Program-made: the position numbers and the translations under genes
Source: Acidimicrobiia bacterium
GTDB taxonomy: Bacteria > Actinomycetota > Acidimicrobiia > IMCC26256 > PALSA-555
Assembly: GCA_035948415.1 (NCBI GenBank)
Contig: DASZJD010000017.1
Location: 1 to 64,000, forward strand
Direction: 5' to 3'
DNA length: 64,000 nt
Notes under the pieces: model-generated
The model's input: only the letters and a program-made list of their open reading frames with translations
The model's database searches: none
Told to the model about the DNA's origin: nothing
Shown here: positions 1-64,000 of the stretch, in pieces
How positions within the stretch are numbered: position 1 is the stretch's first letter
Layout of the letters: the number at the start of each line of letters is the position of its first letter

Positions 1-278
1 GCCCGGACGCGCCCGAACAAGAACTCGTCGATCTCGGGCTCCCAGGCCCGGAAGCGGGGGCAGGCCCGGGTGCAGCTGGTGCAGCCCTTCTGGCCGTGCG
101 AGCAGTCGTCGGGCCCGAACCCGTCTTCGGTCTGGAAGGGCTTGTAGACCCCAGCGTCGTCGCGGTAGCCGAGCACGTCGTGGGGGCAGACGATGACGCA
201 GCCGGCGCAGCCGGTGCACAGCCCGCTCGTGACCACCTCCTCGTAGAGTTCCTTCCACTGCAGCTTCTCGGGCGGCAC
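1..278 (-). CDS. FrhB/FdhB-family iron-sulfur oxidoreductase, N-terminal part (cut by window edge)
   Basis: Only the first 92 residues are visible; the gene continues beyond the left edge. They carry two clustered cysteine sets typical of 4Fe-4S binding: C-x2-C-x2-C-x3-C at about residues 21-31 ([12 protein letters not shown]), then C-x6-C-x2-C-x3-C at about residues 61-75. This arrangement is known from the N-terminus of coenzyme F420 hydrogenase/dehydrogenase beta subunits (FrhB, FdhB), flavoproteins that pass electrons between F420 and iron-sulfur clusters. The start is a GTG giving MPPEKLQW. The gene is divergent from metF across a gap of about 110 bp. The flavin/F420 domain is not visible, so the substrate is unknown. 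The family call is reasonably firm; a generic ferredoxin-type dehydrogenase subunit is the alternative. Confidence 0.75.
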
Positions 279-391
279 CCGAGCAGTCTGGCACGACCCC
301 AACCGCCGGCCCACGCCGACAGAACGGCCGGCGTCCTCGTGGGACGGTGGCCTACGCTTCGGAGTCCTCCACGGCACGGGCAGGTCGGTTG

Positions 392-1255
392 GTGGCCAAG
401 ATCAACGACATCCTTGCGGCCGGCCGGACGCTGTCGTTCGAGTTCTTCCCGCCGCGCACGCCGGAGGCCGAGGCCCAGCTCGAGCAGACCCTCGTGGAGC
501 TGGAGCCGCTCCGGCCCTCGTACGTGTCCGTGACGTACGGGGCCGGGGGGTCGACCCGAGACCGGACGCATGATCTCGTGGTGCGCATCAACCGCGACAC
601 GTCGATGACCGCGATGGCCCACCTCACGTGCGCCGCCCACACCCGCGCCGAGCTCACCGACGTGGTCACCCGGTACGGGGACGCGCGGGTCGAGAACATC
701 CTCGCCCTCGGTGGGGACCCGCCGAAGGAGCTCGAGCTTCCGCCGGGCGAGCTCGAGCACGCCATCGAGCTCGTGCGACTGGCGCGTGGTCTCGGCGACT
801 TCTCGATCGGGGTCGCTGTGCACCCGGAGCCGCACCCGCGCTCGCCGACGATCGAGAGCGACCGACGGTTCACCGCCGAGAAGCTCGCCGAGGCCGACTT
901 CGGGATCACCCAGTTCTTCTTCGAGCCGCGCCATTACTTCGAGCTCGTCGACGCGATGCGGGCTCGGGGCGTCGAGCGCCCCGTCATCCCGGGGATCATG
1001 CCCGTGCTAAGCCTCGCCGGTATCAAGCGCATGGCCGAACTGCAGGGCTCGGCGTTCCCGGACTGGCTCGCCGAGCGCCTCCACGCCGTCGGCGACGACC
1101 CGAAGGCGGTCCGGCAGGTGGGGATCGACGAGGCGACCCGCCTCTGCGCGTCGCTGCTCGAGGGCGGCGCGCCGGGCTTGCACTTTTACACGCTCAACCG
1201 CTCCCCGGCGACCCGCGAGATCGCCGCCAACCTCGGGCTGGCGCCGACGGGCTGA
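392..1255 (+). CDS. metF: methylenetetrahydrofolate reductase
   Basis: MetF reduces 5,10-methylenetetrahydrofolate to 5-methyltetrahydrofolate, the methyl donor for methionine synthesis. The protein has the family N-terminus ([14 protein letters not shown]), then [24 protein letters not shown] and the ALGGDPP segment of the FAD-binding TIM barrel, and is about 287 residues, normal for bacterial MetF. I prefer the GTG at 392 ([13 protein letters not shown]) because related proteins begin about ten residues before the SFEFFPP motif and a TACGCT hexamer lies about 35 nt upstream. The frame is open back to a GTG at 347, giving a 302-residue version. The neighbouring divergent gene encodes an F420-linked iron-sulfur protein, which may hint at the electron source. 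Confidence 0.93.
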
Positions 1256-1319
1256 GCCCCGCGCGCCGCCGGCGGGGGCTCTAGCGTGCCGGGCCCGGGC
1301 CGGTGCGTGGGAGGACCCG

Positions 1320-3599
1320 ATGACGGGACGAGCGACCATCGGGCGGACCATCGCAGAGTCGGTGCCGGCCTTCCCATCGGTCGCCCGGCCGCCCGCGGGC
1401 GCGCCCCACGTCGTGCTCGTGGTGCTCGACGACCTCGGCTTCGGGCAGCTCGGCTGCTTCGGGTCCGACATCGCCACCCCCGCCATCGACCGGCTGGGCG
1501 CCGAGGGGCTGCGGTACAACCGCTTCCACGTGACGTCGCTCTGCTCCCCGACGCGCGCCTGCCTGCTCACGGGCCGGAACCACCACGCCGTCGGCATGGG
1601 CTTCCTGACCGACGTGCCGACGGGGTTCCCCGGCTACGACGGGCGGATCCCGCCGTCGGCGGCGACGCTGCCGCGGATGTTGCGCGACGCCGGGTACAGC
1701 ACCCTGGCCGTGGGGAAGTGGCACCTCGCCCCGCGTTGGGAGCAGAGCGCGTCGGGCCCGTTCAGTCGCTGGCCGCTCGGCCTCGGCTTCGAGCGCTACT
1801 ACGGGTTCCTCGCCGGCGACACCAACCAGTGGGCGCCCGAGCTCGTGCGCGACAACGGCTTCGTCGAGCCGCCCCGGTCGCCGGGGGACGGCTACCACCT
1901 CACCGAGGACCTCGTCGATCAGGCCGTCCGGATGGTCCAGGACCAGCAGCAGGCGACGCCGGCGAAGCCCTTCTTCCTGTACTTCGCGACCGGGGCCATG
2001 CACGCGCCGCACCACGCGCCGCGGGAGCACATCGAGCGCTACGCCGGGCGCTTCGACGCCGGCTGGGACGCCTGGCGGACCCAGCTCTTCGAGCGTCAGC
2101 TGGCGGGTGGCGTCGTCCCGCCGGGGACCACGCTCACGGACCGCCCGCCCTGGGTCGACGCGTGGGGGGACCTGTCGGCGGACGAGCGCCGCCTGTTCGC
2201 CCGCCTGATGGAGGTGTTCGCCGGGTTCCTCACCCACACCGACGAGCAGCTCGGCCGGCTGTTCGCCTTCCTCGAGCAGCTCGGCGTGCTCGACGACACC
2301 CTCGTGCTGCTCCTCTCCGACAACGGCGCCAGCGCCGAGGGTGGTCCCTTCGGGTCCCTGAACGAGCATCGGTTCACGCACGACCGCCTCGACGACCCCG
2401 CCGACACCCTGGCCCGGCTCGACGACCTCGGCGGACCACGCGCGTACAACCACTACCCGTGGGGCTGGGCCTGGGCTGGCAACACGCCCCTGCGGCTGTG
2501 GAAGCGGTACACGTGGCTCGGCGGGGTGCGGACCCCGCTGCTGGCGCGCTGGCCGGGCCGGATCCCCGACCCCGGCGCGGTGCGCCCGCAGTTCAGCCAC
2601 GCCGTCGACCTCCTGCCGACCGTGCTCGAGGCGGCCGGCCTCTCAGCGCCGGACGTCGTCGACGGGCGCACCCAGCAGCCCATCGACGGCGCCAGCCTCC
2701 TCGCCACGTTCGCCGACGCCGCGGCTGAGAGCCCGCGCCAGACCCAGTACTTCGAGATGATCGGCTCCCGGGCCATCTACCACGACGGGTGGAAGGCCAC
2801 GACCGACCACCTGGGCAACCAGCTGCGGGTGGAGACCGAGCGGCTCGAGGGCAGCCGCGACTTCGACCGCGACCGCTGGCTGCTCTTCCACCTCGACGAA
2901 GACTTCTCCGAAGCCCACGACCGCGGTGACGAGCACCCCGAGCTCGTGCAAGCGCTCGTCGAGCGGTGGTGGAGCGAGGCGGGACGCAACCAGGTCCTGC
3001 CGCTCGAGGACAGCATGATCTTTCGCGTCTCCGCCCTCGAGCCGCCCCCGTACGGCCGGCGGCGGCGCGCCGTGCTCCATCCCGGCGGCGGCCCGGTGAA
3101 CGAGGACGCGCTCCCGACGCTGCTCGGCGGCTTCCGACTCGACGTGGAGCTGGACGTCCCCGCCGACGGCGCCGAGGGCGTGGTGTGCGCGCTCGGGGAC
3201 TGGAACAACGGCTGGGCCTGCTACCTGATCGCCGGACGACCGATCGTCGCGTTCAGCCTCCTGGGCGCGCCGTACCGGATCGCCGCCCGCGACCCGATCC
3301 AAGCGGGCCGCCGTGTGCTCGGCGTCGAGTACGCGCGGGGCGCCGACCCGGGTGGCGCGGTCACCGTCGCGGTCGACGGGGTCGTCGTTGCCGACGGCTC
3401 GTTGGCGGACCCTCTGCCGTTCCGGTGGCAGATCGGCGGCGCCGGCCTGCTGGTCGGACGGGACCGAGGCTTGCCCGTCTCGGAGGACTACACGCCGCCG
3501 TTCCCGTGCACCGCCGAGCTGCGCTCGGTCGTGCTGGAGGGCGGGGCCACGCGTCAGCGCGACCCCCAGGAGGTGGCGGCGGCGCTCCGGCACGAGTAG
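1320..3599 (+). CDS. arylsulfatase (sulfatase family, alkaline phosphatase superfamily)
   Basis: This is a 759-residue sulfatase that hydrolyses sulfate esters. The signature CSPTR is at residues 75-79; Cys75 would be converted to formylglycine by a maturase not found in this window. Metal-binding acids are visible in VVLDDLGFG (about 34-42) and LLSDNGA (about 330), with the substrate-site GKWHLAP at about 131. The length and the long C-terminal beta-rich extension (residues about 560-759) resemble the large mycobacterial AtsD-type enzymes rather than the shorter AtsA type. No signal peptide is evident, so it is probably cytoplasmic. A GGGAGG ribosome site lies just before the ATG. A strong hairpin about 130 bp downstream probably ends the transcript. 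The natural substrate cannot be read from the sequence. Confidence 0.93.
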   Translation: MTGRATIGRTIAESVPAFPSVARPPAGAPHVVLVVLDDLGFGQLGCFGSDIATPAIDRLGAEGLRYNRFHVTSLCSPTRACLLTGRNHHAVGMGFLTDVPTGFPGYDGRIPPSAATLPRMLRDAGYSTLAVGKWHLAPRWEQSASGPFSRWPLGLGFERYYGFLAGDTNQWAPELVRDNGFVEPPRSPGDGYHLTEDLVDQAVRMVQDQQQATPAKPFFLYFATGAMHAPHHAPREHIERYAGRFDAGWDAWRTQLFERQLAGGVVPPGTTLTDRPPWVDAWGDLSADERRLFARLMEVFAGFLTHTDEQLGRLFAFLEQLGVLDDTLVLLLSDNGASAEGGPFGSLNEHRFTHDRLDDPADTLARLDDLGGPRAYNHYPWGWAWAGNTPLRLWKRYTWLGGVRTPLLARWPGRIPDPGAVRPQFSHAVDLLPTVLEAAGLSAPDVVDGRTQQPIDGASLLATFADAAAESPRQTQYFEMIGSRAIYHDGWKATTDHLGNQLRVETERLEGSRDFDRDRWLLFHLDEDFSEAHDRGDEHPELVQALVERWWSEAGRNQVLPLEDSMIFRVSALEPPPYGRRRRAVLHPGGGPVNEDALPTLLGGFRLDVELDVPADGAEGVVCALGDWNNGWACYLIAGRPIVAFSLLGAPYRIAARDPIQAGRRVLGVEYARGADPGGAVTVAVDGVVVADGSLADPLPFRWQIGGAGLLVGRDRGLPVSEDYTPPFPCTAELRSVVLEGGATRQRDPQEVAAALRHE

Positions 3600-3680
3600 C
3601 GCTCGGACGGCGGACGGGACCGGCGCCGCCGCCGAGCCCGAGCCGCGACACCTCGTGCACAATCCCCAACGCGCAACGAC

Positions 3681-3783
3681 CGGCCGGCGGGCGGTCCCAG
3701 CAGGACGATCGCGGCCGAGTCGGGTGGACGCCGATGGACCCGGAGCGCGGGCTCCGGGTCCATCGTCGGCCGGCGGGCGGTCC
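3681..3783. repeat. 17-bp direct repeats flanking a hairpin
   Basis: The 17-mer CGGCCGGCGGGCGGTCC occurs at 3681-3697 and again, identical, at 3767-3783. The second copy begins three bases after the hairpin at 3733-3764. The two copies lie between convergent genes. This could be a remnant of a small mobile or duplicated element, or a by-product of local slippage in a GC-rich spacer; no coding sequence is present. Confidence 0.5.
3733..3764. terminator. bidirectional hairpin terminator candidate
   Basis: A perfect 14-bp inverted repeat (GATGGACCCGGAGC and its complement) closes a 4-nt loop. It lies between the convergent arylsulfatase and lipoprotein genes, which suits a terminator for both. 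There is no U-run, as is common in GC-rich actinobacteria. Confidence 0.65.
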
Positions 3784-3827
3784 TGAGCCGTGCCCGGCGC
3801 TGCACCCGGCTCGGCTCGTCCACGCGC

Positions 3828-4385
3828 TTACGGACAGCCGAAGCCGACCTCGGCGAGGACGGCCGCCGACGGCGTCAGACCTGCACTGCCCGGACAGCCC
3901 ACCATCGCAGTCCCGGCGTCCGTGACCGTCCACTGGCCGGCGTCGCAGTGCACGAGGCCATGTCCGCCTTGGAAGTCGTTGTAGAAAGCCGGTACCGGTC
4001 CGTCGAAGAAGCTGGCCCACGACGGGTCCGAGGCCGCGATCGTGATGTTCGCGACGTTGTACTCGTCGGCGGTGACGTTCAGCCCGGCGACGGGGCTGGC
4101 CTTCACGGCCGCAGGGATGGTGGCGGCCCCGCCACACGGCGGCGTCGGCGCCGTGACCGGCGTCGCCGGTCCGGGCGTGGCGTTGCTGGGTGTGACCGCC
4201 CCCGGCGCCGCCGTCGTGCGCCGCCGGCTCGCGGGATGACTCGCCTGTGGCGAGGTCGCGCAGGCGGCCAGCACGCTCAGCGCCCCGATGGCGACGAGCG
4301 ACCGAGTGGCGAAGCGCTGGAAGGGACGAGGCCTCGGATCGGGAACCGAGCCCGTGACCGGCTGACGGGTGTGGAAGTGGGACAT
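3828..4385 (-). CDS. small secreted lipoprotein, unknown function (paralogue of the gene at 57033)
   Basis: I do not recognise a named family. The 185-residue product has an Arg-rich N-terminus, a hydrophobic stretch and a lipobox (SVLAAC, Cys about 42), then a Ser/Thr/Pro/Ala-rich linker and a compact C-terminal domain of about 100 residues. That domain contains PCGGAATIPAAV, SPVAGL, HCDAGQWTVTD and a terminal GCP, with four cysteines that could form two disulfides. A second gene at 57033-57485 encodes the same domain with the same four cysteines. The gene is divergent from the ECF sigma gene at 4651, so the two may share control. It probably acts at the outer face of the membrane. Confidence 0.8.
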   Translation of the reverse strand: MSHFHTRQPVTGSVPDPRPRPFQRFATRSLVAIGALSVLAACATSPQASHPASRRRTTAAPGAVTPSNATPGPATPVTAPTPPCGGAATIPAAVKASPVAGLNVTADEYNVANITIAASDPSWASFFDGPVPAFYNDFQGGHGLVHCDAGQWTVTDAGTAMVGCPGSAGLTPSAAVLAEVGFGCP

Positions 4386-4650
4386 GACGACCTCCTGGTT
4401 GGTTCATGGATCAGAGGCCCGTCGGTGGTGATCCCTTACAGTTTTCGAGTCCCGATCTGGTCAGCTCGGCGGCTCGGCCGCTGACTGATGGCGTGGGCTC
4501 GCCACGCTCGGCGTTGCGGCCCCGCCCGATGGAACGCTCGTGGTGCCGCAGATCGGACGGATTTCTTGCAAGGTCGCGTGCCGCGCCCGACTCTCACTCG
4601 TGTGGACGGAATCGCCATGGGCGCGTCCGGAGCCCCCTACGATTCACGGC

Positions 4651-6090
4651 GTGCGCAGCGACGCCGAGCTCGCGGCTGCCGCTCGCGCCGGTGACCAGGA
4701 CGCCTTCGCGGCGATCTACGACCGGTATGCCGATCGGTTGCACGACTTCTGCTATTCGGTCCTCCGCGATCGCCATGAGGCGGGCGACGCGATGCAGGAC
4801 ACGTTCGTGCTCGCCGCTCGTCATCTCGATCGCCTTCGTGACCTTGGGGCGCTGCGGCCCTGGCTGTTCGCGATCGCGCGGCGCGAGGCCCTGCACCGCG
4901 CGACGGCGCAGAACCGCGTCCTCCCAACCGAGGACGCGGGCGCGGACGAGCGTTCCGAAGGCCCAGATCCGGAGGACGCCGTGATCGGCGGCGACGCAGC
5001 GACGGTGGTGTGGCAGGCGGCCGCGGGGCTGGCCGAACGCGACCGGGTGCTGCTGGATCTGCACGTTCGCCAGGGTCTCGACGGCAAAGAGCTCGCCGAG
5101 GCGCTGGGCACGACCCCGTCGCACGCGTACGTGCTGATGACCCGTCTCCGCGATCAGGTCGAGCGCTCGATCGGCGCCCTCCTCGTGGCTCGGCTGGGCC
5201 GCCGCGACTGCGAGGAACTCCAGCAGGTGCTCGCGGGGTGGGACGGCACGTTCTCGCCGCTCTGGCGCAAGCGCGTCGCTCGGCACGTCGAGGACTGCGA
5301 GACCTGCTCGGAGCAGCGACGCAGCTTGGCGAGCCCCCTCGCGCTCCTGGCCGCGGCTCCGCTCGTCCCCGCCCCTCTGGCGCTGCGTGCGCTCACGCTC
5401 GAGCGCATGAACCGGGGCGGCGGCGGGTCCGTGCGCTCGTGGCGTCGACCTCGCGGTCGAGGCGGCTTTCCCCCGCCGCTGTCCCGCCGGCCGCGCCCTC
5501 GCACCGTCGTCGCGGCCGCGGCCGCCGCGATCTTGGTGGGCGCCCTCGCCGCGGGAGGCCTGCTGGCCGGAGGTGGATCCGGCGCTCCGGTCACGATCCG
5601 AGCCGACCGCGGCACCACCCAGTCGACCGCGGCCCCCAGGGCGACCACGACGTCGATGCCGGCTGCGAGCGATGCTGCCACCTCCACCACGGTGGCCACT
5701 GCGGCGCCCCCAGGGCGAGGCGGAGGGAGCGGTCCGTCGCCGCCACCTCCACCCCCGCCGAGGGACACCACGCCGCCGACGCTCACGAACCTCACCATCC
5801 AGTCGAGCTGCATCGACCAGCCGAGCGGAACCGAGGTGCTCGGCGCCACTGCGTTCGACGACTCCCGGCTCGCCTCCGTCGTGGTCGAGGTCCGCTACAA
5901 CAACGGGTCCCAGGTCGCGGACGCCGGCCCGATGACCCCGAGCGGTGGCGACCGCTACTCGAGGACGGTCGCGGCCACTTCCTTCCCGCCGCCCTTTGCG
6001 ACCGCGACCTGGACCGTGACGGCCACCGACGGCGCGGGAAACCAGTCGACCGCGTCAGGTCCACCGTTTGACGTCGGGTGCATCCACTGA
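4651..6090 (+). CDS. membrane-anchored ECF sigma factor with fused zinc-finger, TM segment and extracellular domain
   Basis: Residues about 10-75 form sigma-70 region 2 (DQDAFAAIYDRYADRLHDFCYSVL) split only by normal variation, and about 110-165 form region 4. These are followed by a zinc-finger-like H-x3-C-x2-C (His212, Cys216, Cys219) as found in anti-sigma factors. A transmembrane helix lies at about residues 284-307, then a Thr/Ser/Pro-rich linker and an extracellular Ig-like domain of about 100 residues with two cysteines. The chain is 479 residues, over twice a normal ECF factor, so sigma and anti-sigma/sensor parts seem combined. GTG 4651 is preferred to upstream starts because region 2 begins at once and TACGAT lies 7 nt before it. 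The divergent neighbour is a lipoprotein. Confidence 0.85.
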   Translation: MRSDAELAAAARAGDQDAFAAIYDRYADRLHDFCYSVLRDRHEAGDAMQDTFVLAARHLDRLRDLGALRPWLFAIARREALHRATAQNRVLPTEDAGADERSEGPDPEDAVIGGDAATVVWQAAAGLAERDRVLLDLHVRQGLDGKELAEALGTTPSHAYVLMTRLRDQVERSIGALLVARLGRRDCEELQQVLAGWDGTFSPLWRKRVARHVEDCETCSEQRRSLASPLALLAAAPLVPAPLALRALTLERMNRGGGGSVRSWRRPRGRGGFPPPLSRRPRPRTVVAAAAAAILVGALAAGGLLAGGGSGAPVTIRADRGTTQSTAAPRATTTSMPAASDAATSTTVATAAPPGRGGGSGPSPPPPPPPRDTTPPTLTNLTIQSSCIDQPSGTEVLGATAFDDSRLASVVVEVRYNNGSQVADAGPMTPSGGDRYSRTVAATSFPPPFATATWTVTATDGAGNQSTASGPPFDVGCIH

Positions 6091-6281
6091 TTACGGGTCC
6101 CGTCACTCCATGTGCCGGGCGGTGGTGTCGGGCGCACCCGCCGGGCGGGCCGCTTGACCTTCGGAGCCGACGCACCGATGCGACGAGCCTCGCGACGCAG
6201 GGCCTCATGAAGAGTCGTCGCAGACTCGGCGCAGGCCGGCACCCAGCGACTCGGAGCCGGGGTGCCTTGCGGAGGGAGTGG

Positions 6282-6370
6282 CGGAGGGAGTGGGATTTGA
6301 ACCCACGGTGCCCATTGCTGGACACAACGGTTTTCGAGACCGCCCCGTTCGGCCGCTCCGGCATCCCTCC
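6282..6370 (-). tRNA. tRNA-Ser (anticodon CGA)
   Basis: The minus strand folds into a class II tRNA: acceptor GGAGGGA/TCCCTCC, discriminator G, anticodon loop CTCGAAA (CGA, reads UCG), a long variable arm and T-arm GGGTTCAAATCCC. CCA is not encoded. The 3' end is followed by a second copy of its last 11 bases, GGAGGGAGTGG, at 6271-6281. Confidence 0.95.
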
Positions 6371-6418
6371 GTCGACGAGTCTACGGCCGTGCCATTCGCC
6401 GACTGGACGGTGCTCGGC

Positions 6419-6880
6419 TCAGCGTCGCAACGCGAAGAACTCGTGGAGGACTGCGCTGCACTCGGCGGCCCGCACTCCGTCCACGACTTCGAACTCGTGG
6501 TTCAGGCGCGGATCCGCGCCGAGCTGGTAGAGGCTCCCGAGCGCGCCCGCCTTCGGGTCGGCGGCGCCGAACGCGACTGCGTCGACCTGGGCGGCGACGG
6601 CGGCGCCGGCGCACATGGGACACGGCTCCAGCGTGACGACGAGCACGCAGCCCGCGAGCCGCCGCGATCCCACGACCGCGGCGGCGTCGCGCAGGGCCAG
6701 GATCTCCGCGTGCGCGGTGGGGTCGTCGCGGAGCTGGCGCTCGTTGTGACGCTCGGCGATCACCACGCCGTCGGCGGAGCCGGCGACGACGGCGCCGATG
6801 GGCACGTCGCCGTGCTCGGCTGCCGCGCGGGCCTGGAGCAGCGCCTGCCCCATCAGTGCTTCGAGCCGCTGGGGTCGCAC
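6419..6880 (-). CDS. tadA: tRNA-specific adenosine deaminase
   Basis: TadA deaminates adenosine 34 of tRNA-Arg(ACG) to inosine so that one tRNA reads several codons. The 153-residue protein has both zinc and catalytic motifs of the cytidine deaminase fold: HAE at residues 57-59, with Glu59 as proton shuttle, and PCPMC at 86-90, with Cys87 and Cys90 as zinc ligands. Length and C-terminal helices are typical. It starts one base after the end of the upstream PPOX gene on the same strand, so the two are likely co-transcribed. The pair is flanked by two tRNA-Ser genes. Confidence 0.95.
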   Translation of the reverse strand: MRPQRLEALMGQALLQARAAAEHGDVPIGAVVAGSADGVVIAERHNERQLRDDPTAHAEILALRDAAAVVGSRRLAGCVLVVTLEPCPMCAGAAVAAQVDAVAFGAADPKAGALGSLYQLGADPRLNHEFEVVDGVRAAECSAVLHEFFALRR

Positions 6881-6881
6881 C

Positions 6882-7307
6882 TCAGGCCGCGACGTCGGTG
6901 TTGGCGACCACGGTCGCGCCGGTCACCCGCGCGAGGAGCTCGTCCGGGACCGCGTTCCGCCGGCCGAACTCCTGCGCCTGGTCCGCCCCCATGTACCGAC
7001 CCCCGATCTTGGTGGCGAAGCGCAGCAGCTCATCGAGGTCGGTGCTGAGCGACGCTTCGCCGGTCACGGTCACGAACGCGTACGGAGGGCGTTCGTCGTC
7101 GACGCAGAGGGCGACCCGAGGGTCACGGCGCAGCGCGCGGCCCTTCACCGATTCTGCACCCGTCGTGAACACCGCGTCGTCGCCGTCGAGCACGAACCAG
7201 ACCGGCACGACGTGCGGGCGCCCGTCGGCCCGGACGGTGGCGAGCTCGGCGGTGCGGGTCCCGGCGCCGAGGAAGGATCGGACCTGCTCCGGGGTCATGG
7301 GCGCCAT
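6882..7307 (-). CDS. PPOX-class F420-dependent oxidoreductase (Rv1155-like)
   Basis: The 141-residue product resembles the split-barrel flavin/F420 oxidoreductases of actinobacteria: TAELATVRADGRPHVVPVWFVLDGD, then FTTGAESVKGRALRRDPRVALCVDD, and a C-terminal helix. The family binds deazaflavin F420 or FMN; F420 is likely here by analogy with Rv1155, but the substrate is unknown. The frame is open upstream for 66 more codons, which would run through the tRNA-Ser(GGA) gene, so the ATG at 7307 (or 7298) is the credible start. ATACT lies about 6 nt before 7307, suggesting a leaderless message. It precedes tadA in a two-gene unit. Confidence 0.88.
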   Translation of the reverse strand: MAPMTPEQVRSFLGAGTRTAELATVRADGRPHVVPVWFVLDGDDAVFTTGAESVKGRALRRDPRVALCVDDERPPYAFVTVTGEASLSTDLDELLRFATKIGGRYMGADQAQEFGRRNAVPDELLARVTGATVVANTDVAA

Positions 7308-7426
7308 CGGGCCAGTATCGCCGGCGCGCCTCGGACGACTGCCCCCATCCGCGCCGATCGGGCCTCGCCGGAGCGGCACCGAGTGGGCGCGCGGGACCCT
7401 CGGTCGCGCGGCCAGTACCGCCGGGG

Positions 7427-7511
7427 CGGAGGGAGTGGGATTCGAACCCACGGTGAGTTGCCCCACACACGCTCTCCAGGCGTGCCGATTCGTCCGCTCT
7501 CGCATCCCTCC
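7427..7511 (-). tRNA. tRNA-Ser (anticodon GGA)
   Basis: A class II tRNA fold on the minus strand: acceptor GGAGGGA/TCCCTCC, discriminator G, anticodon loop CTGGAGA (GGA, reads UCC/UCU), long variable arm and T-arm GGGTTCGAATCCC. The acceptor stem is identical to that of the tRNA-Ser(CGA) about 1.1 kb away. Confidence 0.95.
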
Positions 7512-7551
7512 TGGAGGACGGCATCGTAGGCACCGGCGCTAACCTCGCCCC

Positions 7552-7828
7552 GCGGACCGTGCTAGGCGGGGAGCTCGTGGTGCCCTGTACCCCCAATCCA
7601 CGCACGGGGGGCTGAAGCCCCGCCCGAGGCCCGATCCGCCGTTCGATCGGACCCGCTCGACCGGCGTCGAGGGTCGGGTCCTGCGCGACGAGACCCCGCG
7701 AACCGAGTCAGGTCCGGAAGGAAGCAGCTCTCAGCGGACCGTCCCGGGTGCCGCAGGCAAGCCTGGCCGGAGCCGGCGGCGGGCACCGCGAGGGCGGCGG
7801 CCAGGTCGACGGCGGGTGCACGGTCCGC
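7552..7828 (+). ncRNA. ffs: signal recognition particle RNA, large bacterial type
   Basis: This RNA scaffolds the signal recognition particle with Ffh and targets membrane proteins. The S-domain hallmark GTCAGGTCCGGAAGGAAGCA is at about 7708-7727. The upstream GGGGAGC and GTGCCCTGTACC segments match the Alu domain of the B. subtilis scRNA, so this is the long form, about 277 nt. The ends are set by a perfect 11-bp closing helix, GCGGACCGTGC (7552-7562) with GCACGGTCCGC (7818-7828). It lies about 60 bp before dnaX, the usual location in Gram-positive genomes. No protein gene is needed in this stretch. Confidence 0.93.
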
Positions 7829-7886
7829 ACCCTCGCATCGACGCGCCGGCGACGGGCCGAGCGCCGGCCGTCGATACAGTCCGTCC

Positions 7887-9635
7887 GTGGCCTACCAGGC
7901 GCTCTACCGAAAGTACCGGCCGCAGCGGTTCGGGGAGCTGGTCGGCCAGGAGCACGTCACCCAGGGCCTCCGCAACGCCGTGCGCGAGGGAAGGGTCGGC
8001 CACGCCTACCTGTTCTCCGGGCCGCGGGGCACGGGCAAGACCACCACCGCCCGCATCCTGGCCAAGGCCCTGAACTGCACGAACCTCGGCGCCGACGGGG
8101 AGCCGTGCGGCCGGTGCGAGAACTGCCGGGCCATCGCCGCCGGCACCTTCCTCGACCTGTTCGAGATCGACGCCGCCTCGAAGCGCAAGGTCGACGACGC
8201 CCGCGACCTCCGTGAGCAGCTCGCGCACAAGGGCTTCGGCGGGCGCCGCACCGTGTACATCCTCGACGAGGTGCACATGCTCACCAAGGAGTCGGCGAAC
8301 ACCCTGCTCAAGAGCATCGAGGAGCCGCCCGAGCACGTGGTGTTCGTCCTGGCGACCACGAACCCGGAGGAGGTGCTGCCGACGATCCGGTCGCGGACCC
8401 AGCACCTCCAGTTCACGCTGCTCAGCCCCGAGGACCTCGTCCGCCGCCTCGCCGACCTGCTCGGGCGCGAGGGGATCGACTTCGACCCCGAGGCGCTCGA
8501 GACCATCGCCACCGCCGCCGGCGGCTCGGCGCGCGACGCCGAATCGCTGCTCGACCAGGCGATCGCGGGTGCCGACGGCCGCCTCGACGCCGAGCGGGTC
8601 GCCAGCCTGTTCGGCTCGACCGCGTTCTCGCGTCGCGTCGGCGTGCTCGAGGCGATCGCCGACGAAGACGCCGCCCGTGCCCTCGTGGCCCTCGACGAGC
8701 TCCTCGACGCCGGCCACGAGCCCCGACGGGTCGCCGAGGACCTCCTCGTCGCCGCCCGCGACACCTTCCTGCTCACGGCCGGCGCCGGGAAGGTGCGAGT
8801 GAGCGCGCCGGCGGCCGACCAGGCCCAGCTGGCTCAGCTCGGTGAGCGGCTCGGCAACGCGGCGCTGGTCCGCGTCGTCGAGACGCTGGGCCAGGCCGTC
8901 GTCGACATGCGGGGGGTCGACGCCGCCGACCCCCGGCTCGTGCTCGAGGTGGCGCTGGTGCGCCTCAGCCGCCGGGACGCCGGGCCGCCGCTGCAGACGG
9001 TGGTGGAGCGGATCGAGCGCCTCGAACGATCGCTCGGGCCGCCAGCGGCCGCGGCCCCGCCGACGCCCGGCCCCGAGCACCGGGCGCCGGGCCGGACCAT
9101 CGGCGCCGTGCGCGCCGGCGGCGCCGAACCGCGACCGGCCCCGGTCCCGGCGGCCAGCCCGCCGGTGGAGCGGCGGCCGTCGGTGGCCGACGGGCCGGAC
9201 CTCGACCTCGACGACGTGATCGTCGCTTGGGGCGAGCTGCTCCCCGGCTTCTCACCCGCGACGCGGGCGGCGGTGCAGGCCGCCCAGCCGCTGCGCGTCG
9301 ACGGCGACGTGGTCGTGTTCGGCGTCGCCCCCGGTCTGCTCGAGGCGGCGCGCCCGCGCTTCAAGAAGGAGGCCGACACCATCCGGGCCGCGCTCGCCGA
9401 CCGGTTCGGCCGCAGCGTGAAGTTCAACCTGGTGGCCGCCGACGACTTCAGCGCCGTCGGCGACGCCGACCGCGCTCGACCCGAGTCCGCCCCGCCGTCC
9501 CCCGAGCCGTCCGAGCCGGACCCGTCGGAGCTCCACGACGCCGCCGACGCGACCGACGCACCGCCGCGGCGACCCGAGGCGCGGCTGACCGAGGAGTTCG
9601 GCGCTACCGTCGTCGACGAAGTCCCACGCCAGTAG
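7887..9635 (+). CDS. dnaX: DNA polymerase III subunit gamma/tau
   Basis: DnaX is the clamp-loader ATPase of the replisome. The 582-residue protein begins at GTG with MAYQALYRKYRPQRF. It has Walker A GPRGTGKTT at residues 45-53, zinc-binding Cys64/74/77/80, the Walker B region ILDEVHML and the SRC-type arginine finger (TIRSRTQHLQF). After about residue 370 comes a Pro/Ala-rich linker, then a C-terminal domain at about 430-520 and an acidic tail. TACAGT lies 6 nt before the GTG, so the message may be leaderless. It follows the SRP RNA gene and leads a dnaX-ybaB-recR unit, a widely conserved order. Confidence 0.97.
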   Translation: MAYQALYRKYRPQRFGELVGQEHVTQGLRNAVREGRVGHAYLFSGPRGTGKTTTARILAKALNCTNLGADGEPCGRCENCRAIAAGTFLDLFEIDAASKRKVDDARDLREQLAHKGFGGRRTVYILDEVHMLTKESANTLLKSIEEPPEHVVFVLATTNPEEVLPTIRSRTQHLQFTLLSPEDLVRRLADLLGREGIDFDPEALETIATAAGGSARDAESLLDQAIAGADGRLDAERVASLFGSTAFSRRVGVLEAIADEDAARALVALDELLDAGHEPRRVAEDLLVAARDTFLLTAGAGKVRVSAPAADQAQLAQLGERLGNAALVRVVETLGQAVVDMRGVDAADPRLVLEVALVRLSRRDAGPPLQTVVERIERLERSLGPPAAAAPPTPGPEHRAPGRTIGAVRAGGAEPRPAPVPAASPPVERRPSVADGPDLDLDDVIVAWGELLPGFSPATRAAVQAAQPLRVDGDVVVFGVAPGLLEAARPRFKKEADTIRAALADRFGRSVKFNLVAADDFSAVGDADRARPESAPPSPEPSEPDPSELHDAADATDAPPRRPEARLTEEFGATVVDEVPRQ

Positions 9636-9646
9636 AGGGAGCGTGC

Positions 9647-9991
9647 GTGGCGAAGCAGAAGCCGCAACCCAACCCCCAGGCCAACCTCCTGCGTCAGATG
9701 CAGCGCATGCAGCAGGACATGGCGACCGCGCAGGCCGAGCTGGCGGCCGAGACCGTCGAGGGTTCAGCTGGTGGCGGCGTCGTGAAGGCCACGGTGACCG
9801 GGACCGGCGAGCTCCGCGCGGTGGCGATCTCGCCCGACGTCGTCGACCCCGAGGACGTCGAGATGCTCGAGGACCTCGTCGTCGCGGCCGTCACCGAGGC
9901 CATGCGCGCCGCCCAGGAGCTGCAAGCCCGCAGCATGGGCTCGATGACCGCAGGCCTCGACCCCGGGTCGCTGGGCGGGCTGCTCGGCTGA
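9647..9991 (+). CDS. YbaB/EbfC-family nucleoid-associated protein
   Basis: The family forms small dimeric DNA-binding proteins that help organise the nucleoid. The 114-residue product has the expected N-terminal helix ([20 protein letters not shown]), a central beta sheet ([17 protein letters not shown]) and a C-terminal helix with [11 protein letters not shown], ending in a Gly/Leu-rich tail. The GTG at 9647 lies 12 nt after the dnaX stop and is preceded by a GAGGGAG ribosome site. Its place between dnaX and recR is a conserved arrangement and supports the assignment. Confidence 0.93.
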
Positions 9992-10004
9992 GGCCGTTCC
10001 CGCC

Positions 10005-10610
10005 ATGGATGTCTACGAAGGGCCGGTCCAGGCCCTCATCGACGAGCTCGGCCGCCTCCCCGGGGTGGGGCCGAAGTCGGCGCAACGGATCGCGTACTAC
10101 CTGCTGAAGGCGGCTCCGGAGGACGCCAACCGGCTGGCCGCGGCCATCAGCGAAGCGAAGGCGAGCGTGAGCTGGTGCCGTCGGTGCTTCAACATCGCCC
10201 AGGGGGAGCTGTGCCGCTTCTGCCGCGACGAGCGACGCGACCCGACGGTCCTGTGCGTGGTCGAGGAGCCTCGCGACATCGTGGCCGTCGAGCGCACCCA
10301 CGAGTTCCGGGGCCGGTACCACGTCCTGCAGGGCGCCATCTCGCCGATCGAGGGCATCGGGCCCGAGCAGCTGCGGGTGCAGGAGCTCGTGCGTCGCATC
10401 GGCGACGAGGAGGTCCAGGAGGTGATCCTGGCCACCAACCCGAACATCGAGGGCGAGGCGACGGCCATGTACCTCGCCCGGCTCCTGAAGCCGGTCGGGG
10501 TGACGGTCACCCGGCTGGCCAGCGGCCTCCCGGTCGGCGGCGACCTGGAGTACGCCGACGAGGTCACGCTCGGTCGGGCCCTCGAGGGTCGGCGCGAGGT
10601 TGACGCCTGA
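10005..10610 (+). CDS. recR: recombination protein RecR
   Basis: RecR works with RecF/RecO to load RecA on gapped DNA. The 201-residue protein is a full-length match: helix-hairpin-helix at residues 10-35 ([20 protein letters not shown]), a four-cysteine zinc finger (Cys58, 61, 70, 73) and a Toprim domain from about 80 with VVEEPRD and [12 protein letters not shown]. It begins with ATG 13 nt after the ybaB stop in the dnaX-ybaB-recR unit. Its stop is followed one base later by the stop of a convergent gene. Confidence 0.97.
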
Positions 10611-10611
10611 C

Positions 10612-11253
10612 TCAGAGCGAGGCAACGGGCTGGCCGCTCAGCAGGCGGTAGACGTAGGCGAGGGCGACGGCGCTGATCGCGTACGTGACGACCAGGCCGA
10701 CGACGCAGACCACGAAGCCGGCCAGGTTCAGGAGCAGGAGCACGACGGACAGGCCGAGCAGCCGGATGCGAGCCCCGCGGGTGATCTGGGCCGAGCGTCG
10801 CAGCGCCACCGTGGCCGGCGCGTCGGGGTGCTCGGCGACGACGAAGCCGTAGAACTGGAACACCAAGCCGAAGATCAGCCCGGGGACGACGAGCAGCAGC
10901 AACCCGATGTAGAGACCGAGCAAGAACAGGACCGACGCCACGAGGAACGGCCCGTAGCCGTCGGGGCGGAACGCCTCGGCCAGCGACGGGGTGCGGCCCT
11001 CGACGACCTCGAGGGCGGCCCGGATCAAGCCGAAGACGAGGAGCACCTCCACGAGGGCCCCGAACAGGCTGAAGGCGTAGTTCATCGCCGGGCTGCTGTT
11101 GGCGGCGCTCAGCAGCACCGTGAGCGCGTCGCCGGCGAGCACGACGAGCGACACGAGCATGACCGGCGCGAAGTTGCGCCAGCAGGCGTTCCAGCCGTAC
11201 GTGACGGCGTCGCCGATCGAGAACTTCGGAACGGGTCGAGCCGGCTCCGCCAC
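10612..11253 (-). CDS. polytopic membrane protein, unknown function
   Basis: I do not recognise a specific family. The 213-residue protein starts with a short cytoplasmic segment containing FSIGDAVTYGWNACWRNF, a pattern seen in several DUF975- or YciC-like bacterial membrane proteins, followed by about five hydrophobic helices, including a very Leu/Val-rich pair at about residues 105-135. A short conserved-looking loop (QFYGFVVAEHPDAPATVALRRS) precedes the last helices. The GTG start lies 4 nt after the upstream DUF2752 gene, so the two are co-transcribed. Confidence 0.75.
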   Translation of the reverse strand: MAEPARPVPKFSIGDAVTYGWNACWRNFAPVMLVSLVVLAGDALTVLLSAANSSPAMNYAFSLFGALVEVLLVFGLIRAALEVVEGRTPSLAEAFRPDGYGPFLVASVLFLLGLYIGLLLLVVPGLIFGLVFQFYGFVVAEHPDAPATVALRRSAQITRGARIRLLGLSVVLLLLNLAGFVVCVVGLVVTYAISAVALAYVYRLLSGQPVASL

Positions 11254-11257
11254 GAAG

Positions 11258-11650
11258 CTAGAGCGGGCGGCCGGTGGCGTACTTGAAGAGCTGCCAGGAC
11301 CACAGCAGCCCCAGGATCAGCGCCACCAGCCACACCGGGACGTGGATCCGCTTCGTGCGCCAGGCCAGGAGGAGCAGCACGGCGGCGGCGACGACGGCGA
11401 CGCTGCCCGGGTTCAGGAACGCCGCGTGCGCCAGGTCGCCGTGGACCGCGGCCGTGACGCCGCGGGTCATGCCGCACAGCGGGCACGGGATTCCCGTGAG
11501 GGTGCGCAACGGGCACGGCGGAACGAACTCGAAGGGGACGACGGGACGCACTGCCGCCACCGCGAGCATCCCGGCGCCGAAACCTCGAAGGGCCCCGAGG
11601 TCGACCGGGGTGTAGCCGGACAGCGGCTCGGGAAGCCGCACCGCGACCAT
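11258..11650 (-). CDS. DUF2752 membrane protein
   Basis: The 130-residue product carries the DUF2752 signature CPLRTLTGIPCPLCGMTRG at about residues 47-65, followed by two hydrophobic helices and a basic loop (WRTKRIHVP). The function of DUF2752 is not established; members are small membrane proteins with a cysteine motif at the membrane edge. The ATG at 11650 is the first sensible start: the same frame stays open for 2.6 kb upstream only because it shadows other genes. It is the first gene of a two-gene membrane-protein unit. Confidence 0.85.
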   Translation of the reverse strand: MVAVRLPEPLSGYTPVDLGALRGFGAGMLAVAAVRPVVPFEFVPPCPLRTLTGIPCPLCGMTRGVTAAVHGDLAHAAFLNPGSVAVVAAAVLLLLAWRTKRIHVPVWLVALILGLLWSWQLFKYATGRPL

Positions 11651-11715
11651 GTCGGCAGCGTAGCGACCGGTCGCGCGGACAGGACTCCGCGCGTGCGCCG
11701 CGCCTCGACGAGCGG

Positions 11716-12900
11716 TCAGGACACCTTCACGATGGCGGCGTCGCCCTGCCCGCCACCGCCGCACAGCGCGGCGGCGCCGAGGCCGCCGCCGCGGCGTCGA
11801 AGCTCGTTCACGAGGGTGAGCAGCACCCGAGTCCCCGACATGCCGATGGGGTGGCCGAGCGCGATGGCGCCACCGTTCACGTTCACGATGTCGTCGGTGA
11901 CACCGAGGTCCTTCATCGAGGCCAGCCCGACGGCCGCGAAGGCCTCGTTGATCTCGACGAGGTCGAGGTCGGCCACGGTCTTGTCGATCGGCTCGAGGGC
12001 GCGCTTGATCGCGCGCGAGGGCTGGCGGAGCAGCGAGGTGTCGGGGCCGGCGACCATCCCGAAGCTGACCAGCTCGGCCACGGGAGTGAGGCCGAGCTCC
12101 TCGGCCTTCGAGCGGCTCGTCACGATGACCGCCGCCCCGCCGTCGGAGATCTGGGAGGCGTTCCCGGCGGTGATGCTGCCGTCCGGCGCGAACGCCGGCT
12201 TCAGCGCGGCGAGGGACTCGGCGGTGGTCTCGGGCCGAACTCCCTCGTCGGTCTCGACCACGATGGGGTCGCCCTTGCGCTGCGGGATCGCGACGGGTGT
12301 GATCTCGTCCGCGAACCGGCCTTCCTTCTGGGCGACCGCGGCTCGCTCGTGGCTCCTCGCCGCCAGCTCGTCCTGCGCGGCGCGGGTGATGCCGCCGAAC
12401 TGGCCCGTGTAGCGCTCGGTGCCGGCCCCCATGTGGACGGCGTCGAAGGCGCACCACAGCCCGTCCTGGATCAGGGCGTCGACGAGCTCGCCGTTGCCCA
12501 TCCGGTACCCGGCCCGGGCCTTCGGTAGCAGGTAGGGCGCGTTCGTCATCGACTCCATGCCGCCGGCGACCACGATCTCGGCGTCGCCGGCCTGGATCAT
12601 CTGGTCGGCGAGGTAGACGGCGTTCAGCCCCGACAGGCAGACCTTGTTGACGGTGAGGGCCGGCACGCTCATCGGGACGCCGGCCTGGGCGGCGGCCTGC
12701 CGGGCCGTGATCTGGCCCTGTCCGGCCTGCAGGACCTGGCCCATGATCACGTAGTCGACCTGGTCGGGACCGACCCCGCCCCGCTCGAGGGCGGCGCCGA
12801 TGGCCCGGCCGCCGAGGTCCATCGCCGAGCACGATGCGAGCGCGCCCGAGAGCTTGCCGATCGGCGTACGTGCGAACGAGACCATCACGGAACCTGGCAT
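11716..12900 (-). CDS. acetyl-CoA C-acetyltransferase (thiolase)
   Basis: The enzyme condenses two acetyl-CoA to acetoacetyl-CoA, or runs the reverse thiolysis. The 394-residue protein has nucleophilic Cys88 in NKVCLSGLNAV, the GHPIGMSG histidine motif and the C-terminal ALCGGGGQGDA cysteine motif, all standard for biosynthetic thiolases. ATG 12900 (MPGSVMVSFARTPIGKLSG) is preferred to an in-frame start 24 codons upstream because it fits family length and follows GGAGGG. It is divergent from ccr; with the dehydrogenase at 33285 it can supply the C4 acyl-CoA that Ccr uses. Confidence 0.95.
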   Translation of the reverse strand: MPGSVMVSFARTPIGKLSGALASCSAMDLGGRAIGAALERGGVGPDQVDYVIMGQVLQAGQGQITARQAAAQAGVPMSVPALTVNKVCLSGLNAVYLADQMIQAGDAEIVVAGGMESMTNAPYLLPKARAGYRMGNGELVDALIQDGLWCAFDAVHMGAGTERYTGQFGGITRAAQDELAARSHERAAVAQKEGRFADEITPVAIPQRKGDPIVVETDEGVRPETTAESLAALKPAFAPDGSITAGNASQISDGGAAVIVTSRSKAEELGLTPVAELVSFGMVAGPDTSLLRQPSRAIKRALEPIDKTVADLDLVEINEAFAAVGLASMKDLGVTDDIVNVNGGAIALGHPIGMSGTRVLLTLVNELRRRGGGLGAAALCGGGGQGDAAIVKVS

Positions 12901-13010
12901 CGAGCCCTCCTGGTTTCCTGAGCTGTCGCCCTCTCGAGCCGGCGGACGATGGTACCCCCGAGTCGGCGCCATCGCTCCGGCCGGACCGACGCGCGTAGGG
13001 TTCGGGACCG

Positions 13011-13127
13011 ATGAGCAGGTACCGGACGACCGTCGCGGACACGACCGACCCTCGCGGTCGCCCCGGTCGCCGGCGCACGCGCGCGAGCCGCTCGGCCGTC
13101 ATGCCGGCGGCGTCGAGCCGGCGATGA
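13011..13127 (+). CDS. possible 38-codon arginine-rich leader ORF before ccr
   Basis: ATG 13011 opens a 38-codon frame (MSRYRTTVADTTDPRGRPGR...) rich in Arg, ending in a TGA that overlaps the ATG of ccr as ATGA. A TAGGGT hexamer ends 9 nt before this ATG, so the ccr message may begin almost at this codon. The ORF lies in another frame from ccr and has no recognisable homology. It may couple translation into ccr, or be chance in a GC-rich leader. Confidence 0.35.
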   Translation: MSRYRTTVADTTDPRGRPGRRRTRASRSAVMPAASSRR

Positions 13128-14470
13128 GCGCGATCGACGCCATCCGCACGGCGATCCTGGAGGGGGCGCCGGGCGACGAGCTCGGGGCGCTGGCGCTGCC
13201 GGAGAGCTTCCGCGCCGCCGTCGTGCGGGCCGACGAGCAGGACATGTTCGGCGGCATCCCGTCGGAGGAGAAAGATCCGCGCAAGTCGGTCCACGTCGAC
13301 GACGTCCCGCTCCCGGAGCTGGCGCCGGACGAGGCCTACGTCGCCGTGATGGCGTCGTCCATCAACTTCAACACCGTGTGGACGGCCATCTTCGAGCCGC
13401 TGCCGACGTTCCAGTTCCTGGCTCGACTCGGCAAGGAGAGCGTCTGGGGCGCGCGCCACGACCAGGCCTTCCACGTCCTCGGGAGCGATGCCGCGGGCGT
13501 GGTGGTCCGGGTGGGTTCGGCCGTGCGCCGCTGGCGTCCCGGCGACGCCGTGACCGTGCACTGCAACTACGTGGACGACCAGGACCCGTCCTCCCACGAC
13601 GACGCCATGCTGGCGACGAATCAGCGGATCTGGGGCTTCGAGTCCAACTACGGGGGCCTCGCCGAGCTGTCGCTCGTCCGGGCCAACCAGCTCATGCCGA
13701 AGCCGGCCCACCTCACCTGGGAGGAGGCCGCGGTCAACGCCCTCTGCAACTCGACGAGCTACCGGATGATCGTGAGCCCCCACGGGGCCCAGATGACCCA
13801 GGGCCAGACCGTCCTCGTGTGGGGGGCGACCGGCGGGATCGGCGCCTACGCGTGCCAGTACGTGCTGAACGGCGGCGGGAACCCGGTCGGCGTGGTCTCC
13901 TCGCCGGACAAGGTGGCGTTGCTCCGCGAGCTCGGCGTGCACGCGGTCATCGACCGCAGGGCCGAGGACTACCGGTTCTGGCGCGACGAGCACACTCAGG
14001 ACCCGGGCGAGTGGCGCCGGCTCGGCAAGAAGATCCGCGAGCTCGCCGGCACCGACCCCGACATCGTCTTCGAGCACCCCGGCCGGCAGACGATGGGGGC
14101 CTCGGTGTTCGTCGCCAAGCGCGGCGGCGTCATCGTCACGTGCGCGGCGACGAGCGGCTACACGATCGAGTACGACAATCGCTATCTCTGGATGAACCTG
14201 AAGACCATCAAGGGCTCGCACTTCGCGAACTACCGCGAGGCGTGGGCCGCCAACCAGCTCGTGTGCGACGGCAAGATCCACCCCACGCTGTCACGCGTGT
14301 TCAGCCTCGGCGAGACCGGCGCCGCCGCCTACGAGGTCCACCACAACCTCCACGAGGGAAAGCTCGGTGTGCTCGTGCTCGCTCCCGAGGAGGGCCTCGG
14401 TGTCACCGACCCGGAACGGCGCGCGGAGCTCCTACCCCAGATCACGCTGTTCCGTCGCCACGGCGCCTGA
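13124..14470 (+). CDS. ccr: crotonyl-CoA carboxylase/reductase
   Basis: Ccr reductively carboxylates crotonyl-CoA with NADPH and CO2 to ethylmalonyl-CoA, the defining step of the ethylmalonyl-CoA pathway. The 448-residue protein aligns closely from memory with the Rhodobacter enzyme. The CO2-site residues described for Kitasatospora Ccr are all present: Asn81 (SSINFN), Phe172-Glu173 (WGFES) and His366 (GSHFANYREA). The NADPH site is VWGATGGIG, and RIWGFESNYGGLAE and IVFEHPGRQTMGASVF are also present. This distinguishes Ccr from simple crotonyl-CoA reductases. The start overlaps a short leader ORF. Epimerase follows 64 bp downstream; thiolase is divergent. Confidence 0.96.
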   Translation: MSAIDAIRTAILEGAPGDELGALALPESFRAAVVRADEQDMFGGIPSEEKDPRKSVHVDDVPLPELAPDEAYVAVMASSINFNTVWTAIFEPLPTFQFLARLGKESVWGARHDQAFHVLGSDAAGVVVRVGSAVRRWRPGDAVTVHCNYVDDQDPSSHDDAMLATNQRIWGFESNYGGLAELSLVRANQLMPKPAHLTWEEAAVNALCNSTSYRMIVSPHGAQMTQGQTVLVWGATGGIGAYACQYVLNGGGNPVGVVSSPDKVALLRELGVHAVIDRRAEDYRFWRDEHTQDPGEWRRLGKKIRELAGTDPDIVFEHPGRQTMGASVFVAKRGGVIVTCAATSGYTIEYDNRYLWMNLKTIKGSHFANYREAWAANQLVCDGKIHPTLSRVFSLGETGAAAYEVHHNLHEGKLGVLVLAPEEGLGVTDPERRAELLPQITLFRRHGA

Positions 14471-14534
14471 TCGCCGGTCGGCGGGCAGGCGATGCCGGGC
14501 CGATCGCCCGTCACGTTCCCGGTAGCGTGAGGGC

Positions 14535-14939
14535 GTGGGCGTGCTCACGGAGATCGATCACGTCGCGATCGCGGTGCACGACCTCGAGGCCGCGATCGCG
14601 TACTACCGCGACACCTTCGACGCCGAGGTCACCCACCGAGAGGTCGTGGAGCGCGACGGCGTCGAGGAGGCGCTCCTCCGGGTGGCGGGTTCCTACATCC
14701 AGCTCTTGACGCCGGTGCGCGACGACTCGCCGGTCGCGAAGTCGCTCGCCACCCGGGGCGAGGGGCTGCACCACGTTGGGTACCGGGTCGCCGACTGCGC
14801 CGCCGCGCTCGCCCGGGTGAAAGCCGAGGGCCACCGGGTCATCGACGAGGTGCCGCGCCCCGGGAGTCGCGGGACGACCGTCGCCTTCCTGCACCCGAAG
14901 TCGGCGTTCGGGACGCTCATCGAGCTGGTGGAGGAGTAG
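14535..14939 (+). CDS. mce: methylmalonyl/ethylmalonyl-CoA epimerase
   Basis: The enzyme racemises the C2 centre of methylmalonyl-CoA (and ethylmalonyl-CoA), linking carboxylases to the B12 mutases. The 134-residue protein is a vicinal-oxygen-chelate fold with the metal ligands His9, Gln56, His80 and Glu130, matching the known H-Q-H-E set. The start is GTG with TAGCGT 6 nt upstream, so it may be leaderless with its own promoter although it follows ccr closely. Placement next to ccr, with an ethylmalonyl-CoA mutase at 31229 and pccB at 16547, fits the ethylmalonyl-CoA route. Confidence 0.95.
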   Translation: MGVLTEIDHVAIAVHDLEAAIAYYRDTFDAEVTHREVVERDGVEEALLRVAGSYIQLLTPVRDDSPVAKSLATRGEGLHHVGYRVADCAAALARVKAEGHRVIDEVPRPGSRGTTVAFLHPKSAFGTLIELVEE

Positions 14940-15046
14940 CGGTCCCTGACCGCGGCGGCGTCGGCGCCGGTCGCCAGACTGGGTCGATCGACGCCCTCAC
15001 TGACGACCGTCGGCGGCGCCGGGTCGCGCTCCTCGTCACGAGCGGC

Positions 15047-15925
15047 GTGTGCCTGGTCGGGCTGGCCGCGCTGTACCTGCTGGCGGTGCGGACCGGGCTC
15101 GGCCAGCACCTCGACGACGACGCCCTCCTCGGGCGCTCGCTGAACCCGCGGGTGCAGCACGCCGCGAGCCGACTGCTGCGCAGCATCGACGTGTCGTCGC
15201 TCGCGCTCGTCGGCGGGGCCATCGTCCTCCTGGCCGTGGCCCGGGCGCGGCTCCGCCTGGCCGCGGCCGCCGCCGTCCTCATCGTCGGTGGCGTCGGCAG
15301 CGCCGAGGGCCTGAAGCACGTGCTGTCGCGGCCCGAGCTCACCGGCCCCGACCGCCTGCCGATCCCGAGCTACCCGAGCGGCCACACGACCGTGGCGGCG
15401 TCCCTGGCGCTGGGGCTCGTGCTGGTGCTCCCGGCCCGCTGGCGGCCGCCGGCGGCCATCGCCGGCGCCGTCTACGCCAGCGCGGTCGGGGTGGCGACGG
15501 TCACCGCCGGCTGGCACCGACCCAGCGACGTGGTCGGGGGGTTCCTCATCACCGTGGCCTGGGCGGGCGCCGTCGGCGCCGCCCTCGTGGCCCGAGCCCG
15601 GAGCGCCGCCGCGACGCCCGTCGACCGCCGCGCCGCCCGACGAAGCCGCTACGCGGTGGCGCTGCTGGCGCTGGCGGCCGCCCTCCTCGGCGCTCTCGGC
15701 GTGGCCGTCGCCCGCACGGTGGAGTCCCTCTCCGACCGCAACCTCCAGACCCTGCCGGTCGGGGCGGCCTACGTCGGCTCGGTCGCGTTCATCGCCGCGG
15801 CGGGCGCGGCGCTGTTCGCGCTCTTCCTCGCCGCCCTGGGTGGCGCCGTCCTCGACCGGGGGCCGCCGGCGGCCTCGGCCCGGACGAGCGCCGGTCTGCC
15901 GCAGAAGTTGACAACGCGACACTGA
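15047..15925 (+). CDS. PAP2-family membrane phosphatase
   Basis: Members dephosphorylate lipid phosphates or isoprenoid pyrophosphates at the membrane. The protein has several hydrophobic helices and the three PAP2 catalytic motifs in order: KHVLSRP (about 88-94), PSGHT (about 109-113) and WHRPSDVVGG (about 155-164). The C-terminal third is two further helices. The first usable start is GTG 15047; the frame is open upstream (DDRRRRRVALLV) without an ATG or GTG, so the true N-terminus may be slightly longer with a rare start. The last codons overlap a candidate promoter for hsp20. Confidence 0.85.
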   Translation: MCLVGLAALYLLAVRTGLGQHLDDDALLGRSLNPRVQHAASRLLRSIDVSSLALVGGAIVLLAVARARLRLAAAAAVLIVGGVGSAEGLKHVLSRPELTGPDRLPIPSYPSGHTTVAASLALGLVLVLPARWRPPAAIAGAVYASAVGVATVTAGWHRPSDVVGGFLITVAWAGAVGAALVARARSAAATPVDRRAARRSRYAVALLALAAALLGALGVAVARTVESLSDRNLQTLPVGAAYVGSVAFIAAAGAALFALFLAALGGAVLDRGPPAASARTSAGLPQKLTTRH

Positions 15926-15938
15926 GGTTTTCTCAGTG
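15908..15938 (+). promoter_or_regulatory. candidate hsp20 promoter with operator-like palindrome
   Basis: TTGACA at 15908-15913 is followed by a perfect inverted repeat, CACTGAG-N5-CTCAGTG, at 15920-15938, overlapping the PAP2 stop codon. It is neither a CIRCE element nor a match to the HspR HAIR consensus. Its position, about 90 bp before the hsp20 start, suggests a heat-shock operator. Confidence 0.45.
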
Positions 15939-15981
15939 GGAGCCGGAATAGCCGCCCCGGCGGCCCCGTTGGCAAGGATCG

Positions 15982-16001
15982 GAGGCCCCGAGCGGGGCCT
16001 C
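15982..16001. terminator. hairpin in the hsp20 leader
   Basis: A perfect 8-bp stem (GAGGCCCC/GGGGCCTC) with a 4-nt loop lies 25 bp before the hsp20 start. It may terminate PAP2 transcription or act in the hsp20 5' leader, possibly as a temperature-sensitive element. Confidence 0.5.
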
Positions 16002-16025
16002 ATCAGAGCATGGAGGTGCAGAGCT

Positions 16026-16439
16026 GTGTGGTACGACCCCTTCCGGGAGTTTGATCGCTACACCCGCAGCCCCTGGATGCCCATGGACGCCGTGCGTCGG
16101 GGTGACCAGGTCGAGCTGCGGTTCGACCTGCCGGGCGTGGCGCCCGACACGATCGACGTCGACGTCGAGCGCAACGTGCTGACGGTACGAGCCGAGCGGC
16201 ACTGGGCACCTGAGGACGGCGACCACGTCTTCGCCCGCGAGCGGACCCAGGGCACGTTCAGCCGCCAGGTCCTCCTCGGCGACGCCCTCGACCCGGAGCG
16301 TCTCGAGGCTCACTACGACCACGGCGTCCTGACCGTGCGGGTACCCGTGGCCGAGCAGGCCAAGCCCCGCAAGGTCCAGATCCACGTCGGGTCGCCCCAG
16401 GCCCAGCCTGAGGCGATCGAGGTGGGCGCCACGAACTGA
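16026..16439 (+). CDS. Hsp20 small heat-shock protein
   Basis: Small heat-shock proteins hold unfolding proteins in an ATP-independent manner. The 137-residue product begins with [13 protein letters not shown] and contains a complete alpha-crystallin domain (about 25-120): [26 protein letters not shown], then a loop with [18 protein letters not shown] and the closing GVLTVRVPV strand. The GTG start at 16026 follows a GGAGG site by 9 nt. It is bracketed by a leader hairpin and a terminator hairpin, so it looks monocistronic. Confidence 0.95.
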
Positions 16440-16459
16440 CGCCCGCCCTTACTTCGACC

Positions 16460-16486
16460 GGCCCCGCCGCCACCGGTGGCGGGGCC
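16460..16486 (+). terminator. hsp20 terminator
   Basis: A 12-bp stem (GGCCCCGCCGCC with GGTGGCGGGGCC, one G-U pair) and a 3-nt loop start about 20 bp after the hsp20 stop. Confidence 0.75.
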
Positions 16487-16546
16487 TCGTCGCGTCCGGC
16501 GCTCGGCTCGGCGGCCGGACGAGGCCCTGGCAGTAGCCTGCGACCG

Positions 16547-18163
16547 ATGGCCGCCGAAGAGGACGAAGTCCGCGGCGAGGCCGCGCCGGGCGCGGCCGTT
16601 GCGCCGGTGCCGCACCCGATCGAGGAGCGCCTCGGCCTGCTGGCGACGCTGCGCGAGCAGGCCCTGCACGCCGGCAGCGAGGCGGCGGTGGAGCGTCAGC
16701 ACGCCCGCGGCAAGCTCACGGCCCGGGAGCGGCTCGGGCGGCTGCTGGACCCGGGCTCCTTCGTCGAGCTCGACATGCTGGCGCGCCACCGGGCCCACGG
16801 CTTCGGGATCGAGAACAGCCGTCCGCTGACCGACGGGGTCGTCACCGGCTGGGGGACGATCGACGGTCGCAAGGTGTTCGTCTTCGCCCAGGACTTCACC
16901 GTCTTCGGCGGCGCCCTCGGCGAGGTTTTCGCCGAGAAGATCCACAAGGTCATGGACCTCGCCGAATCCGTCGGCTGTCCCGTCATCGGGCTCAACGACG
17001 GGGCCGGCGCCCGCATCCAGGAGGGCGTCGTGTCGCTCGCCGCCTACGGCGGCATCTTCTTCCGGAACGTCAAGGCGTCCGGGGTGATCCCCCAGATCAG
17101 CGTCATCCTCGGGCCCTGCGCCGGCGGCGCCGTGTACTCCCCGGCCATGACCGACTTCGTGTTCATGGTCAAGGGCACCTCGCACATGTTCATCACCGGC
17201 CCGGACGTCGTGAAGACCGTGACCGGGGAGGACGTCACCCAGGAGGAGCTCGGCGGCGCGATGACCCACGCCTCGAAGTCGGGCATCGCGACGTTCGTGG
17301 CCGACGACGAGGAGTCCTGCCTGGAGCAGGTCCGGTACCTGCTGTCGTTCCTGCCGCAGAACAACCTCGAGGACCCGCCCTACTTCGAGCCCTCCGACGA
17401 CCCCGACCGGCGCTGCGACGGGATCGTCGAGCTCATCCCCGACGCGCCGAACAAGCCGTACGACATCAAGGCGGTGATCGGCGCGGTCGTCGACGACGGC
17501 GACTTCTTCGAGGTCCACCCGCTATGGGCCATGAACATCGTGTGCGGCTTCGCCCGCATCGACGGCCACGTCGTCGGCGTCGTCGGCAACCAGCCGCAGG
17601 TCCTGGCGGGCACGCTCGACATCGACGCCTCCGAGAAGGCGGCCCGGTTCGTGCGGACCTGCGACGCGTTCAACGTTCCGCTCGTGACGTTCGTCGACGT
17701 CCCCGGCTTCCTGCCCGGGACCGACCAGGAGTACGGGGGGATCATCCGCCACGGCGCCAAGCTGCTGTACGCCTACTGCGAGTCGACCGTGCCCCGGGTC
17801 CAGATCGTGACCCGGAAGGCGTATGGCGGCGCGTACGTGGTCATGAACTCGAAGTCGATCGGTGCCGACCTCGCGTTCGCGTGGCCGTCGGCGGAGGTCG
17901 CCGTGATGGGCCCGCAAGGCGCGGTCAACATCATCTTCCGCAAGGAGATCGAGACCGCCAGCGACGCCGAGGCCCGCCGCGCCGAGCTGATCGAGGAGTA
18001 CAGCGAGCGCTTCGCGAACCCGTACATCGCGGCCGAGCGCGGCTACGTGGACGACGTGATCGACCCTCGCGAGACCCGCCGCGTGCTCGTGCGGTCCCTC
18101 GAGATGCTGCGGACCAAGCGCGAGCAGCTCCCTCAGCGCAAGCACGGCAACGTGCCGCTCTAG
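16547..18163 (+). CDS. pccB: propionyl/acyl-CoA carboxylase, carboxyltransferase beta subunit
   Basis: The subunit transfers carboxyl from biotin to propionyl-CoA (or another acyl-CoA) to form methylmalonyl-CoA. The 538-residue protein has both crotonase-like halves of the family: [14 protein letters not shown] and [12 protein letters not shown] in the first, [28 protein letters not shown] and [13 protein letters not shown] in the second. PccB identity is supported by context (epimerase, mutase, epsilon subunit), but a broad acyl-CoA carboxylase is possible. The biotin-bearing alpha subunit is not in the window. TAGCCT lies 7 nt before the ATG, suggesting a leaderless transcript. Confidence 0.93.
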
Positions 18164-18165
18164 CG

Positions 18166-18396
18166 ATGCCGGCGCCCCGCCCCGTTCTCCGCGCCATCTC
18201 GCCCGAGGCCACCCCCGATGAGGTGGCGGCGATCCTCGCCGCGATCACCGTCTGCCTGCCGGCGCGCCGGGCCCGTGGGGGCGACGACACGCTCCACGAG
18301 TGGGTCCGCACCTCGCGCCTGCGCGCGCACCGGTCGGGCCTCCGTCGCGGGCCCTGGCGCCTCTCGGGCCGGATGCCCCGCCGCAGCCGGGCGTGA
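18166..18396 (+). CDS. acyl-CoA carboxylase epsilon subunit
   Basis: Actinobacterial acyl-CoA carboxylases use a small epsilon subunit that holds the alpha and beta subunits together. The 76-residue product begins two bases after the pccB stop and has the features of the family: a short N-terminal strand (PRPVLRAISPEATPDEVAAILAAI) and a C-terminal Arg/Trp-rich part (WVRTSRLRAHRSGLRRGPW). Sequence conservation in this family is weak, so position next to pccB carries much of the evidence. Its stop overlaps the GTG start of the next gene (GTGA), indicating translational coupling. Confidence 0.8.
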   Translation: MPAPRPVLRAISPEATPDEVAAILAAITVCLPARRARGGDDTLHEWVRTSRLRAHRSGLRRGPWRLSGRMPRRSRA

Positions 18397-19517
18397 CGGC
18401 CCGTCCGATCGAGCCCGAGCTGATGAGCGTCGGGCCCGACGAGGTCGTCGTCACCTGCACGACCGCCGGTGACGAGCTCGTCACCACCCGGGTCGGCCCG
18501 CGCGAGGTGACGACGACGGGTCCGCGCCACGTGGCCCGCGTGATCGGCCTCGATCCCGACACCGAGTATCGGCTCACGGTCGAGGGCGCGCCGCCGAGCC
18601 GGTTCCTCCCCGCGACCGTTCGCACCCTGGCTCGTCCCGCCGGTCGCGTGCTCGCCACCGTCGCCACCGCCAACGACACCCACCTCGGCGAGCTCGAGTG
18701 CGGCCGCACCGGCGATCCAGCCACCGACGCCATCGGCCCGATCCTGCGCGCGGAGCCGGGCGCGCCGCCGTACCCCGAGACCATGAACCGCGCCGTCGTG
18801 GCCGACATGCGCCACCTCGACCCGGACGCGGTCGTGGTGAAGGGCGACCTCACCGCGATCGGCACCGAGGAGCAGTACGGCGCCTTCCTCGCTGCGTACG
18901 GCGGGCTCGGCGAGCGGATGCACCACGTCCGTGGCAACCACGACGCCCTGCTCGACCCGACCCTCGCGGTCGAGGACACCCCCTACGCCGTCGAGCTCCC
19001 CGGCGTGACCCTGGCGGTCCTCGACACCGTCATCCCGGGCACCGACGCCGGCCAGCTCCCCGCCGACCAGGTGCAGTGGCTCGACGACCTCGCGTCGGAG
19101 CGGGTCGGACCGGTCCTGGTCTTCGGGCACCACCACTGCTGGAACGTCGACGCGCCGCGCCGTCCGGCAGGCCCGTACTTCGGCATCCAGCCGTCAGACA
19201 GCGAGGCCCTCGTGGACGTGTTCGCGCGCCACGAGCACGTCGTCGGCTACTTCGCCGGTCACACCCACACCAACCGGGTGCGGCGCTTCGGCGCCGCCCA
19301 CCACCGGCCCTTCGTCGAGGTGGCGTGCACGAAGGACTACCCGGGAGCCTGGGCCGAGTACCGCATCTACGAGGGGGGCTACACCCAGGTCATGCGTCGA
19401 GTGCTGGCTCCGGCCGCGTTCGATTGGGCCGAACGCTGCCGCTCGATGATCCAGGGCGTCTACGGCGAGCTCGTCCTCGGCGGGATCGAGCACCGCTGCT
19501 TCGCCGAGCGGTTCTGA
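18393..19517 (+). CDS. metallophosphoesterase (class III phosphodiesterase-like)
   Basis: The product has a beta-rich N-terminal domain resembling a purple-phosphatase/fibronectin-like segment (about 1-75), then a full calcineurin-like phosphoesterase domain: ANDTHLGE, VVVKGDLT, RGNHDALL, VFGHHHCW and FAGHTHTNR. These five motifs bind the two metals. The substrate may be a cyclic nucleotide or phosphodiester, but the sequence does not show which. The GTG start overlaps the stop of the epsilon-subunit gene, so it is read from the pccB message; an ATG at 18423 is an alternative. The link to acyl-CoA carboxylase is unexplained. Confidence 0.88.
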   Translation: MTARPIEPELMSVGPDEVVVTCTTAGDELVTTRVGPREVTTTGPRHVARVIGLDPDTEYRLTVEGAPPSRFLPATVRTLARPAGRVLATVATANDTHLGELECGRTGDPATDAIGPILRAEPGAPPYPETMNRAVVADMRHLDPDAVVVKGDLTAIGTEEQYGAFLAAYGGLGERMHHVRGNHDALLDPTLAVEDTPYAVELPGVTLAVLDTVIPGTDAGQLPADQVQWLDDLASERVGPVLVFGHHHCWNVDAPRRPAGPYFGIQPSDSEALVDVFARHEHVVGYFAGHTHTNRVRRFGAAHHRPFVEVACTKDYPGAWAEYRIYEGGYTQVMRRVLAPAAFDWAERCRSMIQGVYGELVLGGIEHRCFAERF

Positions 19518-19538
19518 GCCGCCGGCGGCGGGACGCGA

Positions 19539-19612
19539 CGCGCCCCGAGGAGGGTTCGGCGTAGAGATCCCGGCCCGGCTGCCGGGCGCCCCAACGGCCT
19601 CCTCGGGACGCG
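19539..19612. repeat. nested stem-loop element in the spacer after the phosphodiesterase gene
   Basis: Two 15-nt arms at 19539-19553 and 19598-19612 pair over their full length apart from one position, which is a G-U wobble on the minus-strand RNA. Inside is a second hairpin, GCCCGG-CTG-CCGGGC. The element directly precedes the DnaA-box-like cluster. It may be a terminator or part of a structured site. Confidence 0.5.
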
Positions 19613-19622
19613 AATGCGCACA

Positions 19623-19687
19623 GTATCCACCATTGTCCACAGTTTTTCCACTTCCCTGACCGGGTTCTCCACCGTGGCTGTGGACAA
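19623..19687. other. cluster of DnaA-box-like 9-mers
   Basis: Two exact actinobacterial-type boxes, TTGTCCACA at 19633-19641 and its reverse complement at 19679-19687, flank weaker matches GTATCCACC (19623), TTTTCCACT (19644) and TTCTCCACC (19665). Spacings of about 10, 11, 21 and 14 bp keep most boxes on one helix face. The stretch is clearly richer in A+T than its surroundings. No dnaA or dnaN lies nearby. Confidence 0.6.
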
Positions 19688-19774
19688 CCGGCCCCAGGCG
19701 GCGCCGGACCCCGCGGGTGGCAGGCCGGGGGGCGAACCGGCCGCGCGAGACTGCGGGCCGAAAGGGGGGGCGAG

Positions 19775-21586
19775 GTGCCGCAGGTGACGTCGGAGGAGCT
19801 GGCCCGGGCCGTGGCCGGGCAGACGGTCGCGACCCGCTTCCGGGACACGGTGGCCGCCCGGGGCGACGCCGTGGCCCTGCGGTGGCGGACCGGAGAGGGC
19901 TGGGGCGAATGGACCTGGGCCGATTACGCCGATCGGGCCTGCCGGCTGGCGGCGGCGCTCGAAGGGCTCGGCGTCGGACCCGGCGACCGGGTCGTCCTGA
20001 TGATGCGGAACCGGCCCGAGTTCCACGTCGCCGACGTGGCGTCGGTCCTGGTCGGCGCGACCCCGGTGTCGATCTACAACTCGTCAGCGCCGGAGCAGGT
20101 CCAGTACCTCACCCAGCACTCGGGGGCAGTGGCGGCGATCGTCGAGGACGTCGGGTACCTCGAGCGGCTCCTCAAGGTGCGCGACGAGCTGCCGGCTCTC
20201 GCGCACATCGCCGTCATCGACGACGACGGCCGCGCCCCCGACGAAGTCCTCCACTTCGAGGAGCTGTGTCGCGGGAGCGCCGTCGACCTGGACGTCGCCG
20301 CGGCGAGGCCGCGACCCGAGGACCTGGCCACGGTCATCTACACCTCCGGGACGACCGGCCCGCCGAAGGGCGTCATGATCGACCACGCCAACGTGGTGTG
20401 GACGGTCGAGAGCTTGCGGCGCACCCTGCCGATCGACCCCACCGGCTTCCGGGTCGTGTCGTACCTGCCGATGGCGCACATCGCCGAGCGGATGGTGTCC
20501 CACTACTGGGGCGTCGTCTTCGGCTACGAGGTCACCACCTGCCCGGAACCGTCGCTCCTCTCGCAGTACCTCCCCGAGGTCCGCCCGCAGCTGCTGTTCG
20601 CGGTGCCCCGGGTGTGGGAGAAGATGCACGCCGGGGTGCTCGCGATCTCGGGTCGGGACGCCGAGGGACGGCGGGCGCTCGACGCCGCGCTCGCGGTCGG
20701 GGAGCGCGAGCAGGAGCATCGAGCCCGGGGCGAGCCGCTGCCCGAGGCGCTGGCGGCCGAGTACCGGGCCCACGCGCCGACGCTCGCGTTCGTTCGCGAG
20801 ACCCTCGGCGTCGACGCGGTGCAGGCCGCGCTCAGCGGGGCGGCACCGCTCCCTCGCGAGGTCCTCGTCTTCTTCCGGTCGCTCGGCCTCGAGCTGTCGG
20901 AGATCTACGGGCTGTCCGAGTCGTCCGGGCCCATGACGTGGGAGCCGTTTCGAGTCAAGGTCGGCACCGTCGGACGCGCCATCCCCGGCTGCGGGGTGCG
21001 TCTGGCCGAGGACGGCGAGGTGCTGGCTCGGGGCGGGAACATCTTCCGCGGGTACCTCAACGACGCCGAGCGGACCGCGGAGGCCCTCGACGAGGAGGGC
21101 TGGCTGCACTCCGGCGACATCGGCCAGCTCGACGCCGACGGCTACCTGCGGATCGTCGACCGCAAGAAGGAGCTGATCATCACCGCCGGGGGCAAGAACA
21201 TCAGCCCGGCGAACATCGAGGCGGCGCTGAAGGCCTCGCCGCTGATCGGGCAGGCCTGCGTCATCGGCGACGGTCGGCCCTTCGTGTCGGCGCTGCTCGT
21301 GCTCGACCCCGAGGTGACACCGGCGTGGGCCAAGACCCATGGTGTCGACGCCGACTCGCTCGAGGCCCTCGCCCACGACCCGGCGGTGCACGCGGAGGTG
21401 GAGCGCGAGGTCGGTGCCGCCAACGAGCGGTTCTCGAGCGTTGAGCGAGTGAAGCGCTTCACGGTGCTCGGCCAGGAGTGGCTCCCTGACTCGGAGGAGC
21501 TCACCCCGACGATGAAGCTGAAGCGGCGCGGGATCCACGCCAAGTACGCCGACGAGATCGAGGCGATGTACGACCAGCCGCGCTGA
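19775..21586 (+). CDS. long-chain fatty acyl-CoA synthetase (FadD15-like)
   Basis: The enzyme activates fatty acids to acyl-CoA by way of an acyl-adenylate. The 603-residue protein has the AMP-binding P-loop-like motif YTSGTTGPPKGVM at about residue 189, the YGLSESSG motif, and the C-terminal hinge and catalytic lysine region (IVDRKKELIITAGGKNISPANIE). The length and an insert-containing middle domain match long-chain enzymes of the FadD15 type rather than short-chain synthetases. GTG 19775 follows a GGGGCGAGG stretch. Its upstream region holds the DnaA-box-like cluster, so its promoter is not obvious. Confidence 0.94.
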   Translation: MPQVTSEELARAVAGQTVATRFRDTVAARGDAVALRWRTGEGWGEWTWADYADRACRLAAALEGLGVGPGDRVVLMMRNRPEFHVADVASVLVGATPVSIYNSSAPEQVQYLTQHSGAVAAIVEDVGYLERLLKVRDELPALAHIAVIDDDGRAPDEVLHFEELCRGSAVDLDVAAARPRPEDLATVIYTSGTTGPPKGVMIDHANVVWTVESLRRTLPIDPTGFRVVSYLPMAHIAERMVSHYWGVVFGYEVTTCPEPSLLSQYLPEVRPQLLFAVPRVWEKMHAGVLAISGRDAEGRRALDAALAVGEREQEHRARGEPLPEALAAEYRAHAPTLAFVRETLGVDAVQAALSGAAPLPREVLVFFRSLGLELSEIYGLSESSGPMTWEPFRVKVGTVGRAIPGCGVRLAEDGEVLARGGNIFRGYLNDAERTAEALDEEGWLHSGDIGQLDADGYLRIVDRKKELIITAGGKNISPANIEAALKASPLIGQACVIGDGRPFVSALLVLDPEVTPAWAKTHGVDADSLEALAHDPAVHAEVEREVGAANERFSSVERVKRFTVLGQEWLPDSEELTPTMKLKRRGIHAKYADEIEAMYDQPR

Positions 21587-21606
21587 CGGGGCACCGCCCC
21601 GGGTGG

Positions 21607-22029
21607 TCAGATCCCCTGCTGCGCCGCACCCGCCGCCACGACGAACAGCAACGCCGCCAGCACCCAGACCTGACCGGGCGTGCTGATCCACCGTGACGGG
21701 GCCCGGGCCGACGCCCAGGCGCGATTCAGCGATCGTTCCCGAGCGCCGGCGATGATCCACACCGCGAGCCCGACGCCGAGACCGGCCCCGAAGTAGCCCG
21801 TCGCGAGATGCAGCCGCTGGACCGCTCCGGCGTGGCAGGCACCGGTCGGGTCCGCGGTCGTCGACCGGTCCTGGCCGAGTGCGCCGACCGTGGTCCCACA
21901 CTGCACCGGGGCCGGGCCCGTCCCCGCGACGGCGAAGCTGGTCAGGAGGAAGTAGAGCGAGAGCACCACGCCGAGGAGCAGCGCCACGCCGATGACGCGT
22001 TCGTGGTGGAGGCGGATGTCCCGACCCAC
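21607..22029 (-). CDS. small membrane protein, unknown function
   Basis: I do not recognise the family. The 140-residue protein has a hydrophobic helix near the N-terminus (VIGVALLLGVVLSLYFLLTSF), an external-looking loop with two cysteines (PVQCGTTVG, GACHAG) that could form a disulfide, and two further helices, one at the C-terminus. It lies 38 bp downstream of the APC-permease gene on the same strand, so it may belong to the same transcript. Confidence 0.65.
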   Translation of the reverse strand: MGRDIRLHHERVIGVALLLGVVLSLYFLLTSFAVAGTGPAPVQCGTTVGALGQDRSTTADPTGACHAGAVQRLHLATGYFGAGLGVGLAVWIIAGARERSLNRAWASARAPSRWISTPGQVWVLAALLFVVAAGAAQQGI

Positions 22030-22067
22030 CGCTTCTCAGCTCGCGTGTCGCAACGGCCGGCCTCCGA

Positions 22068-24458
22068 TCAGCGCCGCGCCGGCTTCTTGGTGGGTGTCGG
22101 AGCGTCGTTGGGCAGGAGGCGATAGTCCGGGTTCAGGATGATGAGCTGTCCGGAGCGCGTACCGACGATCCCGTCGATGACGACACGCGCACCAGGCTCG
22201 ATGCCGGCGATGTGTCGCCGTCCCAGGAAGACGACCGTGATGCGGCCCGTCCCGTCGGTGATCGTGCACTCGAGCGTCGGCTGACCGGCCCACGGCTGCA
22301 CCCGGAGGGCGTGCACGCGACCGGCGATGCGGACCCGTTGCCGCTCGCGCACCGTGTCGATCGGCACCGCACCCTCGACCTGAAGCTCGGGCTTCGGGCG
22401 CTCGGCCTCGACGGGGGCCGTGGGCCGCCGACGAGGGATCCGGGGTCGGCGGTGATGCGGGGACGGCGTGACCCGGTTCTGACCGAGGTGGAACGGAACG
22501 ATGGTGACGTTGGCGTGCGGCAGCTCGCTGATGACCGCGGCCATCGTGTCAGCCGTCCGGTCGTGGAGCCACCGGTGCCAGAAGCGGTTGTAGTCGCGCC
22601 GAGGAAGGAGCACCGTGGCCTCGGTCTCGCCGTCGGCGACGACCTCGGCGACCACGTCGAGCGCGGCGCGGGCGATCCTCCGATCTGGGATCTCGAGGAG
22701 GTCCAGCGGGAGCTGGGTCAGCCCGAGGCGACGCCAGTTGACGGCGAGGTCCTCGGTGCGGACGGGGTCGAGGTCGAAGTGGACCGCGCGCAGCTCATCG
22801 GGCATGAGCGTGCGCGCGTACTGGATGGCTCGGGCCGCGGCCAGGTCGAGCGTGTCAACGAACACGATCACGACGTGGCGGCGCAGGATCGGAGCCTCCG
22901 CCGCCTGTGGGGCGTTCTCCTCGAGCTCGACGGCCTCGGCCTCGTACTGCTTGTTCAGGCGCGTCAAGCCGTAGACCATGATCGGGACGAGCACGATGAT
23001 GACCCAGGCGCCCAGGATCGAGCCCGCCGGCTTGAACTTGGTGATCGCGATGATCACGTCGACGGCCCCCGAGAGCACCGCTCCCGTGGCGTTGATGAAG
23101 AGGCCCTTGCGCCAGCCCGGTTCCTTGAGCCGCACGTGGTGTCTCGCCATCCCGGCCTGCGAGAGCGTGAACGACGTGAACACGCCGATGGCGTACAGCG
23201 GGATGAGGCGGTCGACCTTGGCGTCGGTGATGACGACCAGCACGATCGACGCCGCCGCCAACGCGATGATGCCGTTCGAGAAGACGAGGCGATGGCCGCG
23301 CTTGGTGAGCTGGCGGGGCATGAAGTTGTCGCCGGCGTGGAAGCTGGCCAGGCGGGGGAAGTCGGCAAAGGACGTGTTGGCCGCGAGGATCAGGATCAGC
23401 GTCGTGCCCGCCTGGAGGCAGTAGTACAAGGCGTGGCCACCCGGGCCGCCTCCGAAGACGACCTTGCCGATCTGGGAGATGACGGTCGGGGTGCCCTTGG
23501 CGTAGGGCGCGACGTGCATGTGGGCGGCGAGCAGCGACAGCCCCAGGAACATGGCGCCGAGCGTGGAACCCATGATGACCAGCGTGGTGCGGGCGTTCCG
23601 CCACTCGGGGACCCGGAACGCAGGGACCCCGTTCGAGATGGCCTCGACCCCGGTGACGGCGGCCCCGCCGGAGGCGAAGGCGCGGAGCACGACGAACAGC
23701 GTCGCCCCCATCAGGAAGCCACTGCCGCCGTGGCCGATGTGCACCAGGCCCGGGTGATGGAGCGACTCGACGGGTAGGTGTCCGAGCATCAGCTTGCCGA
23801 TGCCGATGCCCAGCAGCGCCAGCATCGAGAAGATGAAGAAGTACGTCGGCACTGCGAACAACCGCCCCGACTCGCGGACGCCTCGGAGGTTGCCGAAGGC
23901 GATGAAGAGGATGAAGAACACCGAGAGCGGCACCGCGTACGGGGCCAGCGACGGCGAGACCGAGGTGAGCGCCGCCGTGCCCGCGGCCACCGACACCGAG
24001 ACGGTGAGCACGTAGTCGGTGAGCAGCGCGACACCAGCGACTTGGGCCGGCAAGAGCCCGAAGTTGTCGCGCGTCACGATGTAGGCGCCGCCCGCGCTCG
24101 GGTAGGCCTTGATCGTCTGTCGATACGAGAGGATCAAGAAGGCCAGCACCACGAGCAGCACGATCGTGATGGGCATCACGAGCGCGAAGGCGGCGATCCC
24201 GACGAAGGGAACCAGGTGGGTGAGGATCTGCTCGGTCCCGTAGGCGACCGAGGAGAGGTTGTCCGAGGCGAAGACGGCCAACGCGGTCGGCTTGCCGAGA
24301 CGCTCGTGGACGAGCTGCTCGGTGTTCAGTGGCGGGCCGAGCAGCCGGTTCTTGATCCGATACCCGAGGGTCTCGGGTACGTCATAGGAGGTGGGCACCG
24401 GCCGCGGCCCGGGGAGCGTCGTCGGGTCGGGCGTCCGAAGGTCGGCTTCGGTCTTCAT
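22068..24458 (-). CDS. APC-family permease with USP-like region and C-terminal OB-fold
   Basis: Residues about 50-500 are an APC amino-acid/cation transporter with about 12 helices, starting LAVFASDNLSSVAYGTEQIL, a motif shared with KimA/YdaO-type potassium importers and mycobacterial Rv2690c. Residues about 520-650 look like a universal-stress-type cytoplasmic domain (RRHVVIVFVDTLDLAAARAI). The last 90 residues form an OB-fold (RIAGRVHALRVQP, TITDGTGRITVVFLGR). At 796 residues it is much longer than a plain APC permease. It is divergent from two TrkA proteins, which suggests potassium uptake; the substrate is unproven. In M. tuberculosis, as I recall it, the OB-fold is a separate nearby gene. 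Confidence 0.85.
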   Translation of the reverse strand: MKTEADLRTPDPTTLPGPRPVPTSYDVPETLGYRIKNRLLGPPLNTEQLVHERLGKPTALAVFASDNLSSVAYGTEQILTHLVPFVGIAAFALVMPITIVLLVVLAFLILSYRQTIKAYPSAGGAYIVTRDNFGLLPAQVAGVALLTDYVLTVSVSVAAGTAALTSVSPSLAPYAVPLSVFFILFIAFGNLRGVRESGRLFAVPTYFFIFSMLALLGIGIGKLMLGHLPVESLHHPGLVHIGHGGSGFLMGATLFVVLRAFASGGAAVTGVEAISNGVPAFRVPEWRNARTTLVIMGSTLGAMFLGLSLLAAHMHVAPYAKGTPTVISQIGKVVFGGGPGGHALYYCLQAGTTLILILAANTSFADFPRLASFHAGDNFMPRQLTKRGHRLVFSNGIIALAAASIVLVVITDAKVDRLIPLYAIGVFTSFTLSQAGMARHHVRLKEPGWRKGLFINATGAVLSGAVDVIIAITKFKPAGSILGAWVIIVLVPIMVYGLTRLNKQYEAEAVELEENAPQAAEAPILRRHVVIVFVDTLDLAAARAIQYARTLMPDELRAVHFDLDPVRTEDLAVNWRRLGLTQLPLDLLEIPDRRIARAALDVVAEVVADGETEATVLLPRRDYNRFWHRWLHDRTADTMAAVISELPHANVTIVPFHLGQNRVTPSPHHRRPRIPRRRPTAPVEAERPKPELQVEGAVPIDTVRERQRVRIAGRVHALRVQPWAGQPTLECTITDGTGRITVVFLGRRHIAGIEPGARVVIDGIVGTRSGQLIILNPDYRLLPNDAPTPTKKPARR

Positions 24459-24553
24459 GAGTCTCCTGGACGGGTCGGGACGCCGCGGCGCCGTCGCGGC
24501 GAGTCTTGCATCATCGAAGGCCGGGCCGGACTCGGGTGTGCCAGGATCGACGG

Positions 24554-25222
24554 GTGCACATCGTCGTCGTCGGGTGCGGGAGGGTGGGCTCCGGGTTGGC
24601 CGTCGCGCTCGAGGGAGACGGCCACAGCGTGGCCATCATCGACAAGAACCCGGCCGCCTTCCGCCGGCTCCCACCGGGATGGAGCGGCCGGGCCGTGCAC
24701 GGCTTCGGCTTCGACCGGGACCACCTCGAGGCCGCCGGCGTCCACGACGCGACCGCCCTCGCGGCGGTCACGAGCGGCGACAACTCCAACATCCTGGCCG
24801 CCCGCATCGCTCGCGAGACCTACGAGGTCCCGCGGGTGGTAGCCCGCATCTACGACCCCCGCCGGGCCGTGATCTACCAGCGCCTCGGGATCGCAACCGT
24901 TGCCACCGTCACGTGGACCACGGACCAGGTCATGCGTCGACTCTTCGAGGACAACACGGTCACCGAATGGTCGGAGCCCAGCGGGGAGGTCGTCCTCGTG
25001 GAACGGTCCTTGCCCGACGCATGGGCCGGTCGCAGCTTGGACAGCCTCGCCGACGACGCCCGGTTCCGGCTGGTGTCGGTGACCCGCGCCGGCCATGCGG
25101 CGCTCGCGACCCAGGGTCTCGTCGGGCAGGAAGGCGACCTCTTGCATGTCGCGGTTCGCAAGCAGGACATGGACGAGCTGACGCGAGTGCTCGCGAATCC
25201 ACCGACGACGCCTGGTCACTGA
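24554..25222 (+). CDS. TrkA-family potassium transport regulator (CeoB-like)
   Basis: The 222-residue protein has an RCK/TrkA-N Rossmann domain starting HIVVVGCGRVGSGLAVALEGDGHSVAIIDK, with the acidic residue (Asp) that ends strand 2 in NAD-binding members, and a TrkA-C domain from about residue 135. Such proteins gate potassium channels or transporters in response to nucleotides. The start is GTG 24554, placing the glycine motif six residues in. The next gene, a second TrkA protein, starts one base after its stop; the pair equals mycobacterial ceoB-ceoC. The divergent APC permease is the likely partner. Confidence 0.92.
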   Translation: MHIVVVGCGRVGSGLAVALEGDGHSVAIIDKNPAAFRRLPPGWSGRAVHGFGFDRDHLEAAGVHDATALAAVTSGDNSNILAARIARETYEVPRVVARIYDPRRAVIYQRLGIATVATVTWTTDQVMRRLFEDNTVTEWSEPSGEVVLVERSLPDAWAGRSLDSLADDARFRLVSVTRAGHAALATQGLVGQEGDLLHVAVRKQDMDELTRVLANPPTTPGH

Positions 25223-25223
25223 C

Positions 25224-25886
25224 ATGAAGGTGGCGATCGCCGGTGCGGGGAACGTCGGGACATACATCGCGGGCGACTTGCGCGAGGCCGGCCACGACGT
25301 GCTCCTGCTCGACAAGAACCTGGACTTGGTCAACCGCTGTCGTCCGACCCTCGACGTCGAGTGGGTCGTCGCCGACGCCTGCGAGGTCAGCTCCCTGCAC
25401 GCGGCCGGGGTCGAGGGTACCGATGTGATGGTCGCCGCGACCGGCGACGACGAAGACAATCTCGTGATTTCGTTGCTCGCCAAGCAGGAGTTCGCGGTTC
25501 CGAGAGTGGTGGCCCGGATCAACCACCCGAAGAACCAGTGGCTCTTCAACGAGGCTTGGGGGGTCGACGTGTCGGTGTCGACTCCCCACCTGCTCAGCGC
25601 CCTGGTGGAGGAAGCAGTCTCGGTCGGCTCGCTGGTGCGGCTGCTGCAGTTCCGCGGTGGCCAAGCCCGGCTCGTCGAGGTGACGCTGGCTGAGGGCTCG
25701 CCCGCAGCCGGCCTCAGCATCGCCAACCTCGGTGTTCCCCGCGACGCCACCGTGGTCGCGATCGTTCGCGAGGGCCACGTCGTCGTGCCGCGCGGCGATA
25801 CGGTCGTGGACGTCGGTGACGAGGTGCTGGTCCTGGTGACCCCAGAGTCGGAGGACCCGGTTCGGGCCATCCTGATCGGGGCCTGA
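25224..25886 (+). CDS. TrkA-family potassium transport regulator (CeoC-like)
   Basis: The second member of the TrkA pair is 220 residues, with Rossmann motif VAIAGAGNVGTYIAGDLREAGHDVLLLDK, a domain boundary near 130 and a TrkA-C domain with VVPRGDTVVDVGDEVLVLV at the end. It begins one base after the first TrkA gene, so the two are translated together and probably act as a heteromeric regulator. No membrane TrkH-type pore is present nearby, which leaves the divergent APC permease as the likely target. Confidence 0.92.
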   Translation: MKVAIAGAGNVGTYIAGDLREAGHDVLLLDKNLDLVNRCRPTLDVEWVVADACEVSSLHAAGVEGTDVMVAATGDDEDNLVISLLAKQEFAVPRVVARINHPKNQWLFNEAWGVDVSVSTPHLLSALVEEAVSVGSLVRLLQFRGGQARLVEVTLAEGSPAAGLSIANLGVPRDATVVAIVREGHVVVPRGDTVVDVGDEVLVLVTPESEDPVRAILIGA

Positions 25887-25954
25887 GCGCGCGACGACCA
25901 CAGGCCGCGCGGCACGAGCCGAACGCGATTACGGACGCGCCGGATTACGATCCG

Positions 25955-26776
25955 GTGAGTGAAATCGTCAGTGGCGTCGATGTTCTCACGAGCGAGGACA
26001 GGACGACGGTGGATGAGCACCGTCAGATCCCGGCTGCCCTGAGCGAACGCTTCGGGCTGAAGGACCTCGCCGTTGCCGTCGTGGGTCCTGTCGCGGTGGC
26101 CGTGGTCGTTCTGCCCTTTCGGGACCAGATCCGCACGCCCAACGTCGCGCTCGTGCTCGTCCTGGCCGTGCTCGTCGCGGCCATCGTCGGCGGTCGACTC
26201 GGCGGGGCGATCGCCGCCGTCGTCGCCGCGGGCTCGTTCGACTTCCTCTTCACGCGGCCCTACTACTCCCTCTCGATCAACAACGGGGACGACGTCCAGA
26301 CCTTCGTCCTCTTGCTGGCGGTGGGGCTCGTCGTCGGGGAGATCGTCGCCCGCAGCCGCCGGAGCTACGCCGTCGCTCGCCGAAGTCGTCGGGAGGCCGA
26401 GCACCTGCGGCGCCTCGCTGAGCTGGCGGCCGGCGGCGAGTCGGCCGGGCGGCTGGTCGCCGTGGTGCAGAACGAGCTGACGACGATCCTCGACCTCAAG
26501 AGCGCTCGATTCGAGCGTCCCCCGTTCCGCAGCGCGCTTCCCCAGCTCCGGCACCGCGGTGTTCGCGTCGACGTGGGGGCGCCCGACGATCACGCCTTGA
26601 AGAGTCAGCTGGAGCTGCCTGTGCGTGGGGGCGGCCGCCTCGTCGGGCGGTTCGTCCTCACGATGGCCGCCGACGGCAGCGGGATCCAGCTCCCGGCCGA
26701 GAGCCGGGCCCTCGCGGTTGCGCTCGCGGACCAGCTCGGCGCCGCCCTCGTGAGGAGTGGCGAGGGCAACGAGTGA
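25955..26776 (+). CDS. DUF4118 membrane protein with GAF-like domain (KdpD-like, no kinase)
   Basis: The protein has four closely spaced hydrophobic helices (about 35-125) including GGRLGGAIAAVVAAGSFDFLFTRPYYSLSI, the DUF4118 sensor region of the potassium sensor kinase KdpD. After a basic coiled stretch (RSRRSYAVARRSRREAEHLRRL) comes a domain of about 120 residues that looks GAF-like. There is no histidine-kinase or ATPase domain, so it would sense rather than signal by phosphotransfer. It follows the TrkA pair by 68 bp, which fits a potassium or osmotic role. TACGAT lies 3 nt before the GTG, so the exact start is uncertain. Confidence 0.8.
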   Translation: MSEIVSGVDVLTSEDRTTVDEHRQIPAALSERFGLKDLAVAVVGPVAVAVVVLPFRDQIRTPNVALVLVLAVLVAAIVGGRLGGAIAAVVAAGSFDFLFTRPYYSLSINNGDDVQTFVLLLAVGLVVGEIVARSRRSYAVARRSRREAEHLRRLAELAAGGESAGRLVAVVQNELTTILDLKSARFERPPFRSALPQLRHRGVRVDVGAPDDHALKSQLELPVRGGGRLVGRFVLTMAADGSGIQLPAESRALAVALADQLGAALVRSGEGNE

Positions 26777-26808
26777 CCCCGCGCCCGATGATGGGCCAGG
26801 GAGGCGGG

Positions 26809-29037
26809 TCACGGGGGAGCGAGCGCGCCGAGGATCCGAGGCTCGATCGCAGCGATCGTCTGCGCTGAGGGTCGCTGGCCGTTCCGAGCGTCCACGAGGT
26901 AGAAGGTGTCGACGACCTCGTGGCCGAGTGTGGCGATCTTGGCGAGGCGGATGTCGAGCCCGGCGTCGCGGAGCGCGCCGGCGATCCGGTAGAGCACCCC
27001 CACGCCGTCGGGAGCTCGGACCTCGACGATGGCCGCTGTCGGTGACTCCTCCCCGTGGACGAGGACTCGTGGCGCCGCGGGCTGGGCGGCGGTCGGGAGC
27101 CGCAGACGGCCATACGCGCGAGCCCGCTCGGCCAGGCGGCCGTCGAGGTCGAGTCGGTCCTCGACGGCGGCCGCGAGTTCATCCGCGAGCTGAGCCGCTT
27201 CGACCGGCTTGCCGAACGCGGGTTCGACCTCGAACTCGGCGACGGCCACGTCGGGGCTGGACGCGGCGCGGGCGGAGCGGACGTCCTGACCGTGGAGCGC
27301 CAGGAGGCCGACGCTGGCCGCGAACAGCCCGGGCCGGTCGCGGCCGACCACTCGGACGGTGCCATCGCGCACCTCCACCGTCGGCTGCAGAGGGGGTGGG
27401 CCCGGCGGCGGCTCGATGGTTGGACCCGGGTGGCCTCGCTCGGTCGGAGCCCCGAGGTGGGCTCGCACGCCCTCGACGAGATCGCCGACGAGGGTCGCGC
27501 GCCACGGGGTCCACGCGGTCGGGCCCGTCGCGAGGGAATCGGCTTCGGTGAGGGCGTGGAGCAGCTCGAGGGTCGTGACCGAGCCGACCTCGGCCGCGAC
27601 GGCCTCGAGCGTCGCGGGATCCGCGAGGTCACGGCTTGTCGCCACCATCGCGAGCAGGAGGTGCTGGCGAACGAGCTGCGCGAGGAGCTCGACGTCCTCG
27701 GGATCGAAGCCCATACGGCTGGCGATGGTTCGGACGAGTCCGACCCCAGCGTCGGTGTGGTCGCCGGGGTAGCCCTTGCCGAGGTCGTGCAGAAAAGCAC
27801 CCACGAGAAGGAGGTCCGGCCGTTCGACCCGACGGGTGAGGGCGGCGGCCCGCGCGGCGGCCTCCATGAGGTGCCGGTCGACCGTGAACTGGTGGAAGGC
27901 GTTGCGTTGCGGGCGGCTGCGCACCGGCTCCCATTCAGGGATCAGGCGGGTGACGAGGTCGTCCTGATCGAGCGTCTCGAGGACCGGGACGACCTCCCGC
28001 CCTGCACCGAGGAGCGAGACGAAGGCCTCGCGCGCGTCGTCGGGCCAGCGATCCGTCAGCGCGGGGGAGCGCGCGGCCAGCTCGTGTCGCGTCGCCCGCT
28101 CGATCGGGGCGCCGACGTGCGCCGCCGCCGCGGCGATCCGGGGGAGCGTCGCGGCGTCGCTGCTCAGGGCGGGGTCGAGGAGCGTCACCTCGCGGTCGCG
28201 GAGCACGATGCCGCGTCCCAACTCGATGTCGCCGCCGGCCGACGACCGCCGCGGGGGTCCCTCGATCCAGGATCGGACTCGCTGCCATGCGTCGTCGGTG
28301 TGCCACGCGATCACGCGGGCGGCCATCGCGACCCGACGCATGAGCACGTCCGCGTCCGGATCTCCGAGCTGGCTGGCGACCTCGTCCTGTTGCTCGAGGC
28401 CCAAGGTGTTCGATCGGCGGCTCGTGACGCGCTGGAGCGCGACGCGGACCTCGAGGAGCGTTTCGCGGGCTTGGATCACGGCCCCGTCGAAGCTCACGAC
28501 GTCGGTCGCCGCCGCGACGGCAGCCAGCGTCGTGACATCCCGCAGCCCTCCGTGACCCTCTTTGAGGTCGGGCTCGAGGAGGAACGCCACGTCGCCGGCG
28601 GTGGCGTGGCGCGCCGCCGTCGCCCGGTCGAGGGCCGGGAGTCGCCGAAGGGCGTGCTCGCGCCAGGCGGCGTGGATTCGCTGGATCAGGGCGTCGCCGA
28701 GGGCCTCGTCGCCGACCACGACCCGGGCGTCGAGGAGCCCGACCGCCACCCGCAGGTCGTCGTGGGCTCCCGCCAGCGCCTGCCGGAGCGTTCGGACGCT
28801 GTGGTCCACCCGTAAGCCGACGTCCCAGAGCGGGTACCAGAGGCGGTCCGCCACGTCGGCGACCTCGTGGCGGCCCTCGTGCAGGAGCAGGATGTCGAGG
28901 TCGCTGCCCGGGCACAGCTCGCGGCGGCCGTAGCCGCCGACGGCGACGACGGCGAAGCCGGGCTCGTCGGGCACGAGGTCGCGGACCCACTGGTCCACCA
29001 GCGAGGCGTAGGAACGGCCGAAGGCACTGCCCCGCAA
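26809..29037 (-). CDS. glnD: PII nucleotidyltransferase
   Basis: GlnD modifies and demodifies the PII protein according to glutamine level; in actinobacteria the modification is adenylylation rather than uridylylation. The protein has the nucleotidyltransferase motif GGYGRRELCPGSDLDILLLH, a helical linker, an HD domain (LLVGAFLHDLGKGYPGDH) for demodification, and two C-terminal ACT domains that sense glutamine. There is no ATG/GTG start between the end of glnB and the first motif other than short ones; TTG 29037 is chosen, and a GTG about 20 residues further in is an alternative. The order amt-glnB-glnD is conserved in actinobacteria and marks one transcript. Confidence 0.92.
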   Translation of the reverse strand: MRGSAFGRSYASLVDQWVRDLVPDEPGFAVVAVGGYGRRELCPGSDLDILLLHEGRHEVADVADRLWYPLWDVGLRVDHSVRTLRQALAGAHDDLRVAVGLLDARVVVGDEALGDALIQRIHAAWREHALRRLPALDRATAARHATAGDVAFLLEPDLKEGHGGLRDVTTLAAVAAATDVVSFDGAVIQARETLLEVRVALQRVTSRRSNTLGLEQQDEVASQLGDPDADVLMRRVAMAARVIAWHTDDAWQRVRSWIEGPPRRSSAGGDIELGRGIVLRDREVTLLDPALSSDAATLPRIAAAAAHVGAPIERATRHELAARSPALTDRWPDDAREAFVSLLGAGREVVPVLETLDQDDLVTRLIPEWEPVRSRPQRNAFHQFTVDRHLMEAAARAAALTRRVERPDLLLVGAFLHDLGKGYPGDHTDAGVGLVRTIASRMGFDPEDVELLAQLVRQHLLLAMVATSRDLADPATLEAVAAEVGSVTTLELLHALTEADSLATGPTAWTPWRATLVGDLVEGVRAHLGAPTERGHPGPTIEPPPGPPPLQPTVEVRDGTVRVVGRDRPGLFAASVGLLALHGQDVRSARAASSPDVAVAEFEVEPAFGKPVEAAQLADELAAAVEDRLDLDGRLAERARAYGRLRLPTAAQPAAPRVLVHGEESPTAAIVEVRAPDGVGVLYRIAGALRDAGLDIRLAKIATLGHEVVDTFYLVDARNGQRPSAQTIAAIEPRILGALAPP

Positions 29038-29071
29038 CGAGCGGTCGCGGAGCAGTGCCTCCAGCCTGGGC

Positions 29072-31047
<1,976 letters not shown>

Positions 31048-31147
31048 GGTCGTTCCTCCCCTCCCGCCTCCAGGTGGAGGCGTCTCCCGGGCGCGGCTCC
31101 TCCACGCCGAGCCGGACGCTAAGAAGGCAGTGGGTCTCGGCCGTCTC

Positions 31148-31198
31148 CCGTCGATGAATCGACGGTTACGGAAATCCGTCGGATATCTGACGGCAAGC
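31148..31198 (-). promoter_or_regulatory. palindrome cluster upstream of amt
   Basis: The 180-bp spacer before amt holds CCGTCGAT-GA-ATCGACGG (31148-31165), ACGGA-N2-TCCGT (31168-31179) and a near-perfect 18-bp palindrome centred on GATATC (31177-31194). On the minus strand GTCAG and GTAAC lie 22 bp apart, the spacing of two GlnR a-sites. This looks like the operator region of the nitrogen operon. Confidence 0.5.
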
Positions 31199-31228
31199 GC
31201 GAGGGCCGTCAGCCGCGGTTGAAGTCGA

Positions 31229-33217
31229 TCAGCCCGCCCGAGCGGTGGTCCGCACCCGGCGACGACGGGCGACGGCCAGGTCGGCGAGATCACCGATGAT
31301 GGCGGCGAGGCGGAAGTCCTTCGGGGTGTACACGGCCGCCACGCCCGCGGCCTTGAGCGCCGCCCGGTCGGCATCGGGGATGATCCCGCCCACGACCACG
31401 GGGGCGTCGACGCCGGCGTCGCGCAGGCGCCGCGTCGTCTCCGGCACGAGCTCGCGGTGGGAGCCCGAGAGGATCGACAGGCCGACCACGTCCACGTCCT
31501 CGTCTCGGGCCGCGGCGGCGATCTGCGCGGGGGTGAGGCGGATCCCTTGGTAGATCACTTCCATTCCGGCGTCACGGGCGGCCACCGCGAGCTGCTCGGC
31601 GCCGTTCGAGTGCCCGTCGAGGCCGGGCTTGGCGACGAGGAGCCGGAGCGGGCCGCCGAGCTCGGCGGCGGCGGCCTGGACCCGGTCCCGGACCGACCGC
31701 AGATCGCCGGTCGGCGGGCTCACCGCGGCCCCCACGCCGGTCGGCGCCCGGTACTCGCCGAAGATGTCACGGAGGGCGTCGGCCCACTCTCCGACGGTTC
31801 CCCCGGCCTGAGCCAGCGCGATCGTCGCCGGGACGAGGTTCTCGTCGCTCGCCGCGGCGCGGCGGAGGGTGTCGAGCCCGGTCCGGACGGCGGCGTGGTC
31901 GCGCTCCGCCCGCCACCGCTCGAGGTGCTCGACCTGGGCGGCCTCGGCGGCCGGATCGACGACCAGGATGTGCTCGGCGTCCTCGGTGACGAGCGGCGAG
32001 GCCGCGGTCTCGGTGAACGCGTTGACGCCGACGACGGTGAGCTCCCCGTCCTCGAGCCGCCGGCGACGCTCGGCGTGGCTCCGGACCAAGCGTCCCTTCA
32101 TGGCGTCGATCATCTCGAAGGCACCGCCGCCGTCGAGGACCCACTGGAGCTCGGCCGCGGCCGCCTCCTCGAGCTCGGTGGTCTTGGCCTCGACGACGGT
32201 CGAGCCCTCGAAGAGGTCCGCGTACTCGAGCAGGTCGGTCTCGTACGCGAGCACCTGCTGGATGCGCAGCGACCACTGCTGGTCCCAGGGTCGCGGCAGG
32301 CCCAGCGCCTCGTTCCACGTTGGCAGCTGCACCGCCCGGGCCCGAGCGTCCTTCGAGAGCGTCACCGCGAGCGCCTCGAGCACGATCCGCTGCACGTTGT
32401 TCTCGGGCTGGGCCTCCGTGAGGCCGAGGGAGTTGACCTGCACCCCGTATCGGAACCGGCGCAGCGACTCGTCGGTGACGCCGTAGCGCTCGGCGGTGAG
32501 GCGGTTCCAGAGCCGTCCCATCGCCCGGAGCTTGCACATCTCCTCGACGAACCGGATCCCGGCGTTCACGAAGAACGAGAGGCGACCCACGACGAGCGGC
32601 AGCTCCTCGGGGCCGACCTGACCGGACTCGCGGACGGCGTCGAGGACCCCGAGCGCGGTGGCCAGGGCGTAGGCGACCTCCTGGACCGGCGTGGCCCCGG
32701 CCTCCTGGAGGTGGTACGAGCAGACGTTGATCGGGTTCCAACGAGGAGCGTGGCGGACGGCGTGACAGACGAGGTCGACGGTCAGTCGCCGCGACGGCTC
32801 CGGCCCGAAGATGTAGGTGCCGCGGCTCAGGTACTCCTTCACGATGTCGTTCTGGGTCGTCCCGGCCAGGCGAGCAGGGTCGTCGCCGCGCTCCTCGGCC
32901 AGCGCCAAGTACATGCCGAACAGCCACATGGCGGTGGCGTTGATGGTCATCGAGGTGTTCATCTCCTCGAGGGGGATCCCGTCGAAGAGGGTGCGCAGCT
33001 CGCCGAGGTGCGGGACGGGCACGCCCACCTTCCCAACCTCGCCGCGCGCGAGCGGGTGGTCCGGGTCGTAGCCAGTCTGGGTGGGCAGGTCGAACGCGAC
33101 TGAGAGCCCGGTCTGGCCCTTCGCCAGATTGGTCCGGTACAGCTCGTTCGACGCGGTGGCGGACGTGTGACCGGAGTAGGTCCGCATGAGCCACGCCCGG
33201 TCCTTCATGGGCTCCAT
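31229..33217 (-). CDS. ecm: ethylmalonyl-CoA mutase (MeaA/Ecm type)
   Basis: This coenzyme-B12 enzyme converts (2R)-ethylmalonyl-CoA to methylsuccinyl-CoA. The 662-residue protein follows the Rhodobacter Ecm pattern closely: LMRTYSGHTSATASNELYRTNL, GQTGLSVAFDLPTQTGYD, NTSMTINATA, and AQPENNVQRIVLEALAVTLSKDARARAVQLPTWNEALGLPR. The B12-binding domain is in the same chain at the C-terminus, with DGHSNG as the cobalt-ligand motif and VGGIIP. Single-chain length and sequence separate it from two-subunit methylmalonyl-CoA mutase. With Ccr and epimerase in the window, the ethylmalonyl substrate is well supported. The dehydrogenase gene lies just upstream on the same strand. Confidence 0.93.
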   Translation of the reverse strand: MEPMKDRAWLMRTYSGHTSATASNELYRTNLAKGQTGLSVAFDLPTQTGYDPDHPLARGEVGKVGVPVPHLGELRTLFDGIPLEEMNTSMTINATAMWLFGMYLALAEERGDDPARLAGTTQNDIVKEYLSRGTYIFGPEPSRRLTVDLVCHAVRHAPRWNPINVCSYHLQEAGATPVQEVAYALATALGVLDAVRESGQVGPEELPLVVGRLSFFVNAGIRFVEEMCKLRAMGRLWNRLTAERYGVTDESLRRFRYGVQVNSLGLTEAQPENNVQRIVLEALAVTLSKDARARAVQLPTWNEALGLPRPWDQQWSLRIQQVLAYETDLLEYADLFEGSTVVEAKTTELEEAAAAELQWVLDGGGAFEMIDAMKGRLVRSHAERRRRLEDGELTVVGVNAFTETAASPLVTEDAEHILVVDPAAEAAQVEHLERWRAERDHAAVRTGLDTLRRAAASDENLVPATIALAQAGGTVGEWADALRDIFGEYRAPTGVGAAVSPPTGDLRSVRDRVQAAAAELGGPLRLLVAKPGLDGHSNGAEQLAVAARDAGMEVIYQGIRLTPAQIAAAARDEDVDVVGLSILSGSHRELVPETTRRLRDAGVDAPVVVGGIIPDADRAALKAAGVAAVYTPKDFRLAAIIGDLADLAVARRRRVRTTARAG

Positions 33218-33284
33218 TCTCGCCGCTCCGGCGGCCGGCGACGACTCCCGAGGAGCGCCGGGGACCGCGCCCGGCGGGCGGGGG

Positions 33285-34139
33285 TCAGCGCCGGTACTCG
33301 TAGAACCCGGCCCCGGACTTGCGGCCGTAGCGCTCGGCGCTGACCATGCGGCGCAGCAGCGGCGCGGGCGCGTAGTTCGGTTCCTGGAACTCGGCGTAGA
33401 GGGCCTCCAGGATGGCCAGGCTGGTGTCGAGCCCCACGAGGTCGAGCAGCTCGAGCGGGCCCATCGGGAAGTTGCAGCCGCCCTTCATCGCCGCATCGAT
33501 GTCGTCACGGCTGGCGACGCCGGCGTCATAGAGCTTCACGGCGTTGTTGAGGTACGGGAACAGGAGCGCGTTCACGATGAACCCGGCCTGGTCCCGGACG
33601 TCGACGACGGCCTTGCCGCACGCCTCGGCGAACGAGCGGGCGGTCCGGATCGTCTCGTCCGAGCTCGTGATCGCCCGGACCACCTCGACGAGCGCCATCA
33701 CCGGCGCGGGGTTGAAGAAGTGGATCCCGCACACCCGGTCCGGCCGACCCGTCTCCATGGCGAGGTCGACGACCGGCAGCGTCGAGGTGTTCGTGGCCAG
33801 CACCGCCGGCTCGGCGCAGACGCGGTCGAGCTCGGTGAAGAGGTGCCGCTTCGTGGTCAGGTCCTCGATCACCGATTCGAGCACGAGGTCGCATTCGCCC
33901 AGCTCACCGAGGTCGGTGACGACCCGGAGGCGTTCCAGCGTGGCGGTCCGCTCGACGTCCTCGAGCGTGCCCCGGTCCACCTGCTTGGCGAGGGACTTCT
34001 CGATGCTGGCCGCGAGGGCATCGGCGCTGGACTGGGCCCGGCTGCGCACGACGACCTCGAAGCCGGCCTTCGCCGCCACCTCGGCCACGCCCGCCCCCAT
34101 GATCCCGGAGCCGACGACCCCGACGCGCTTGACCTCCAT
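33285..34139 (-). CDS. 3-hydroxybutyryl-CoA dehydrogenase
   Basis: The enzyme interconverts acetoacetyl-CoA and (S)-3-hydroxybutyryl-CoA with NAD(P). The 284-residue protein has the Rossmann motif VGVVGSGIMGAGVAEVAAKAG, the ATNTSTLPV segment, the catalytic histidine in GIHFFNPAPVM, and the C-terminal domain FIVNALLFPYLNNAV and GPLELLDLVGLD. A good GGGAGGAGA ribosome site precedes the ATG. It is 67 bp upstream of ecm on the same strand, so it likely belongs to the same acyl-CoA unit and complements thiolase and Ccr. Confidence 0.94.
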   Translation of the reverse strand: MEVKRVGVVGSGIMGAGVAEVAAKAGFEVVVRSRAQSSADALAASIEKSLAKQVDRGTLEDVERTATLERLRVVTDLGELGECDLVLESVIEDLTTKRHLFTELDRVCAEPAVLATNTSTLPVVDLAMETGRPDRVCGIHFFNPAPVMALVEVVRAITSSDETIRTARSFAEACGKAVVDVRDQAGFIVNALLFPYLNNAVKLYDAGVASRDDIDAAMKGGCNFPMGPLELLDLVGLDTSLAILEALYAEFQEPNYAPAPLLRRMVSAERYGRKSGAGFYEYRR

Positions 34140-34174
34140 GCCCTGGTCTCCTCCCTCGACGGGAAGGCGTCAGG

Positions 34175-34669
34175 TTACCGCCCGGTAGCAAGTCGTCGCA
34201 GGCGAAGGAGCCCGGCCCCGGCCAGCACCGGGCCGCCGAGCAGGAGCTTCGCGGCCGCGATCCAGAGCGTGACCGTCTCGCCGGCGTCCCCGGTGTCGAC
34301 GACGAGCAGCACCGTGGCCAGCGCGACCCCGAGGACCAGGAGCGCGATCCCGGCCGCCACCGCCGCCCGCGCCCGACCCGAAGTCCGGAACAGCGGCTCT
34401 CGCGAGACGACGGGCGCGGCCGCGGCGGGCACCGGGCCCGGGCGATGCCGCCGGTCGTACGCGGCCCGGGCCCTCGGCCGGATGAGGGTCTGGTAGGCGA
34501 GGGTCAGGTCCTTGAACTGCTCGACGGCTCGGGCGTCCCCCGGGTTGCGGTCGGGGTGCAGGCGCTTGGCGCGGTCCCGGAACGCGGCCCCGATCTCGTC
34601 GGCCGTCGCCGTCGGCGGCACGCCGAGGACCTCGTAGAGGTCGCCTCGTCGCACGGTCACCGACGTCAC
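34175..34669 (-). CDS. J-domain membrane protein
   Basis: Residues about 10-75 form a DnaJ domain (DLYEVLGVPPTATADEIGAAFRDRAKRLHPDRNPGD) with the HPD motif needed to stimulate Hsp70 ATPase. The remainder has no zinc-finger or substrate-binding domain but two hydrophobic helices (about 100-122 and 135-155). It is thus a membrane-anchored co-chaperone, class C, that would recruit DnaK to the membrane. The start is GTG with CATACT 6 nt upstream. It is divergent from the S51-like gene, 59 bp away. Confidence 0.88.
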   Translation of the reverse strand: MTSVTVRRGDLYEVLGVPPTATADEIGAAFRDRAKRLHPDRNPGDARAVEQFKDLTLAYQTLIRPRARAAYDRRHRPGPVPAAAAPVVSREPLFRTSGRARAAVAAGIALLVLGVALATVLLVVDTGDAGETVTLWIAAAKLLLGGPVLAGAGLLRLRRLATGR

Positions 34670-34728
34670 GGCGCCAGTATGGGCCGCCGGCCCGACGGCC
34701 GCGAACGCGAGCCGCCTAGAGTGCGCTG

Positions 34729-35445
34729 ATGGCGGCGGCCAAGCGCGCCGTGCGCGGGGTGGGGACGCTCGCGCTCATCGGCGGCGGCGAGTGGAGCGAT
34801 GGCTGCCGTGGCTTCGACACGGACCTCCTGGCGGCCGCGCGAGCCGAGGAGGTCGTGGTCCTCCCGTCGGCCGCGGCGTTCGAGCATCCCGAGCGCGTCG
34901 CCGAGCGGGCGTCCGCGTACCTGGCCTCGCTCGGCGCCGCGGCCCGACCGCTCATGGTGCTGCACCGGGCCGAGGCCGAGGACGCCCAGGTGGCGGAGGT
35001 CGTGCGCCGGGCGCGCTTCGTGTACCTCTCGGACGGCTCGCCCCTGCACCTGCGGTCCGTGCTCAAGGACTCGGCGCTCTTCGAGGCCATGCTCGCCTCG
35101 TATCACGGCGGCGGCGTCCTCGCCGCGTCGGGCGCCGGCGCCACGCTGCTCTGCGACCCGATGGTGGACCCGCGCGGCGGCGCCTACACCGTCGGCCTGG
35201 GCCTGGTCGCGGGCCTGGCGGTGTTCCCGTACCACGGCAGCGCCGCCGACCACCTGCGCGAGCGCTCCATCGACTTGCTGCCCGACCGGGCCCGGCTCGT
35301 CGGCGTCGACGAGCAGACCGCGTTGGTGCGGGACCCGACCGGCACGTGGCGGGTCGCTGGCGCGGGCGCCGTCACGGTCTACGCGGGCCGCGACGTCGCC
35401 CGGTTCGCCGCCGGCGCGGTGGTCGAGGGGCTCGAGGGGCTGTAG
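34729..35445 (+). CDS. peptidase S51/cyanophycinase-like protein, catalytic serine apparently altered
   Basis: The 238-residue protein has the class I glutamine-amidotransferase-like fold of the S51 family: GTLALIGGGEWSDGC at the start, EVVVLPSAA, and VYLSDGSPLHLRSVL. At the nucleophile elbow, where family members read G-T/S-S-A-G-A, this one reads ASGAGATLL, so a Gly seems to replace the Ser, with a Ser one residue earlier. It may be inactive or use the shifted Ser. TAGAGT lies 6 nt before the ATG, so transcription is probably leaderless. Function unknown. Confidence 0.75.
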   Translation: MAAAKRAVRGVGTLALIGGGEWSDGCRGFDTDLLAAARAEEVVVLPSAAAFEHPERVAERASAYLASLGAAARPLMVLHRAEAEDAQVAEVVRRARFVYLSDGSPLHLRSVLKDSALFEAMLASYHGGGVLAASGAGATLLCDPMVDPRGGAYTVGLGLVAGLAVFPYHGSAADHLRERSIDLLPDRARLVGVDEQTALVRDPTGTWRVAGAGAVTVYAGRDVARFAAGAVVEGLEGL

Positions 35446-35447
35446 GG

Positions 35448-36239
35448 CTAGCTGCTCGGCGGCGGGGCGCCGCCCGTCGTGATCCGGACCGCCTTGATCA
35501 CGACCGGCGTCGTCGGCGGTCCGTCCCCGCTCGCGGGCGCGAACGACTCGATCTTCTTCGCCACCGCGAGCCCCTTCGTGACCCGGCCGATGACGGCGTA
35601 GCTGGCGGGGAGCGCCGCCCCCTGCGCGCCGGTCACGATGAAGAACTGCGAGTCGGCGCTCCCCGCCGGCGCCGCACTGGACTTGGCGAAGGCGACCGTG
35701 CCGACCGGGTAGGTCGGGCGGCCGGCCTGGGTCGTGGGCGTCTCGGCCTGGATCGTGTATCCCGGCCCGTTGTTCGCGGTCTGGTTGGTCTGGTCGGGGC
35801 TGCCGGCCTGCACGACGAAGCCCTTGACGGCCCGGACGAACGCCAGGTTGTCGTAGAAGCCCTGGTTGGCGAGGGCAACGAAGTTGTTCACCGCCTTCGG
35901 GTACTGCTGGGTGTCGAGGGCCAGCTGGATCGTGCCGCAGGTGGTCCGGACGGAGGCCTGGTAGGTGACATTGGTGCTGACGCCGAGCGTGGGGGCGCTC
36001 AGGTGTGTCGCCTTGGGCGGCGGCCTGCTGGCGCTCTGGCAGGTGACGGCGCCGGCGGAGCTCGAGCCACCCCCGCCGCTCACCGCGAGCACGACGAGCA
36101 CGACGACGACGGGCACACCGAGGATCGCGAAGCGTCGCCCCGTCCGCATGGTGCGCCGTCGCTTGGCTGCCCGCTCCTCGTACTCGCGGCGGGCCTCGCG
36201 GTTCAGGCGCTGGCGCTCGCGCTTCGACGCCTTCGACAC
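35448..36239 (-). CDS. membrane-anchored cyclophilin-type peptidyl-prolyl isomerase
   Basis: The protein starts with a highly basic helix (SKASKRERQRLNREARREYEERAAKRRR), then one transmembrane segment (FAILGVPVVVVLVVLAV) and, outside, a cyclophilin domain from about residue 95: VRTTCGTIQLALDTQQYPKAVNNFVALA, FVRAVKGFVVQAG, TVAFAKSS and SQFFIVTG. It would assist folding of exported proteins. GTG 36239 is chosen since TAGACT lies 8 nt upstream; the frame is open for 72 further codons. It is convergent with the S51-like gene. Confidence 0.9.
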   Translation of the reverse strand: MSKASKRERQRLNREARREYEERAAKRRRTMRTGRRFAILGVPVVVVLVVLAVSGGGGSSSAGAVTCQSASRPPPKATHLSAPTLGVSTNVTYQASVRTTCGTIQLALDTQQYPKAVNNFVALANQGFYDNLAFVRAVKGFVVQAGSPDQTNQTANNGPGYTIQAETPTTQAGRPTYPVGTVAFAKSSAAPAGSADSQFFIVTGAQGAALPASYAVIGRVTKGLAVAKKIESFAPASGDGPPTTPVVIKAVRITTGGAPPPSS

Positions 36240-36380
36240 GGTGGCGCAGTCTAGGGAAGGCGATTCGACGGTCGCTCGGCGGCCGCGGCGGTCGACCGAC
36301 GGCGACCACGTCGCCGGGTGATCGATCGGCGGAGGAACCCTCAGCGTCTCGGCCGGGGGCCGCCGGTACGATCGGAGGTC

Positions 36381-37595
36381 GTGAGCCTCGTCGTGCAGAA
36401 GTACGGGGGCACCTCGGTCGCAGACCCCGCCCGCATCAAGGCCGTCGCTGACCACATCGTGGCGACTCGGCAGGCGGGCTCCGAGGTCCTGGTCGTTGTG
36501 TCAGCGATGGGTTCGACGACCGACGAGCTTGAGCGGCTCGCGATGGAGGTCTCGGCGACACCATCGGCCCGCGAGCTCGACATGCTGCTCACGGCGGGCG
36601 AGCGGATCTCCATCGCGTTGCTGTGCATGGCGATCATCGACCGCGGCGAGCACGCCGTGAGCTTCACCGGCTCCCAGGCCGGGATCCTGACCGACACTTC
36701 GCACGGACGAGCCAAGATCGTCGAAGTGCGGGCGGAGCGACTGCGGGACGCGCTCGCCTCCGGCTCCATCGCGGTCGTCGCCGGGTTCCAGGGGGTCTCG
36801 ACGACCTCGGACATCACGACCCTGGGCCGGGGCGGCTCGGACACGACCGCGGTCGCGCTCGCCGCCGCGCTCGACGCCGAGATGTGCGAGATCTACACGG
36901 ACGTCGCCGGCGTCTACACCGCGGACCCCCGCCTCGTGCCCGAGGCTCGTCGGCTGGGCCGGGTGTCGTACGAGGAGATGCTCGACCTGGCGGCCACCGG
37001 TGGCCGGGTGCTGACGCTGCGCTCGGTCGAGTTCGCCCGCAACTACCACGTGCCGGTGCACGTCCGGTCCAGTTTCACGTGGGAGGCAGGGACGTGGGTC
37101 GGTGAGGAGGACTCTATGGAGCAGGCGATCATCTCGGGCGTGACCCACGACGTCTCCGAGGCGAAGGTGACGATCACGCGTGTGCCTGATCGCCCGGGTG
37201 TGGCCGCCAAGCTGTTCCGCACGCTGGCCGACGAATCCGTGAACGTCGACATGATCGTGCAGAACGTGTCGAGCGCCGGTCACACCGACATCTCGTTCAC
37301 CGTCCCCCGCGAGGACCTGACGCGGGCGACGAAGGTCATGGACACGATCGTCGACGACCTCGAGGCGGCGGGTGTGACCCACGACGCCGACATCGGCCGG
37401 GTCTCGCTGGTGGGTGCCGGCATGAAGACCCACCCCGGGGTCGCCGCGGAGATGTTCGAGGTCCTAGCCAAGGAGGGCATCAACATCGAGATGATCTCGA
37501 CGTCGTCGATCCGGATCTCCTGTGTTGTCGCGGCCCGCGACGTGGAGCCAGCCGTGCGTGCGCTCCACGCAGCCTTCGGGCTGGAGCGAGGCTGA
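36381..37595 (+). CDS. aspartate kinase
   Basis: Aspartokinase phosphorylates aspartate, the first step to lysine, threonine, methionine and diaminopimelate. The 404-residue protein has the [15 protein letters not shown] start, the [11 protein letters not shown] and [14 protein letters not shown] catalytic segments, and two ACT domains at about 265-400 for allosteric feedback. GTG 36381 follows GGAGG and TACGAT. Aspartate-semialdehyde dehydrogenase follows after 2 bp, the classic ask-asd pair. An internal start for a separate beta subunit, known in related organisms, is possible but not evident. Confidence 0.96.
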
Positions 37596-37597
37596 CG

Positions 37598-38629
37598 ATG
37601 CGCGTCGGTGTCGTCGGCGCGACTGGGCTCGTGGGCACGGAGGTGCTGCGCGTGCTCGAGGAGCGGTCGTTTCCGGTCACCGAGCTGCGCGCCTACGCAT
37701 CCCCTCGCTCGGAGGGTCGTCGTTTGTCGTTCGCCGGCCGCGAGGTCGTCTGCGAGCGACTGCGGGACGACTGCTTCGAGGGTTTGGAGCTCGTGATCGT
37801 CGACGTCGACGAGCCCCTCGCCGCCGAGTGGGCGCCTCGGGCGGTGGCGGCCGGGGCCCGGGTGATCGACAAGTCGTCGGCCTTCCGCATGGATCCTGCG
37901 GTGCCGCTCGTCGTGGCCGAAGTCAATCCCCACGACCTGGTCGACGCGGCCCAGGGGATCGTGTCGTGCCCGAACTGCACGACGATGGTGCTCGTGATGG
38001 CCCTCGCCCCGCTGCACCACGCCGCGGGGATCGAGCGCCTCGTCGTGTCGACCTACCAGTCGGTGTCGGGAGCCGGGCAGGCCGGCGTGCGCGAGCTCGC
38101 CGAGCAATGGACGAAGGGCGCTGGCCAGGAGGACGCGCTGCGCCGGGCCGGCGCCTCCCCAGACGGACTCGAGCCTGGCGACCTCTGGCCGGTGCCGATC
38201 GCCGGCAACGTCATCCCTCTCGCCGGCCGGCGGCAAGAAGGTGGCTACACGTCCGAGGAGTGGAAGCTCGTCCGGGAGAGCCGCAAGATCCTCCACGCGC
38301 CGGAGCTGCAGGTGAGCGCGACCTGCGTCCGGGTGCCGGTCTACGTCGGGCACTCGATGAGCGCCAACGTCCAGTTCTCTCGCGCGTTGCCGCGTGCCGA
38401 GGCCGCGGCGGTGTTGGACCGGGCTCCGGGCGTGAGGCTCGCGGCCGACGGCGACGGCGCGCCGACCCCGCTCGACGCTGCCGGCATCGACCCAGTGCTG
38501 GTCGGGCGCCTTCGCGAGGACCCGTCCCAGGATCGGACGCTCGATCTGTGGGTGACCGGCGACAACCTCCGCAAGGGCGCGGCGCTGAACGGCGTGCAGA
38601 TCGCCGAGCTCCTGCTCGACCGCCGCTAG
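37598..38629 (+). CDS. asd: aspartate-semialdehyde dehydrogenase
   Basis: Asd reduces aspartyl-phosphate to aspartate semialdehyde with NADPH. The 343-residue protein has the Rossmann start VGVVGATGLVGTEVLRVL, DKSSAFRMDP, catalytic Cys127 in VSCPNCTTMV, the EEWKLVRESRKIL segment and the VPVYVGHSMSANVQF histidine region. It starts 2 bp after the aspartokinase stop, so both come from one message. A perfect 12-bp palindrome, CCGTCCGGACGG, lies about 30 bp downstream, before the tRNA-Pro. Confidence 0.96.
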   Translation: MRVGVVGATGLVGTEVLRVLEERSFPVTELRAYASPRSEGRRLSFAGREVVCERLRDDCFEGLELVIVDVDEPLAAEWAPRAVAAGARVIDKSSAFRMDPAVPLVVAEVNPHDLVDAAQGIVSCPNCTTMVLVMALAPLHHAAGIERLVVSTYQSVSGAGQAGVRELAEQWTKGAGQEDALRRAGASPDGLEPGDLWPVPIAGNVIPLAGRRQEGGYTSEEWKLVRESRKILHAPELQVSATCVRVPVYVGHSMSANVQFSRALPRAEAAAVLDRAPGVRLAADGDGAPTPLDAAGIDPVLVGRLREDPSQDRTLDLWVTGDNLRKGAALNGVQIAELLLDRR

Positions 38630-38711
38630 CAGCCAGGCCGGCGCTCAACGCGTCGTGACCGTCCGGACGGGTGATCCACGGCGGAGTCGCGGTTCAGCAG
38701 GGCTGGGGTGG

Positions 38712-38785
<74 letters not shown>

Positions 38786-38847
38786 TGGCGGGCCGAGTGT
38801 AGCGGCCGCCCCGTTTGGCTCTTCGAGCGAGTTCAGCCTCGCCGGCC

Positions 38848-39228
38848 TCACGCGTTCGTTCGCCGCGCCAGGATGCGCTTCACGGCGCGGCGGAGCGTGC
38901 CCGCGTCGATCGGCTTCACGAGCTCGCCGTCGGCGTCTGCACGCTTGGCGAGGAAGCGATCGTGCTCCCGATCGAGGAGCAACAGGATCGGGACCTCCGG
39001 CACGCGTCCCGCCGACGCCTCGAGTCGGAGGTCGATCGCGACCGCGATCCCGCCCATGTTGCCGATCTGCAAGTCGCAGATCACGAGGTCGGGATGGCGC
39101 TCGGCGACGAGGTCGCGGACGTCCTGGCCCCGATCGACCTCGATCACCTCTTGATCGGCGCCCGCGAGCGCGTTGCGCACTTGGTTTCGGATCCAAGCGC
39201 CATCGGCGGCGACGAGGATGGTCGTCAC
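38848..39228 (-). CDS. single-domain response regulator (CheY-like receiver)
   Basis: The 126-residue protein is a lone receiver domain: acidic residue Asp10 in LVAADGAW, phospho-acceptor Asp53 in DLVICDLQIGNMGG, and Lys106 in ELVKPID. No output domain is attached. It starts with GTG 39228; longer in-frame starts lie in coding sequence of the next gene. It sits 10 bp downstream of the ArsA-like gene on the same strand and may be co-transcribed. The partner kinase is unknown. Confidence 0.85.
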   Translation of the reverse strand: MTTILVAADGAWIRNQVRNALAGADQEVIEVDRGQDVRDLVAERHPDLVICDLQIGNMGGIAVAIDLRLEASAGRVPEVPILLLLDREHDRFLAKRADADGELVKPIDAGTLRRAVKRILARRTNA

Positions 39229-39238
39229 GACCGAGACG

Positions 39239-40426
39239 TTACCGATCGCCCGGCGGGTCGGGCGATCGACTCGGGACGTCGCTCGGCGCCTCCGATGCCC
39301 CGGGTCCGTCGAAGAGCTGCGCCGCGACGGCGTCGAGGGCATGAAAGTCGACGACGTCGTGCGCGAGGGAGGCCACGTAGGCGACGGTCGTGGCCCCGAT
39401 GCGGGTGCCCACGTCGGCGAGCTGGTGCCGCTCCCGCTGGCCAAGCGCGGCGTAGTCAGCGAGGTTCTCGTAGCGCCGGGCGAGGCGCGTGGCCGCGTCG
39501 CCGTCGGCGTGACGTAGATCGTCGGCACGGGCTCGCAGGCCGTCCACCGGGCCCTCGACGCCGAAGTCGGGGTGGACACGGTTGACGACGAGGGCGGTCA
39601 CCTCCAGGTGCGAGGCCCGCAGCCGCCCGGCGAAGTACTCGGCCTCGTCGACGGCGTCTCGCCGGGGGGAGGTGATGAGAACGAAGCCGGTCGTCGGCGC
39701 GCTCAGCAGCGCGGCGACACGGGTCGCCCGGTCCCGAAAGCCTTGCTCCATGCCCTCGAAGGCCCGGAAGAAGGCGACGATGTCGTCGAGCACCTCGGCA
39801 CCGATCACCTTCCCGATCGTCCGCAAGAAGCGCTGCACCGCGGCGCTCGCAACCCGCACGTAGGCACGCGTCGGCATCATGAGGAGGCGGAAGATCCGAT
39901 TGTCCAAGAGCCGCAGGAGACGCTGCGGGGCGTCGAGGAAGTCGAGGGCGTGGCGCGAGGGGGGCGTGTCCACGACGATGAGGTCGTAGCCGCCGTCCTC
40001 GTGCAGCTCGTGCAGCTTCTCCATCGCCATGTACTCCTGCGTGCCGGACAGGGCACCGGCGATGTTTCGGTAGAAGCGGTTGTTCAGGATCCGCGCCGCC
40101 TGCTCCTCGTCCTGTGCGTAGCGGCGGACCAGCCCGTCGAAGGTGGCGCGGGTGTCGAGCATGAGCGCCGACAGCCGTCCCCCGCCCGGCGCCTCAGCGA
40201 CGGCCCAGCGCTCGCGCGTGATCTCGTGCGCGCTGTCGCCGAGGTCGGCGAGCCCGAGCGTGTCCGCGAGGCGTTTGGCTGGGTCGATCGTCACCACGAC
40301 CGCGTCACGGCCGCGGCGCGCCGCCGAGAGCGCGAGCACGGCCGCCGCCGTCGTCTTCCCGACGCCACCGGTGCCACAGCACACGACGACGTGGCCGCGA
40401 GTGACGAGATCGTCGAGCGAGCTCAC
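39239..40426 (-). CDS. ArsA-family ATPase, second subunit (Rv3680-like)
   Basis: The 395-residue protein has the deviant Walker A motif CCGTGGVGKTT at about residues 16-26, switch I and II (TIDPAKRLADTLG, IVVDTPPSRHAL) and a long helical region, matching anion/tail-anchor ArsA-Get3-type ATPases. Its start overlaps the stop of the upstream ATPase gene by 4 bp, giving a coupled pair equivalent to Rv3679-Rv3680 of M. tuberculosis. Classic ArsA metal-binding cysteines are not evident, so arsenic transport is unlikely. Confidence 0.9.
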   Translation of the reverse strand: MSSLDDLVTRGHVVVCCGTGGVGKTTAAAVLALSAARRGRDAVVVTIDPAKRLADTLGLADLGDSAHEITRERWAVAEAPGGGRLSALMLDTRATFDGLVRRYAQDEEQAARILNNRFYRNIAGALSGTQEYMAMEKLHELHEDGGYDLIVVDTPPSRHALDFLDAPQRLLRLLDNRIFRLLMMPTRAYVRVASAAVQRFLRTIGKVIGAEVLDDIVAFFRAFEGMEQGFRDRATRVAALLSAPTTGFVLITSPRRDAVDEAEYFAGRLRASHLEVTALVVNRVHPDFGVEGPVDGLRARADDLRHADGDAATRLARRYENLADYAALGQRERHQLADVGTRIGATTVAYVASLAHDVVDFHALDAVAAQLFDGPGASEAPSDVPSRSPDPPGDR

Positions 40427-41364
40427 ACGGACTCCGGGAGGGCGGCGATCTCAGCCGCCAGCGCGTCGGCGAGGATGGCGACACTTTCGGGCCCGATCTC
40501 CCCGAAGAGGAACGGCAGGTGCAGCTGCGGCAGCGGCAGCCGGCGAGCCAGGCGACTGGCCTGCTCCTGGGCGAGCGCGTGGCGCTCGGCTCGGAACGAC
40601 GCCGCCGCGTCCAGCGCCGCCGCCTCGTGCGGTGTGAGCGTGAGCCCGGCTGTCGCCGCGTCGCGGTCGGCGGTGACGCCGTCCATGTGGAGGCTTTCCG
40701 GCAGCTGGTTCACGACGACCGGGCCCAGCTTGACGCCCACCCGGTCCTCGAGCGCGAAGGCGGTGTCCACGAGCTCGTTGACCGGAGTCTCCTCGGGCAG
40801 CGCGACGAGCAGGACTCGACACCGGGTCGGGTCCTGCAGCATCGCGATCACGTCCTCGGCCTGCGATCGGACCGGTCCCACCCGTACGGCGTCGAGCAGG
40901 CCTCGAGGAGACAGGAGGAACGTGACGGCATGGCCGGCGGCGGGCGCGTCGATCACGATGAGTTCCGCGGCCTCGGCCCGCTCGAGCTGTTTGATCTTCC
41001 CGAGCACGAGAATGTCCTTCATGCCCGGCACCGCAGTGGCGACCACGTCCAGCGCGCCGGACCGCGCGAGTCGACGCGAGACGCGGCGCAGGCCGCGCTC
41101 CTCGAGGTACTCGACGAGGGCCTCGTCGGGGGCGAGTGTGCGGGCCCGCAGCCCGTCGCCGAGCTCCTGCTCGGCGTAGGTGAGGTCCGCGCTCCCGAAC
41201 GCGGCCGCGAGCCCCGATTTGCCTTCGACCTCGACGATCAGCACGCTGACACCGGCGCGCGCGGCGGCCGTGGCTAGCGCCGCGGTCACGGTCGTCTTGC
41301 CCACGCCACCCTTGCCGGCCACGATCACGACGCGGGAGGCGGAGCAGAACTGCTCCACATTCAT
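40423..41364 (-). CDS. ArsA-family ATPase, first subunit (Rv3679-like)
   Basis: This is the smaller partner (313 residues) with Walker A VAGKGGVGKTTVTAAL, switch II (IVIDAPAAGHAVTFL) and the adenine-side VVVNQLP motif. The pair resembles the mycobacterial Rv3679/Rv3680 heterodimer, which forms a Get3-like complex. The function in this organism is unknown. The start ATG overlaps the first bases of the divergent NfeD region. As in mycobacteria, a whiB gene lies close by, here beyond NfeD. Confidence 0.9.
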   Translation of the reverse strand: MNVEQFCSASRVVIVAGKGGVGKTTVTAALATAAARAGVSVLIVEVEGKSGLAAAFGSADLTYAEQELGDGLRARTLAPDEALVEYLEERGLRRVSRRLARSGALDVVATAVPGMKDILVLGKIKQLERAEAAELIVIDAPAAGHAVTFLLSPRGLLDAVRVGPVRSQAEDVIAMLQDPTRCRVLLVALPEETPVNELVDTAFALEDRVGVKLGPVVVNQLPESLHMDGVTADRDAATAGLTLTPHEAAALDAAASFRAERHALAQEQASRLARRLPLPQLHLPFLFGEIGPESVAILADALAAEIAALPESV

Positions 41365-41389
41365 GCTCGACTCCGCACTGCCGCCCTCC

Positions 41390-42874
41390 GTGCTCGACGG
41401 TCATGCTACGAGAGGCATCGACGGGCGCGGCCCTCGACGAGTCGCAATCGTGCTGGTGGTGCTGGGCGCGCTCGCGCTCGGCGGCCTCGGCGCCGACACC
41501 GCCGCGGGTCTGACGGACGCGCCGCGCGCCACGGGGCCGTCGTCGGCCGTGCGCGCCCCTGCCGGGCGTCGCGGGATCGCGGTGGTGCAGCTCCAAGGCT
41601 TCCTCGACCCTCCCGTCGTCGCCCTCGCCCGTCGCGCCGTGGCCGATGCCAACGCATCGCGTTCGACCCTGCTGTTGATGCAGCTCAACTCGCGGGGCCC
41701 GCTCGCGAGCGACCTGGCGCCCTTACTGCGCGCCGTGCGACGGTCGCGCGTCCCCGTCGTGGTGTGGGTCGGCCCGTCGGGGGCGCACGCCGAGGGCGGG
41801 GCCGCGCTGCTCGCCGAGGCGGCGCCGGTGCTGTTCGTCTCGCAGGGCTCCGATCTCGGGCCGGCCTCGCCGGAGCGTCTCGACGAGCCGCACGCCCGCG
41901 CCCCGGCGGCGACGGCCGCCGAGCTCCGCACCCTCGCCGACAGCAACGGACGGGACGGCGGGCGAGCCGCCGGCCTGGCCCGAGCTCGGCTTGGTGCGGG
42001 CGCCGCCAGTCGGGCTCGCGTGACGAGCGGGGTCCGGCCGACGCTCGGGGAGGTCATCGTCACCCTCGACGGCCAGACCGTGCGCACCGGGGCCGGCCCG
42101 GACCGCCTGTCGACCGCACGGGTCATCGGCACCGGCCGGGGCCGGCGCCGACAGCCGAACCAGGACGTCGTCTTCTCCAGCCTCAGCCTCGGCGCCCGGA
42201 TCCAGCACACCCTGATCAATCCCCGGGTGGCGTACCTGCTGCTCGTCGCCGGCGCAGCGCTCCTCGTGTTCGAGTTCTTCGCGGCCAGCGTCGGGTTCGC
42301 CGCCGCCGTCGGGGCCATCGCCGTGCTCGGCGCCGCCTACGGCTCCTCGCACCTCCCGGTGGCGTGGTGGGCCGCGGCGCTGCTCGGGCTCGGAGTGACC
42401 GCGCTCGCCGTCGACGTCCAGGCCGGTGGGGTGGGCTTCTGGACCGCGACCGGCACCGCCGCGCTGATCGGCGGCTCAGTCACCTTCGTCGGGGGGTCCA
42501 CCCGGCTCCACGTTCCGTGGTGGGAGGTGCTGCTCGTGGTGACTGCGACACTCGTGTTGTTTGTGGGGGCCCTGCCGGCGTTTGTGCGCTCACGGTTCTC
42601 GACCCCCACCGTTGGGCGGGAGGGTCTGGTCGGCGAGGTCGGCCGGGCCGAGGTGGCGGTGGATCCGGACGGCGTCGTCACCATCCGAGGCAGTCGCTGG
42701 CGGGCCCGCACCAACAGGGCCACCCCGATCGACGCCGGCGCCAGCGTGCGGGTCGTTGCGGTCGACGGCCTCGTCCTGGAGGTCGAGCCCGAGAGCGGCG
42801 GGGCTCGCGACTATCGGGAGCGGGCCCGGCGCCGCCGCGGCGACGGCGCCGACAGCCCGGAGCCGGCCCGCTGA
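41390..42874 (+). CDS. NfeD-family membrane protein with degenerate ClpP-like domain
   Basis: After a signal-like helix (VAIVLVVLGALALGGLG) comes a ClpP-like serine-protease fold (about 60-250), then four membrane helices (about 280-400) and a C-terminal OB-type NfeD domain (GREGLVGEVGRAEVAVDPDGVVTIRGSRWRARTN). In active homologues the nucleophile is in AASAGTY; here the aligned segment reads AHAEGGAALL, so the Ser appears to be Gly, and the Lys partner region (LRTLADSNGRD) shows Arg. It is probably a pseudoprotease acting as a membrane scaffold. GTG 41390 is chosen; ATG 41363 is an alternative. Confidence 0.85.
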   Translation: MLDGHATRGIDGRGPRRVAIVLVVLGALALGGLGADTAAGLTDAPRATGPSSAVRAPAGRRGIAVVQLQGFLDPPVVALARRAVADANASRSTLLLMQLNSRGPLASDLAPLLRAVRRSRVPVVVWVGPSGAHAEGGAALLAEAAPVLFVSQGSDLGPASPERLDEPHARAPAATAAELRTLADSNGRDGGRAAGLARARLGAGAASRARVTSGVRPTLGEVIVTLDGQTVRTGAGPDRLSTARVIGTGRGRRRQPNQDVVFSSLSLGARIQHTLINPRVAYLLLVAGAALLVFEFFAASVGFAAAVGAIAVLGAAYGSSHLPVAWWAAALLGLGVTALAVDVQAGGVGFWTATGTAALIGGSVTFVGGSTRLHVPWWEVLLVVTATLVLFVGALPAFVRSRFSTPTVGREGLVGEVGRAEVAVDPDGVVTIRGSRWRARTNRATPIDAGASVRVVAVDGLVLEVEPESGGARDYRERARRRRGDGADSPEPAR

Positions 42875-42884
42875 CCGCGGCCGA

Positions 42885-42983
42885 CCTCGCTGCTCTCCTC
42901 TCTCTTGTGTCTTGTCGCCCCTTTCTCGGTCGCCTCGCTTCCGGTCCGCTCCTCTTTCCTGTCCCGCGCGGCGGCGGTAGGGT
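42885..42983 (+). promoter_or_regulatory. adenine-free, pyrimidine-rich tract ending in a TAGGGT -10-like box before whiB
   Basis: From 42885 to 42978 the plus strand has no adenine in 94 nt, and the part up to about 42966 is over 80 percent pyrimidine. It ends at TAGGGT (42978-42983), a plausible -10 element for whiB about 40 nt further on. The remaining leader carries a strong GGAGGGGGAGG ribosome site. Confidence 0.45.
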
Positions 42984-43025
42984 CCGCGCGCTGGGCCCCC
43001 GAGGGGGCCGGCGAGGAGGGGGAGG

Positions 43026-43289
43026 GTGGCGCGGTTCGGCGTCGACGAGCCCTGGCAGCGCCAGGCCAGTTGTCGGGGCCCGGAGTCGGTGCTCTTCTAC
43101 CCGCCCGCGGCGGCCGAGCCCCGTCCCGAGCGGGACGCCCGGGAGCGGCGAGCGAAGGCGATCTGTGCCACCTGCCCCGTCCGGTCGCCGTGCCTGACCT
43201 TCGCCCTCGACACCCGCGAGCCACACGGGATCTGGGGTGGCCTCAACGAGGCTGAACGCCAGGCTCTCCTGGAGCGGCGGGCGGGGTAG
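43026..43289 (+). CDS. WhiB-family iron-sulfur transcription regulator
   Basis: WhiB proteins hold a 4Fe-4S cluster and act with the primary sigma factor. The 87-residue product has the four cysteines (Cys16, 47, 50, 56; C-x2-C-x5-C at the end) and the GIWGGLNE turn (68-75) followed by a basic tail. Start GTG 43026 directly follows a purine-rich ribosome site. In M. tuberculosis whiB4 lies beside the ArsA-like pair; the neighbourhood here is similar, but sequence alone does not settle which WhiB class this is. It is convergent with selB with no spacer. Confidence 0.94.
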   Translation: MARFGVDEPWQRQASCRGPESVLFYPPAAAEPRPERDARERRAKAICATCPVRSPCLTFALDTREPHGIWGGLNEAERQALLERRAG

Positions 43290-45083
43290 TCAGCGGGCGA
43301 GACCGCTGGCCGGACCCGGGATCCGCTCGTCGCCGCGCCGGCGAGTCACGCCCTGCCGGTCGAGCCAGCCGCAGATCGGCACGACGAACTTGCGGGTCGA
43401 GCCGAGCAGGTCCCGGATGTCCGCCACCGTCAGCCGACCCCGCCGCCGCAGCGCGTCGACGACGGTCCGGCGGGCGGCGTCGAGCGCACCCGCCGCCAGC
43501 ACGACCCCGTCGACGTCAACGAGCGCTCCCTCGCGCACGAGCGCCCGCACCAACGCCGGGTCTCCAGCCTCCGACGGGCTCGGCGGGGCGAACGGGGCCG
43601 CCTCGAACGCGGCGAGGATGCGCTGACCCGCCGGCGAGGCCGCCGCCGACCCGGCGTGGCTGCGGTCCCGCACCGTCCCGCGGTCGACGACCAGGTCGGG
43701 GTCGTCGGCGAGCGCGGCGCGCAGCTGCGGCGGCGTCACCTGGAGCACCGCCGCCAGGCCCGCCAGGTCGAGCCCGCGCTCCTGCGGATGGGCCCGGTGG
43801 CGCTCCTGGACCCGCTGGTGCGCCTCCCGCTGGAGCGCCGCCAGGGCCTTCGTCTCGACGAGCCATCCCGCCCGGCGGCTGGCGAGGCCCCGCGCCACGA
43901 GGTCGTCGGCCAGCGTCTCGGTCTCAGCCGGCGACAGCCCGCCGGCCCGGGCCATACCGTCGGGGGTCAGCCACGGCGAGGCCGCGAGGAGGCGTTCCCC
44001 GAGGGGCAGGGCCAGCCGAGCGGGAGCGTCCTTGGACCGACGGGCCGGCAGCACGTCCACGACCTCGGCGCCGGCCACCGTCCGACGGCGGCCGAGGTCG
44101 CGCAGGACGAGCCGGTCACCCGGCGCGAGGGGGAGCGCGACCTCGAGGCGCAGCCGGCCGAGACGGCCGGCCGGGTCCAGGGGCCGGTAGGACGCTCGAT
44201 GCTCACCCGATCCCACGGCGGCGTGGAGCCGGCGTCGACGCGTCGTCTCGTCGGCCATGAGCGGCGTCATGGCAACGTCCACGACGGTGGGCGTGGCCCA
44301 CTGGCCGGGTCGGACGACGGCGTCACCTCGTCGGAGGTCGCGGTGCTCGACGCCGGCCAGGTTCAGCGCGACCCGGGCCCCGGGCCCGACGTGGTCGAGA
44401 CGCCGGCCGGCGGACTCCACGGCGCGGATCCGCGCCCGGTGCGCGCCGGCCTGCACGTCCTCGTCGACCGCGAGCGCGCCGCCGGTGAGCGTCCCCGTGA
44501 CGACGGTCCCGGCCCCCCGTGCCGCGAACACCCGGTCCACCCAGAGGCGCGGCCGCCCGACGTCTCTCGGCGGGGGCGCGGTGGCCAGCACGGCGTCGAG
44601 GGTCGCGCGCACCTCGTCGAGGCCTCGCTGCGAGATCGAGTCGCACACCACCACCGGCGCGTGCGCCAGCGGCGAGCTGGCGAAGCGCTCCTCGACCTCG
44701 AGCTGGGCGACGACCAGGGTCTCGGCGTCCACCGCGTCGGCCTTGGTGATCGCCACCATCCCGGCCTGGACGCCGAGCAGCTGGAGGATTCGGAGGTGCT
44801 CCTCGCTCTGGGGCATCCAGCCTTCGCTGGCCGCGACGACGAACAGGGCCACCTCGACCGCGCCGACGCCGGCGAGCATGTTCTTGATGAACCGAACGTG
44901 TCCGGGCACGTCGACGAACCCGACCTCGGTGCCCGACGGCAGGGTCGTGAAGGCGAAGCCGAGGTCGATGGTGAGCCCGCGGGCCTTCTCCTCGGCGAGT
45001 CGATCGGGGTCGGTGCCCGTGAGGGCCAGGATCAGCGCCGACTTGCCGTGGTCGACGTGGCCGGCGGTGGCAACGGTCCTCAC
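43290..45083 (-). CDS. selB: selenocysteine-specific elongation factor
   Basis: SelB brings Sec-tRNA(Sec) to UGA codons followed by a SECIS hairpin. The 597-residue protein has a GTPase domain (ATAGHVDHGKSALILALTG, VDVPGHVRFIKNML, ITKADAVD), translation-factor barrel domains, and C-terminal winged-helix repeats that bind the SECIS RNA (LTVADIRDLLGSTRKFVVPICGWLDRQGVTRR). The absence of an EF-Tu-like short end and its overlap with selA by 4 bp make the identity firm. tRNA-Sec and selD are not in the window. Confidence 0.95.
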   Translation of the reverse strand: MRTVATAGHVDHGKSALILALTGTDPDRLAEEKARGLTIDLGFAFTTLPSGTEVGFVDVPGHVRFIKNMLAGVGAVEVALFVVAASEGWMPQSEEHLRILQLLGVQAGMVAITKADAVDAETLVVAQLEVEERFASSPLAHAPVVVCDSISQRGLDEVRATLDAVLATAPPPRDVGRPRLWVDRVFAARGAGTVVTGTLTGGALAVDEDVQAGAHRARIRAVESAGRRLDHVGPGARVALNLAGVEHRDLRRGDAVVRPGQWATPTVVDVAMTPLMADETTRRRRLHAAVGSGEHRASYRPLDPAGRLGRLRLEVALPLAPGDRLVLRDLGRRRTVAGAEVVDVLPARRSKDAPARLALPLGERLLAASPWLTPDGMARAGGLSPAETETLADDLVARGLASRRAGWLVETKALAALQREAHQRVQERHRAHPQERGLDLAGLAAVLQVTPPQLRAALADDPDLVVDRGTVRDRSHAGSAAASPAGQRILAAFEAAPFAPPSPSEAGDPALVRALVREGALVDVDGVVLAAGALDAARRTVVDALRRRGRLTVADIRDLLGSTRKFVVPICGWLDRQGVTRRRGDERIPGPASGLAR

Positions 45084-46414
45084 CGCTCGTCGACGACGGC
45101 CCGGAGGGCGGCGGCGAGACGGTCATCCTCGAGCGGATCGACGGTGCGCAGGTCACACACGAGCGCGTCCGCCTCGACGCGGGCGACGACGTCGTGGCGG
45201 CGCAGACGGCCCAGGGCGGCGTCGGGCGACGGCACGTCCAGCGCCAGCCCGATCGACGGGATCGTGAGGCCCGGCAGCGAGCCGCCGCCGGCCACCGCCT
45301 CCGTGTCGACGACCTTGGCTCCCGGGACGTCGGCGGCGAGCGCCTCCGCCCGCGCCCCGAGGGCGTCCAGGGAGACGGTGGCCATCCGCCACAGGGGGAT
45401 CCGGGTGGCGTCCCCGTCGAGGTAGGCCATCGCCACCGCTTCGAGGGCGGCGAGCGTCACCTTGTCGGCGCGGACGGCCCGCGCGAGGGGATGACGGGCG
45501 ATCGTGGCCACGAGGTCGGTCCGCCCGACGATGATCCCCGCCTGAGGGCCGCCGAGCAGCTTGTCGCCGGAGAACGTGACGAGCCCGGCGCCGGCGTCGA
45601 GGGTCTGGCGCACGCCGGGCTCGTCCCGCAGCCAGTCGGGCCGCCGGGCCAGCCACGGCGTCGTCTCGTCGAGCAGGCCCGATCCCGCATCCACCATCAC
45701 CGGGGTGCCGAGCCCCGCCAACGCGGCCACCGGGGTCGACTCGGTGAAGCCGACGAGGCGGTAGTTCGAGGCGTGCACCTTCAGCACCAGCGCGGTGTCG
45801 GGACCGACGACGCCGGCGTAGTCGTCGAGGCGGGTGCGGTTGGTGGTGCCGACCTCGACCAGCCGGGCGCCCGATTCCGCCATGATCTCCGGCACGCGGA
45901 AGCCGCCCCCGATCTCGACCAGCTCGCCGCGCGACACGACCACCTCGCGGTCCCGGGCCAGCGCCCCGAGCGAGAGGAGGACGGCCGCGGCGTTGTTGTT
46001 CACGACCATGCCGGCTTGCGCACCGACGGCGCGCGCCAGGAGGCTGCCGGCGTGGTCGTGGCGCGAGCCGCGCCGGCCGGTTTCGAGCCGGAACTCCAGG
46101 TTCGAGTAGCCGCGAGCCACGAGCGCCGCGGCGGCGAGCGCGTCGTCGCCGATCGGGGCCCGCCCGAGGTTCGTGTGCAGGAGAACACCGGTGGCGTTGA
46201 CGAGCGGTCGCAGGAGGCTCGCCGCGACGTGGTCGACACGGCGCCGAGCCTCCTCGACCACCTGACTCGGCTCGATGGCGGCACCGGCCTCGATCTGTCG
46301 GCGCGCCGCGTCGAGCGCCTCGCGGGCGCATTGCGCCAGCAGCCCGCGTGGGAGACCGTCGAGCTCCTCGAGCACGCGATCCACCGCGGGGAGCGCGCGC
46401 CGGGGGTCAGTCAC
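45080..46414 (-). CDS. selA: L-seryl-tRNA(Sec) selenium transferase
   Basis: SelA, a PLP enzyme, converts Ser-tRNA(Sec) to Sec-tRNA(Sec) with selenophosphate. The 444-residue protein has the PLP lysine at Lys285 (FSGDKLLGGPQAG), plus NATGVLLHTNLGRAP, MVVNNNAAAVLLSL and SRGELVEIGGGFRVPEIM. GTG 46414 is selected because TACGCT lies 6 nt upstream and the length suits the family. Its end overlaps selB by 4 bp (ATGA), so the two are translated together. Confidence 0.95.
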   Translation of the reverse strand: MTDPRRALPAVDRVLEELDGLPRGLLAQCAREALDAARRQIEAGAAIEPSQVVEEARRRVDHVAASLLRPLVNATGVLLHTNLGRAPIGDDALAAAALVARGYSNLEFRLETGRRGSRHDHAGSLLARAVGAQAGMVVNNNAAAVLLSLGALARDREVVVSRGELVEIGGGFRVPEIMAESGARLVEVGTTNRTRLDDYAGVVGPDTALVLKVHASNYRLVGFTESTPVAALAGLGTPVMVDAGSGLLDETTPWLARRPDWLRDEPGVRQTLDAGAGLVTFSGDKLLGGPQAGIIVGRTDLVATIARHPLARAVRADKVTLAALEAVAMAYLDGDATRIPLWRMATVSLDALGARAEALAADVPGAKVVDTEAVAGGGSLPGLTIPSIGLALDVPSPDAALGRLRRHDVVARVEADALVCDLRTVDPLEDDRLAAALRAVVDER

Positions 46415-46453
46415 GGCGCCAGCGTACGACGCTTGCGCCCGCTGGTCGCGTGG

Positions 46454-46500
46454 TTGTCGCGACGCGATTCGTGCGCCCGTACAATGTGCTGGTGCAGCAC
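46454..46500 (+). promoter_or_regulatory. candidate promoter and hairpin upstream of the metallo-hydrolase gene
   Basis: TACAAT (46480-46485) is a good -10 element, with TTGTCG 20 nt upstream as a weak -35. The perfect inverted repeat GTGCTG-GTG-CAGCAC (46486-46500) follows at once, at the expected transcript start. Confidence 0.5.
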
Positions 46501-46524
46501 CGCGAAAGAGGCACGGATCTGCCG

Positions 46525-46704
46525 ATGGCGACGGGTGGTCTCGCGCGCGCCGCGGCCGCCCGGCCGGCTTCGACCCGGCGGCGCGGGGTCGTCGCCGCCG
46601 ACACCGAGTCTCGGGTGGCTGCCCGGCGGCGCGAACGGCCTCTGTCGCCCGCAGCCGTCGCCGGCCTGGTGGGCCTGGCCCTGCGACCGAAGCTGGGCCG
46701 CTGA
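46525..46704 (+). CDS. possible small ORF, 59 residues, before the metallo-hydrolase
   Basis: An ATG at 46525 opens a 59-codon frame (MATGGLARAAAARPAST...) rich in Ala and Arg, whose TGA overlaps the ATG of the metallo-hydrolase (TGATG). No domain is recognisable and the composition is that of generic GC-rich frames. The overlap and the promoter just upstream are the only arguments that it is translated. Confidence 0.3.
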   Translation: MATGGLARAAAARPASTRRRGVVAADTESRVAARRRERPLSPAAVAGLVGLALRPKLGR

Positions 46705-47546
46705 TGCCCGACCTCACGCCCGGCGTCCCGAGCGCGCTGTCTCCCCTCGTTCGACGAGTCGTGGCGCCGAACCCCGGCCCGTTCACCGGAGCGGGCACGA
46801 ACACCTACCTCGTCGGGATCGACGAGGTCGCGGTCATCGACCCCGGGCCCGACGTGAAGTCACACATCGACGCCATCGTGGGGGCCTCCATGCGGGAGCG
46901 CGTCCGCTGGGTCGTCCTCACCCACACCCACCCCGACCACTGGCCGGGGACGGCGAGGCTCGTGAAGGCGACCGGCGCCGAGGTCCTGGCCTTCGGCAAG
47001 CATCGTGACAAGGACGCGGACGTGGTGCCGGACCGTCTCATCGGCGAGGGCGACACCATCGAGGGCAGCGAGTGGGGCTTGGACGTCCTCCACACCCCGG
47101 GCCACGCGCCGAACCACCTGTGCTTCCTCCTCGAGGAGGAGCGGGTCCTGTTCACGGGTGACACGGTCCTGGACGGCATGTACTCGGTCGTCAACCCCGC
47201 CCGCGGAGGGGACATGGGCGTGTACGTGCAGACCCTCGAGCGGCTGCGGCGGCTCCGACTGTCGAGGATCTGCCCGGGTCACGGCGACGTGATCGACGAG
47301 CCGAAGCCGCGGCTCGACGACTACCTGACGCACCGGCGCCAGCGCGGCCAGCAGATTCTGCGGCTGGTGCGCAAGCGCGACGGGGTCCGGGTCCGGGAGA
47401 TCGTCGACGCGCTCTACGGCCGGGACGGCCTGCCGCCCGAGCTCATCGAGGCCGCGGGCTGGCAAGTGCACGCCCACCTGCTCGAGCTCAAGGCGGACGG
47501 GAAGGTCGTGGGCACCAGCGCGAAGGCGGCGTGGAAGGCCGCCTGA
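46704..47546 (+). CDS. metallo-beta-lactamase-fold hydrolase (LACTB2-like)
   Basis: The 280-residue protein has the MBL metal motif THTHPDHWPG at about residues 73-82, a second histidine in HTPGHAPNH, the Asp in FTGDTVLDGM and His in CPGHGDVI, so it should bind two zinc ions. A C-terminal winged-helix-like region (about 215-280) is typical of LACTB2-like members, which cleave RNA or thioesters. The substrate cannot be told from the sequence. The ATG overlaps the stop of the small upstream frame. It is convergent with mrp. Confidence 0.9.
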   Translation: MPDLTPGVPSALSPLVRRVVAPNPGPFTGAGTNTYLVGIDEVAVIDPGPDVKSHIDAIVGASMRERVRWVVLTHTHPDHWPGTARLVKATGAEVLAFGKHRDKDADVVPDRLIGEGDTIEGSEWGLDVLHTPGHAPNHLCFLLEEERVLFTGDTVLDGMYSVVNPARGGDMGVYVQTLERLRRLRLSRICPGHGDVIDEPKPRLDDYLTHRRQRGQQILRLVRKRDGVRVREIVDALYGRDGLPPELIEAAGWQVHAHLLELKADGKVVGTSAKAAWKAA

Positions 47547-47549
47547 GGG

Positions 47550-48749
47550 TCAGCTGGCGCCGCGGCTCGCGAGCTCGAAGATGCGGGCCGTGCAGCCGCT
47601 CATCTCCACCGGCGGCAGCAGCTCCGTCGCCAGCCGGGTGGCGAGGGCTCGGAACGCCGCGCCGGCCGGTCCGTCGGGGCCGCGTCGCGCCACCGGGTCG
47701 CCGGCGTCCCCGCCCGCCGACACCGCGGGCTCGAGCGGGATCTGCGCGACCAGCGGCGCGCCGACGGCGTGGGCCAGGGTCTCGCCACCGCCTTCTCCGA
47801 ACACGGGGTAGCGCTCGCCGTTCGGGGCGACGAAGGCGCTCATGTTCTCGACGACGCCGAGCACCTTCAGGAAGGAGCGGTGGGCCATGTCCGCGACGCG
47901 CGCCGCGACCGTCTGGGCCGCCAGCGCGGGTGTGGTGACGACGAGCAGCTCGGTCTGGGGCAGCATGCGGGCCAGCCCCATCTGGATGTCGCCGGTGCCC
48001 GGCGGCATGTCGACGAGCAGGTAGTCGAGGTCGCCCCACCGGACGTCGTGCAGGAACTGCTCGACCGCCTTCGTGAGGATGAGGCCTCGCCACATGAGGG
48101 CGGTCTGCGCGTCGTCGACGAGGAAGCCCATCGACACGACCTTCAGACTCCCGGGCGGGCCGTGGGGCTCGAGCTGGTTGGGCACGACGACCGCGTGCGG
48201 GTGGATCTTGCCCTCCTCGCCGCTGAGGCGACCCTCGATCCCGAGCATGCGCGGGACGCTGAAGCCCCAGATGTCGGCGTCGAGCACCCCGACGGTCAGC
48301 CCTCGGGCCGCCAGCGCGAGGGCGAGGTTCACGGTGACGGTGGACTTGCCGACGCCCCCCTTCCCGCTCGCGACGGCCACGACCCGCGCCGACGCCGGCA
48401 CCTCGGTCGGCTCGGCCTCCTCGCGAGCGTTCCATCGGGCCCGCTGCATGGCCGCGGACTTCTGCGGTGCCGTCATCTCGCTGTACTCGACGCGGACGTC
48501 GGTGACGCCGGGCAGACCCCGGACCTTCGATTCGACGTCGGCCTTGATCTGGGTGCGCAGCGGGCAGCCGGCGGTCGTCAGCGCCACCTTCACCGTCACG
48601 GCCCCGCCGTCGTCGACCCCGATGTCGTCGACCATCCCGAGGTCCACGATGCTCGCGTGCAGCTCAGGGTCCGAGACGCCGGCGAGGATGCGACGGACGT
48701 CGTCCGGCGACGGGGCGCCAGCAGAACCAGGGGCAGGGGGTGGGCTCAT
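47550..48749 (-). CDS. mrp: Mrp/NBP35-type iron-sulfur cluster carrier ATPase
   Basis: Mrp/ApbC proteins carry Fe-S clusters to apo-proteins. The 399-residue product has an N-terminal MIP18-type domain (about 14-90, VSDPELHASIVDLGMVDDI) with Cys62, then the ATPase with Walker A VASGKGGVGKST (about 127-137) and DMPPGTGD. The CPxCG pair that bridges the cluster in many Mrp proteins is replaced by APNGE, which I recall is usual in actinobacterial Mrp. It is divergent from the SufR-like regulator, with ErpA beyond, so the three form an Fe-S biogenesis locus. Confidence 0.93.
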   Translation of the reverse strand: MSPPPAPGSAGAPSPDDVRRILAGVSDPELHASIVDLGMVDDIGVDDGGAVTVKVALTTAGCPLRTQIKADVESKVRGLPGVTDVRVEYSEMTAPQKSAAMQRARWNAREEAEPTEVPASARVVAVASGKGGVGKSTVTVNLALALAARGLTVGVLDADIWGFSVPRMLGIEGRLSGEEGKIHPHAVVVPNQLEPHGPPGSLKVVSMGFLVDDAQTALMWRGLILTKAVEQFLHDVRWGDLDYLLVDMPPGTGDIQMGLARMLPQTELLVVTTPALAAQTVAARVADMAHRSFLKVLGVVENMSAFVAPNGERYPVFGEGGGETLAHAVGAPLVAQIPLEPAVSAGGDAGDPVARRGPDGPAGAAFRALATRLATELLPPVEMSGCTARIFELASRGAS

Positions 48750-48771
48750 CACGGAATAAAACCAGTCTCCC

Positions 48772-48808
48772 TTGAAAATATGCCCCACGCGGGGTACCGT
48801 CAAGCCTG
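48772..48808 (+). promoter_or_regulatory. promoter of the SufR-like gene with palindromic operator
   Basis: TTGAAA (48772-48777) and TACCGT (48795-48800) are 17 nt apart, and the GTG start follows 7 nt later, giving a leaderless message. Between the two boxes lies CCCC-ACGC-GGGG (48783-48794), well placed for a repressor. The spacer is shared with the divergent mrp gene. Confidence 0.55.
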
Positions 48809-49482
48809 TGATCGACCTGGGCGTCCTGAAGGCCTTGGCCGACGAGACCCGGTACGCCGTCTACCGGGAGCTGGCGTCGTCGCCCGCCGCCCTGTCGGCC
48901 CCCGAGCTCGCCGATCGCCTCGGGGTCCACGCCAACACGGTCCGGCTCCACCTCGAACGGCTCCGCGACGCCGGCCTCGTGGACGCCGAGGCCGTGCACC
49001 GGGGGACGGTCGGCCGGCCCCAGCACCTGTACTTCCTCGCTCCGGGCGCGCCGAGCCTCGGCTTCGACCCGCCGGCGCACGCGCTGCTCGCCGGCCTCCT
49101 CGCCGCGCTGGCCGAGCGCGTCGGCGCCGACGTCGGCGACGCCGCCAGCACCGGCCGGGCCTGGGGTGCGGAGGCGGCGCATCGCACCAAGACCCGCTCG
49201 TGCGTGCGCGCCCTCGCGGCCGAGCTCGAGCGGCTCGGCTTCGAACCCGCCGTGGCACCCGGCGACGGCACGTCCGAGGGCGGGGTGCGGATCGACTTCC
49301 TGCACTGCCCGTTCCGCGAGCTCGCCGAGGCGTACCCGGAGCTGGTCTGCAACCTCCACCGAGGCCTGTGCGAAGGCCTCGTGGACGAGGTGGGCGGGGG
49401 AAGGGTGGAGGAGTTCGCCACGTTGTACGACCACGAGCCCTGCCACGTCACCGTTGACGCCGGCCGCCAAGACGACCGGTAG
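48808..49482 (+). CDS. SufR-like iron-sulfur-sensing HTH regulator
   Basis: Residues about 5-75 are an ArsR/DeoR-type winged helix (LKALADETRYAVYRELASSP and LSAPELADRLGVHANTVRLHLERLRDAGLV). The C-terminal part has Cys167, Cys181 and Cys212 in the pattern CPF-x11-C-NLH and PCHV, matching the cluster ligands of SufR, with an extra Cys188. SufR represses Fe-S assembly genes when its cluster is present. GTG 48808 is preferred over a TTG at 48772 because the promoter boxes end just before it. ErpA follows 21 bp downstream. Confidence 0.88.
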   Translation: MIDLGVLKALADETRYAVYRELASSPAALSAPELADRLGVHANTVRLHLERLRDAGLVDAEAVHRGTVGRPQHLYFLAPGAPSLGFDPPAHALLAGLLAALAERVGADVGDAASTGRAWGAEAAHRTKTRSCVRALAAELERLGFEPAVAPGDGTSEGGVRIDFLHCPFRELAEAYPELVCNLHRGLCEGLVDEVGGGRVEEFATLYDHEPCHVTVDAGRQDDR

Positions 49483-49503
49483 GCTGAGGGAGGAGGCGAA
49501 GCC

Positions 49504-49860
49504 ATGTCGATGTTCCAGGTCACCGACGCCAGCCAGGTGTTCCAGCTCACCGACTCGGCCGCCGGAAAGGTCAAGACCCTCCTGGAGGCCGAGACCGGCG
49601 CCGAGCCGCTGGCGCTGCGCGTTGCGGTCCGCCCCGGCGGGTGCTCGGGCTACAGCTACGAGATGTTCTTTGACGGCGACATCGGGGACGATGACGTCCG
49701 CAGCGAGCACGCCGGCGTCCAGGTCGTGATCGACCCGGCGAGTTTCCAGCTCCTGAAGGGCGCGACCCTCGACTACAAGGACGGTCTGCAGGGCGCCGGG
49801 TTCGCGATCAGCAACCCCAACGCCGAGCGGTCCTGCGGCTGCGGGCAGTCCTTCTCGTAA
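49504..49860 (+). CDS. erpA: A-type iron-sulfur carrier (ErpA/HesB family)
   Basis: A-type carriers deliver Fe-S clusters to target proteins. The 118-residue protein has the three conserved cysteines: Cys47 in GGCSGYSYEM and Cys111/Cys113 in the C-terminal SCGCGQSF. GGAGGCGAAGCC before the ATG is a good ribosome site. It is co-directional with the SufR-like regulator and close enough to be in the same unit. A 10-bp terminator hairpin follows. Confidence 0.94.
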   Translation: MSMFQVTDASQVFQLTDSAAGKVKTLLEAETGAEPLALRVAVRPGGCSGYSYEMFFDGDIGDDDVRSEHAGVQVVIDPASFQLLKGATLDYKDGLQGAGFAISNPNAERSCGCGQSFS

Positions 49861-49872
49861 GGACGACGCCCG

Positions 49873-49898
49873 GGTCGGTCGAGCGAGATCGGCCGACC
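49873..49898 (+). terminator. terminator after erpA
   Basis: A 10-bp stem (GGTCGGTCGA with TCGGCCGACC, one G-U pair) and a 6-nt loop lie 12 bp after the erpA stop. Confidence 0.65.
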
Positions 49899-50030
49899 AC
49901 GTTCCTGATCGCGGGGTGAGCGCCGGTTGACGCGTCCAATCCTGTATCTGGCGACGTGATCGGGTTACGCTACGCGCAATCGCGTGATTCGTTGCCGAGC
50001 GTCCGCGCCGGCTTGAAGGGAGCGACGCCC

Positions 50031-50504
50031 ATGTCATCGACCTGGCCGCCTGGCCCGCCCTTGGGTGGGCCATCGACACCGCCGAGTCCGCCTCCGCCCC
50101 GCCCCTGGGAGCCGCCGACGCCGACCCCGGCACCACCCTCCCCGGCCGCCTCGAAGCCGGCGAAGAAACGAGCCGCCAAGAAGCGGGTCGCCAAAAAGCG
50201 GGTCGCCAAGAAGCGGGTCGCCAAGAAGCGCGTCGCCAAGAAGCGGCCGGCCAAGCGCAAGGCCGTCGCCAAGAAGCGGCCGGCCAAGCGCAAGGCCACG
50301 AAGAAGACGGTCAAGCGGGCCACCGGCCGCAAAAAGGCCACGAAGCGCGCCGCGACCAAGCGCAAGACCACACGCAAGCCCGCGAAGCGCAAGGCCACGA
50401 AGAAGCGCAAGGCCACGAAGCGCACCGCGACCAAGCGCAAGACGGCGCGCAAGCCCGCGAAGCGCAAGGCTACGAAGAAGCGCAAGGCCACGAAGCGGCG
50501 CTAA
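50031..50504 (+). CDS. histone-H1-like Lys/Ala/Arg-rich basic protein
   Basis: The 157-residue protein has a Pro-rich first 45 residues (PPGPPLGG, PPPPRPWEPP), then over 100 residues of almost only Lys, Arg, Ala, Thr and Pro. Within these, AKKRV repeats four times in a row, and a block of about 24 residues (ATKRKT..RKPAKRKATKKRKATKR) occurs twice in tandem. This is the composition of histone H1 tails and of the basic tails of mycobacterial HupB and Streptomyces HupS, but no HU domain is present. It likely binds DNA or RNA without sequence preference. A GGGAG site precedes ATG 50031. A strong terminator follows, so it is a single-gene unit. Confidence 0.8.
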   Translation: MSSTWPPGPPLGGPSTPPSPPPPRPWEPPTPTPAPPSPAASKPAKKRAAKKRVAKKRVAKKRVAKKRVAKKRPAKRKAVAKKRPAKRKATKKTVKRATGRKKATKRAATKRKTTRKPAKRKATKKRKATKRTATKRKTARKPAKRKATKKRKATKRR

Positions 50505-50524
50505 CGAGCGCCTTCACTGCTGTC

Positions 50525-50552
50525 GGGCCCACCGGTCAGCGCCGGTGGGCCC
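50525..50552. terminator. strong hairpin terminator
   Basis: A perfect 11-bp stem (GGGCCCACCGG/CCGGTGGGCCC) with a 6-nt loop lies between the H1-like gene and the convergent Tat-exported gene and can serve both. Confidence 0.75.
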
Positions 50553-50565
50553 GGTCGCGTCCGGC

Positions 50566-51426
50566 CTAGGCGCCCGGTGCCACCAGCGACTCGAGCAGTG
50601 GTGTGATCTCGTCGCGGCCGAACGCGCTGTCGAGCCGACCCCGGATGGTGCCGCCGCCGTCGACCGTGAAGAACCACGGCTCGAACGGGATGTTCCACGC
50701 CTGCACCGTGGGCGCCAGCGTGGTGCCCGAGTTCGAGGTGTAGATCTCCACATGGACGAAAGTGACCCGGCTCTCGAAGGCGCCACGAGTGGTCAGGAGC
50801 TCGTTGAGCACGGGCCCGCAATAGCGGGTCTGGCACAGCGCCGGCGTCGCGAAGAGCACCGCCACCGGGCGGCCGGAGCCGATCACGTCCGCCAGCGAGA
50901 CCGAGTGCAGCGGGCACATGGGCTGACGGGTGCAGATGGGGTTGACACCGAGCGGGTTCTGGGGCGTCGGGGATGGCGCCCGCGACGCGGCGCTGCCGAC
51001 CGTCGGGGCGGCGGCGGTCGCCTTGACGTCCAGGGACATGGGGAGGCGGTGCTTGAGGGTCAGGACCTCGCCCGGGTAGACGCCGGGCCGGTCCAGGACC
51101 GCCTCGACGACGTACACGCCCCGGCCCTTCGGCAGGCCCGCGCTCATCTGGCGCGCCGGCACGATCTGGCCCTGCGCCGATCCGGGAGGCGCCAGCGCGA
51201 GCTGGGCGGGGGCGCCGGTGGCCGGCTTCGGGCCGCGGTACACGGCGAAGGCGACACGTTGGGGCGCCGGCGAGGCGTAGAGGTCGTTCGAAACCAGCAG
51301 CGCGCTCAACGCGCTCGATGTCTCAGGCTGCGTAGCGCCCGCCGTGCGGGGCCAGCCGACTGCGCCGGCTAGCGCGAGCGCGCCCGTGCTGGCGAGGAAC
51401 GAGCGCCGGCTCGGGGTGTGCGCCAT
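50566..51426 (-). CDS. Tat-exported thioredoxin-fold protein, unknown function
   Basis: The N-terminus is a Tat signal (SRRSFLASTGALALAGAVG). After an immunoglobulin-like region of about 110 residues (VAFAVYRGPKPATG, GVYVVEAVLDRPGVYPGEV) comes a thioredoxin-like segment with VAVLFATPALCQTRYCGPVLNEL, a C-x4-C pair at the active-site position, and the FVHVEIYT and PFEPWFFTVDGGGTIRGRL strands. It is probably a secreted redox or metal-handling protein. The start is divergent from the fused iron-sulfur protein at 51450, 23 bp away, and both may act in one process. Confidence 0.8.
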   Translation of the reverse strand: MAHTPSRRSFLASTGALALAGAVGWPRTAGATQPETSSALSALLVSNDLYASPAPQRVAFAVYRGPKPATGAPAQLALAPPGSAQGQIVPARQMSAGLPKGRGVYVVEAVLDRPGVYPGEVLTLKHRLPMSLDVKATAAAPTVGSAASRAPSPTPQNPLGVNPICTRQPMCPLHSVSLADVIGSGRPVAVLFATPALCQTRYCGPVLNELLTTRGAFESRVTFVHVEIYTSNSGTTLAPTVQAWNIPFEPWFFTVDGGGTIRGRLDSAFGRDEITPLLESLVAPGA

Positions 51427-51449
51427 CGCTCCTATCCTGCCGTAGCGGG

Positions 51450-53159
51450 ATGCCCGATCTGCAGCAGCTCGAGTTCGTCTGCAACGGGACTCGCCAGCGT
51501 GTGCCGGTCGCCGCCGGCGCCTCGCTGCTCGGGGTGCTCCGCGAGCAGTTGGGGCTTCGCTCGCTGAAGGACGGCTGTGCCCCCCAAGGGCAATGCGGCT
51601 GCTGCACCGTGCTCGTCGACGGTGACGCTCGGGTCGCGTGCGTCACCCCGGCGACCCGCGTCGCGGGCCGAAGGGTGACGACGCTCGAGGGGCTGGACCC
51701 GGCCCGCCGGTCGACGCTCGTCGACGCCTTCGTCGCCGCCGGCGCCTCCCAGTGCGGGTTCTGCACTCCTGGGATCCTGCTGCGAGCCGCCGCGCTCGTC
51801 GAGCGGGGCAAGACAGCTCCGAGCGACGTCGAGCGAGCCCTCAGCGCCCACCTCTGCCGGTGCACCGGGTGGCGCACCATCGTCGACGCGATCACCGGCG
51901 ACGTCAGACCCGAGGCCGGCCGGCGCCTATCGGCCGCCACGACGCGGGCGACGCTCGAGGGCGACACCCCGCAGCGGGTCGGGCCGGACGTTCCCGCGGG
52001 CGGCGGCGGCTTCGCCGAGGACACCGCACCGGCGGACGCGCTCGTGGCCGTCCCGGTCCCACCGAGCTCGACCGTCGACGGCGTCGAGGCCGCCGGGCTG
52101 CGCTGGGTCGTCGCCGAGACGCTCGGCGACGCCCGGTCGCGGGCCGGCACCCCGCCCGGTCGGCGCAGCCCGCGCGCGGACGAATCGCCGCTCCCGCTCC
52201 CCGCTCCGGTGCCGGGCGGCGTCCGGCTCACCACCAGCTGGGTCGAGCCGGCCTACCTGGAGCCGGACGCGGCGTGGTGCGAGCCCGGCGGGGAGCCGGC
52301 GTCCCCGCTAGCGAACGGCGGCGCGTTCGGCGGCAAGACCACTTCGGCTGCGCCGGCGGCGGCGCGGGAGCTGAGCGACCGGCTCGGTCGTGCCGTTCGC
52401 GTCGTGTACTCGCGCGAGGACACCGTGCGCCTCGGACCGAAGCGACCCCCGATCGCGGCGACCGCGGTCGTCCGCGACGGTGCCGTCTTCATCGACGGCA
52501 GCTACGCGGCGGCGCCGTCCGCGTGGCCGCCGGCACCCGATGTCGTGACGCTCCCAGTGCGCGAGCACTGGGCGAGCGTGCCGTGTCCGGGCCCGCCGAC
52601 CGACCCTGGCCTGCGCGCCTTCCCGCTCGCCGAGCGCACGGTGCTGCGGGAGGGCGCACTCGCGGCGGCCGGCGTCGACGGTGCGCGCTGCTGCGTCGGC
52701 GACCGAGTGGCCGGCGTCCGCCTCGCGACGGTCGCCGCCGCCCCCGAGGGCGGGCTTGCCGGCGCCCGAGTCGAGCTCGACGCCGCGGGTGGGCTGGCCC
52801 GGGTCGCGGTGCGCGTCGCCGGGGGTGACCCGCTCGACGAGGTCGTGCTGCGCTCCTTCTGCCTCGGGGCGACGCACATGGCCCTCGGCTGGGTCCTGAC
52901 CGAGGGCATCGCCGTGGACCCTGAGCGCGGCGAGGTGCTGGACCTCACCATCCGGTCCTTCGGGATCCTGCGGGCGCGGGCGATGCCACCGGTCGACCTC
53001 GACGTCGTCGACGAGGCCGGGCCTCCGTGCCCGGTCAGCGGGGCGGTGTTCGCAGCGGTCGCGGCCGCGGCGTGGGAGGCGATCAGCGGCGCCGAGGGTC
53101 GGCGGCCCGAGGCCTTCCCCACGCGTGCGACCCGGGCCGCGCGCGCCGCCCGGGGCTAA
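51450..53159 (+). CDS. xanthine-dehydrogenase-like fusion: two 2Fe-2S clusters plus reduced molybdopterin domain
   Basis: Residues about 1-155 are a complete CoxS-type small subunit: plant-type ferredoxin cysteines in GCAPQGQCGCCTVLVDG and second-cluster cysteines in QCGFCTPG and LCRCTGW. The rest resembles the XDH/CoxL large subunit but is only about 400 residues instead of about 750. GGAFGGK is present, then parts of the domain ending LGWVLTEGIAVDPERGEVLDLTI. Where active enzymes have the GVGE glutamate, this one reads PVSGAVF, so catalysis as in XDH is doubtful. A FAD subunit is not nearby. It is divergent from the thioredoxin-fold protein. Confidence 0.75.
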   Translation: MPDLQQLEFVCNGTRQRVPVAAGASLLGVLREQLGLRSLKDGCAPQGQCGCCTVLVDGDARVACVTPATRVAGRRVTTLEGLDPARRSTLVDAFVAAGASQCGFCTPGILLRAAALVERGKTAPSDVERALSAHLCRCTGWRTIVDAITGDVRPEAGRRLSAATTRATLEGDTPQRVGPDVPAGGGGFAEDTAPADALVAVPVPPSSTVDGVEAAGLRWVVAETLGDARSRAGTPPGRRSPRADESPLPLPAPVPGGVRLTTSWVEPAYLEPDAAWCEPGGEPASPLANGGAFGGKTTSAAPAAARELSDRLGRAVRVVYSREDTVRLGPKRPPIAATAVVRDGAVFIDGSYAAAPSAWPPAPDVVTLPVREHWASVPCPGPPTDPGLRAFPLAERTVLREGALAAAGVDGARCCVGDRVAGVRLATVAAAPEGGLAGARVELDAAGGLARVAVRVAGGDPLDEVVLRSFCLGATHMALGWVLTEGIAVDPERGEVLDLTIRSFGILRARAMPPVDLDVVDEAGPPCPVSGAVFAAVAAAAWEAISGAEGRRPEAFPTRATRAARAARG

Positions 53160-53196
53160 GCGAGGCCGGACCCGTGCCGGGAGGTACCTTCGCGCC

Positions 53197-53337
53197 GTGC
53201 CCGGCGCCATCATCCTCGTGCTCGGGATGGTGCTCGCGGTGCCCGTCGGCGTGATGCTGGTCGGCGCCCTGTGGAGCGCGGTCTTCGGCTGGCTCGAGAG
53301 CAAGCAGGCGGACGCCCAGAGCCCCGACGGCGCCTGA
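53197..53337 (+). CDS. single-helix small membrane protein
   Basis: The 46-residue product consists of one transmembrane helix (GAIILVLGMVLAVPVGVMLVGALWSAVFGWL) and a short acidic tail. GTG 53197 is preceded by GGGAGG and by TACCTT 6 nt upstream, so the start is well supported despite the size. I do not know a function. The gene is convergent with the glnR-like gene. Confidence 0.6.
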   Translation: MPGAIILVLGMVLAVPVGVMLVGALWSAVFGWLESKQADAQSPDGA

Positions 53338-53346
53338 GCGGCGCGG

Positions 53347-54045
53347 TCAGCCGCCCGCGAGTCCGCGGGTGTGCCCGAACCGGTAGCCCACGGACCGCAC
53401 GGTCTGGATCCAGCCCGCGTGCTCCTCGCCGAGCTTCGCGCGCAGTCGCCGCACGTGGACGTCCACGGTGCGGGCACCGCCGTAGTACTCGTAGCCCCAC
53501 ACGCGCGACAGCAGCTGCTCCCGCGTGAAGACCTTCCCCGGGTGAGTGGCGAAGAACTTCAGCAGCTCGTACTCCATGTACGTGAGGTCGAGCGGCCGGT
53601 CGCCGAGTCCGGCCTGGTAGGTCTCGAGGTTCAGAACCAGGTCGCCGTACTCGACGATCTCGGGCCGCGCCCCCCGCCCCGTCCGCCAGAGGAGGTGCCG
53701 CAGCCGAGCCTCGAGCTCACGCGGGTGGAAGGGCGAGAGGCAGAAGTCGTCGAACAGGTCCTCGCGCAGCTCGAGCTCAGCCAGCTGGGCTCCCGAGGCG
53801 AGGAGCAGCACCGGCACGAGGTTCGCGTCGCGCCGGCACAGCGCTCGGCACATCCCGAACGCACCCTCTGGGTCCTCGTCGCACACCACGACCGCGCCCG
53901 CCCACCCCTCGCGGGGCTCGGCCTGCGTGGCTGCCGAGACGTTGACCGCCGCCTTCCACCGGTAGCCGGCGAGGTCGAGGGTCTGGACGAGCAGGGGCGG
54001 CGGTGGGTCCGGGAAGACCAGAAGCGGCTCGAGCATGTCCATCAC
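53347..54045 (-). CDS. glnR: GlnR-like OmpR-family nitrogen regulator
   Basis: The 232-residue protein has a divergent receiver domain (about 1-120) with an Asp in VVVCDEDPEGAFG but no clear lysine of the phospho-site (CLSPFHPRELEARL instead), and an OmpR winged helix with LTYMEYELLKFFATHPGKVFTREQLLSRVWG and TVDVHVRRLRAKLG, matching GlnR of Streptomyces and mycobacteria. GlnR controls glnA, amt and other nitrogen genes without classic phosphorylation. Its end of frame overlaps the glnA2 stop. Location beside two glutamine synthetases supports the call; a different OmpR regulator is the alternative. Confidence 0.82.
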   Translation of the reverse strand: MMDMLEPLLVFPDPPPPLLVQTLDLAGYRWKAAVNVSAATQAEPREGWAGAVVVCDEDPEGAFGMCRALCRRDANLVPVLLLASGAQLAELELREDLFDDFCLSPFHPRELEARLRHLLWRTGRGARPEIVEYGDLVLNLETYQAGLGDRPLDLTYMEYELLKFFATHPGKVFTREQLLSRVWGYEYYGGARTVDVHVRRLRAKLGEEHAGWIQTVRSVGYRFGHTRGLAGG

Positions 54046-55367
54046 AAGGTGCCGAGATACCGGCCGAGCTCGTACGGCGTGACTTGGGCCCGGTAATCAT
54101 CCCACTCGGCCCGCTTGTTGCGCACGAAGTGCTCGAAGACGTGCTCGCCCAGCGCCTCGGCCACCAGCTCCGAGCGCTCCATCACGTCGACGGCCTCGCC
54201 GAGCGACTCGGGCAGCGCCGCGATGCCCTCGGCGGCGCGCTCCTCGGGTGTCAGCTCGAAGATGTTGTTCGTCGCCTCCGGCGGCAGGTCGTAGCCGTCC
54301 TCGACCCCCTGTAGCCCGGCCGCCAGCATCACCGAGAACGCGAGGTACGGGTTGCACGCGGGGTCCGGGGAGCGAAACTCGATTCTCGTCGAGCTCTCCT
54401 TGCCCGCCTTCGTGACTGGGACCCGAACCAGCGCCGACCGGTTGTTGCGCGCCCAACACACGTACACGGGCGCCTCGTAGCGCACGCTGAGGCGCTTGTA
54501 CGAGTTCACCCACTGGTTCGTGACCGCGGTGATCTCCCGGGCGTGCTGCAGCAGGCCGGCGATGAAGCACTTGCCGACCTTCGACAGGCCGTGCTGGTCG
54601 CCGGGGTCGTGGAAGGCGTTCACGTCACCTTCGAAGAGCGACAGGTGCGTGTGCATCCCGGAGCCGAAGTCTCCAGCGATCGGCTTCGGCATGAAGGTGG
54701 CGTACACGCCGGCGTCGGCGGCGATCTTCTTCACGACGTGGCGAAACGTGATCACGTTGTCCGCCATCGTGAGCGCGTCGGTGTACCGCAGGTCGATCTC
54801 GTGCTGGCTGGGCCCGAGCTCGTGGTGGCTGTACTCGACCGGGATGCCCATGGCCTCCAGGCTCACGATGGCCTGCTTGCGCAGGTTCGAGACGCTCTCC
54901 ACCTGGGTCAGATCGAAGAACCCGGCGTGGTCGAGCGGCTCCGGCGCGGTCTCGGACTGGAAGAAGAAGAACTCCATCTCGGGACCGGCATAGAACGTGA
55001 AGCCCTTCTCGCGGGCTCGCTCGAGGTTCCGCTTCAACACGAAGCGCGGGTCGCCCTCGAAGGGCTCGTTGGAGATCCGGTGCACGTCGCAGAACACACG
55101 CGCGGTCGGGGCGTCATCGCCGTGCCAGGGCACGATCTCGAACGTGTTGGCGTCCGGGAGCAGCAGCATGTCCGACTCCTGCACCCGGCTGTAGCCCTCG
55201 ATCGCCGATCCGTCGAAGGTCATGCCCTCCTCGAGCGCGACCTCGAGCTCGGCCGGCGTGATCTCGAAGCTCTTCAGGAACCCCAGCACGTCGGTGAACC
55301 ACAGCCGGACGAAGCGCACGCCCCGCTCCTCGACGGTCCGAAGGACGTAGTCGAGCTGGTGCTGCAT
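54042..55367 (-). CDS. glnA2: glutamine synthetase, GlnA2 type (GSI-alpha)
   Basis: The 441-residue enzyme has the type I signatures FDGSAIEGYSRVQESDML, the ATP site KPIAGDFGSGMHTHLSLF and [19 protein letters not shown]. It lacks the adenylylation tyrosine segment of GlnA1: the aligned part reads DGYDLPPEATNNIFEL. The C-terminus VTPYELGRYL resembles mycobacterial GlnA2 (Rv2222c). ATG 55367 is preferred to upstream in-frame codons by length. The glnR-like gene is its downstream overlapping neighbour and glnA1 is divergent across 190 bp with phased GlnR-box-like elements. Confidence 0.92.
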   Translation of the reverse strand: MQHQLDYVLRTVEERGVRFVRLWFTDVLGFLKSFEITPAELEVALEEGMTFDGSAIEGYSRVQESDMLLLPDANTFEIVPWHGDDAPTARVFCDVHRISNEPFEGDPRFVLKRNLERAREKGFTFYAGPEMEFFFFQSETAPEPLDHAGFFDLTQVESVSNLRKQAIVSLEAMGIPVEYSHHELGPSQHEIDLRYTDALTMADNVITFRHVVKKIAADAGVYATFMPKPIAGDFGSGMHTHLSLFEGDVNAFHDPGDQHGLSKVGKCFIAGLLQHAREITAVTNQWVNSYKRLSVRYEAPVYVCWARNNRSALVRVPVTKAGKESSTRIEFRSPDPACNPYLAFSVMLAAGLQGVEDGYDLPPEATNNIFELTPEERAAEGIAALPESLGEAVDVMERSELVAEALGEHVFEHFVRNKRAEWDDYRAQVTPYELGRYLGTL

Positions 55368-55427
55368 GGGGCCAGTGTGGCAGGCCGTGCTGCGGGTCTC
55401 GCTCGCCGCGGCCGGGCCGAACCCCCT

Positions 55428-55478
55428 GTTCACACGGCGTTCACAGACGCGAATGGGAGCGGAAACAGCGGACGTGAC
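55428..55478. promoter_or_regulatory. phased GlnR-box-like elements between divergent glnA genes
   Basis: Five-base elements occur every 11 bp: GTTCA (55428), GTTCA (55439), GAATG (55451), GAAAC (55462) and GTGAC (55474). GAAAC and GTGAC match the b- and a-sites of the GlnR consensus, and GTTCA is close. The array lies in the 190-bp divergent region, ideal for control of both synthetase genes. Confidence 0.55.
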
Positions 55479-55556
55479 AGCATCCCGCATCGGCTCGGCG
55501 AGCCGCGGTCGCGGACGGCCCGTGGGGTCGGCCGAATCTGAACGGAGGGTCAAGAC

Positions 55557-56993
55557 GTGGAGAGCCGCACCCCGAAGGAGGTCCTCGACCTCGCCCGGAG
55601 CGCCGACGCGCAGTTCGTGGACCTGCGCTTCTGCGACCTGCCCGGCGTCATGCAGCACTTCTCGATGCCAATCCACGAGCTGACCGAGGACGGCTTCGAG
55701 GACGGCTACGGGTTCGACGGGTCATCGATCCGCGGCTTCCAGGAGATCCAGGAGTCCGACATGCTCCTGATCCCCGACGCGAACACCGCGGTCATCGACC
55801 CGTTTCGGGAGCATGTGACGCTGAACCTCAACTGTTTCGTGCGCGATCCGGTGACGGGAGAGTCGTACACGCGCGACCCGCGCTACGTGGCCCGCAAGGC
55901 CGAGGACTACCTCAAGAGCACCGGGCTCGCCGACACCGCGTACTTCGGGCCTGAGGCCGAGTTCTACATCTTCGACCAGGTCCGTTTCGATCAGACCCAG
56001 AACTCCGGCTACTACTTCATCGACTCGGTCGAGGGCGTCTGGGGCTCGGGGCGCGAGACGGAGCTCGACGGGACACCGAACCTCGGGTACAAGCCCCGCT
56101 ACAAGGAGGGCTACTTCCCCGTCCCGCCGATGGACCAGCACCAGGACATCCGGGCCGAGATGATCGCGGTCCTGGAGTCCCTCGGCGTCGAGGTCGAGGT
56201 GCAGCACCACGAGGTCGGCACCGCCGGCCAAGCCGAGATCGACATGCGCTTCGACTCGCTGCTCCGCATGGCTGACAAGCTCATGCTCTACAAGTACGTC
56301 ACGAAGAGCGTGGCCCGCACCCGGGGCAAGTCCGTCACGTTCATGCCGAAGCCGATCTTCATGGACAACGGGTCGGGGATGCACGTCCACCAGTCGCTGT
56401 GGAAGGGTGGCAGCCCCTTGTTCTTCGACGAGAAGGGCTACGGGAGCATCTCCGACATGGCCCGCTGGTACATCGGCGGCCTGCTCCAGCACGCCGCGGC
56501 GATCATCGCCTTCTCGAACCCGACGACGAACTCCTACAAGCGGCTGGTCCCCGGTTTCGAGGCCCCGGTGAACCTCGTGTACTCGCAGCGGAACCGATCC
56601 GCGGCGGTCCGGATCCCGCTGTACTCGAAGAGCCCGAAGGCCAAGCGGCTCGAGTTCCGCTGCCCCGACCCGGCTTGCAACCCTTACCTCGCGTTCGCGG
56701 CCATGCTGATGGCCGGGATCGACGGGGTGCAGAACAAGGTGGAACCGCCGAACCCGGTCGACCGCGACCTCTACGACCTGGCGCCGGAGGAGCTGGCCCA
56801 GGTGCCGCAGGTCCCGGCCTCGCTCGACGAGGCGCTGGCGGCGCTCGAGGCCGACCAGGACTTCCTGCTTGCCGGTGGGGTCTTCACGCCCGACGTGATC
56901 GAGACGTGGGTGGGCTACAAGCGCGAGAACGAGATCGACTCGATCCGCCTGCGCCCGCACCCGTATGAGTTCTACATGTACTACGACATCTGA
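55557..56993 (+). CDS. glnA1: glutamine synthetase, adenylylated type (GSI-beta)
   Basis: This is the main ammonium-assimilating synthetase, making glutamine from glutamate, ammonia and ATP. The 478-residue protein has [42 protein letters not shown] and [19 protein letters not shown], plus the adenylylation tyrosine in [12 protein letters not shown] that GlnE modifies. Length and the C-terminus [13 protein letters not shown] match GlnA1. GTG 55557 follows GGAGGG. glnE lies 600 bp downstream and glnA2 is divergent, as in mycobacteria. Confidence 0.97.
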
Positions 56994-57032
56994 TCGGGCC
57001 GGCCGAGCTCGTCGGCGCGGCCGCGTCGACGG

Positions 57033-57485
57033 TCACGGGCAGTCGATCCCGAGGTCGGCGCTCACGGCGGACGGCGGCGGCGCCACGGGGCCGCCGGGGC
57101 AGCCCACCGCGGCGGTTCCGAAGTCGGTGACGGTCCAGACGCCGGCGGCGCAGTGCGCGAGGCCCGAGCCGCCCTGGTAGACCCCCTCTTGCCCGGGCTG
57201 GGGCAGCGCGTCGAACCGGGCCCACGTCGGGTCCGAGCGGGCCAGGCTGACGTTCTGGACCTGGTACTGGGTCGGGTTCTGGTCGAGGCCGGCCACCGGG
57301 CTGGCCCGCACCGCCGCCGGGACCGTCGTCGCGCCGCCGCACGGCAGCGCGGCACCGGTGGTCGTGGTGGTACTCGGCGCCGGGGTGGTGGAGCGAGCCC
57401 GGTGGGTCGCCGGGCTGGCGCTCGATCCGGCGCAGGCCGCGGTCGTCACCACCACGGCAGCGACGATCGGCCACGGTCCGCGCAC
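57033..57485 (-). CDS. small secreted lipoprotein-like protein (paralogue of the gene at 3828)
   Basis: The 150-residue product has a hydrophobic start (PIVAAVVVTTAACAGSS) with a weak lipobox (TTAAC), a Thr/Ser linker, and the same C-terminal domain as the protein at 3828-4385: PCGGATTVPAAV, SPVAGL, HCAAGVWTVTD, VGCPGGP and a terminal CP, with the same four cysteines. The two genes lie 53 kb apart. This copy sits between glnA1 and glnE on the minus strand. Function unknown. Confidence 0.75.
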   Translation of the reverse strand: MRGPWPIVAAVVVTTAACAGSSASPATHRARSTTPAPSTTTTTGAALPCGGATTVPAAVRASPVAGLDQNPTQYQVQNVSLARSDPTWARFDALPQPGQEGVYQGGSGLAHCAAGVWTVTDFGTAAVGCPGGPVAPPPSAVSADLGIDCP

Positions 57486-57585
57486 CGCTTACCCTCCCCC
57501 TCGCGGGGCGCGATCGTGGCACGTCCGGGACGGGCGGCGTCGGCGCGCGACGGCCCGACGCTCGGCGCGGCGAGCGGGCGGCGCG

Positions 57586-60348
57586 CTACAGCGGGCCGCT
57601 GCTCGGTGCCTCGGGCCGGTCGTAGAAGACGCGCTCGACGACGCGCCGGGCCCGACGGGTCACGCGGCGGAAGTCGTCGCGCACCGTCGCCTCGGGCCGA
57701 TGGAGCGCGCCCAGCAGCCGTCCGATCCGTGCCGCGTCGGGGCCGGCGGGCAAGGCGTCGACCGGCCGGCCCGTGACCAGGTACGTCGCGTTGCGGGCGC
57801 GGGCGCAGAACTCGTACGCGGCGGCGAGCACGGCGACGTCGTCGGGGTCGAGCAGCCCGGCCGCGCCGAGGGCGTGCAGTGCGGGCAGGGTGGCCGTCGT
57901 CCGCACCTCGCTGTGCTCGGCGCCGTGCTGGAGCTGGAGGAGCTGGACCGTGAACTCGACGTCGGCCAGGCCCCCTCGTCCGAGCTTGAGGTGGAACTGT
58001 CGATCCTCCCCCGGCGGGACTCGCTCCCGCTCGATGCGCGCCTTCATCCGCCGGACCTCGCGGGCGTCGGCAGCCGAGAACGAGTCCCGGTACACGTACG
58101 GCGCGACGAGGTCGACGAACCGACGACCGACCTCGGGGTCGCCCGCCACGGGGCGGGCCCGGAGGAGCGCCTGGAACTCCCATCCCAGCGCCCAGCGCTC
58201 GTAGTAGGCGCGGCAGCCCTCGAGCGACCGGGCCAGGGGGCCGTCCTTGCCCTCCGGGCGCAGGTTGGCGTCGACCCGAAAGGTCTGACCCTCGGCTGTC
58301 GTCGCCCCGATCTCGCGCATGAGATCGCGCGCGACTCGGTCCGCGGCCTCGAAATCGGACGGCTCGTCTCCGTCGTACACGAACACGACGTCGATGTCGG
58401 ACGAGTACGAGAGCTCCTGGCCGCCGAGGCTGCCCATGCCCACGACCGCGAACGGCAACGGCGGCTGAAGCGAGCGGAGCGCGGCCTCGACGCAGGCGTC
58501 GGCCACCGCTGCGAGCTCGCGGGCGGTCACCTCGAGCGGCGCCAGACCGACGACGTCACGGGCGGCGATGCGCAGCAGCTCCCGCCGCTTGAAGCGGCGC
58601 AGCCCCGCTCGCCGGGCCTCGGTGTCCTGGCGCCAGCCCAGCGTGCCCAGGGCCGCCTCGCGCAGCTCGTCGGCGCTGCGCTCACGGGCGAACCAGTCGT
58701 CGTCCCCGAGGAGCTCGACGACGTCGGGCTGACGCAGCAGCGCGTCGCCGACGACCCGGCTCGAGCCGAGCACCCGGCAGACGCGCGCGGCCGCGCCGGG
58801 CTGGTCTCGGAAGGTTGGAGCCAGCGCCTGGTCTCGCCCCGAGTGCTCGGCGAGCCGCCGGAGCTGCAGCAGCCCCAGGTCGGGGTCGGGCGAGGCCGAG
58901 AGCCAGTCCAGGATCACCGGGAGGAGCTGCTGGAGGACGCGCGAGGCGCGAGTGAGGCCTCGGGTGAGCGCGCGGAGGGCGACGCGCGTCTGCTCGGTGT
59001 CCGCGAACCCGAAGGCGGTGAGCCGCTCCTCCGCGGCCTCGGCCGTGAGCGGGCCGGCGCCGGCCAGCGTGTCGAGGATGGGGGCGAAGAACAGGCGCTC
59101 GTGGATGGCGCGCACGTTCGCCTGGTGGACGCGGTGGTCAGCCTCGAACGCGTCGAGTGCGGTCGCCTCGGGTTGGTCCCGGTAGCCGAGGACGCGGGCG
59201 AGCAGGGTTCGGCCGGCGACGTCGGCGGGCAGCGTGTGGGTCTGGGCCTCGTCTCGCAGCTGGAGCCGGTGCTCGACCGTGCGGAGGAAGGTGTAGGCGC
59301 GCTCGAGGCGCCGGGCGTCGGGGGCCTCGATGTACCCGCCGACGGCCAGGTCTCGAAGGGCCTCGAGCGTGGCGGGCGAGCGGATCTGGGTGTCGTGGCG
59401 GCCGTGGACGAGCTGGAGCAGCTGCACCGCGAACTCGACGTCTCGGATGCCGCCTGGGCCGCGCTTCAGCTCACGCGCACCGACGCCACGACGCCGCAGC
59501 TCGGCCTCGCTGCGCTCCTTCAGGACTCGGGCCTCGCGCACCAGGTCCGGGTCGAGGACCTCGGGCCAGACGAACGGCCGGGTGCGGGCCACGAACTCCT
59601 GACCGAGCGACGCGTCCCCGGCCACGGGCCGCGCCTTCAGCAGCGCCTGGAACTCCCACGGGCGAGCCCAGCGCCCGTACCACGCCTCGTAGCTGTCGAG
59701 CGTCCGGGACAGCGACCCGGCGCGTCCCTCCGGCCGCAGGTCGGGGTCGGTCCGGAACACGATCCCACCCTCGGCCGGGTCGCCCATGATGCCGAGGAGG
59801 CGACGAGCGGCCCGCTCCGCCTCCTCGTGGTCGCCTTCGTGCACGAAGAGGATGTCCACGTCGCTGGCGTAGTTCAGCTCGCACCCGCCGAGCTTGCCCA
59901 TCCCGATCACCGCGAGCGGGTCCCGCGGCGCGGCCAGCTGGACGGCGACGCTGAGGCACGCGTCGGCGAGAGCGGCCAGGCGACGCCCGACGGCGGGGAG
60001 GTCCGCGAGCCCGAGGAGATCGGCGGCCGCGATGCGCAGGAGCTGCCGGCGCTTCCACCGACGGAGCTCGCGGGTGTCGGCCGGGGGCGGCGCGTCGAGG
60101 TCGGCGTCGAGCTGCTCCAGCACCGCGACGAGCGACGGGTCGCTCACGAGCGCGTTCGACAGCGAGCGCGACGCCCCGGCGATCGCGACGAGGGCGTCGC
60201 GCAGCAGCGGGTCCTCGACGATCCGATCGGCCACCTCGGGATCGGCTTCGACGAGACGGGCGAGGAGGCCGCGGGCCAGGCGAGCGTCGGCGGCACGCTC
60301 GATCGCGGCCTCGATCGTCGGGTGCCCGAGGGCGGCAGTCACACTCAC
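57586..60348 (-). CDS. glnE: glutamine synthetase adenylyltransferase/deadenylylase
   Basis: GlnE adds AMP to and removes it from glutamine synthetase in response to glutamine and PII. The 920-residue protein has the two nucleotidyltransferase halves expected: GMGKLGGCELNYASDVDILFVHEG in the first (deadenylylation) and GMGSLGGQELSYSSDIDVVFVYDG in the second (adenylylation), each followed by a helical region, with the linker between. Its target glnA1 is next door. The start is GTG 60348, and no gene overlaps it. Confidence 0.96.
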   Translation of the reverse strand: MSVTAALGHPTIEAAIERAADARLARGLLARLVEADPEVADRIVEDPLLRDALVAIAGASRSLSNALVSDPSLVAVLEQLDADLDAPPPADTRELRRWKRRQLLRIAAADLLGLADLPAVGRRLAALADACLSVAVQLAAPRDPLAVIGMGKLGGCELNYASDVDILFVHEGDHEEAERAARRLLGIMGDPAEGGIVFRTDPDLRPEGRAGSLSRTLDSYEAWYGRWARPWEFQALLKARPVAGDASLGQEFVARTRPFVWPEVLDPDLVREARVLKERSEAELRRRGVGARELKRGPGGIRDVEFAVQLLQLVHGRHDTQIRSPATLEALRDLAVGGYIEAPDARRLERAYTFLRTVEHRLQLRDEAQTHTLPADVAGRTLLARVLGYRDQPEATALDAFEADHRVHQANVRAIHERLFFAPILDTLAGAGPLTAEAAEERLTAFGFADTEQTRVALRALTRGLTRASRVLQQLLPVILDWLSASPDPDLGLLQLRRLAEHSGRDQALAPTFRDQPGAAARVCRVLGSSRVVGDALLRQPDVVELLGDDDWFARERSADELREAALGTLGWRQDTEARRAGLRRFKRRELLRIAARDVVGLAPLEVTARELAAVADACVEAALRSLQPPLPFAVVGMGSLGGQELSYSSDIDVVFVYDGDEPSDFEAADRVARDLMREIGATTAEGQTFRVDANLRPEGKDGPLARSLEGCRAYYERWALGWEFQALLRARPVAGDPEVGRRFVDLVAPYVYRDSFSAADAREVRRMKARIERERVPPGEDRQFHLKLGRGGLADVEFTVQLLQLQHGAEHSEVRTTATLPALHALGAAGLLDPDDVAVLAAAYEFCARARNATYLVTGRPVDALPAGPDAARIGRLLGALHRPEATVRDDFRRVTRRARRVVERVFYDRPEAPSSGPL

Positions 60349-60410
60349 CAGGCCAGTGTGTCGCGGGCGACGGCCGGATGGCCGGGGAGCATGGCCGTAT
60401 CCTTGACGCC

Positions 60411-62120
60411 ATGCCCCGCCTGCGGGTGGCCGCAGCCCAGCTCAACCTCGTGGTGGGCGACCTCGAGGGCAACGCGTCGAGGATCCTCGATGCCTACGAG
60501 CACGCGGACGCGCTCGGGGTCGACTTGGTGGCCTTCCCCGAGCTGGCGATCACCGGCTACCCGCCGGAGGACCTGCTGCTGCGGCCGGCGTTCGTGGCCC
60601 AGGCCGGCGAGTGGCTCGAGAAGGTCGCCGCCCGGACCGGCCGGGCGGCCGCGGTGGTGGGGTACCCGTCGGCCGACCGCGACCTGTACAACGCGGCCGC
60701 GGTGTGCGCCCACGGCCGCGTCGTCGGGACGTACCGCAAGCACCTGCTCCCGAACTACGCCGTGTTCGACGAGCAGCGGTACTTCGCTCCGGGAACGACG
60801 GACGGGCCGCTCTTCATCGTGGGCGGCGCCCGCGTCGCCGTGACGATCTGCGAGGACGCGTGGAGCCCGACCGGGCCGGTGCTCACGCAGGCCGCCGCCG
60901 GCGCCGAGCTCGTGGTGAACATCAACGCGTCGCCGTACTACGCCGGTCGGCTGCGGGAGCGCGAGACGATGCTGGCGACCCGTGCCGCCGACGCGGCGGT
61001 GCCGCTGCTGTACGTGAACCTGGTCGGCGGCCAGGACGAGCTGGTCTTCGACGGCGCGTCGCTGTTCCTCGACGAGGGCGGTCACGTCGTCGCCCGGGCG
61101 CAGCAGTTCACCGAGGACCTGCTCGTCGTCGACGTGGACGTCCGGCCCGCGTTCCGCCGGCGGGCGCTGGACCCCCGCGGCCGGGCCCGCGCCGCGCCGC
61201 TGCCGGAGGTGTCGGTGAGCGACGTGCGCCTCGGCGAGGCCCCGGTCCCAGCCCGGCTCGAGGAGCCGCTGGCGCCGGTGCGCGAGGTCTACCAAGCGCT
61301 CGTTCTCGGCACCCGCGACTACGTCGCCAAGAACGGATTCACCGACGTGCTGATCGGGCTGTCCGGGGGGATCGATTCGTCCCTCGTAGCCACGATCGCC
61401 GCCGACGCCCTCGGCTCGGACCATGTGGTCGGGATACTCATGCCGTCGCGTTTCTCGAGCGCCGGGAGCGTGTCGGACGCCGAGTCACTGGCAGCGAACC
61501 TCGGGATCCGCAGCATGACCGTGCCGATCGAGGAGGCTCACGCCGCCTTCCTGTCGATGCTCGCCGAGCCGCTGTCGGCCGGGCCGCCCGGGCTGGCCGA
61601 GGAGAACCTCCAGGCCCGCATCCGCGGGACGATCCTCATGACGCTCTCGAACAAGCTCGGCTGGCTCGTGCTGACGACCGGCAACAAGAGCGAGATGGCG
61701 ACCGGCTACTCCACCCTCTACGGCGACATGGCGGGGGGCTTCGCGGTCATCAAGGACGTGCCGAAGACGCTCGTGTACGCGCTGGCCCGCGACCGGAACG
61801 AGCACGCCGGGCGGCCGCTCATCCCCGACGCCGTCCTCGAGAAGCCGCCGAGCGCCGAGCTGCGGCCCGACCAGCGCGACAGCGACTCCTTGCCCGACTA
61901 CGCGGCCCTCGACCCGATCGTGGAGGGCTACGTCGAGGGCGACCGGTCCGTCGGCGAGCTCGCCGAGGAGGGCTACGACCCCGAGACGGCTCGGCGAGTC
62001 GCCTGGCTCATCGACCGCAACGAGTACAAGCGGCGTCAGGCCCCTCCGGGCGTGCGGGTGTCCCCGAAGGCGTTCGGAAAGGACCGTCGGCTCCCGATCA
62101 CGAACCGCTGGCCCGGCTAG
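60411..62120 (+). CDS. nadE: glutamine-dependent NAD+ synthetase
   Basis: NadE makes NAD from nicotinic acid adenine dinucleotide, with glutamine as nitrogen donor. The 569-residue protein has an N-terminal nitrilase-type glutaminase with the triad Glu44 (FPELAITG), Lys110 (TYRKHLLPNY) and Cys147 (VTICEDAW), and a C-terminal synthetase with the PP-loop LSGGIDSSLVATIA and TGNKSEMATGYSTLYGDMAGG. TATCCT lies 7 nt before the ATG, so transcription is probably leaderless. It is a further glutamine-linked gene in this region. Confidence 0.96.
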   Translation: MPRLRVAAAQLNLVVGDLEGNASRILDAYEHADALGVDLVAFPELAITGYPPEDLLLRPAFVAQAGEWLEKVAARTGRAAAVVGYPSADRDLYNAAAVCAHGRVVGTYRKHLLPNYAVFDEQRYFAPGTTDGPLFIVGGARVAVTICEDAWSPTGPVLTQAAAGAELVVNINASPYYAGRLRERETMLATRAADAAVPLLYVNLVGGQDELVFDGASLFLDEGGHVVARAQQFTEDLLVVDVDVRPAFRRRALDPRGRARAAPLPEVSVSDVRLGEAPVPARLEEPLAPVREVYQALVLGTRDYVAKNGFTDVLIGLSGGIDSSLVATIAADALGSDHVVGILMPSRFSSAGSVSDAESLAANLGIRSMTVPIEEAHAAFLSMLAEPLSAGPPGLAEENLQARIRGTILMTLSNKLGWLVLTTGNKSEMATGYSTLYGDMAGGFAVIKDVPKTLVYALARDRNEHAGRPLIPDAVLEKPPSAELRPDQRDSDSLPDYAALDPIVEGYVEGDRSVGELAEEGYDPETARRVAWLIDRNEYKRRQAPPGVRVSPKAFGKDRRLPITNRWPG

Positions 62121-62133
62121 CGCCGGAAGGTCG

Positions 62134-63018
62134 GTGCGTCGGTACGCCGCCGAGGGCGCGCTGGTCCTCGCCGCCCTCTGCTTCGGCGCCACGTTCCCCC
62201 TGGTCCACGACGCCCTCGGCGACGTGGAGCCCTTCGCGTACCTCGTGCTGCGGTTTGCGATCGCGGTCGCCGTCCTGGCCCCCTTCGCCGTCGTCATCGG
62301 GCGGCGGCGCGGGGACGACCGCAGGGCTCTCGTTCGCGCCGGGCTGCTGGCCGGCACGCTGCTCGCCAGTGGGTACGCCGCCCAAACCATCGGCTTGCAG
62401 CTGGTGTCGCCGTCGACGTCGGCATTCATCACCGGTCTCTACGTCGTGCTCACCCCGATCGTCGAGGCGGTCGTCCGCCGGCGGTGGCCGGCGTCCCCCG
62501 TGCTCGCGGGGGTCGCGGTCGCGGCCGTCGGCCTCTACCTGCTCACCGGGGCGACGCTCGCGCTGGGGACCGGAGAGCTGGCCACGCTGGTGGGCGCCGC
62601 GCTCTTCGCGGTGTGGATCGTGTACCAGGGCGAGTACGCCCGCCGCCTCCACCCCATCCCGTTCACCACCGTCCAGCTGCTCGTCATCACGCTGCTGTGC
62701 CTGCCGCCCGCGGGGTTCCAGGGCGTGGGGCGGCTCTCCGGCCTCGCGCTCTTCGCCGCCGCCTTCACCGGCGTCGTCTGCTCGGCGGTGGCCCTGTCGC
62801 TGCAGGTGTGGGGCCAGCGGCGGATCCCACCGAGCCGCACCGCGCTGATCCTCTTGCTCGAGCCGGTCTTCGCCGGCATCGCCGGCTACGCGAACGGTGA
62901 GCGGCTCGGCGCGGTCAAGCTCGTCGGCGCCGCGGTCATCCTCACCGGCATCGCCGTCTCCGAGCTGGCGGCCCGCGGCGCCCCGGCCCGGCCCGAGCTC
63001 GAGCCCCGCCCCTTCTGA
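62134..63018 (+). CDS. EamA/DMT-family transporter
   Basis: The 294-residue protein has ten hydrophobic helices in two EamA repeats, starting ALVLAALCFGATFPLVHDALGDV and with the second repeat near TLVGAALFAVWIVYQGEYARRL. The family exports or imports metabolites such as amino acids or nucleobases; the substrate is unknown. GTG 62134 lies 14 bp after nadE with a GGAAGG site, so it is in the same transcript. Confidence 0.9.
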   Translation: MRRYAAEGALVLAALCFGATFPLVHDALGDVEPFAYLVLRFAIAVAVLAPFAVVIGRRRGDDRRALVRAGLLAGTLLASGYAAQTIGLQLVSPSTSAFITGLYVVLTPIVEAVVRRRWPASPVLAGVAVAAVGLYLLTGATLALGTGELATLVGAALFAVWIVYQGEYARRLHPIPFTTVQLLVITLLCLPPAGFQGVGRLSGLALFAAAFTGVVCSAVALSLQVWGQRRIPPSRTALILLLEPVFAGIAGYANGERLGAVKLVGAAVILTGIAVSELAARGAPARPELEPRPF

Positions 63019-63077
63019 CGGGACGGGCCGCCCGTCACGAGCGGGACCTCGACGTGGCCGCACCTACCATCCCGGCC

Positions 63078-63605
63078 GTGCTGAGCATCGACGCCACCGC
63101 CACCCTCCTCGGGCAGGCCTGCTGGGTCGAGGCGGCCTGCTTCCGGGTGCTCGGCGCCTGGGTGCCGGACGTCCCCGAGCCGGCGGCGAAGCTGCTCCTC
63201 GCCCGGCACAGCCGCCACCACGGCTGGCACGCCGAGCTGCTCGCCGAGGCGCTGCCGGCCACCCGGGCCCACGACCCCGCCCGGCTGGTGGCGCCGGCCG
63301 ACGACCGCTGGCCCCCAGCCATCGACGCCGCCCGAGGCCCCGCCGCCAGCACGACGGCCGAGCGGCTCGCCGGGGTCTACCAGGCGCTGCTCCCGTGGCT
63401 GCTGAGCGGCTACGACCGCACCCTCGACTGGCTCAGCCCCTGGAGCGACGGCCCCACCTCCCGCCGGCTCCGCCTCGTGACCGAGGACGAGCGGGCCGAC
63501 CTGGCCGAGGGCCTCGTGGTCCTCGAGGGTCTCGTCGACGGCAGCGCCGACGCCGACCGGGCCGCCCGGCGACGGGCCGAGGTCGAGGCGGCGCTGGCCC
63601 GCTGA
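63078..63605 (+). CDS. hypothetical helical protein (His/Glu-rich, ferritin-like features)
   Basis: I do not recognise the family. The 175-residue product is mostly alpha-helical. It has a CWVEAACFRVLGAWV helix, then RHSRHHGWHAELLAEAL with clustered histidines and a glutamate, and a C-terminal acidic helix. The spacing of Glu and His could suit a metal-binding helical bundle, but this is inference. GTG 63078 is preferred to GTG 63054 because TACCAT lies 7 nt upstream. It precedes the primary sigma factor gene. Confidence 0.65.
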   Translation: MLSIDATATLLGQACWVEAACFRVLGAWVPDVPEPAAKLLLARHSRHHGWHAELLAEALPATRAHDPARLVAPADDRWPPAIDAARGPAASTTAERLAGVYQALLPWLLSGYDRTLDWLSPWSDGPTSRRLRLVTEDERADLAEGLVVLEGLVDGSADADRAARRRAEVEAALAR

Positions 63606-63698
63606 GCCGCCTCGGTGCCGACCGAGGCCGCCGGTCCCGATACCGTGGAGACCCCAGATCGCGGGTCGCCACGGGGCGAGGCGGGCCGTCCGGCTCGC

Positions 63699-63721
63699 TT
63701 GACACGGACCGTATGGTACGG
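63699..63721 (+). promoter_or_regulatory. candidate control region upstream of rpoD
   Basis: TTGACA (63699-63704) is followed by the inverted repeat CCGTA-TGG-TACGG (63709-63721). No TANNNT sits at the usual 17-nt spacing, so a sigma-70 promoter is not certain. The 204-bp spacer holds nothing else that I recognise. Confidence 0.35.
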
Positions 63722-63809
63722 GAGAACCGCCCCTCACCTGCGGGAACACGCTTCCCGGGCCCCGGAGCGCCGGCGTCCGCGGCGACCATCCACACCTCGA
63801 AAGGCACCA

Positions 63810-64000
63810 GTGGCGAAGGAGCGCGTCGAGCGGGACGAGGAAGATCTCGTCCGGCTCTACCTGACCGACATCGGCCAGTACCCGCTGCTGACGAAGGACG
63901 ACGAGGTCCGCCTGGCCCAGCAGATCGAGGCCGGCAACGCCGCCCGTGAGGACATCGAGCGACTCCCGGCCAAGAAGCTGACCCCGCCGAAGAAGCGCGA
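63810..64000 (+). CDS. rpoD: primary RNA polymerase sigma factor, N-terminal part (cut by window edge)
   Basis: The visible 63 residues start VAKERVERDEEDLVRLYLTDIGQYPLL, which is region 1.2 of the housekeeping sigma-70 factor, followed by TKDDEVRLAQQIEAGNAARED. There is no long acidic region 1.1 before it, so this is a short form. The remaining regions lie beyond the window. GTG 63810 is the start. Because only region 1.2 is visible, an alternative group 2 sigma factor is possible. Confidence 0.88.
   Translation, partial: MAKERVERDEEDLVRLYLTDIGQYPLLTKDDEVRLAQQIEAGNAAREDIERLPAKKLTPPKKR

Follow-up and report, generated by a model that had tools for sequence, protein, structure and literature searches.

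We describe an array of DnaA boxes that lies away from the origin of replication, in the spacer upstream of a fadD-like gene of an Acidimicrobiia bacterium (genome G000), and that recurs in place and in phase in relatives across the order. Its boxes, their spacing and conservation, its order-wide distribution, its separability from fadD and its non-origin status are matters of observation; DnaA binding, control of initiation and a role for the hairpin that precedes the boxes are what we infer. We consider it fairly likely that the locus is a chromosomal DnaA-binding array working outside the origin in the manner of datA or of the DnaA-box clusters of Bacillus subtilis and Streptomyces. Rather than an origin, it is probably a reservoir or brake that contributes to the timing of chromosome replication.

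The DnaA-box array and its hairpin

The array was recognized in the window, i.e. the whole stretch of 64,000 nucleotides that was analyzed. The features of the spacer and of the genes on either side of it are as follows:

18300-19517, + strand: calcineurin-like phosphoesterase (metallophosphoesterase; Pfam PF00149), the upstream gene
19539-19612, + strand: conserved hairpin, in which the stem CGCG-c-CCCGAGGAGG (19539-19553) pairs with CCTCCTCGGG-a-CGCG (19598-19612)
19561-19567, + strand: unpaired segment GTAGAGA on the 5' side of the hairpin, with AGA invariant (alignment A1)
19569-19586, + strand: inner hairpin CCCGGC-loop-GCCGGG, variable in sequence and length among relatives and mostly paired
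19588-19595, + strand: conserved GCCCCAAC on the 3' side of the hairpin, with CCC and AAC invariant (alignment A1)
19623-19631, + strand: DnaA box 1, GTATCCACC, weak, two mismatches to TTNTCCACA
19633-19641, + strand: DnaA box 2, TTGTCCACA, perfect, no mismatch
19644-19652, + strand: DnaA box 3, TTTTCCACT, one mismatch
19665-19673, + strand: DnaA box 4, TTCTCCACC, one mismatch
19679-19687, - strand: DnaA box 5, TTGTCCACA, inverted, perfect, no mismatch
19747-19752, + strand: putative -10 element of fadD, GAGACT within CGCGAGACTGC, conserved as a motif in the window's family on comparison by eye
19775-21586, + strand: fadD-like AMP-binding acyl-CoA synthetase (Pfam PF00501, E 1e-74)

Five DnaA-box-like 9-mers fall within 19623-19687, two of them perfect copies of TTGTCCACA, with start-to-start spacings of 10, 11, 21 and 14 bp; on recheck, the boxes, their orientations and their spacing were all as the original prediction had described them. 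The A+T-richer island that it had placed here was likewise borne out: the G+C content of 19612-19690 is 0.557 against 0.82-0.85 on both flanks, and only 0.3% of 79-bp windows are equally A+T-rich. TTGTCCACA is the high-affinity DnaA box of M. tuberculosis and S. coelicolor (PMC4285127). A count of its exact copies across the 3.4-Mb genome returned six, against one for the reversed control: two at the array, two at dnaA, and two single copies (contigs C23 and C130) that form no cluster. The chance expectation for pairs of TTGTCCACA within 65 bp is ~4-7 in 10,000 per genome. The nested hairpin that had been noted upstream of the boxes (19539-19612, -46 kcal/mol, z -2.2) is real and conserved, and is hence counted here as part of the finding. 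Elsewhere in the window, Rfam matches were seen to the large bacterial SRP RNA (7557-7823, + strand) and to tRNA genes (6282-6370 and 38712-38785, both - strand).

Conservation of the array across the order

A search with blastn using the spacer recovered matches in relatives across the order, in which the hairpin is immediately followed by TCCAC-type boxes. When a covariance model of the hairpin alone (R1) was run on 58 genomes of the order, 21 gave a single copy each of this ~75 bp element, and the 140 genomes sampled from the rest of the class gave none. The array lies directly behind the hairpin in 20 of these 21 genomes, the exception being G027, which has no array; likewise in 20 of the 21, the 90 bp after the hairpin outrank the rest of the fetched locus as a DnaA-box cluster. 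Among the members of the order that lack the hairpin and have a fadD orthologue, 14 were assessable, of which 10 carry the cluster upstream of fadD (G002, G005, G015, G026, G031, G036, G039, G046, G047 and G057) and the others, G024, G034, G052 and probably G021, do not. The array is also absent from G058 and G059, both outside the order, and is missing at the locus in G004 and G006, where fadD is gone too. The existence of relatives without an array at the locus indicates that it is not essential, although the genomes studied are mostly draft MAGs, in which some absences may be assembly gaps. Its absence from close relatives, which was to count against the original prediction, was not seen when the conservation of the spacer in related genomes was checked: the array is present in them.

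The boxes hold largely constant positions with respect to the hairpin and to one another, with the direct boxes 10-11 and then 21-22 bp apart, and the inverted box at 13-15 bp in nearly all relatives (14 bp in the window). The ~15 bp offset of box 1 from the hairpin is kept in many relatives, and box 3 (TTTTCCA) is the best conserved box position among them. Gaps of up to 45 bp between direct boxes fall at multiples of ~10.5 bp in the hairpin genomes (n=29, R=0.92, p=3e-11), and the same phasing is observed in the hairpin-less genomes (n=15, R=0.85, p=2e-5), both p values being uncorrected for relatedness. As in a datA-type site, the DnaA-box cluster lies outside oriC and its box spacing is conserved in relatives.

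Genomic neighborhood and the relationship to fadD

In the hairpin genomes with a contig of sufficient length, fadD is the downstream neighbor of the array. Upstream, synteny in most relatives extends to the phosphoesterase gene, which is often separated from the hairpin by a caiB-like gene; at loci L120, L122, L123, L129, L131 and L137, upstream of fadD, the stop codon of the caiB-like gene is the TAG of the conserved GTAGAGA, inside the hairpin. Between the array and the start of fadD we observed, by eye, a -10-like motif, which is CTACNAATGG-like in most families and GCGAGACTG in the window's family, and which makes regulation of fadD possible. A consensus-based scan returned no promoter.

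This neighborhood allows the locus to be read as a DnaA-responsive control region, wherein DnaA upstream of the fadD promoter would couple the supply of acyl-CoA and membrane lipids to the replication cycle. We regard this as a tentative possibility. It is consistent with the location of the array directly upstream of fadD, before the conserved -10-like motif, in nearly all carriers, with the presence of boxes beside the -10 in some relatives (L130, L129), and with the lack of both fadD and the array at the locus in G004, G006, G045 and G053 (the last outside the fadD search). However, no fadD orthologue was detected at E<=1e-120 in G037 or G055, and yet both keep the phased array (with spacings of 20, 21 and 14 bp in G055), which in these genomes follows a caiB-like gene, precedes the 3' end of an opposite-strand gene, and sits between two gene ends. 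The convergent gene on its far side matches the gene after fadD in the other genomes and is GGDEF-like by eye, with no Pfam match for its 80-residue fragment. Conversely, G024, G034 and G052 have kept fadD without the array. Hence, array and gene are separable, and the array is not always tied to a downstream fadD promoter. Further, a literature search turned up no report of DnaA boxes in the regulation of fadD. Of the DnaA-regulated fadD promoter that had originally been proposed, a side role thus stands as possible, given the position of the array upstream of the conserved -10-like motif, but these five genomes show that it is not the whole story. Separately, two MAG records titled 'Bifidobacterium breve' (L043, CAMBEL010000018.1; L044, CAMDCC010000124.1) contain fadD sequences 64-70% identical to that of the window, and their titles look wrong.

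The conserved hairpin

In the outer stem, seven pairs are altered on both sides, giving a covariation score reached by none of 500 shuffles, and the inner hairpin pairs above its shuffles in most of the 20 genomes folded (combined shuffle p ~2e-9), with neither comparison corrected for relatedness. Several possible sources of the element were considered and set aside. Its single copy per genome and constant gene neighborhood reject a mobile or REP-like element; no Rfam model matches it above the gathering score, and a known RNA family is rejected accordingly; and the exact core pattern has no match in viral contigs. A protein-coding origin is similarly rejected, for while the 5' arm overlaps the 3' end of caiB in several relatives, the hairpin is present in the window without caiB. 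A riboswitch in the fadD 5' leader is unlikely because of the -10-like motif between the array and fadD, and because many fadD genes lack the hairpin.

No T-run of the kind that defines an intrinsic terminator follows the G+C-rich stem. U-poor terminators have been reported in actinobacteria. The conserved loop bases of the hairpin exceed the needs of a plain terminator, and these bases and the missing T-run are unexplained by one. A different hairpin occupies the same place in G031 and G047. A comparison of G005 (L218) with the same-genus G007 (L124) reveals a hairpin that is apparently cleanly gone from the former, with the flanking GGACGCG and the array kept.

The hairpin and the phased array might act together as a two-part initiation-control element specific to one Acidimicrobiia order, with DnaA and RNA polymerase mutually controlling each other. 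We judge this unlikely; if true, transcription of the neighboring lipid operon and the capture of DnaA would be coupled through the cell cycle. It is quite unlikely, too, that the hairpin is itself the functional part, i.e. an undescribed structured RNA (a 3'-UTR-derived sRNA or a DnaA-coupled terminator) to which the boxes are the partner. Such an RNA would fit a single-copy, order-specific element outside all Rfam families, with a covarying outer stem, an inner hairpin whose pairing is maintained while its sequence and length change, the conserved segments GTAGAGA and GCCCCAAC, and, in many genomes, a constant distance to the first box. Against it, many genomes keep the array without the hairpin (G005, G026, G031, G046 and others), and its replacement by a different hairpin in G031 and G047 is as expected of a terminator.

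The replication origin lies elsewhere

The gene dnaA, which had been reported as absent from the window, is located on contig C94, next to dnaN and the run of rpmH, rnpA and yidC, these neighbors being recognized by reading the sequence. At dnaA-dnaN, G000 and eight other genomes of the class have a normal oriC that carries box arrays of its own. In G028, whose main contig spans 3.0 Mb, the cumulative GC skew has its minimum at dnaA (~0.83 Mb) and its maximum near 2.4 Mb; at the array, at 1.057 Mb, the sign of the skew is constant, without a switch. Thus, although phased DnaA boxes in an A+T-rich island might be expected of a relocated or second replication origin, this reading is very improbable, and the relocated origin of the original prediction is rejected by the intact oriC arrays at dnaA-dnaN and by a skew in G028 that turns at dnaA, 228 kb away.

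fadD and its upstream spacer lie on the dnaN side of dnaA, at a distance of 228 kb (G028), 175 kb (G047) or 171 kb (G026), which places the array in an origin-proximal position in these three near-complete relatives; G000 being in 133 contigs, the distance rests on them, and its similarity may merely reflect gene order. The arrays of the dnaA promoter and oriC are spaced otherwise (11 then 12, and 12 then 10; R=0.45), indicating that the fadD array is not a copy of them. The dnaA promoter has a rigid three-box module of its own, with a + box followed by two - boxes at 11-12 and 12 bp, in 8 of 8 assessable genomes (L001, L140-L143, L145-L147, just upstream of dnaA), which suggests conserved DnaA autoregulation.

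In G028 the array is the top-scoring box cluster of the 2.02 Mb sampled (~67% of the chromosome), tied with one at 0.902 Mb. Its score of 21.3 compares with 20.0 for the reversed motif and at most 18.7 for six composition-permuted motifs, and as these controls score nearly as high, it is conservation and not the single-genome score that is decisive. Hence, a chance clustering of TCCAC motifs, though other motifs reach nearly the same single-genome level in 2 Mb, has a negligible probability, being refuted by conservation in place and phase across many families. The tied cluster (L177, G028:C1:902382-902480; TGTCCACAGCCTGTGGATAACTCTGTGGGTAA) lies ~72 kb from dnaA. We also observed a recurrent tight inverted pair of perfect boxes, with starts 11-13 bp apart, away from dnaA, which is possibly another conserved DnaA site (G047:C1:490262-490282, ~30 kb from dnaA; G004:C259:9541-9561; G034:C236:13350-13370; G005:C36:218827-218848; G052:C73:23942-23961; G031:C70:4251-4283).

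A proposed role in timing initiation

The best reading is, by analogy, that of a datA-like locus, which would bind a DnaA oligomer and tune initiation, with the hairpin as an insulating terminator or attenuator. The titration site like datA or DARS suggested by the original prediction is accordingly the best supported of its three readings, given an array that is conserved, phased, off-origin, ~170-230 kb from dnaA and kept without fadD, its function being a prediction. In the simplest mechanism, a DnaA oligomer would nucleate at perfect boxes and extend over weak ones, following a model from earlier work on the arrays of E. coli oriC (PMC4451416, PMC4285127). We posit that one or two strong boxes might anchor DnaA, that the weaker boxes, one or two helical turns apart and on one face of the DNA, might then allow the oligomer to grow, and that the inverted box ~14-15 bp away might close it. 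As the site would be replicated soon after oriC, the new complexes could absorb DnaA or alter its nucleotide state, and re-initiation would be damped. The hairpin, in turn, may be the folded 3' end of the RNA of the upstream operon, a terminator or attenuator keeping read-through transcription off the complex.

Control of initiation by off-origin DnaA sites is known from a few model bacteria, and the array adds a deeply conserved case from an actinobacterial class that is mostly uncultured. Its spacing by one or two turns, closing inverted box and partner hairpin are regular enough to guide searches for such sites elsewhere. Moreover, since fadD, the hairpin and the array are each missing from some genomes in nature, the roles of the parts can be tested directly and separately.

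Comparison with known DnaA-binding loci

The datA locus of Escherichia coli is, like the array, an off-origin box cluster that is intergenic and origin-proximal, behind an operon's terminator/attenuator and before another promoter (PMC10950094, PMC4585315). There, the terminator/attenuator of the upstream operon and DnaA binding limit the read-through that would keep IHF off (PMC10950094), and within E. coli datA keeps its position with respect to oriC (PMC4585315). The hairpin described here lies in the corresponding position, at the upstream gene's end or even overlapping it. Unlike E. coli datA, the array has its boxes in strict phase, one or two turns apart, and the sequence, genes and box layout differ. 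Actinobacterial IHF differs in its specificity.

DARS1 and DARS2 of E. coli are comparable as short intergenic clusters of three to six boxes in conserved positions (PMC4585315), but their activity, the reactivation of DnaA, is the opposite, and DARS2 has a requirement for IHF/Fis. In the arrays of E. coli oriC, weak boxes are filled cooperatively from a strong box, and spacing matters for cooperative DnaA binding (PMC4451416). These low-affinity arrays are like the present one in having weak boxes close together (PMC4451416), whereas the oriC and dnaA promoter of the genomes studied here have spacings different from those of the array, at which there is no origin. The DnaA-box clusters of Streptomyces coelicolor and Bacillus subtilis are described as analogues of datA and are reported to repress untimely initiation (PMC5742627). 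The account consulted mentions no hairpin partner such as accompanies the present array. The Streptomyces box is also TTGTCCACA, as in the array described here (PMC4285127).

Follow-up and report, generated by a model that had tools for sequence, protein, structure and literature searches.

The short gene and its neighbourhood

The window, by which we mean the whole 64,000-nucleotide stretch of Acidimicrobiia DNA analysed here, contains an open reading frame with exact boundaries that encodes a 569-residue protein (Table 1). The Pfam domain Fer2_2 (PF01799) matched this protein with 76.1 bits against a cut-off of 30.3 (E-value 2.3e-21), and three further Pfam matches stayed under their cut-offs: Fer2, MoCoBD_1 (51 of 244 positions around the GGAFGGK motif, 1.3e-5) and MoCoBD_2 (the final 81 of 283 positions, 0.0057). 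The best NCBIfam model was TIGR03311 (selenium-dependent xanthine dehydrogenase), which at 150.4 bits did not reach its cut-off of 830.45 and whose best stretch covers positions 2–141 of 848. An initial annotation had described the protein as a CoxS domain fused to a large-subunit remnant of about half the normal size that keeps GGAFGGK, and our comparison bears out both points: the large-subunit part measures ~414 residues versus roughly 700 in the fused parents of 854–883 residues, and GGAFGGK occupies residues 290–296. It had also remarked that FAD-subunit and maturation genes are not nearby, and neither PF00941 (FAD subunit) nor PF02625 (XdhC/CoxI) matched on the window's contig (C17); matches to both are present on other contigs of the same genome.

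Among the 84 loci whose surroundings were compared, the short gene is linked to genes of iron-sulfur metabolism, namely IscA (80 loci) and Mrp (72 loci), and glnA1 was found in 69 loci, in its usual orientation in 67. SufB/D-type genes sit on another contig. A link of the short gene to the response regulator or to glnA was considered and rejected as unspecific, both occurring with or without the short gene. The gap between the IscA stop and the short-gene start could be measured in 78 loci, where it is approximate because the start codons of the relatives were guessed: it is –41 to 111 bp in 27 loci, contains the Tat-signal gene in 44 (772–3860 bp), the window likewise showing no tight spacing, and amounts to 757–2434 bp in the remaining seven. 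RidA was detected in 71 of the 84 loci; in 64 it follows the short gene in the same orientation and begins no more than 250 bp away, distances being counted from BLAST match ends and not from stop codons, and in one locus (L139) it overlaps the short-gene match. Most of the loci therefore have the short gene placed between IscA and RidA. The window's own locus gave no RidA match, and three PF01042 matches lie on other contigs of its genome. The Tat-signal protein of the window carries CPLH and CQTRYCG motifs and looks thioredoxin-like by eye. Between the IscA and Tat-signal genes, 49956–50504 (+) encodes a lysine/alanine-rich repeat protein with, by eye, a histone H1-like tail and with no Pfam match. 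A SelA gene (PF03841; 45080–46804, –) also lies near the locus, and 14 of the 84 loci have SelA on that side too.

Table 1. Features of the window around the short gene, and the longer relative in family f21 (last row).
Feature	Position	Strand	Evidence and occurrence
Mrp/NUBPL Fe-S carrier NTPase with FeS_assembly_P domain	47550..48803	–	72/84 loci, same orientation in 72/72
Winged-helix regulator with Cys-rich C-terminal half, presumably SufR-like	48772..49482	+	HTH_20; 39/84 loci
IscA/ErpA-type Fe-S carrier (PF01521)	49504..49860	+	80/84 loci, upstream on the same strand in 80/80
Divergent Tat-signal protein with CxxxxC motif	50566..51426	–	TAT_signal below cut-off; 49/84 loci
Short xanthine-dehydrogenase-derived protein, 569 aa (CoxS domain and shortened large subunit)	51450..53159	+	Pfam/NCBIfam profiles, alignment, AlphaFold2 model
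CoxS-type domain, two predicted [2Fe-2S] sites	51450..51905	+	Fer2_2 above cut-off, Fer2 just under; structural match to 1rm6_C
C43, C49, C52, C64, presumed plant-type [2Fe-2S] ligands	51576..51641	+	Present in 83/83
C102, C105, C136, C138, presumed ligands of the second [2Fe-2S]	51753..51863	+	Present in 83/83
GGAFGGK loop, retained	52317..52337	+	G291, F293, G294, K296 in 83/83
SRED...GPKRPP block, residues 321–334, retained with family-specific changes	52410..52451	+	K331, R332, P334 in 83/83
R389 (the Arg of parental FRGFG) and E395	52614..52634	+	R389 in 82/83, E395 in 83/83
PVSGA at the parental GVGE site, residues 528–532	53031..53045	+	Alignment
One-span membrane protein, 46 aa, just downstream	53197..53337	+	Profile matches in 64/84 loci
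Winged-helix response regulator preceding glnA; the conserved block ends here on the right	53347..54045	–	71/84 loci
Degenerate xanthine-dehydrogenase form of f21, GGSYGGK	L208:5041-6885	–	Also L217, L219

A conserved family under purifying selection

We searched 395 genomes of the window's class with residues 151–569 as the query and obtained matches in 252 at E ≤ 0.001. Strong matches (E ≤ 1.6e-21) occurred in 129 genomes, a number that includes contig-end fragments and one interrupted piece (G302), and the other 123 genomes gave weak matches (2.9e-15 to 9e-4); among the weak matches listed, several fall in frames of 862–985 residues. The G302 piece (G302:C47:7893-8354) is a short-gene fragment with an internal stop, possibly a recent loss or an assembly gap. 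A profile search of 396 genomes drawn from the phylum, the window's class included, gave 18 matches, all of them within the class, and the five short-form loci with a taxon name (L004–L008) come from Acidimicrobiia, Acidimicrobiales or Microthrixaceae. The gene of L004, an Acidimicrobiia record, is identical to that of G191, which belongs to the window's family, and this identifies the class as Acidimicrobiia.

Eighty-five loci (the five named and 80 fetched from class genomes) were inspected, and the frame was intact in 83. After setting aside L118 and L127 for a defective N-terminal frame and L120 as a duplicate of L004, we aligned 83 proteins, the window's counted, of 507–643 residues (median 541); these lengths are approximate because the start codons of the 82 relatives were guessed, as the last Met ahead of the iron-sulfur motif where one is present. 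All eight iron-sulfur cysteines are invariant, as are the core residues of the GGAFGGK and KRPP motifs and E395 (Table 1), and GG[AG]FG[GAS]K is found in 76 of the 83, the other proteins reading A at the first G. Across the 14 closest pairs dN/dS was 0.10–0.34, with dS above 2 in two pairs and one C-terminal ratio undefined, and the large-subunit part was about as constrained as the iron-sulfur part. The short form is thus a conserved family under purifying selection. The initial annotation had counted a decaying gene still under selection among its options and had proposed a homologue search to tell whether the short architecture is shared. A chance motif is likewise ruled out by the 83 aligned proteins that have this architecture in common.

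Loss and remodelling of the molybdenum site

Losses and gains were mapped by aligning the 83 short proteins against a set of 12 long fused enzymes. All 83 short proteins have the TEMGQG block and the parental VWDDRDQ deleted, 82 also have GQTTGSR deleted, and most of the hammerhead region is missing. The GQG and QTTGSR loops are where molybdenum hydroxylases bind much of their molybdopterin dinucleotide. A loose pattern for GQG matched eight of the 83 proteins, and we rejected these matches as retained motifs, since the alignment lacks the homologous block in all 83.

What is left of the site has been remodelled. In the SRED...GPKRPP block, parental His residues are replaced by G329 and P333, and the column of E395 holds Gln in 12/12 parents and Glu in 83/83 short proteins. 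The initial annotation had considered the catalytic glutamate lost. This holds for the motif, as the window reads PVSGA and GVGE is present in none of the 83 proteins, but not for the column as a whole: position 531, which aligns with the GVGE glutamate, is Asp in 72 proteins, Gly in five, Met in two and Ala, Glu, Leu or Val in one each. An acid therefore occupies the old Glu column in 73 of the 83 (Asp in 72, Glu in L166), the window is exceptional as one of the five with Gly, and the shorter acid in most relatives argues against calling the site simply dead. In the xanthine dehydrogenase of R. capsulatus, replacement of the GVGE glutamate lowers the rate at least 10^7-fold, according to PMC9966888. 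Forty-two large-subunit positions are conserved in at least 90% of the short family and in less than 25% of the parents (E170, Q175, G237, R238, E395 and L499 at 100%, C277 at 90%), some of them in weakly alignable stretches, and together they point to a new constraint. Going by its two putative [2Fe-2S] sites in the CoxS domain and its GGxFGxK loop, the short protein would belong to the xanthine oxidase family, and going by the GVGE glutamate, the GQG and QTTGSR loops and the cofactor synthesis apparently missing in 15 hosts (see below) it would probably not be a working enzyme of that family.

An AlphaFold2 model, computed from 26 input rows (the window's protein, five short proteins, 12 long enzymes and eight CoxS stretches), had a pLDDT of 87.4 and a pTM of 0.90. 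VIA-align superposed almost the entire chain on two known structures: 523 residues on 4yrw, the xanthine oxidoreductase of rat (Z 24.7, rmsd 2.8), and 528 residues on 1sij, the aldehyde oxidoreductase of D. gigas (Z 24.2, rmsd 3.0, 22% identity). The CoxS domain matched 1rm6_C (Z 21.9, 148 residues, rmsd 1.9). In the model, the deletions would leave a compact core with a xanthine-oxidoreductase-type fold, towards which the long rows in the input may have biased it.

Origin from fused molybdenum hydroxylases

The short form shares its domain order and CoxS part with fused CoxS+CoxL hydroxylases of the TIGR03311-like type (L011, L012, L014, L016 and L017), and also GGAFGGK, PKR(H/P)P and an HMGLG/HMALG helix, at 29–32% identity. 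These enzymes are the nearest long clade in the tree, but at 856–883 residues they retain TEMGQG, QTTGSR and GVGE, whereas the short form is without all three. Small iron-sulfur subunits of the CoxS/XdhC type, with which the short form shares eight cysteines and Fer2_2, normally relay electrons from the molybdenum cofactor (Moco) to FAD; the short form differs from them in that its contig is without a FAD subunit and its Moco site is not intact. The Desulfovibrio aldehyde oxidoreductase (MOP; 1sij/1dgj) is, like the short form, a flavin-free single chain with two [2Fe-2S] sites, but has 907 residues versus 569 in the window's protein, and PMC10223205 describes it as carrying Mo-MCD with Glu869 near the molybdenum.

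In a quick tree of 55 rows that used 38 of the 83 short proteins, a branch with SH-aLRT 99 sets these 38 apart, and their neighbours are the fused enzymes of full length. Read from alignment and tree, the family evidently consists of monophyletic deletion derivatives of a fused CoxS+CoxL (~860 residues) molybdenum hydroxylase of the xanthine-dehydrogenase type that have kept both [2Fe-2S] sites. A longer relative was matched in all four f21 genomes searched (AN INTERMEDIATE; loci L208/L216, L217, L218+L221 and L219); three of the genomes have it as an intact frame (624, 663 and 745 residues) and the fourth as two pieces. The sequence from L208, a long branch in the tree, joins the short clade at SH-aLRT 100. 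Like the short form, the f21 form has the GQG/QTTGSR block deleted and, in L208, lies between IscA and RidA; unlike it, it still has some of the hammerhead, and its motif is GGSYGGK. At its GVGE site a Glu is aligned in two of the four sequences (VDE, LDE) and not in the other two. The simplest order of events would be that the cofactor-loop block was lost first and the hammerhead afterwards.

Molybdenum-cofactor genes in the carriers

MoaA (PF06463) was found in 300 of the 395 class genomes, the window's included (MOCO INDEPENDENCE). Nineteen of the 129 carriers of the short gene were without MoaA, 15 of them in genomes with a completeness of 91% or more (crossed by eye). In these 15 no MoeA (PF03453) was found, five of five comparison genomes being positive, and 13 of the 15 gave no full-length MoCoBD_1 protein either; the inference that they have no Moco rests on MoaA, MoeA and MoCoBD_1. 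In the two exceptions, G028 with three long MoCoBD_1 matches and G302 with eight, the absence of MoaA and MoeA may reflect assembly gaps. Eleven of the 13 Moco-less carriers belong to one family (f32), so that independent cases are few, namely f32, G243 and G298. The f32 genomes listed with MoaA (G306, G347, G353 and G384) had no short-gene match, which is the reverse of what would be expected of a Moco enzyme. The window's genome has MoaA, MoeA, XdhC and real hydroxylases.

Loci without the short gene

The comparison set consisted of 30 genomes that lack the class-wide short form; G004 and G010 among them carry the f21 form. IscA was matched in 29 of the 30 (25 strongly, four by weak matches only); IscA is thus itself a core gene, and IscA and the short gene are not lost together. 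Of 20 IscA loci from this set, 13 have RidA downstream: eight with 13–222 bp to IscA, that is, with an empty site, the intermediate L208, and four with other inserts. The IscA-RidA pairing therefore exists independently of the short gene. In L198, L199, L207, L209, L210 and L211, where the short gene is absent, 13–21 bp separate the IscA and RidA match ends. Frames of at least 150 residues between IscA and RidA in L197, L202, L212 and L214 included none that looked short-form-like by eye, and a search of the 20 non-carrier loci for the iron-sulfur and GGxxGGK motifs matched only L208. The one-span protein accompanies the short gene in 64 of 84 loci and was found in two of the 20 non-carrier loci, a difference biased upwards by the profile having been built from short-gene loci. 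Because parts of the block of Mrp, IscA, RidA, response regulator and glnA occur without the short gene, its position may be inherited.

Discussion

We consider that the short protein may be a Moco-free redox or Fe-S-handling protein with two [2Fe-2S] clusters, coupled to the A-type carrier IscA, and give this role a probability of roughly 40%. IscA would load the clusters of the short protein, or exchange electrons or clusters with them, while what remains of the large subunit, newly conserved residues included, would serve as a docking or ligand platform and not as a molybdenum site; the one-span protein may tether the short protein to the membrane. The carriage of the gene by 129 of 395 genomes, the eight invariant cysteines, the loop deletions, the hosts apparently without Moco and an IscA that, where found, is always upstream would all fit this role. 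Several observations would weigh against it. The acid at the Glu column, GGAFGxK and Arg389 are kept, for which a pure electron carrier would have no obvious need. The gene is not lost together with IscA, its position is possibly inherited, and 44 of the 78 measured loci, like the window, have the Tat-signal gene and no tight spacing to IscA. Glu at the GVGE site in two of the four f21 sequences, the small number of Moco-less lineages and the G302 fragment would also speak against it. More tentative still is the corresponding history, in which a molybdoenzyme would have lost internal segments and had its pocket remodelled, ending up as a dedicated, Moco-free partner of IscA inside the IscA-RidA pair that much of the class now has, lineages with no MoaA or MoeA match among them.

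The main rival, which we regard as possible though rather unlikely, is that the remodelled pocket binds a new small ligand and that the two clusters supply or sense electrons, making the protein a new enzyme or a ligand sensor. Such a pocket would comprise GGAFGxK, KRPP, R389, E395, E170, Q175 and the Asp at the old Glu site, and RidA, which starts close downstream on the same strand in most loci, might handle a reactive imine or enamine product. The retention of several old pocket motifs while the cofactor loops were deleted and the 42 newly conserved residues both fit this possibility, and the Asp found in 72 of the 83 proteins at the old Glu column strengthens it and weakens the coupling to IscA; however, RidA adjoins IscA in eight loci that have no short gene and is absent from the window's own locus, and the window has Gly in place of Asp. 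Less probable again would be a membrane-tethered electron-transfer module unrelated to Fe-S assembly, which by way of the one-span protein would carry electrons between the membrane and either a soluble dehydrogenase or the CxxxxC protein exported by Tat. The co-distribution of the one-span protein and the divergent Tat-signal protein seen in 49 of the 84 loci are in its favour, but neither neighbour is universal, and by eye the short protein has no signal peptide, so that it should be cytoplasmic and the Tat protein outside.

The initial annotation had offered three roles, an electron-transfer protein, a cofactor carrier or a decaying gene. A putative electron-transfer role is compatible with our results and is the one favoured, and the other two fared worse. 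A carrier or chaperone that serves the cell's other molybdenum hydroxylases with Moco or molybdopterin would explain why GGAFGxK is retained, and the window's genome does have the synthesis genes and the hydroxylases for it; as a general role it is nevertheless contradicted, because the short gene occurs in 13 nearly complete genomes in which no MoaA, MoeA or full-length hydroxylase was found (15 lack MoaA and MoeA) and because the two cofactor loops, GQG and QTTGSR, are deleted. At most it might hold as an additional role in particular lineages, and we think it very improbable. The absence of GVGE and of half of the domain, the two of 85 loci without an intact N-terminal frame (L118 and L127) and the G302 fragment with its stop might suggest a pseudogene in decay or an assembly artefact. 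For the family, decay is refuted by relatives that share the short form with 83 open frames of 507–643 residues, by dN/dS of 0.10–0.34 and by the fixed gene order, and an explanation of this kind can hardly be credited.

A search of the open-access literature found no conserved Moco-free derivative of the xanthine oxidase family. The short family may be regarded as a natural experiment on what remains of a molybdenum hydroxylase once molybdenum goes, and it carries a warning for annotation, as GGAFGGK alone does not prove a Moco enzyme. Should a link to IscA hold, the short protein would count as an unrecognised component of iron-sulfur metabolism in Acidimicrobiia.
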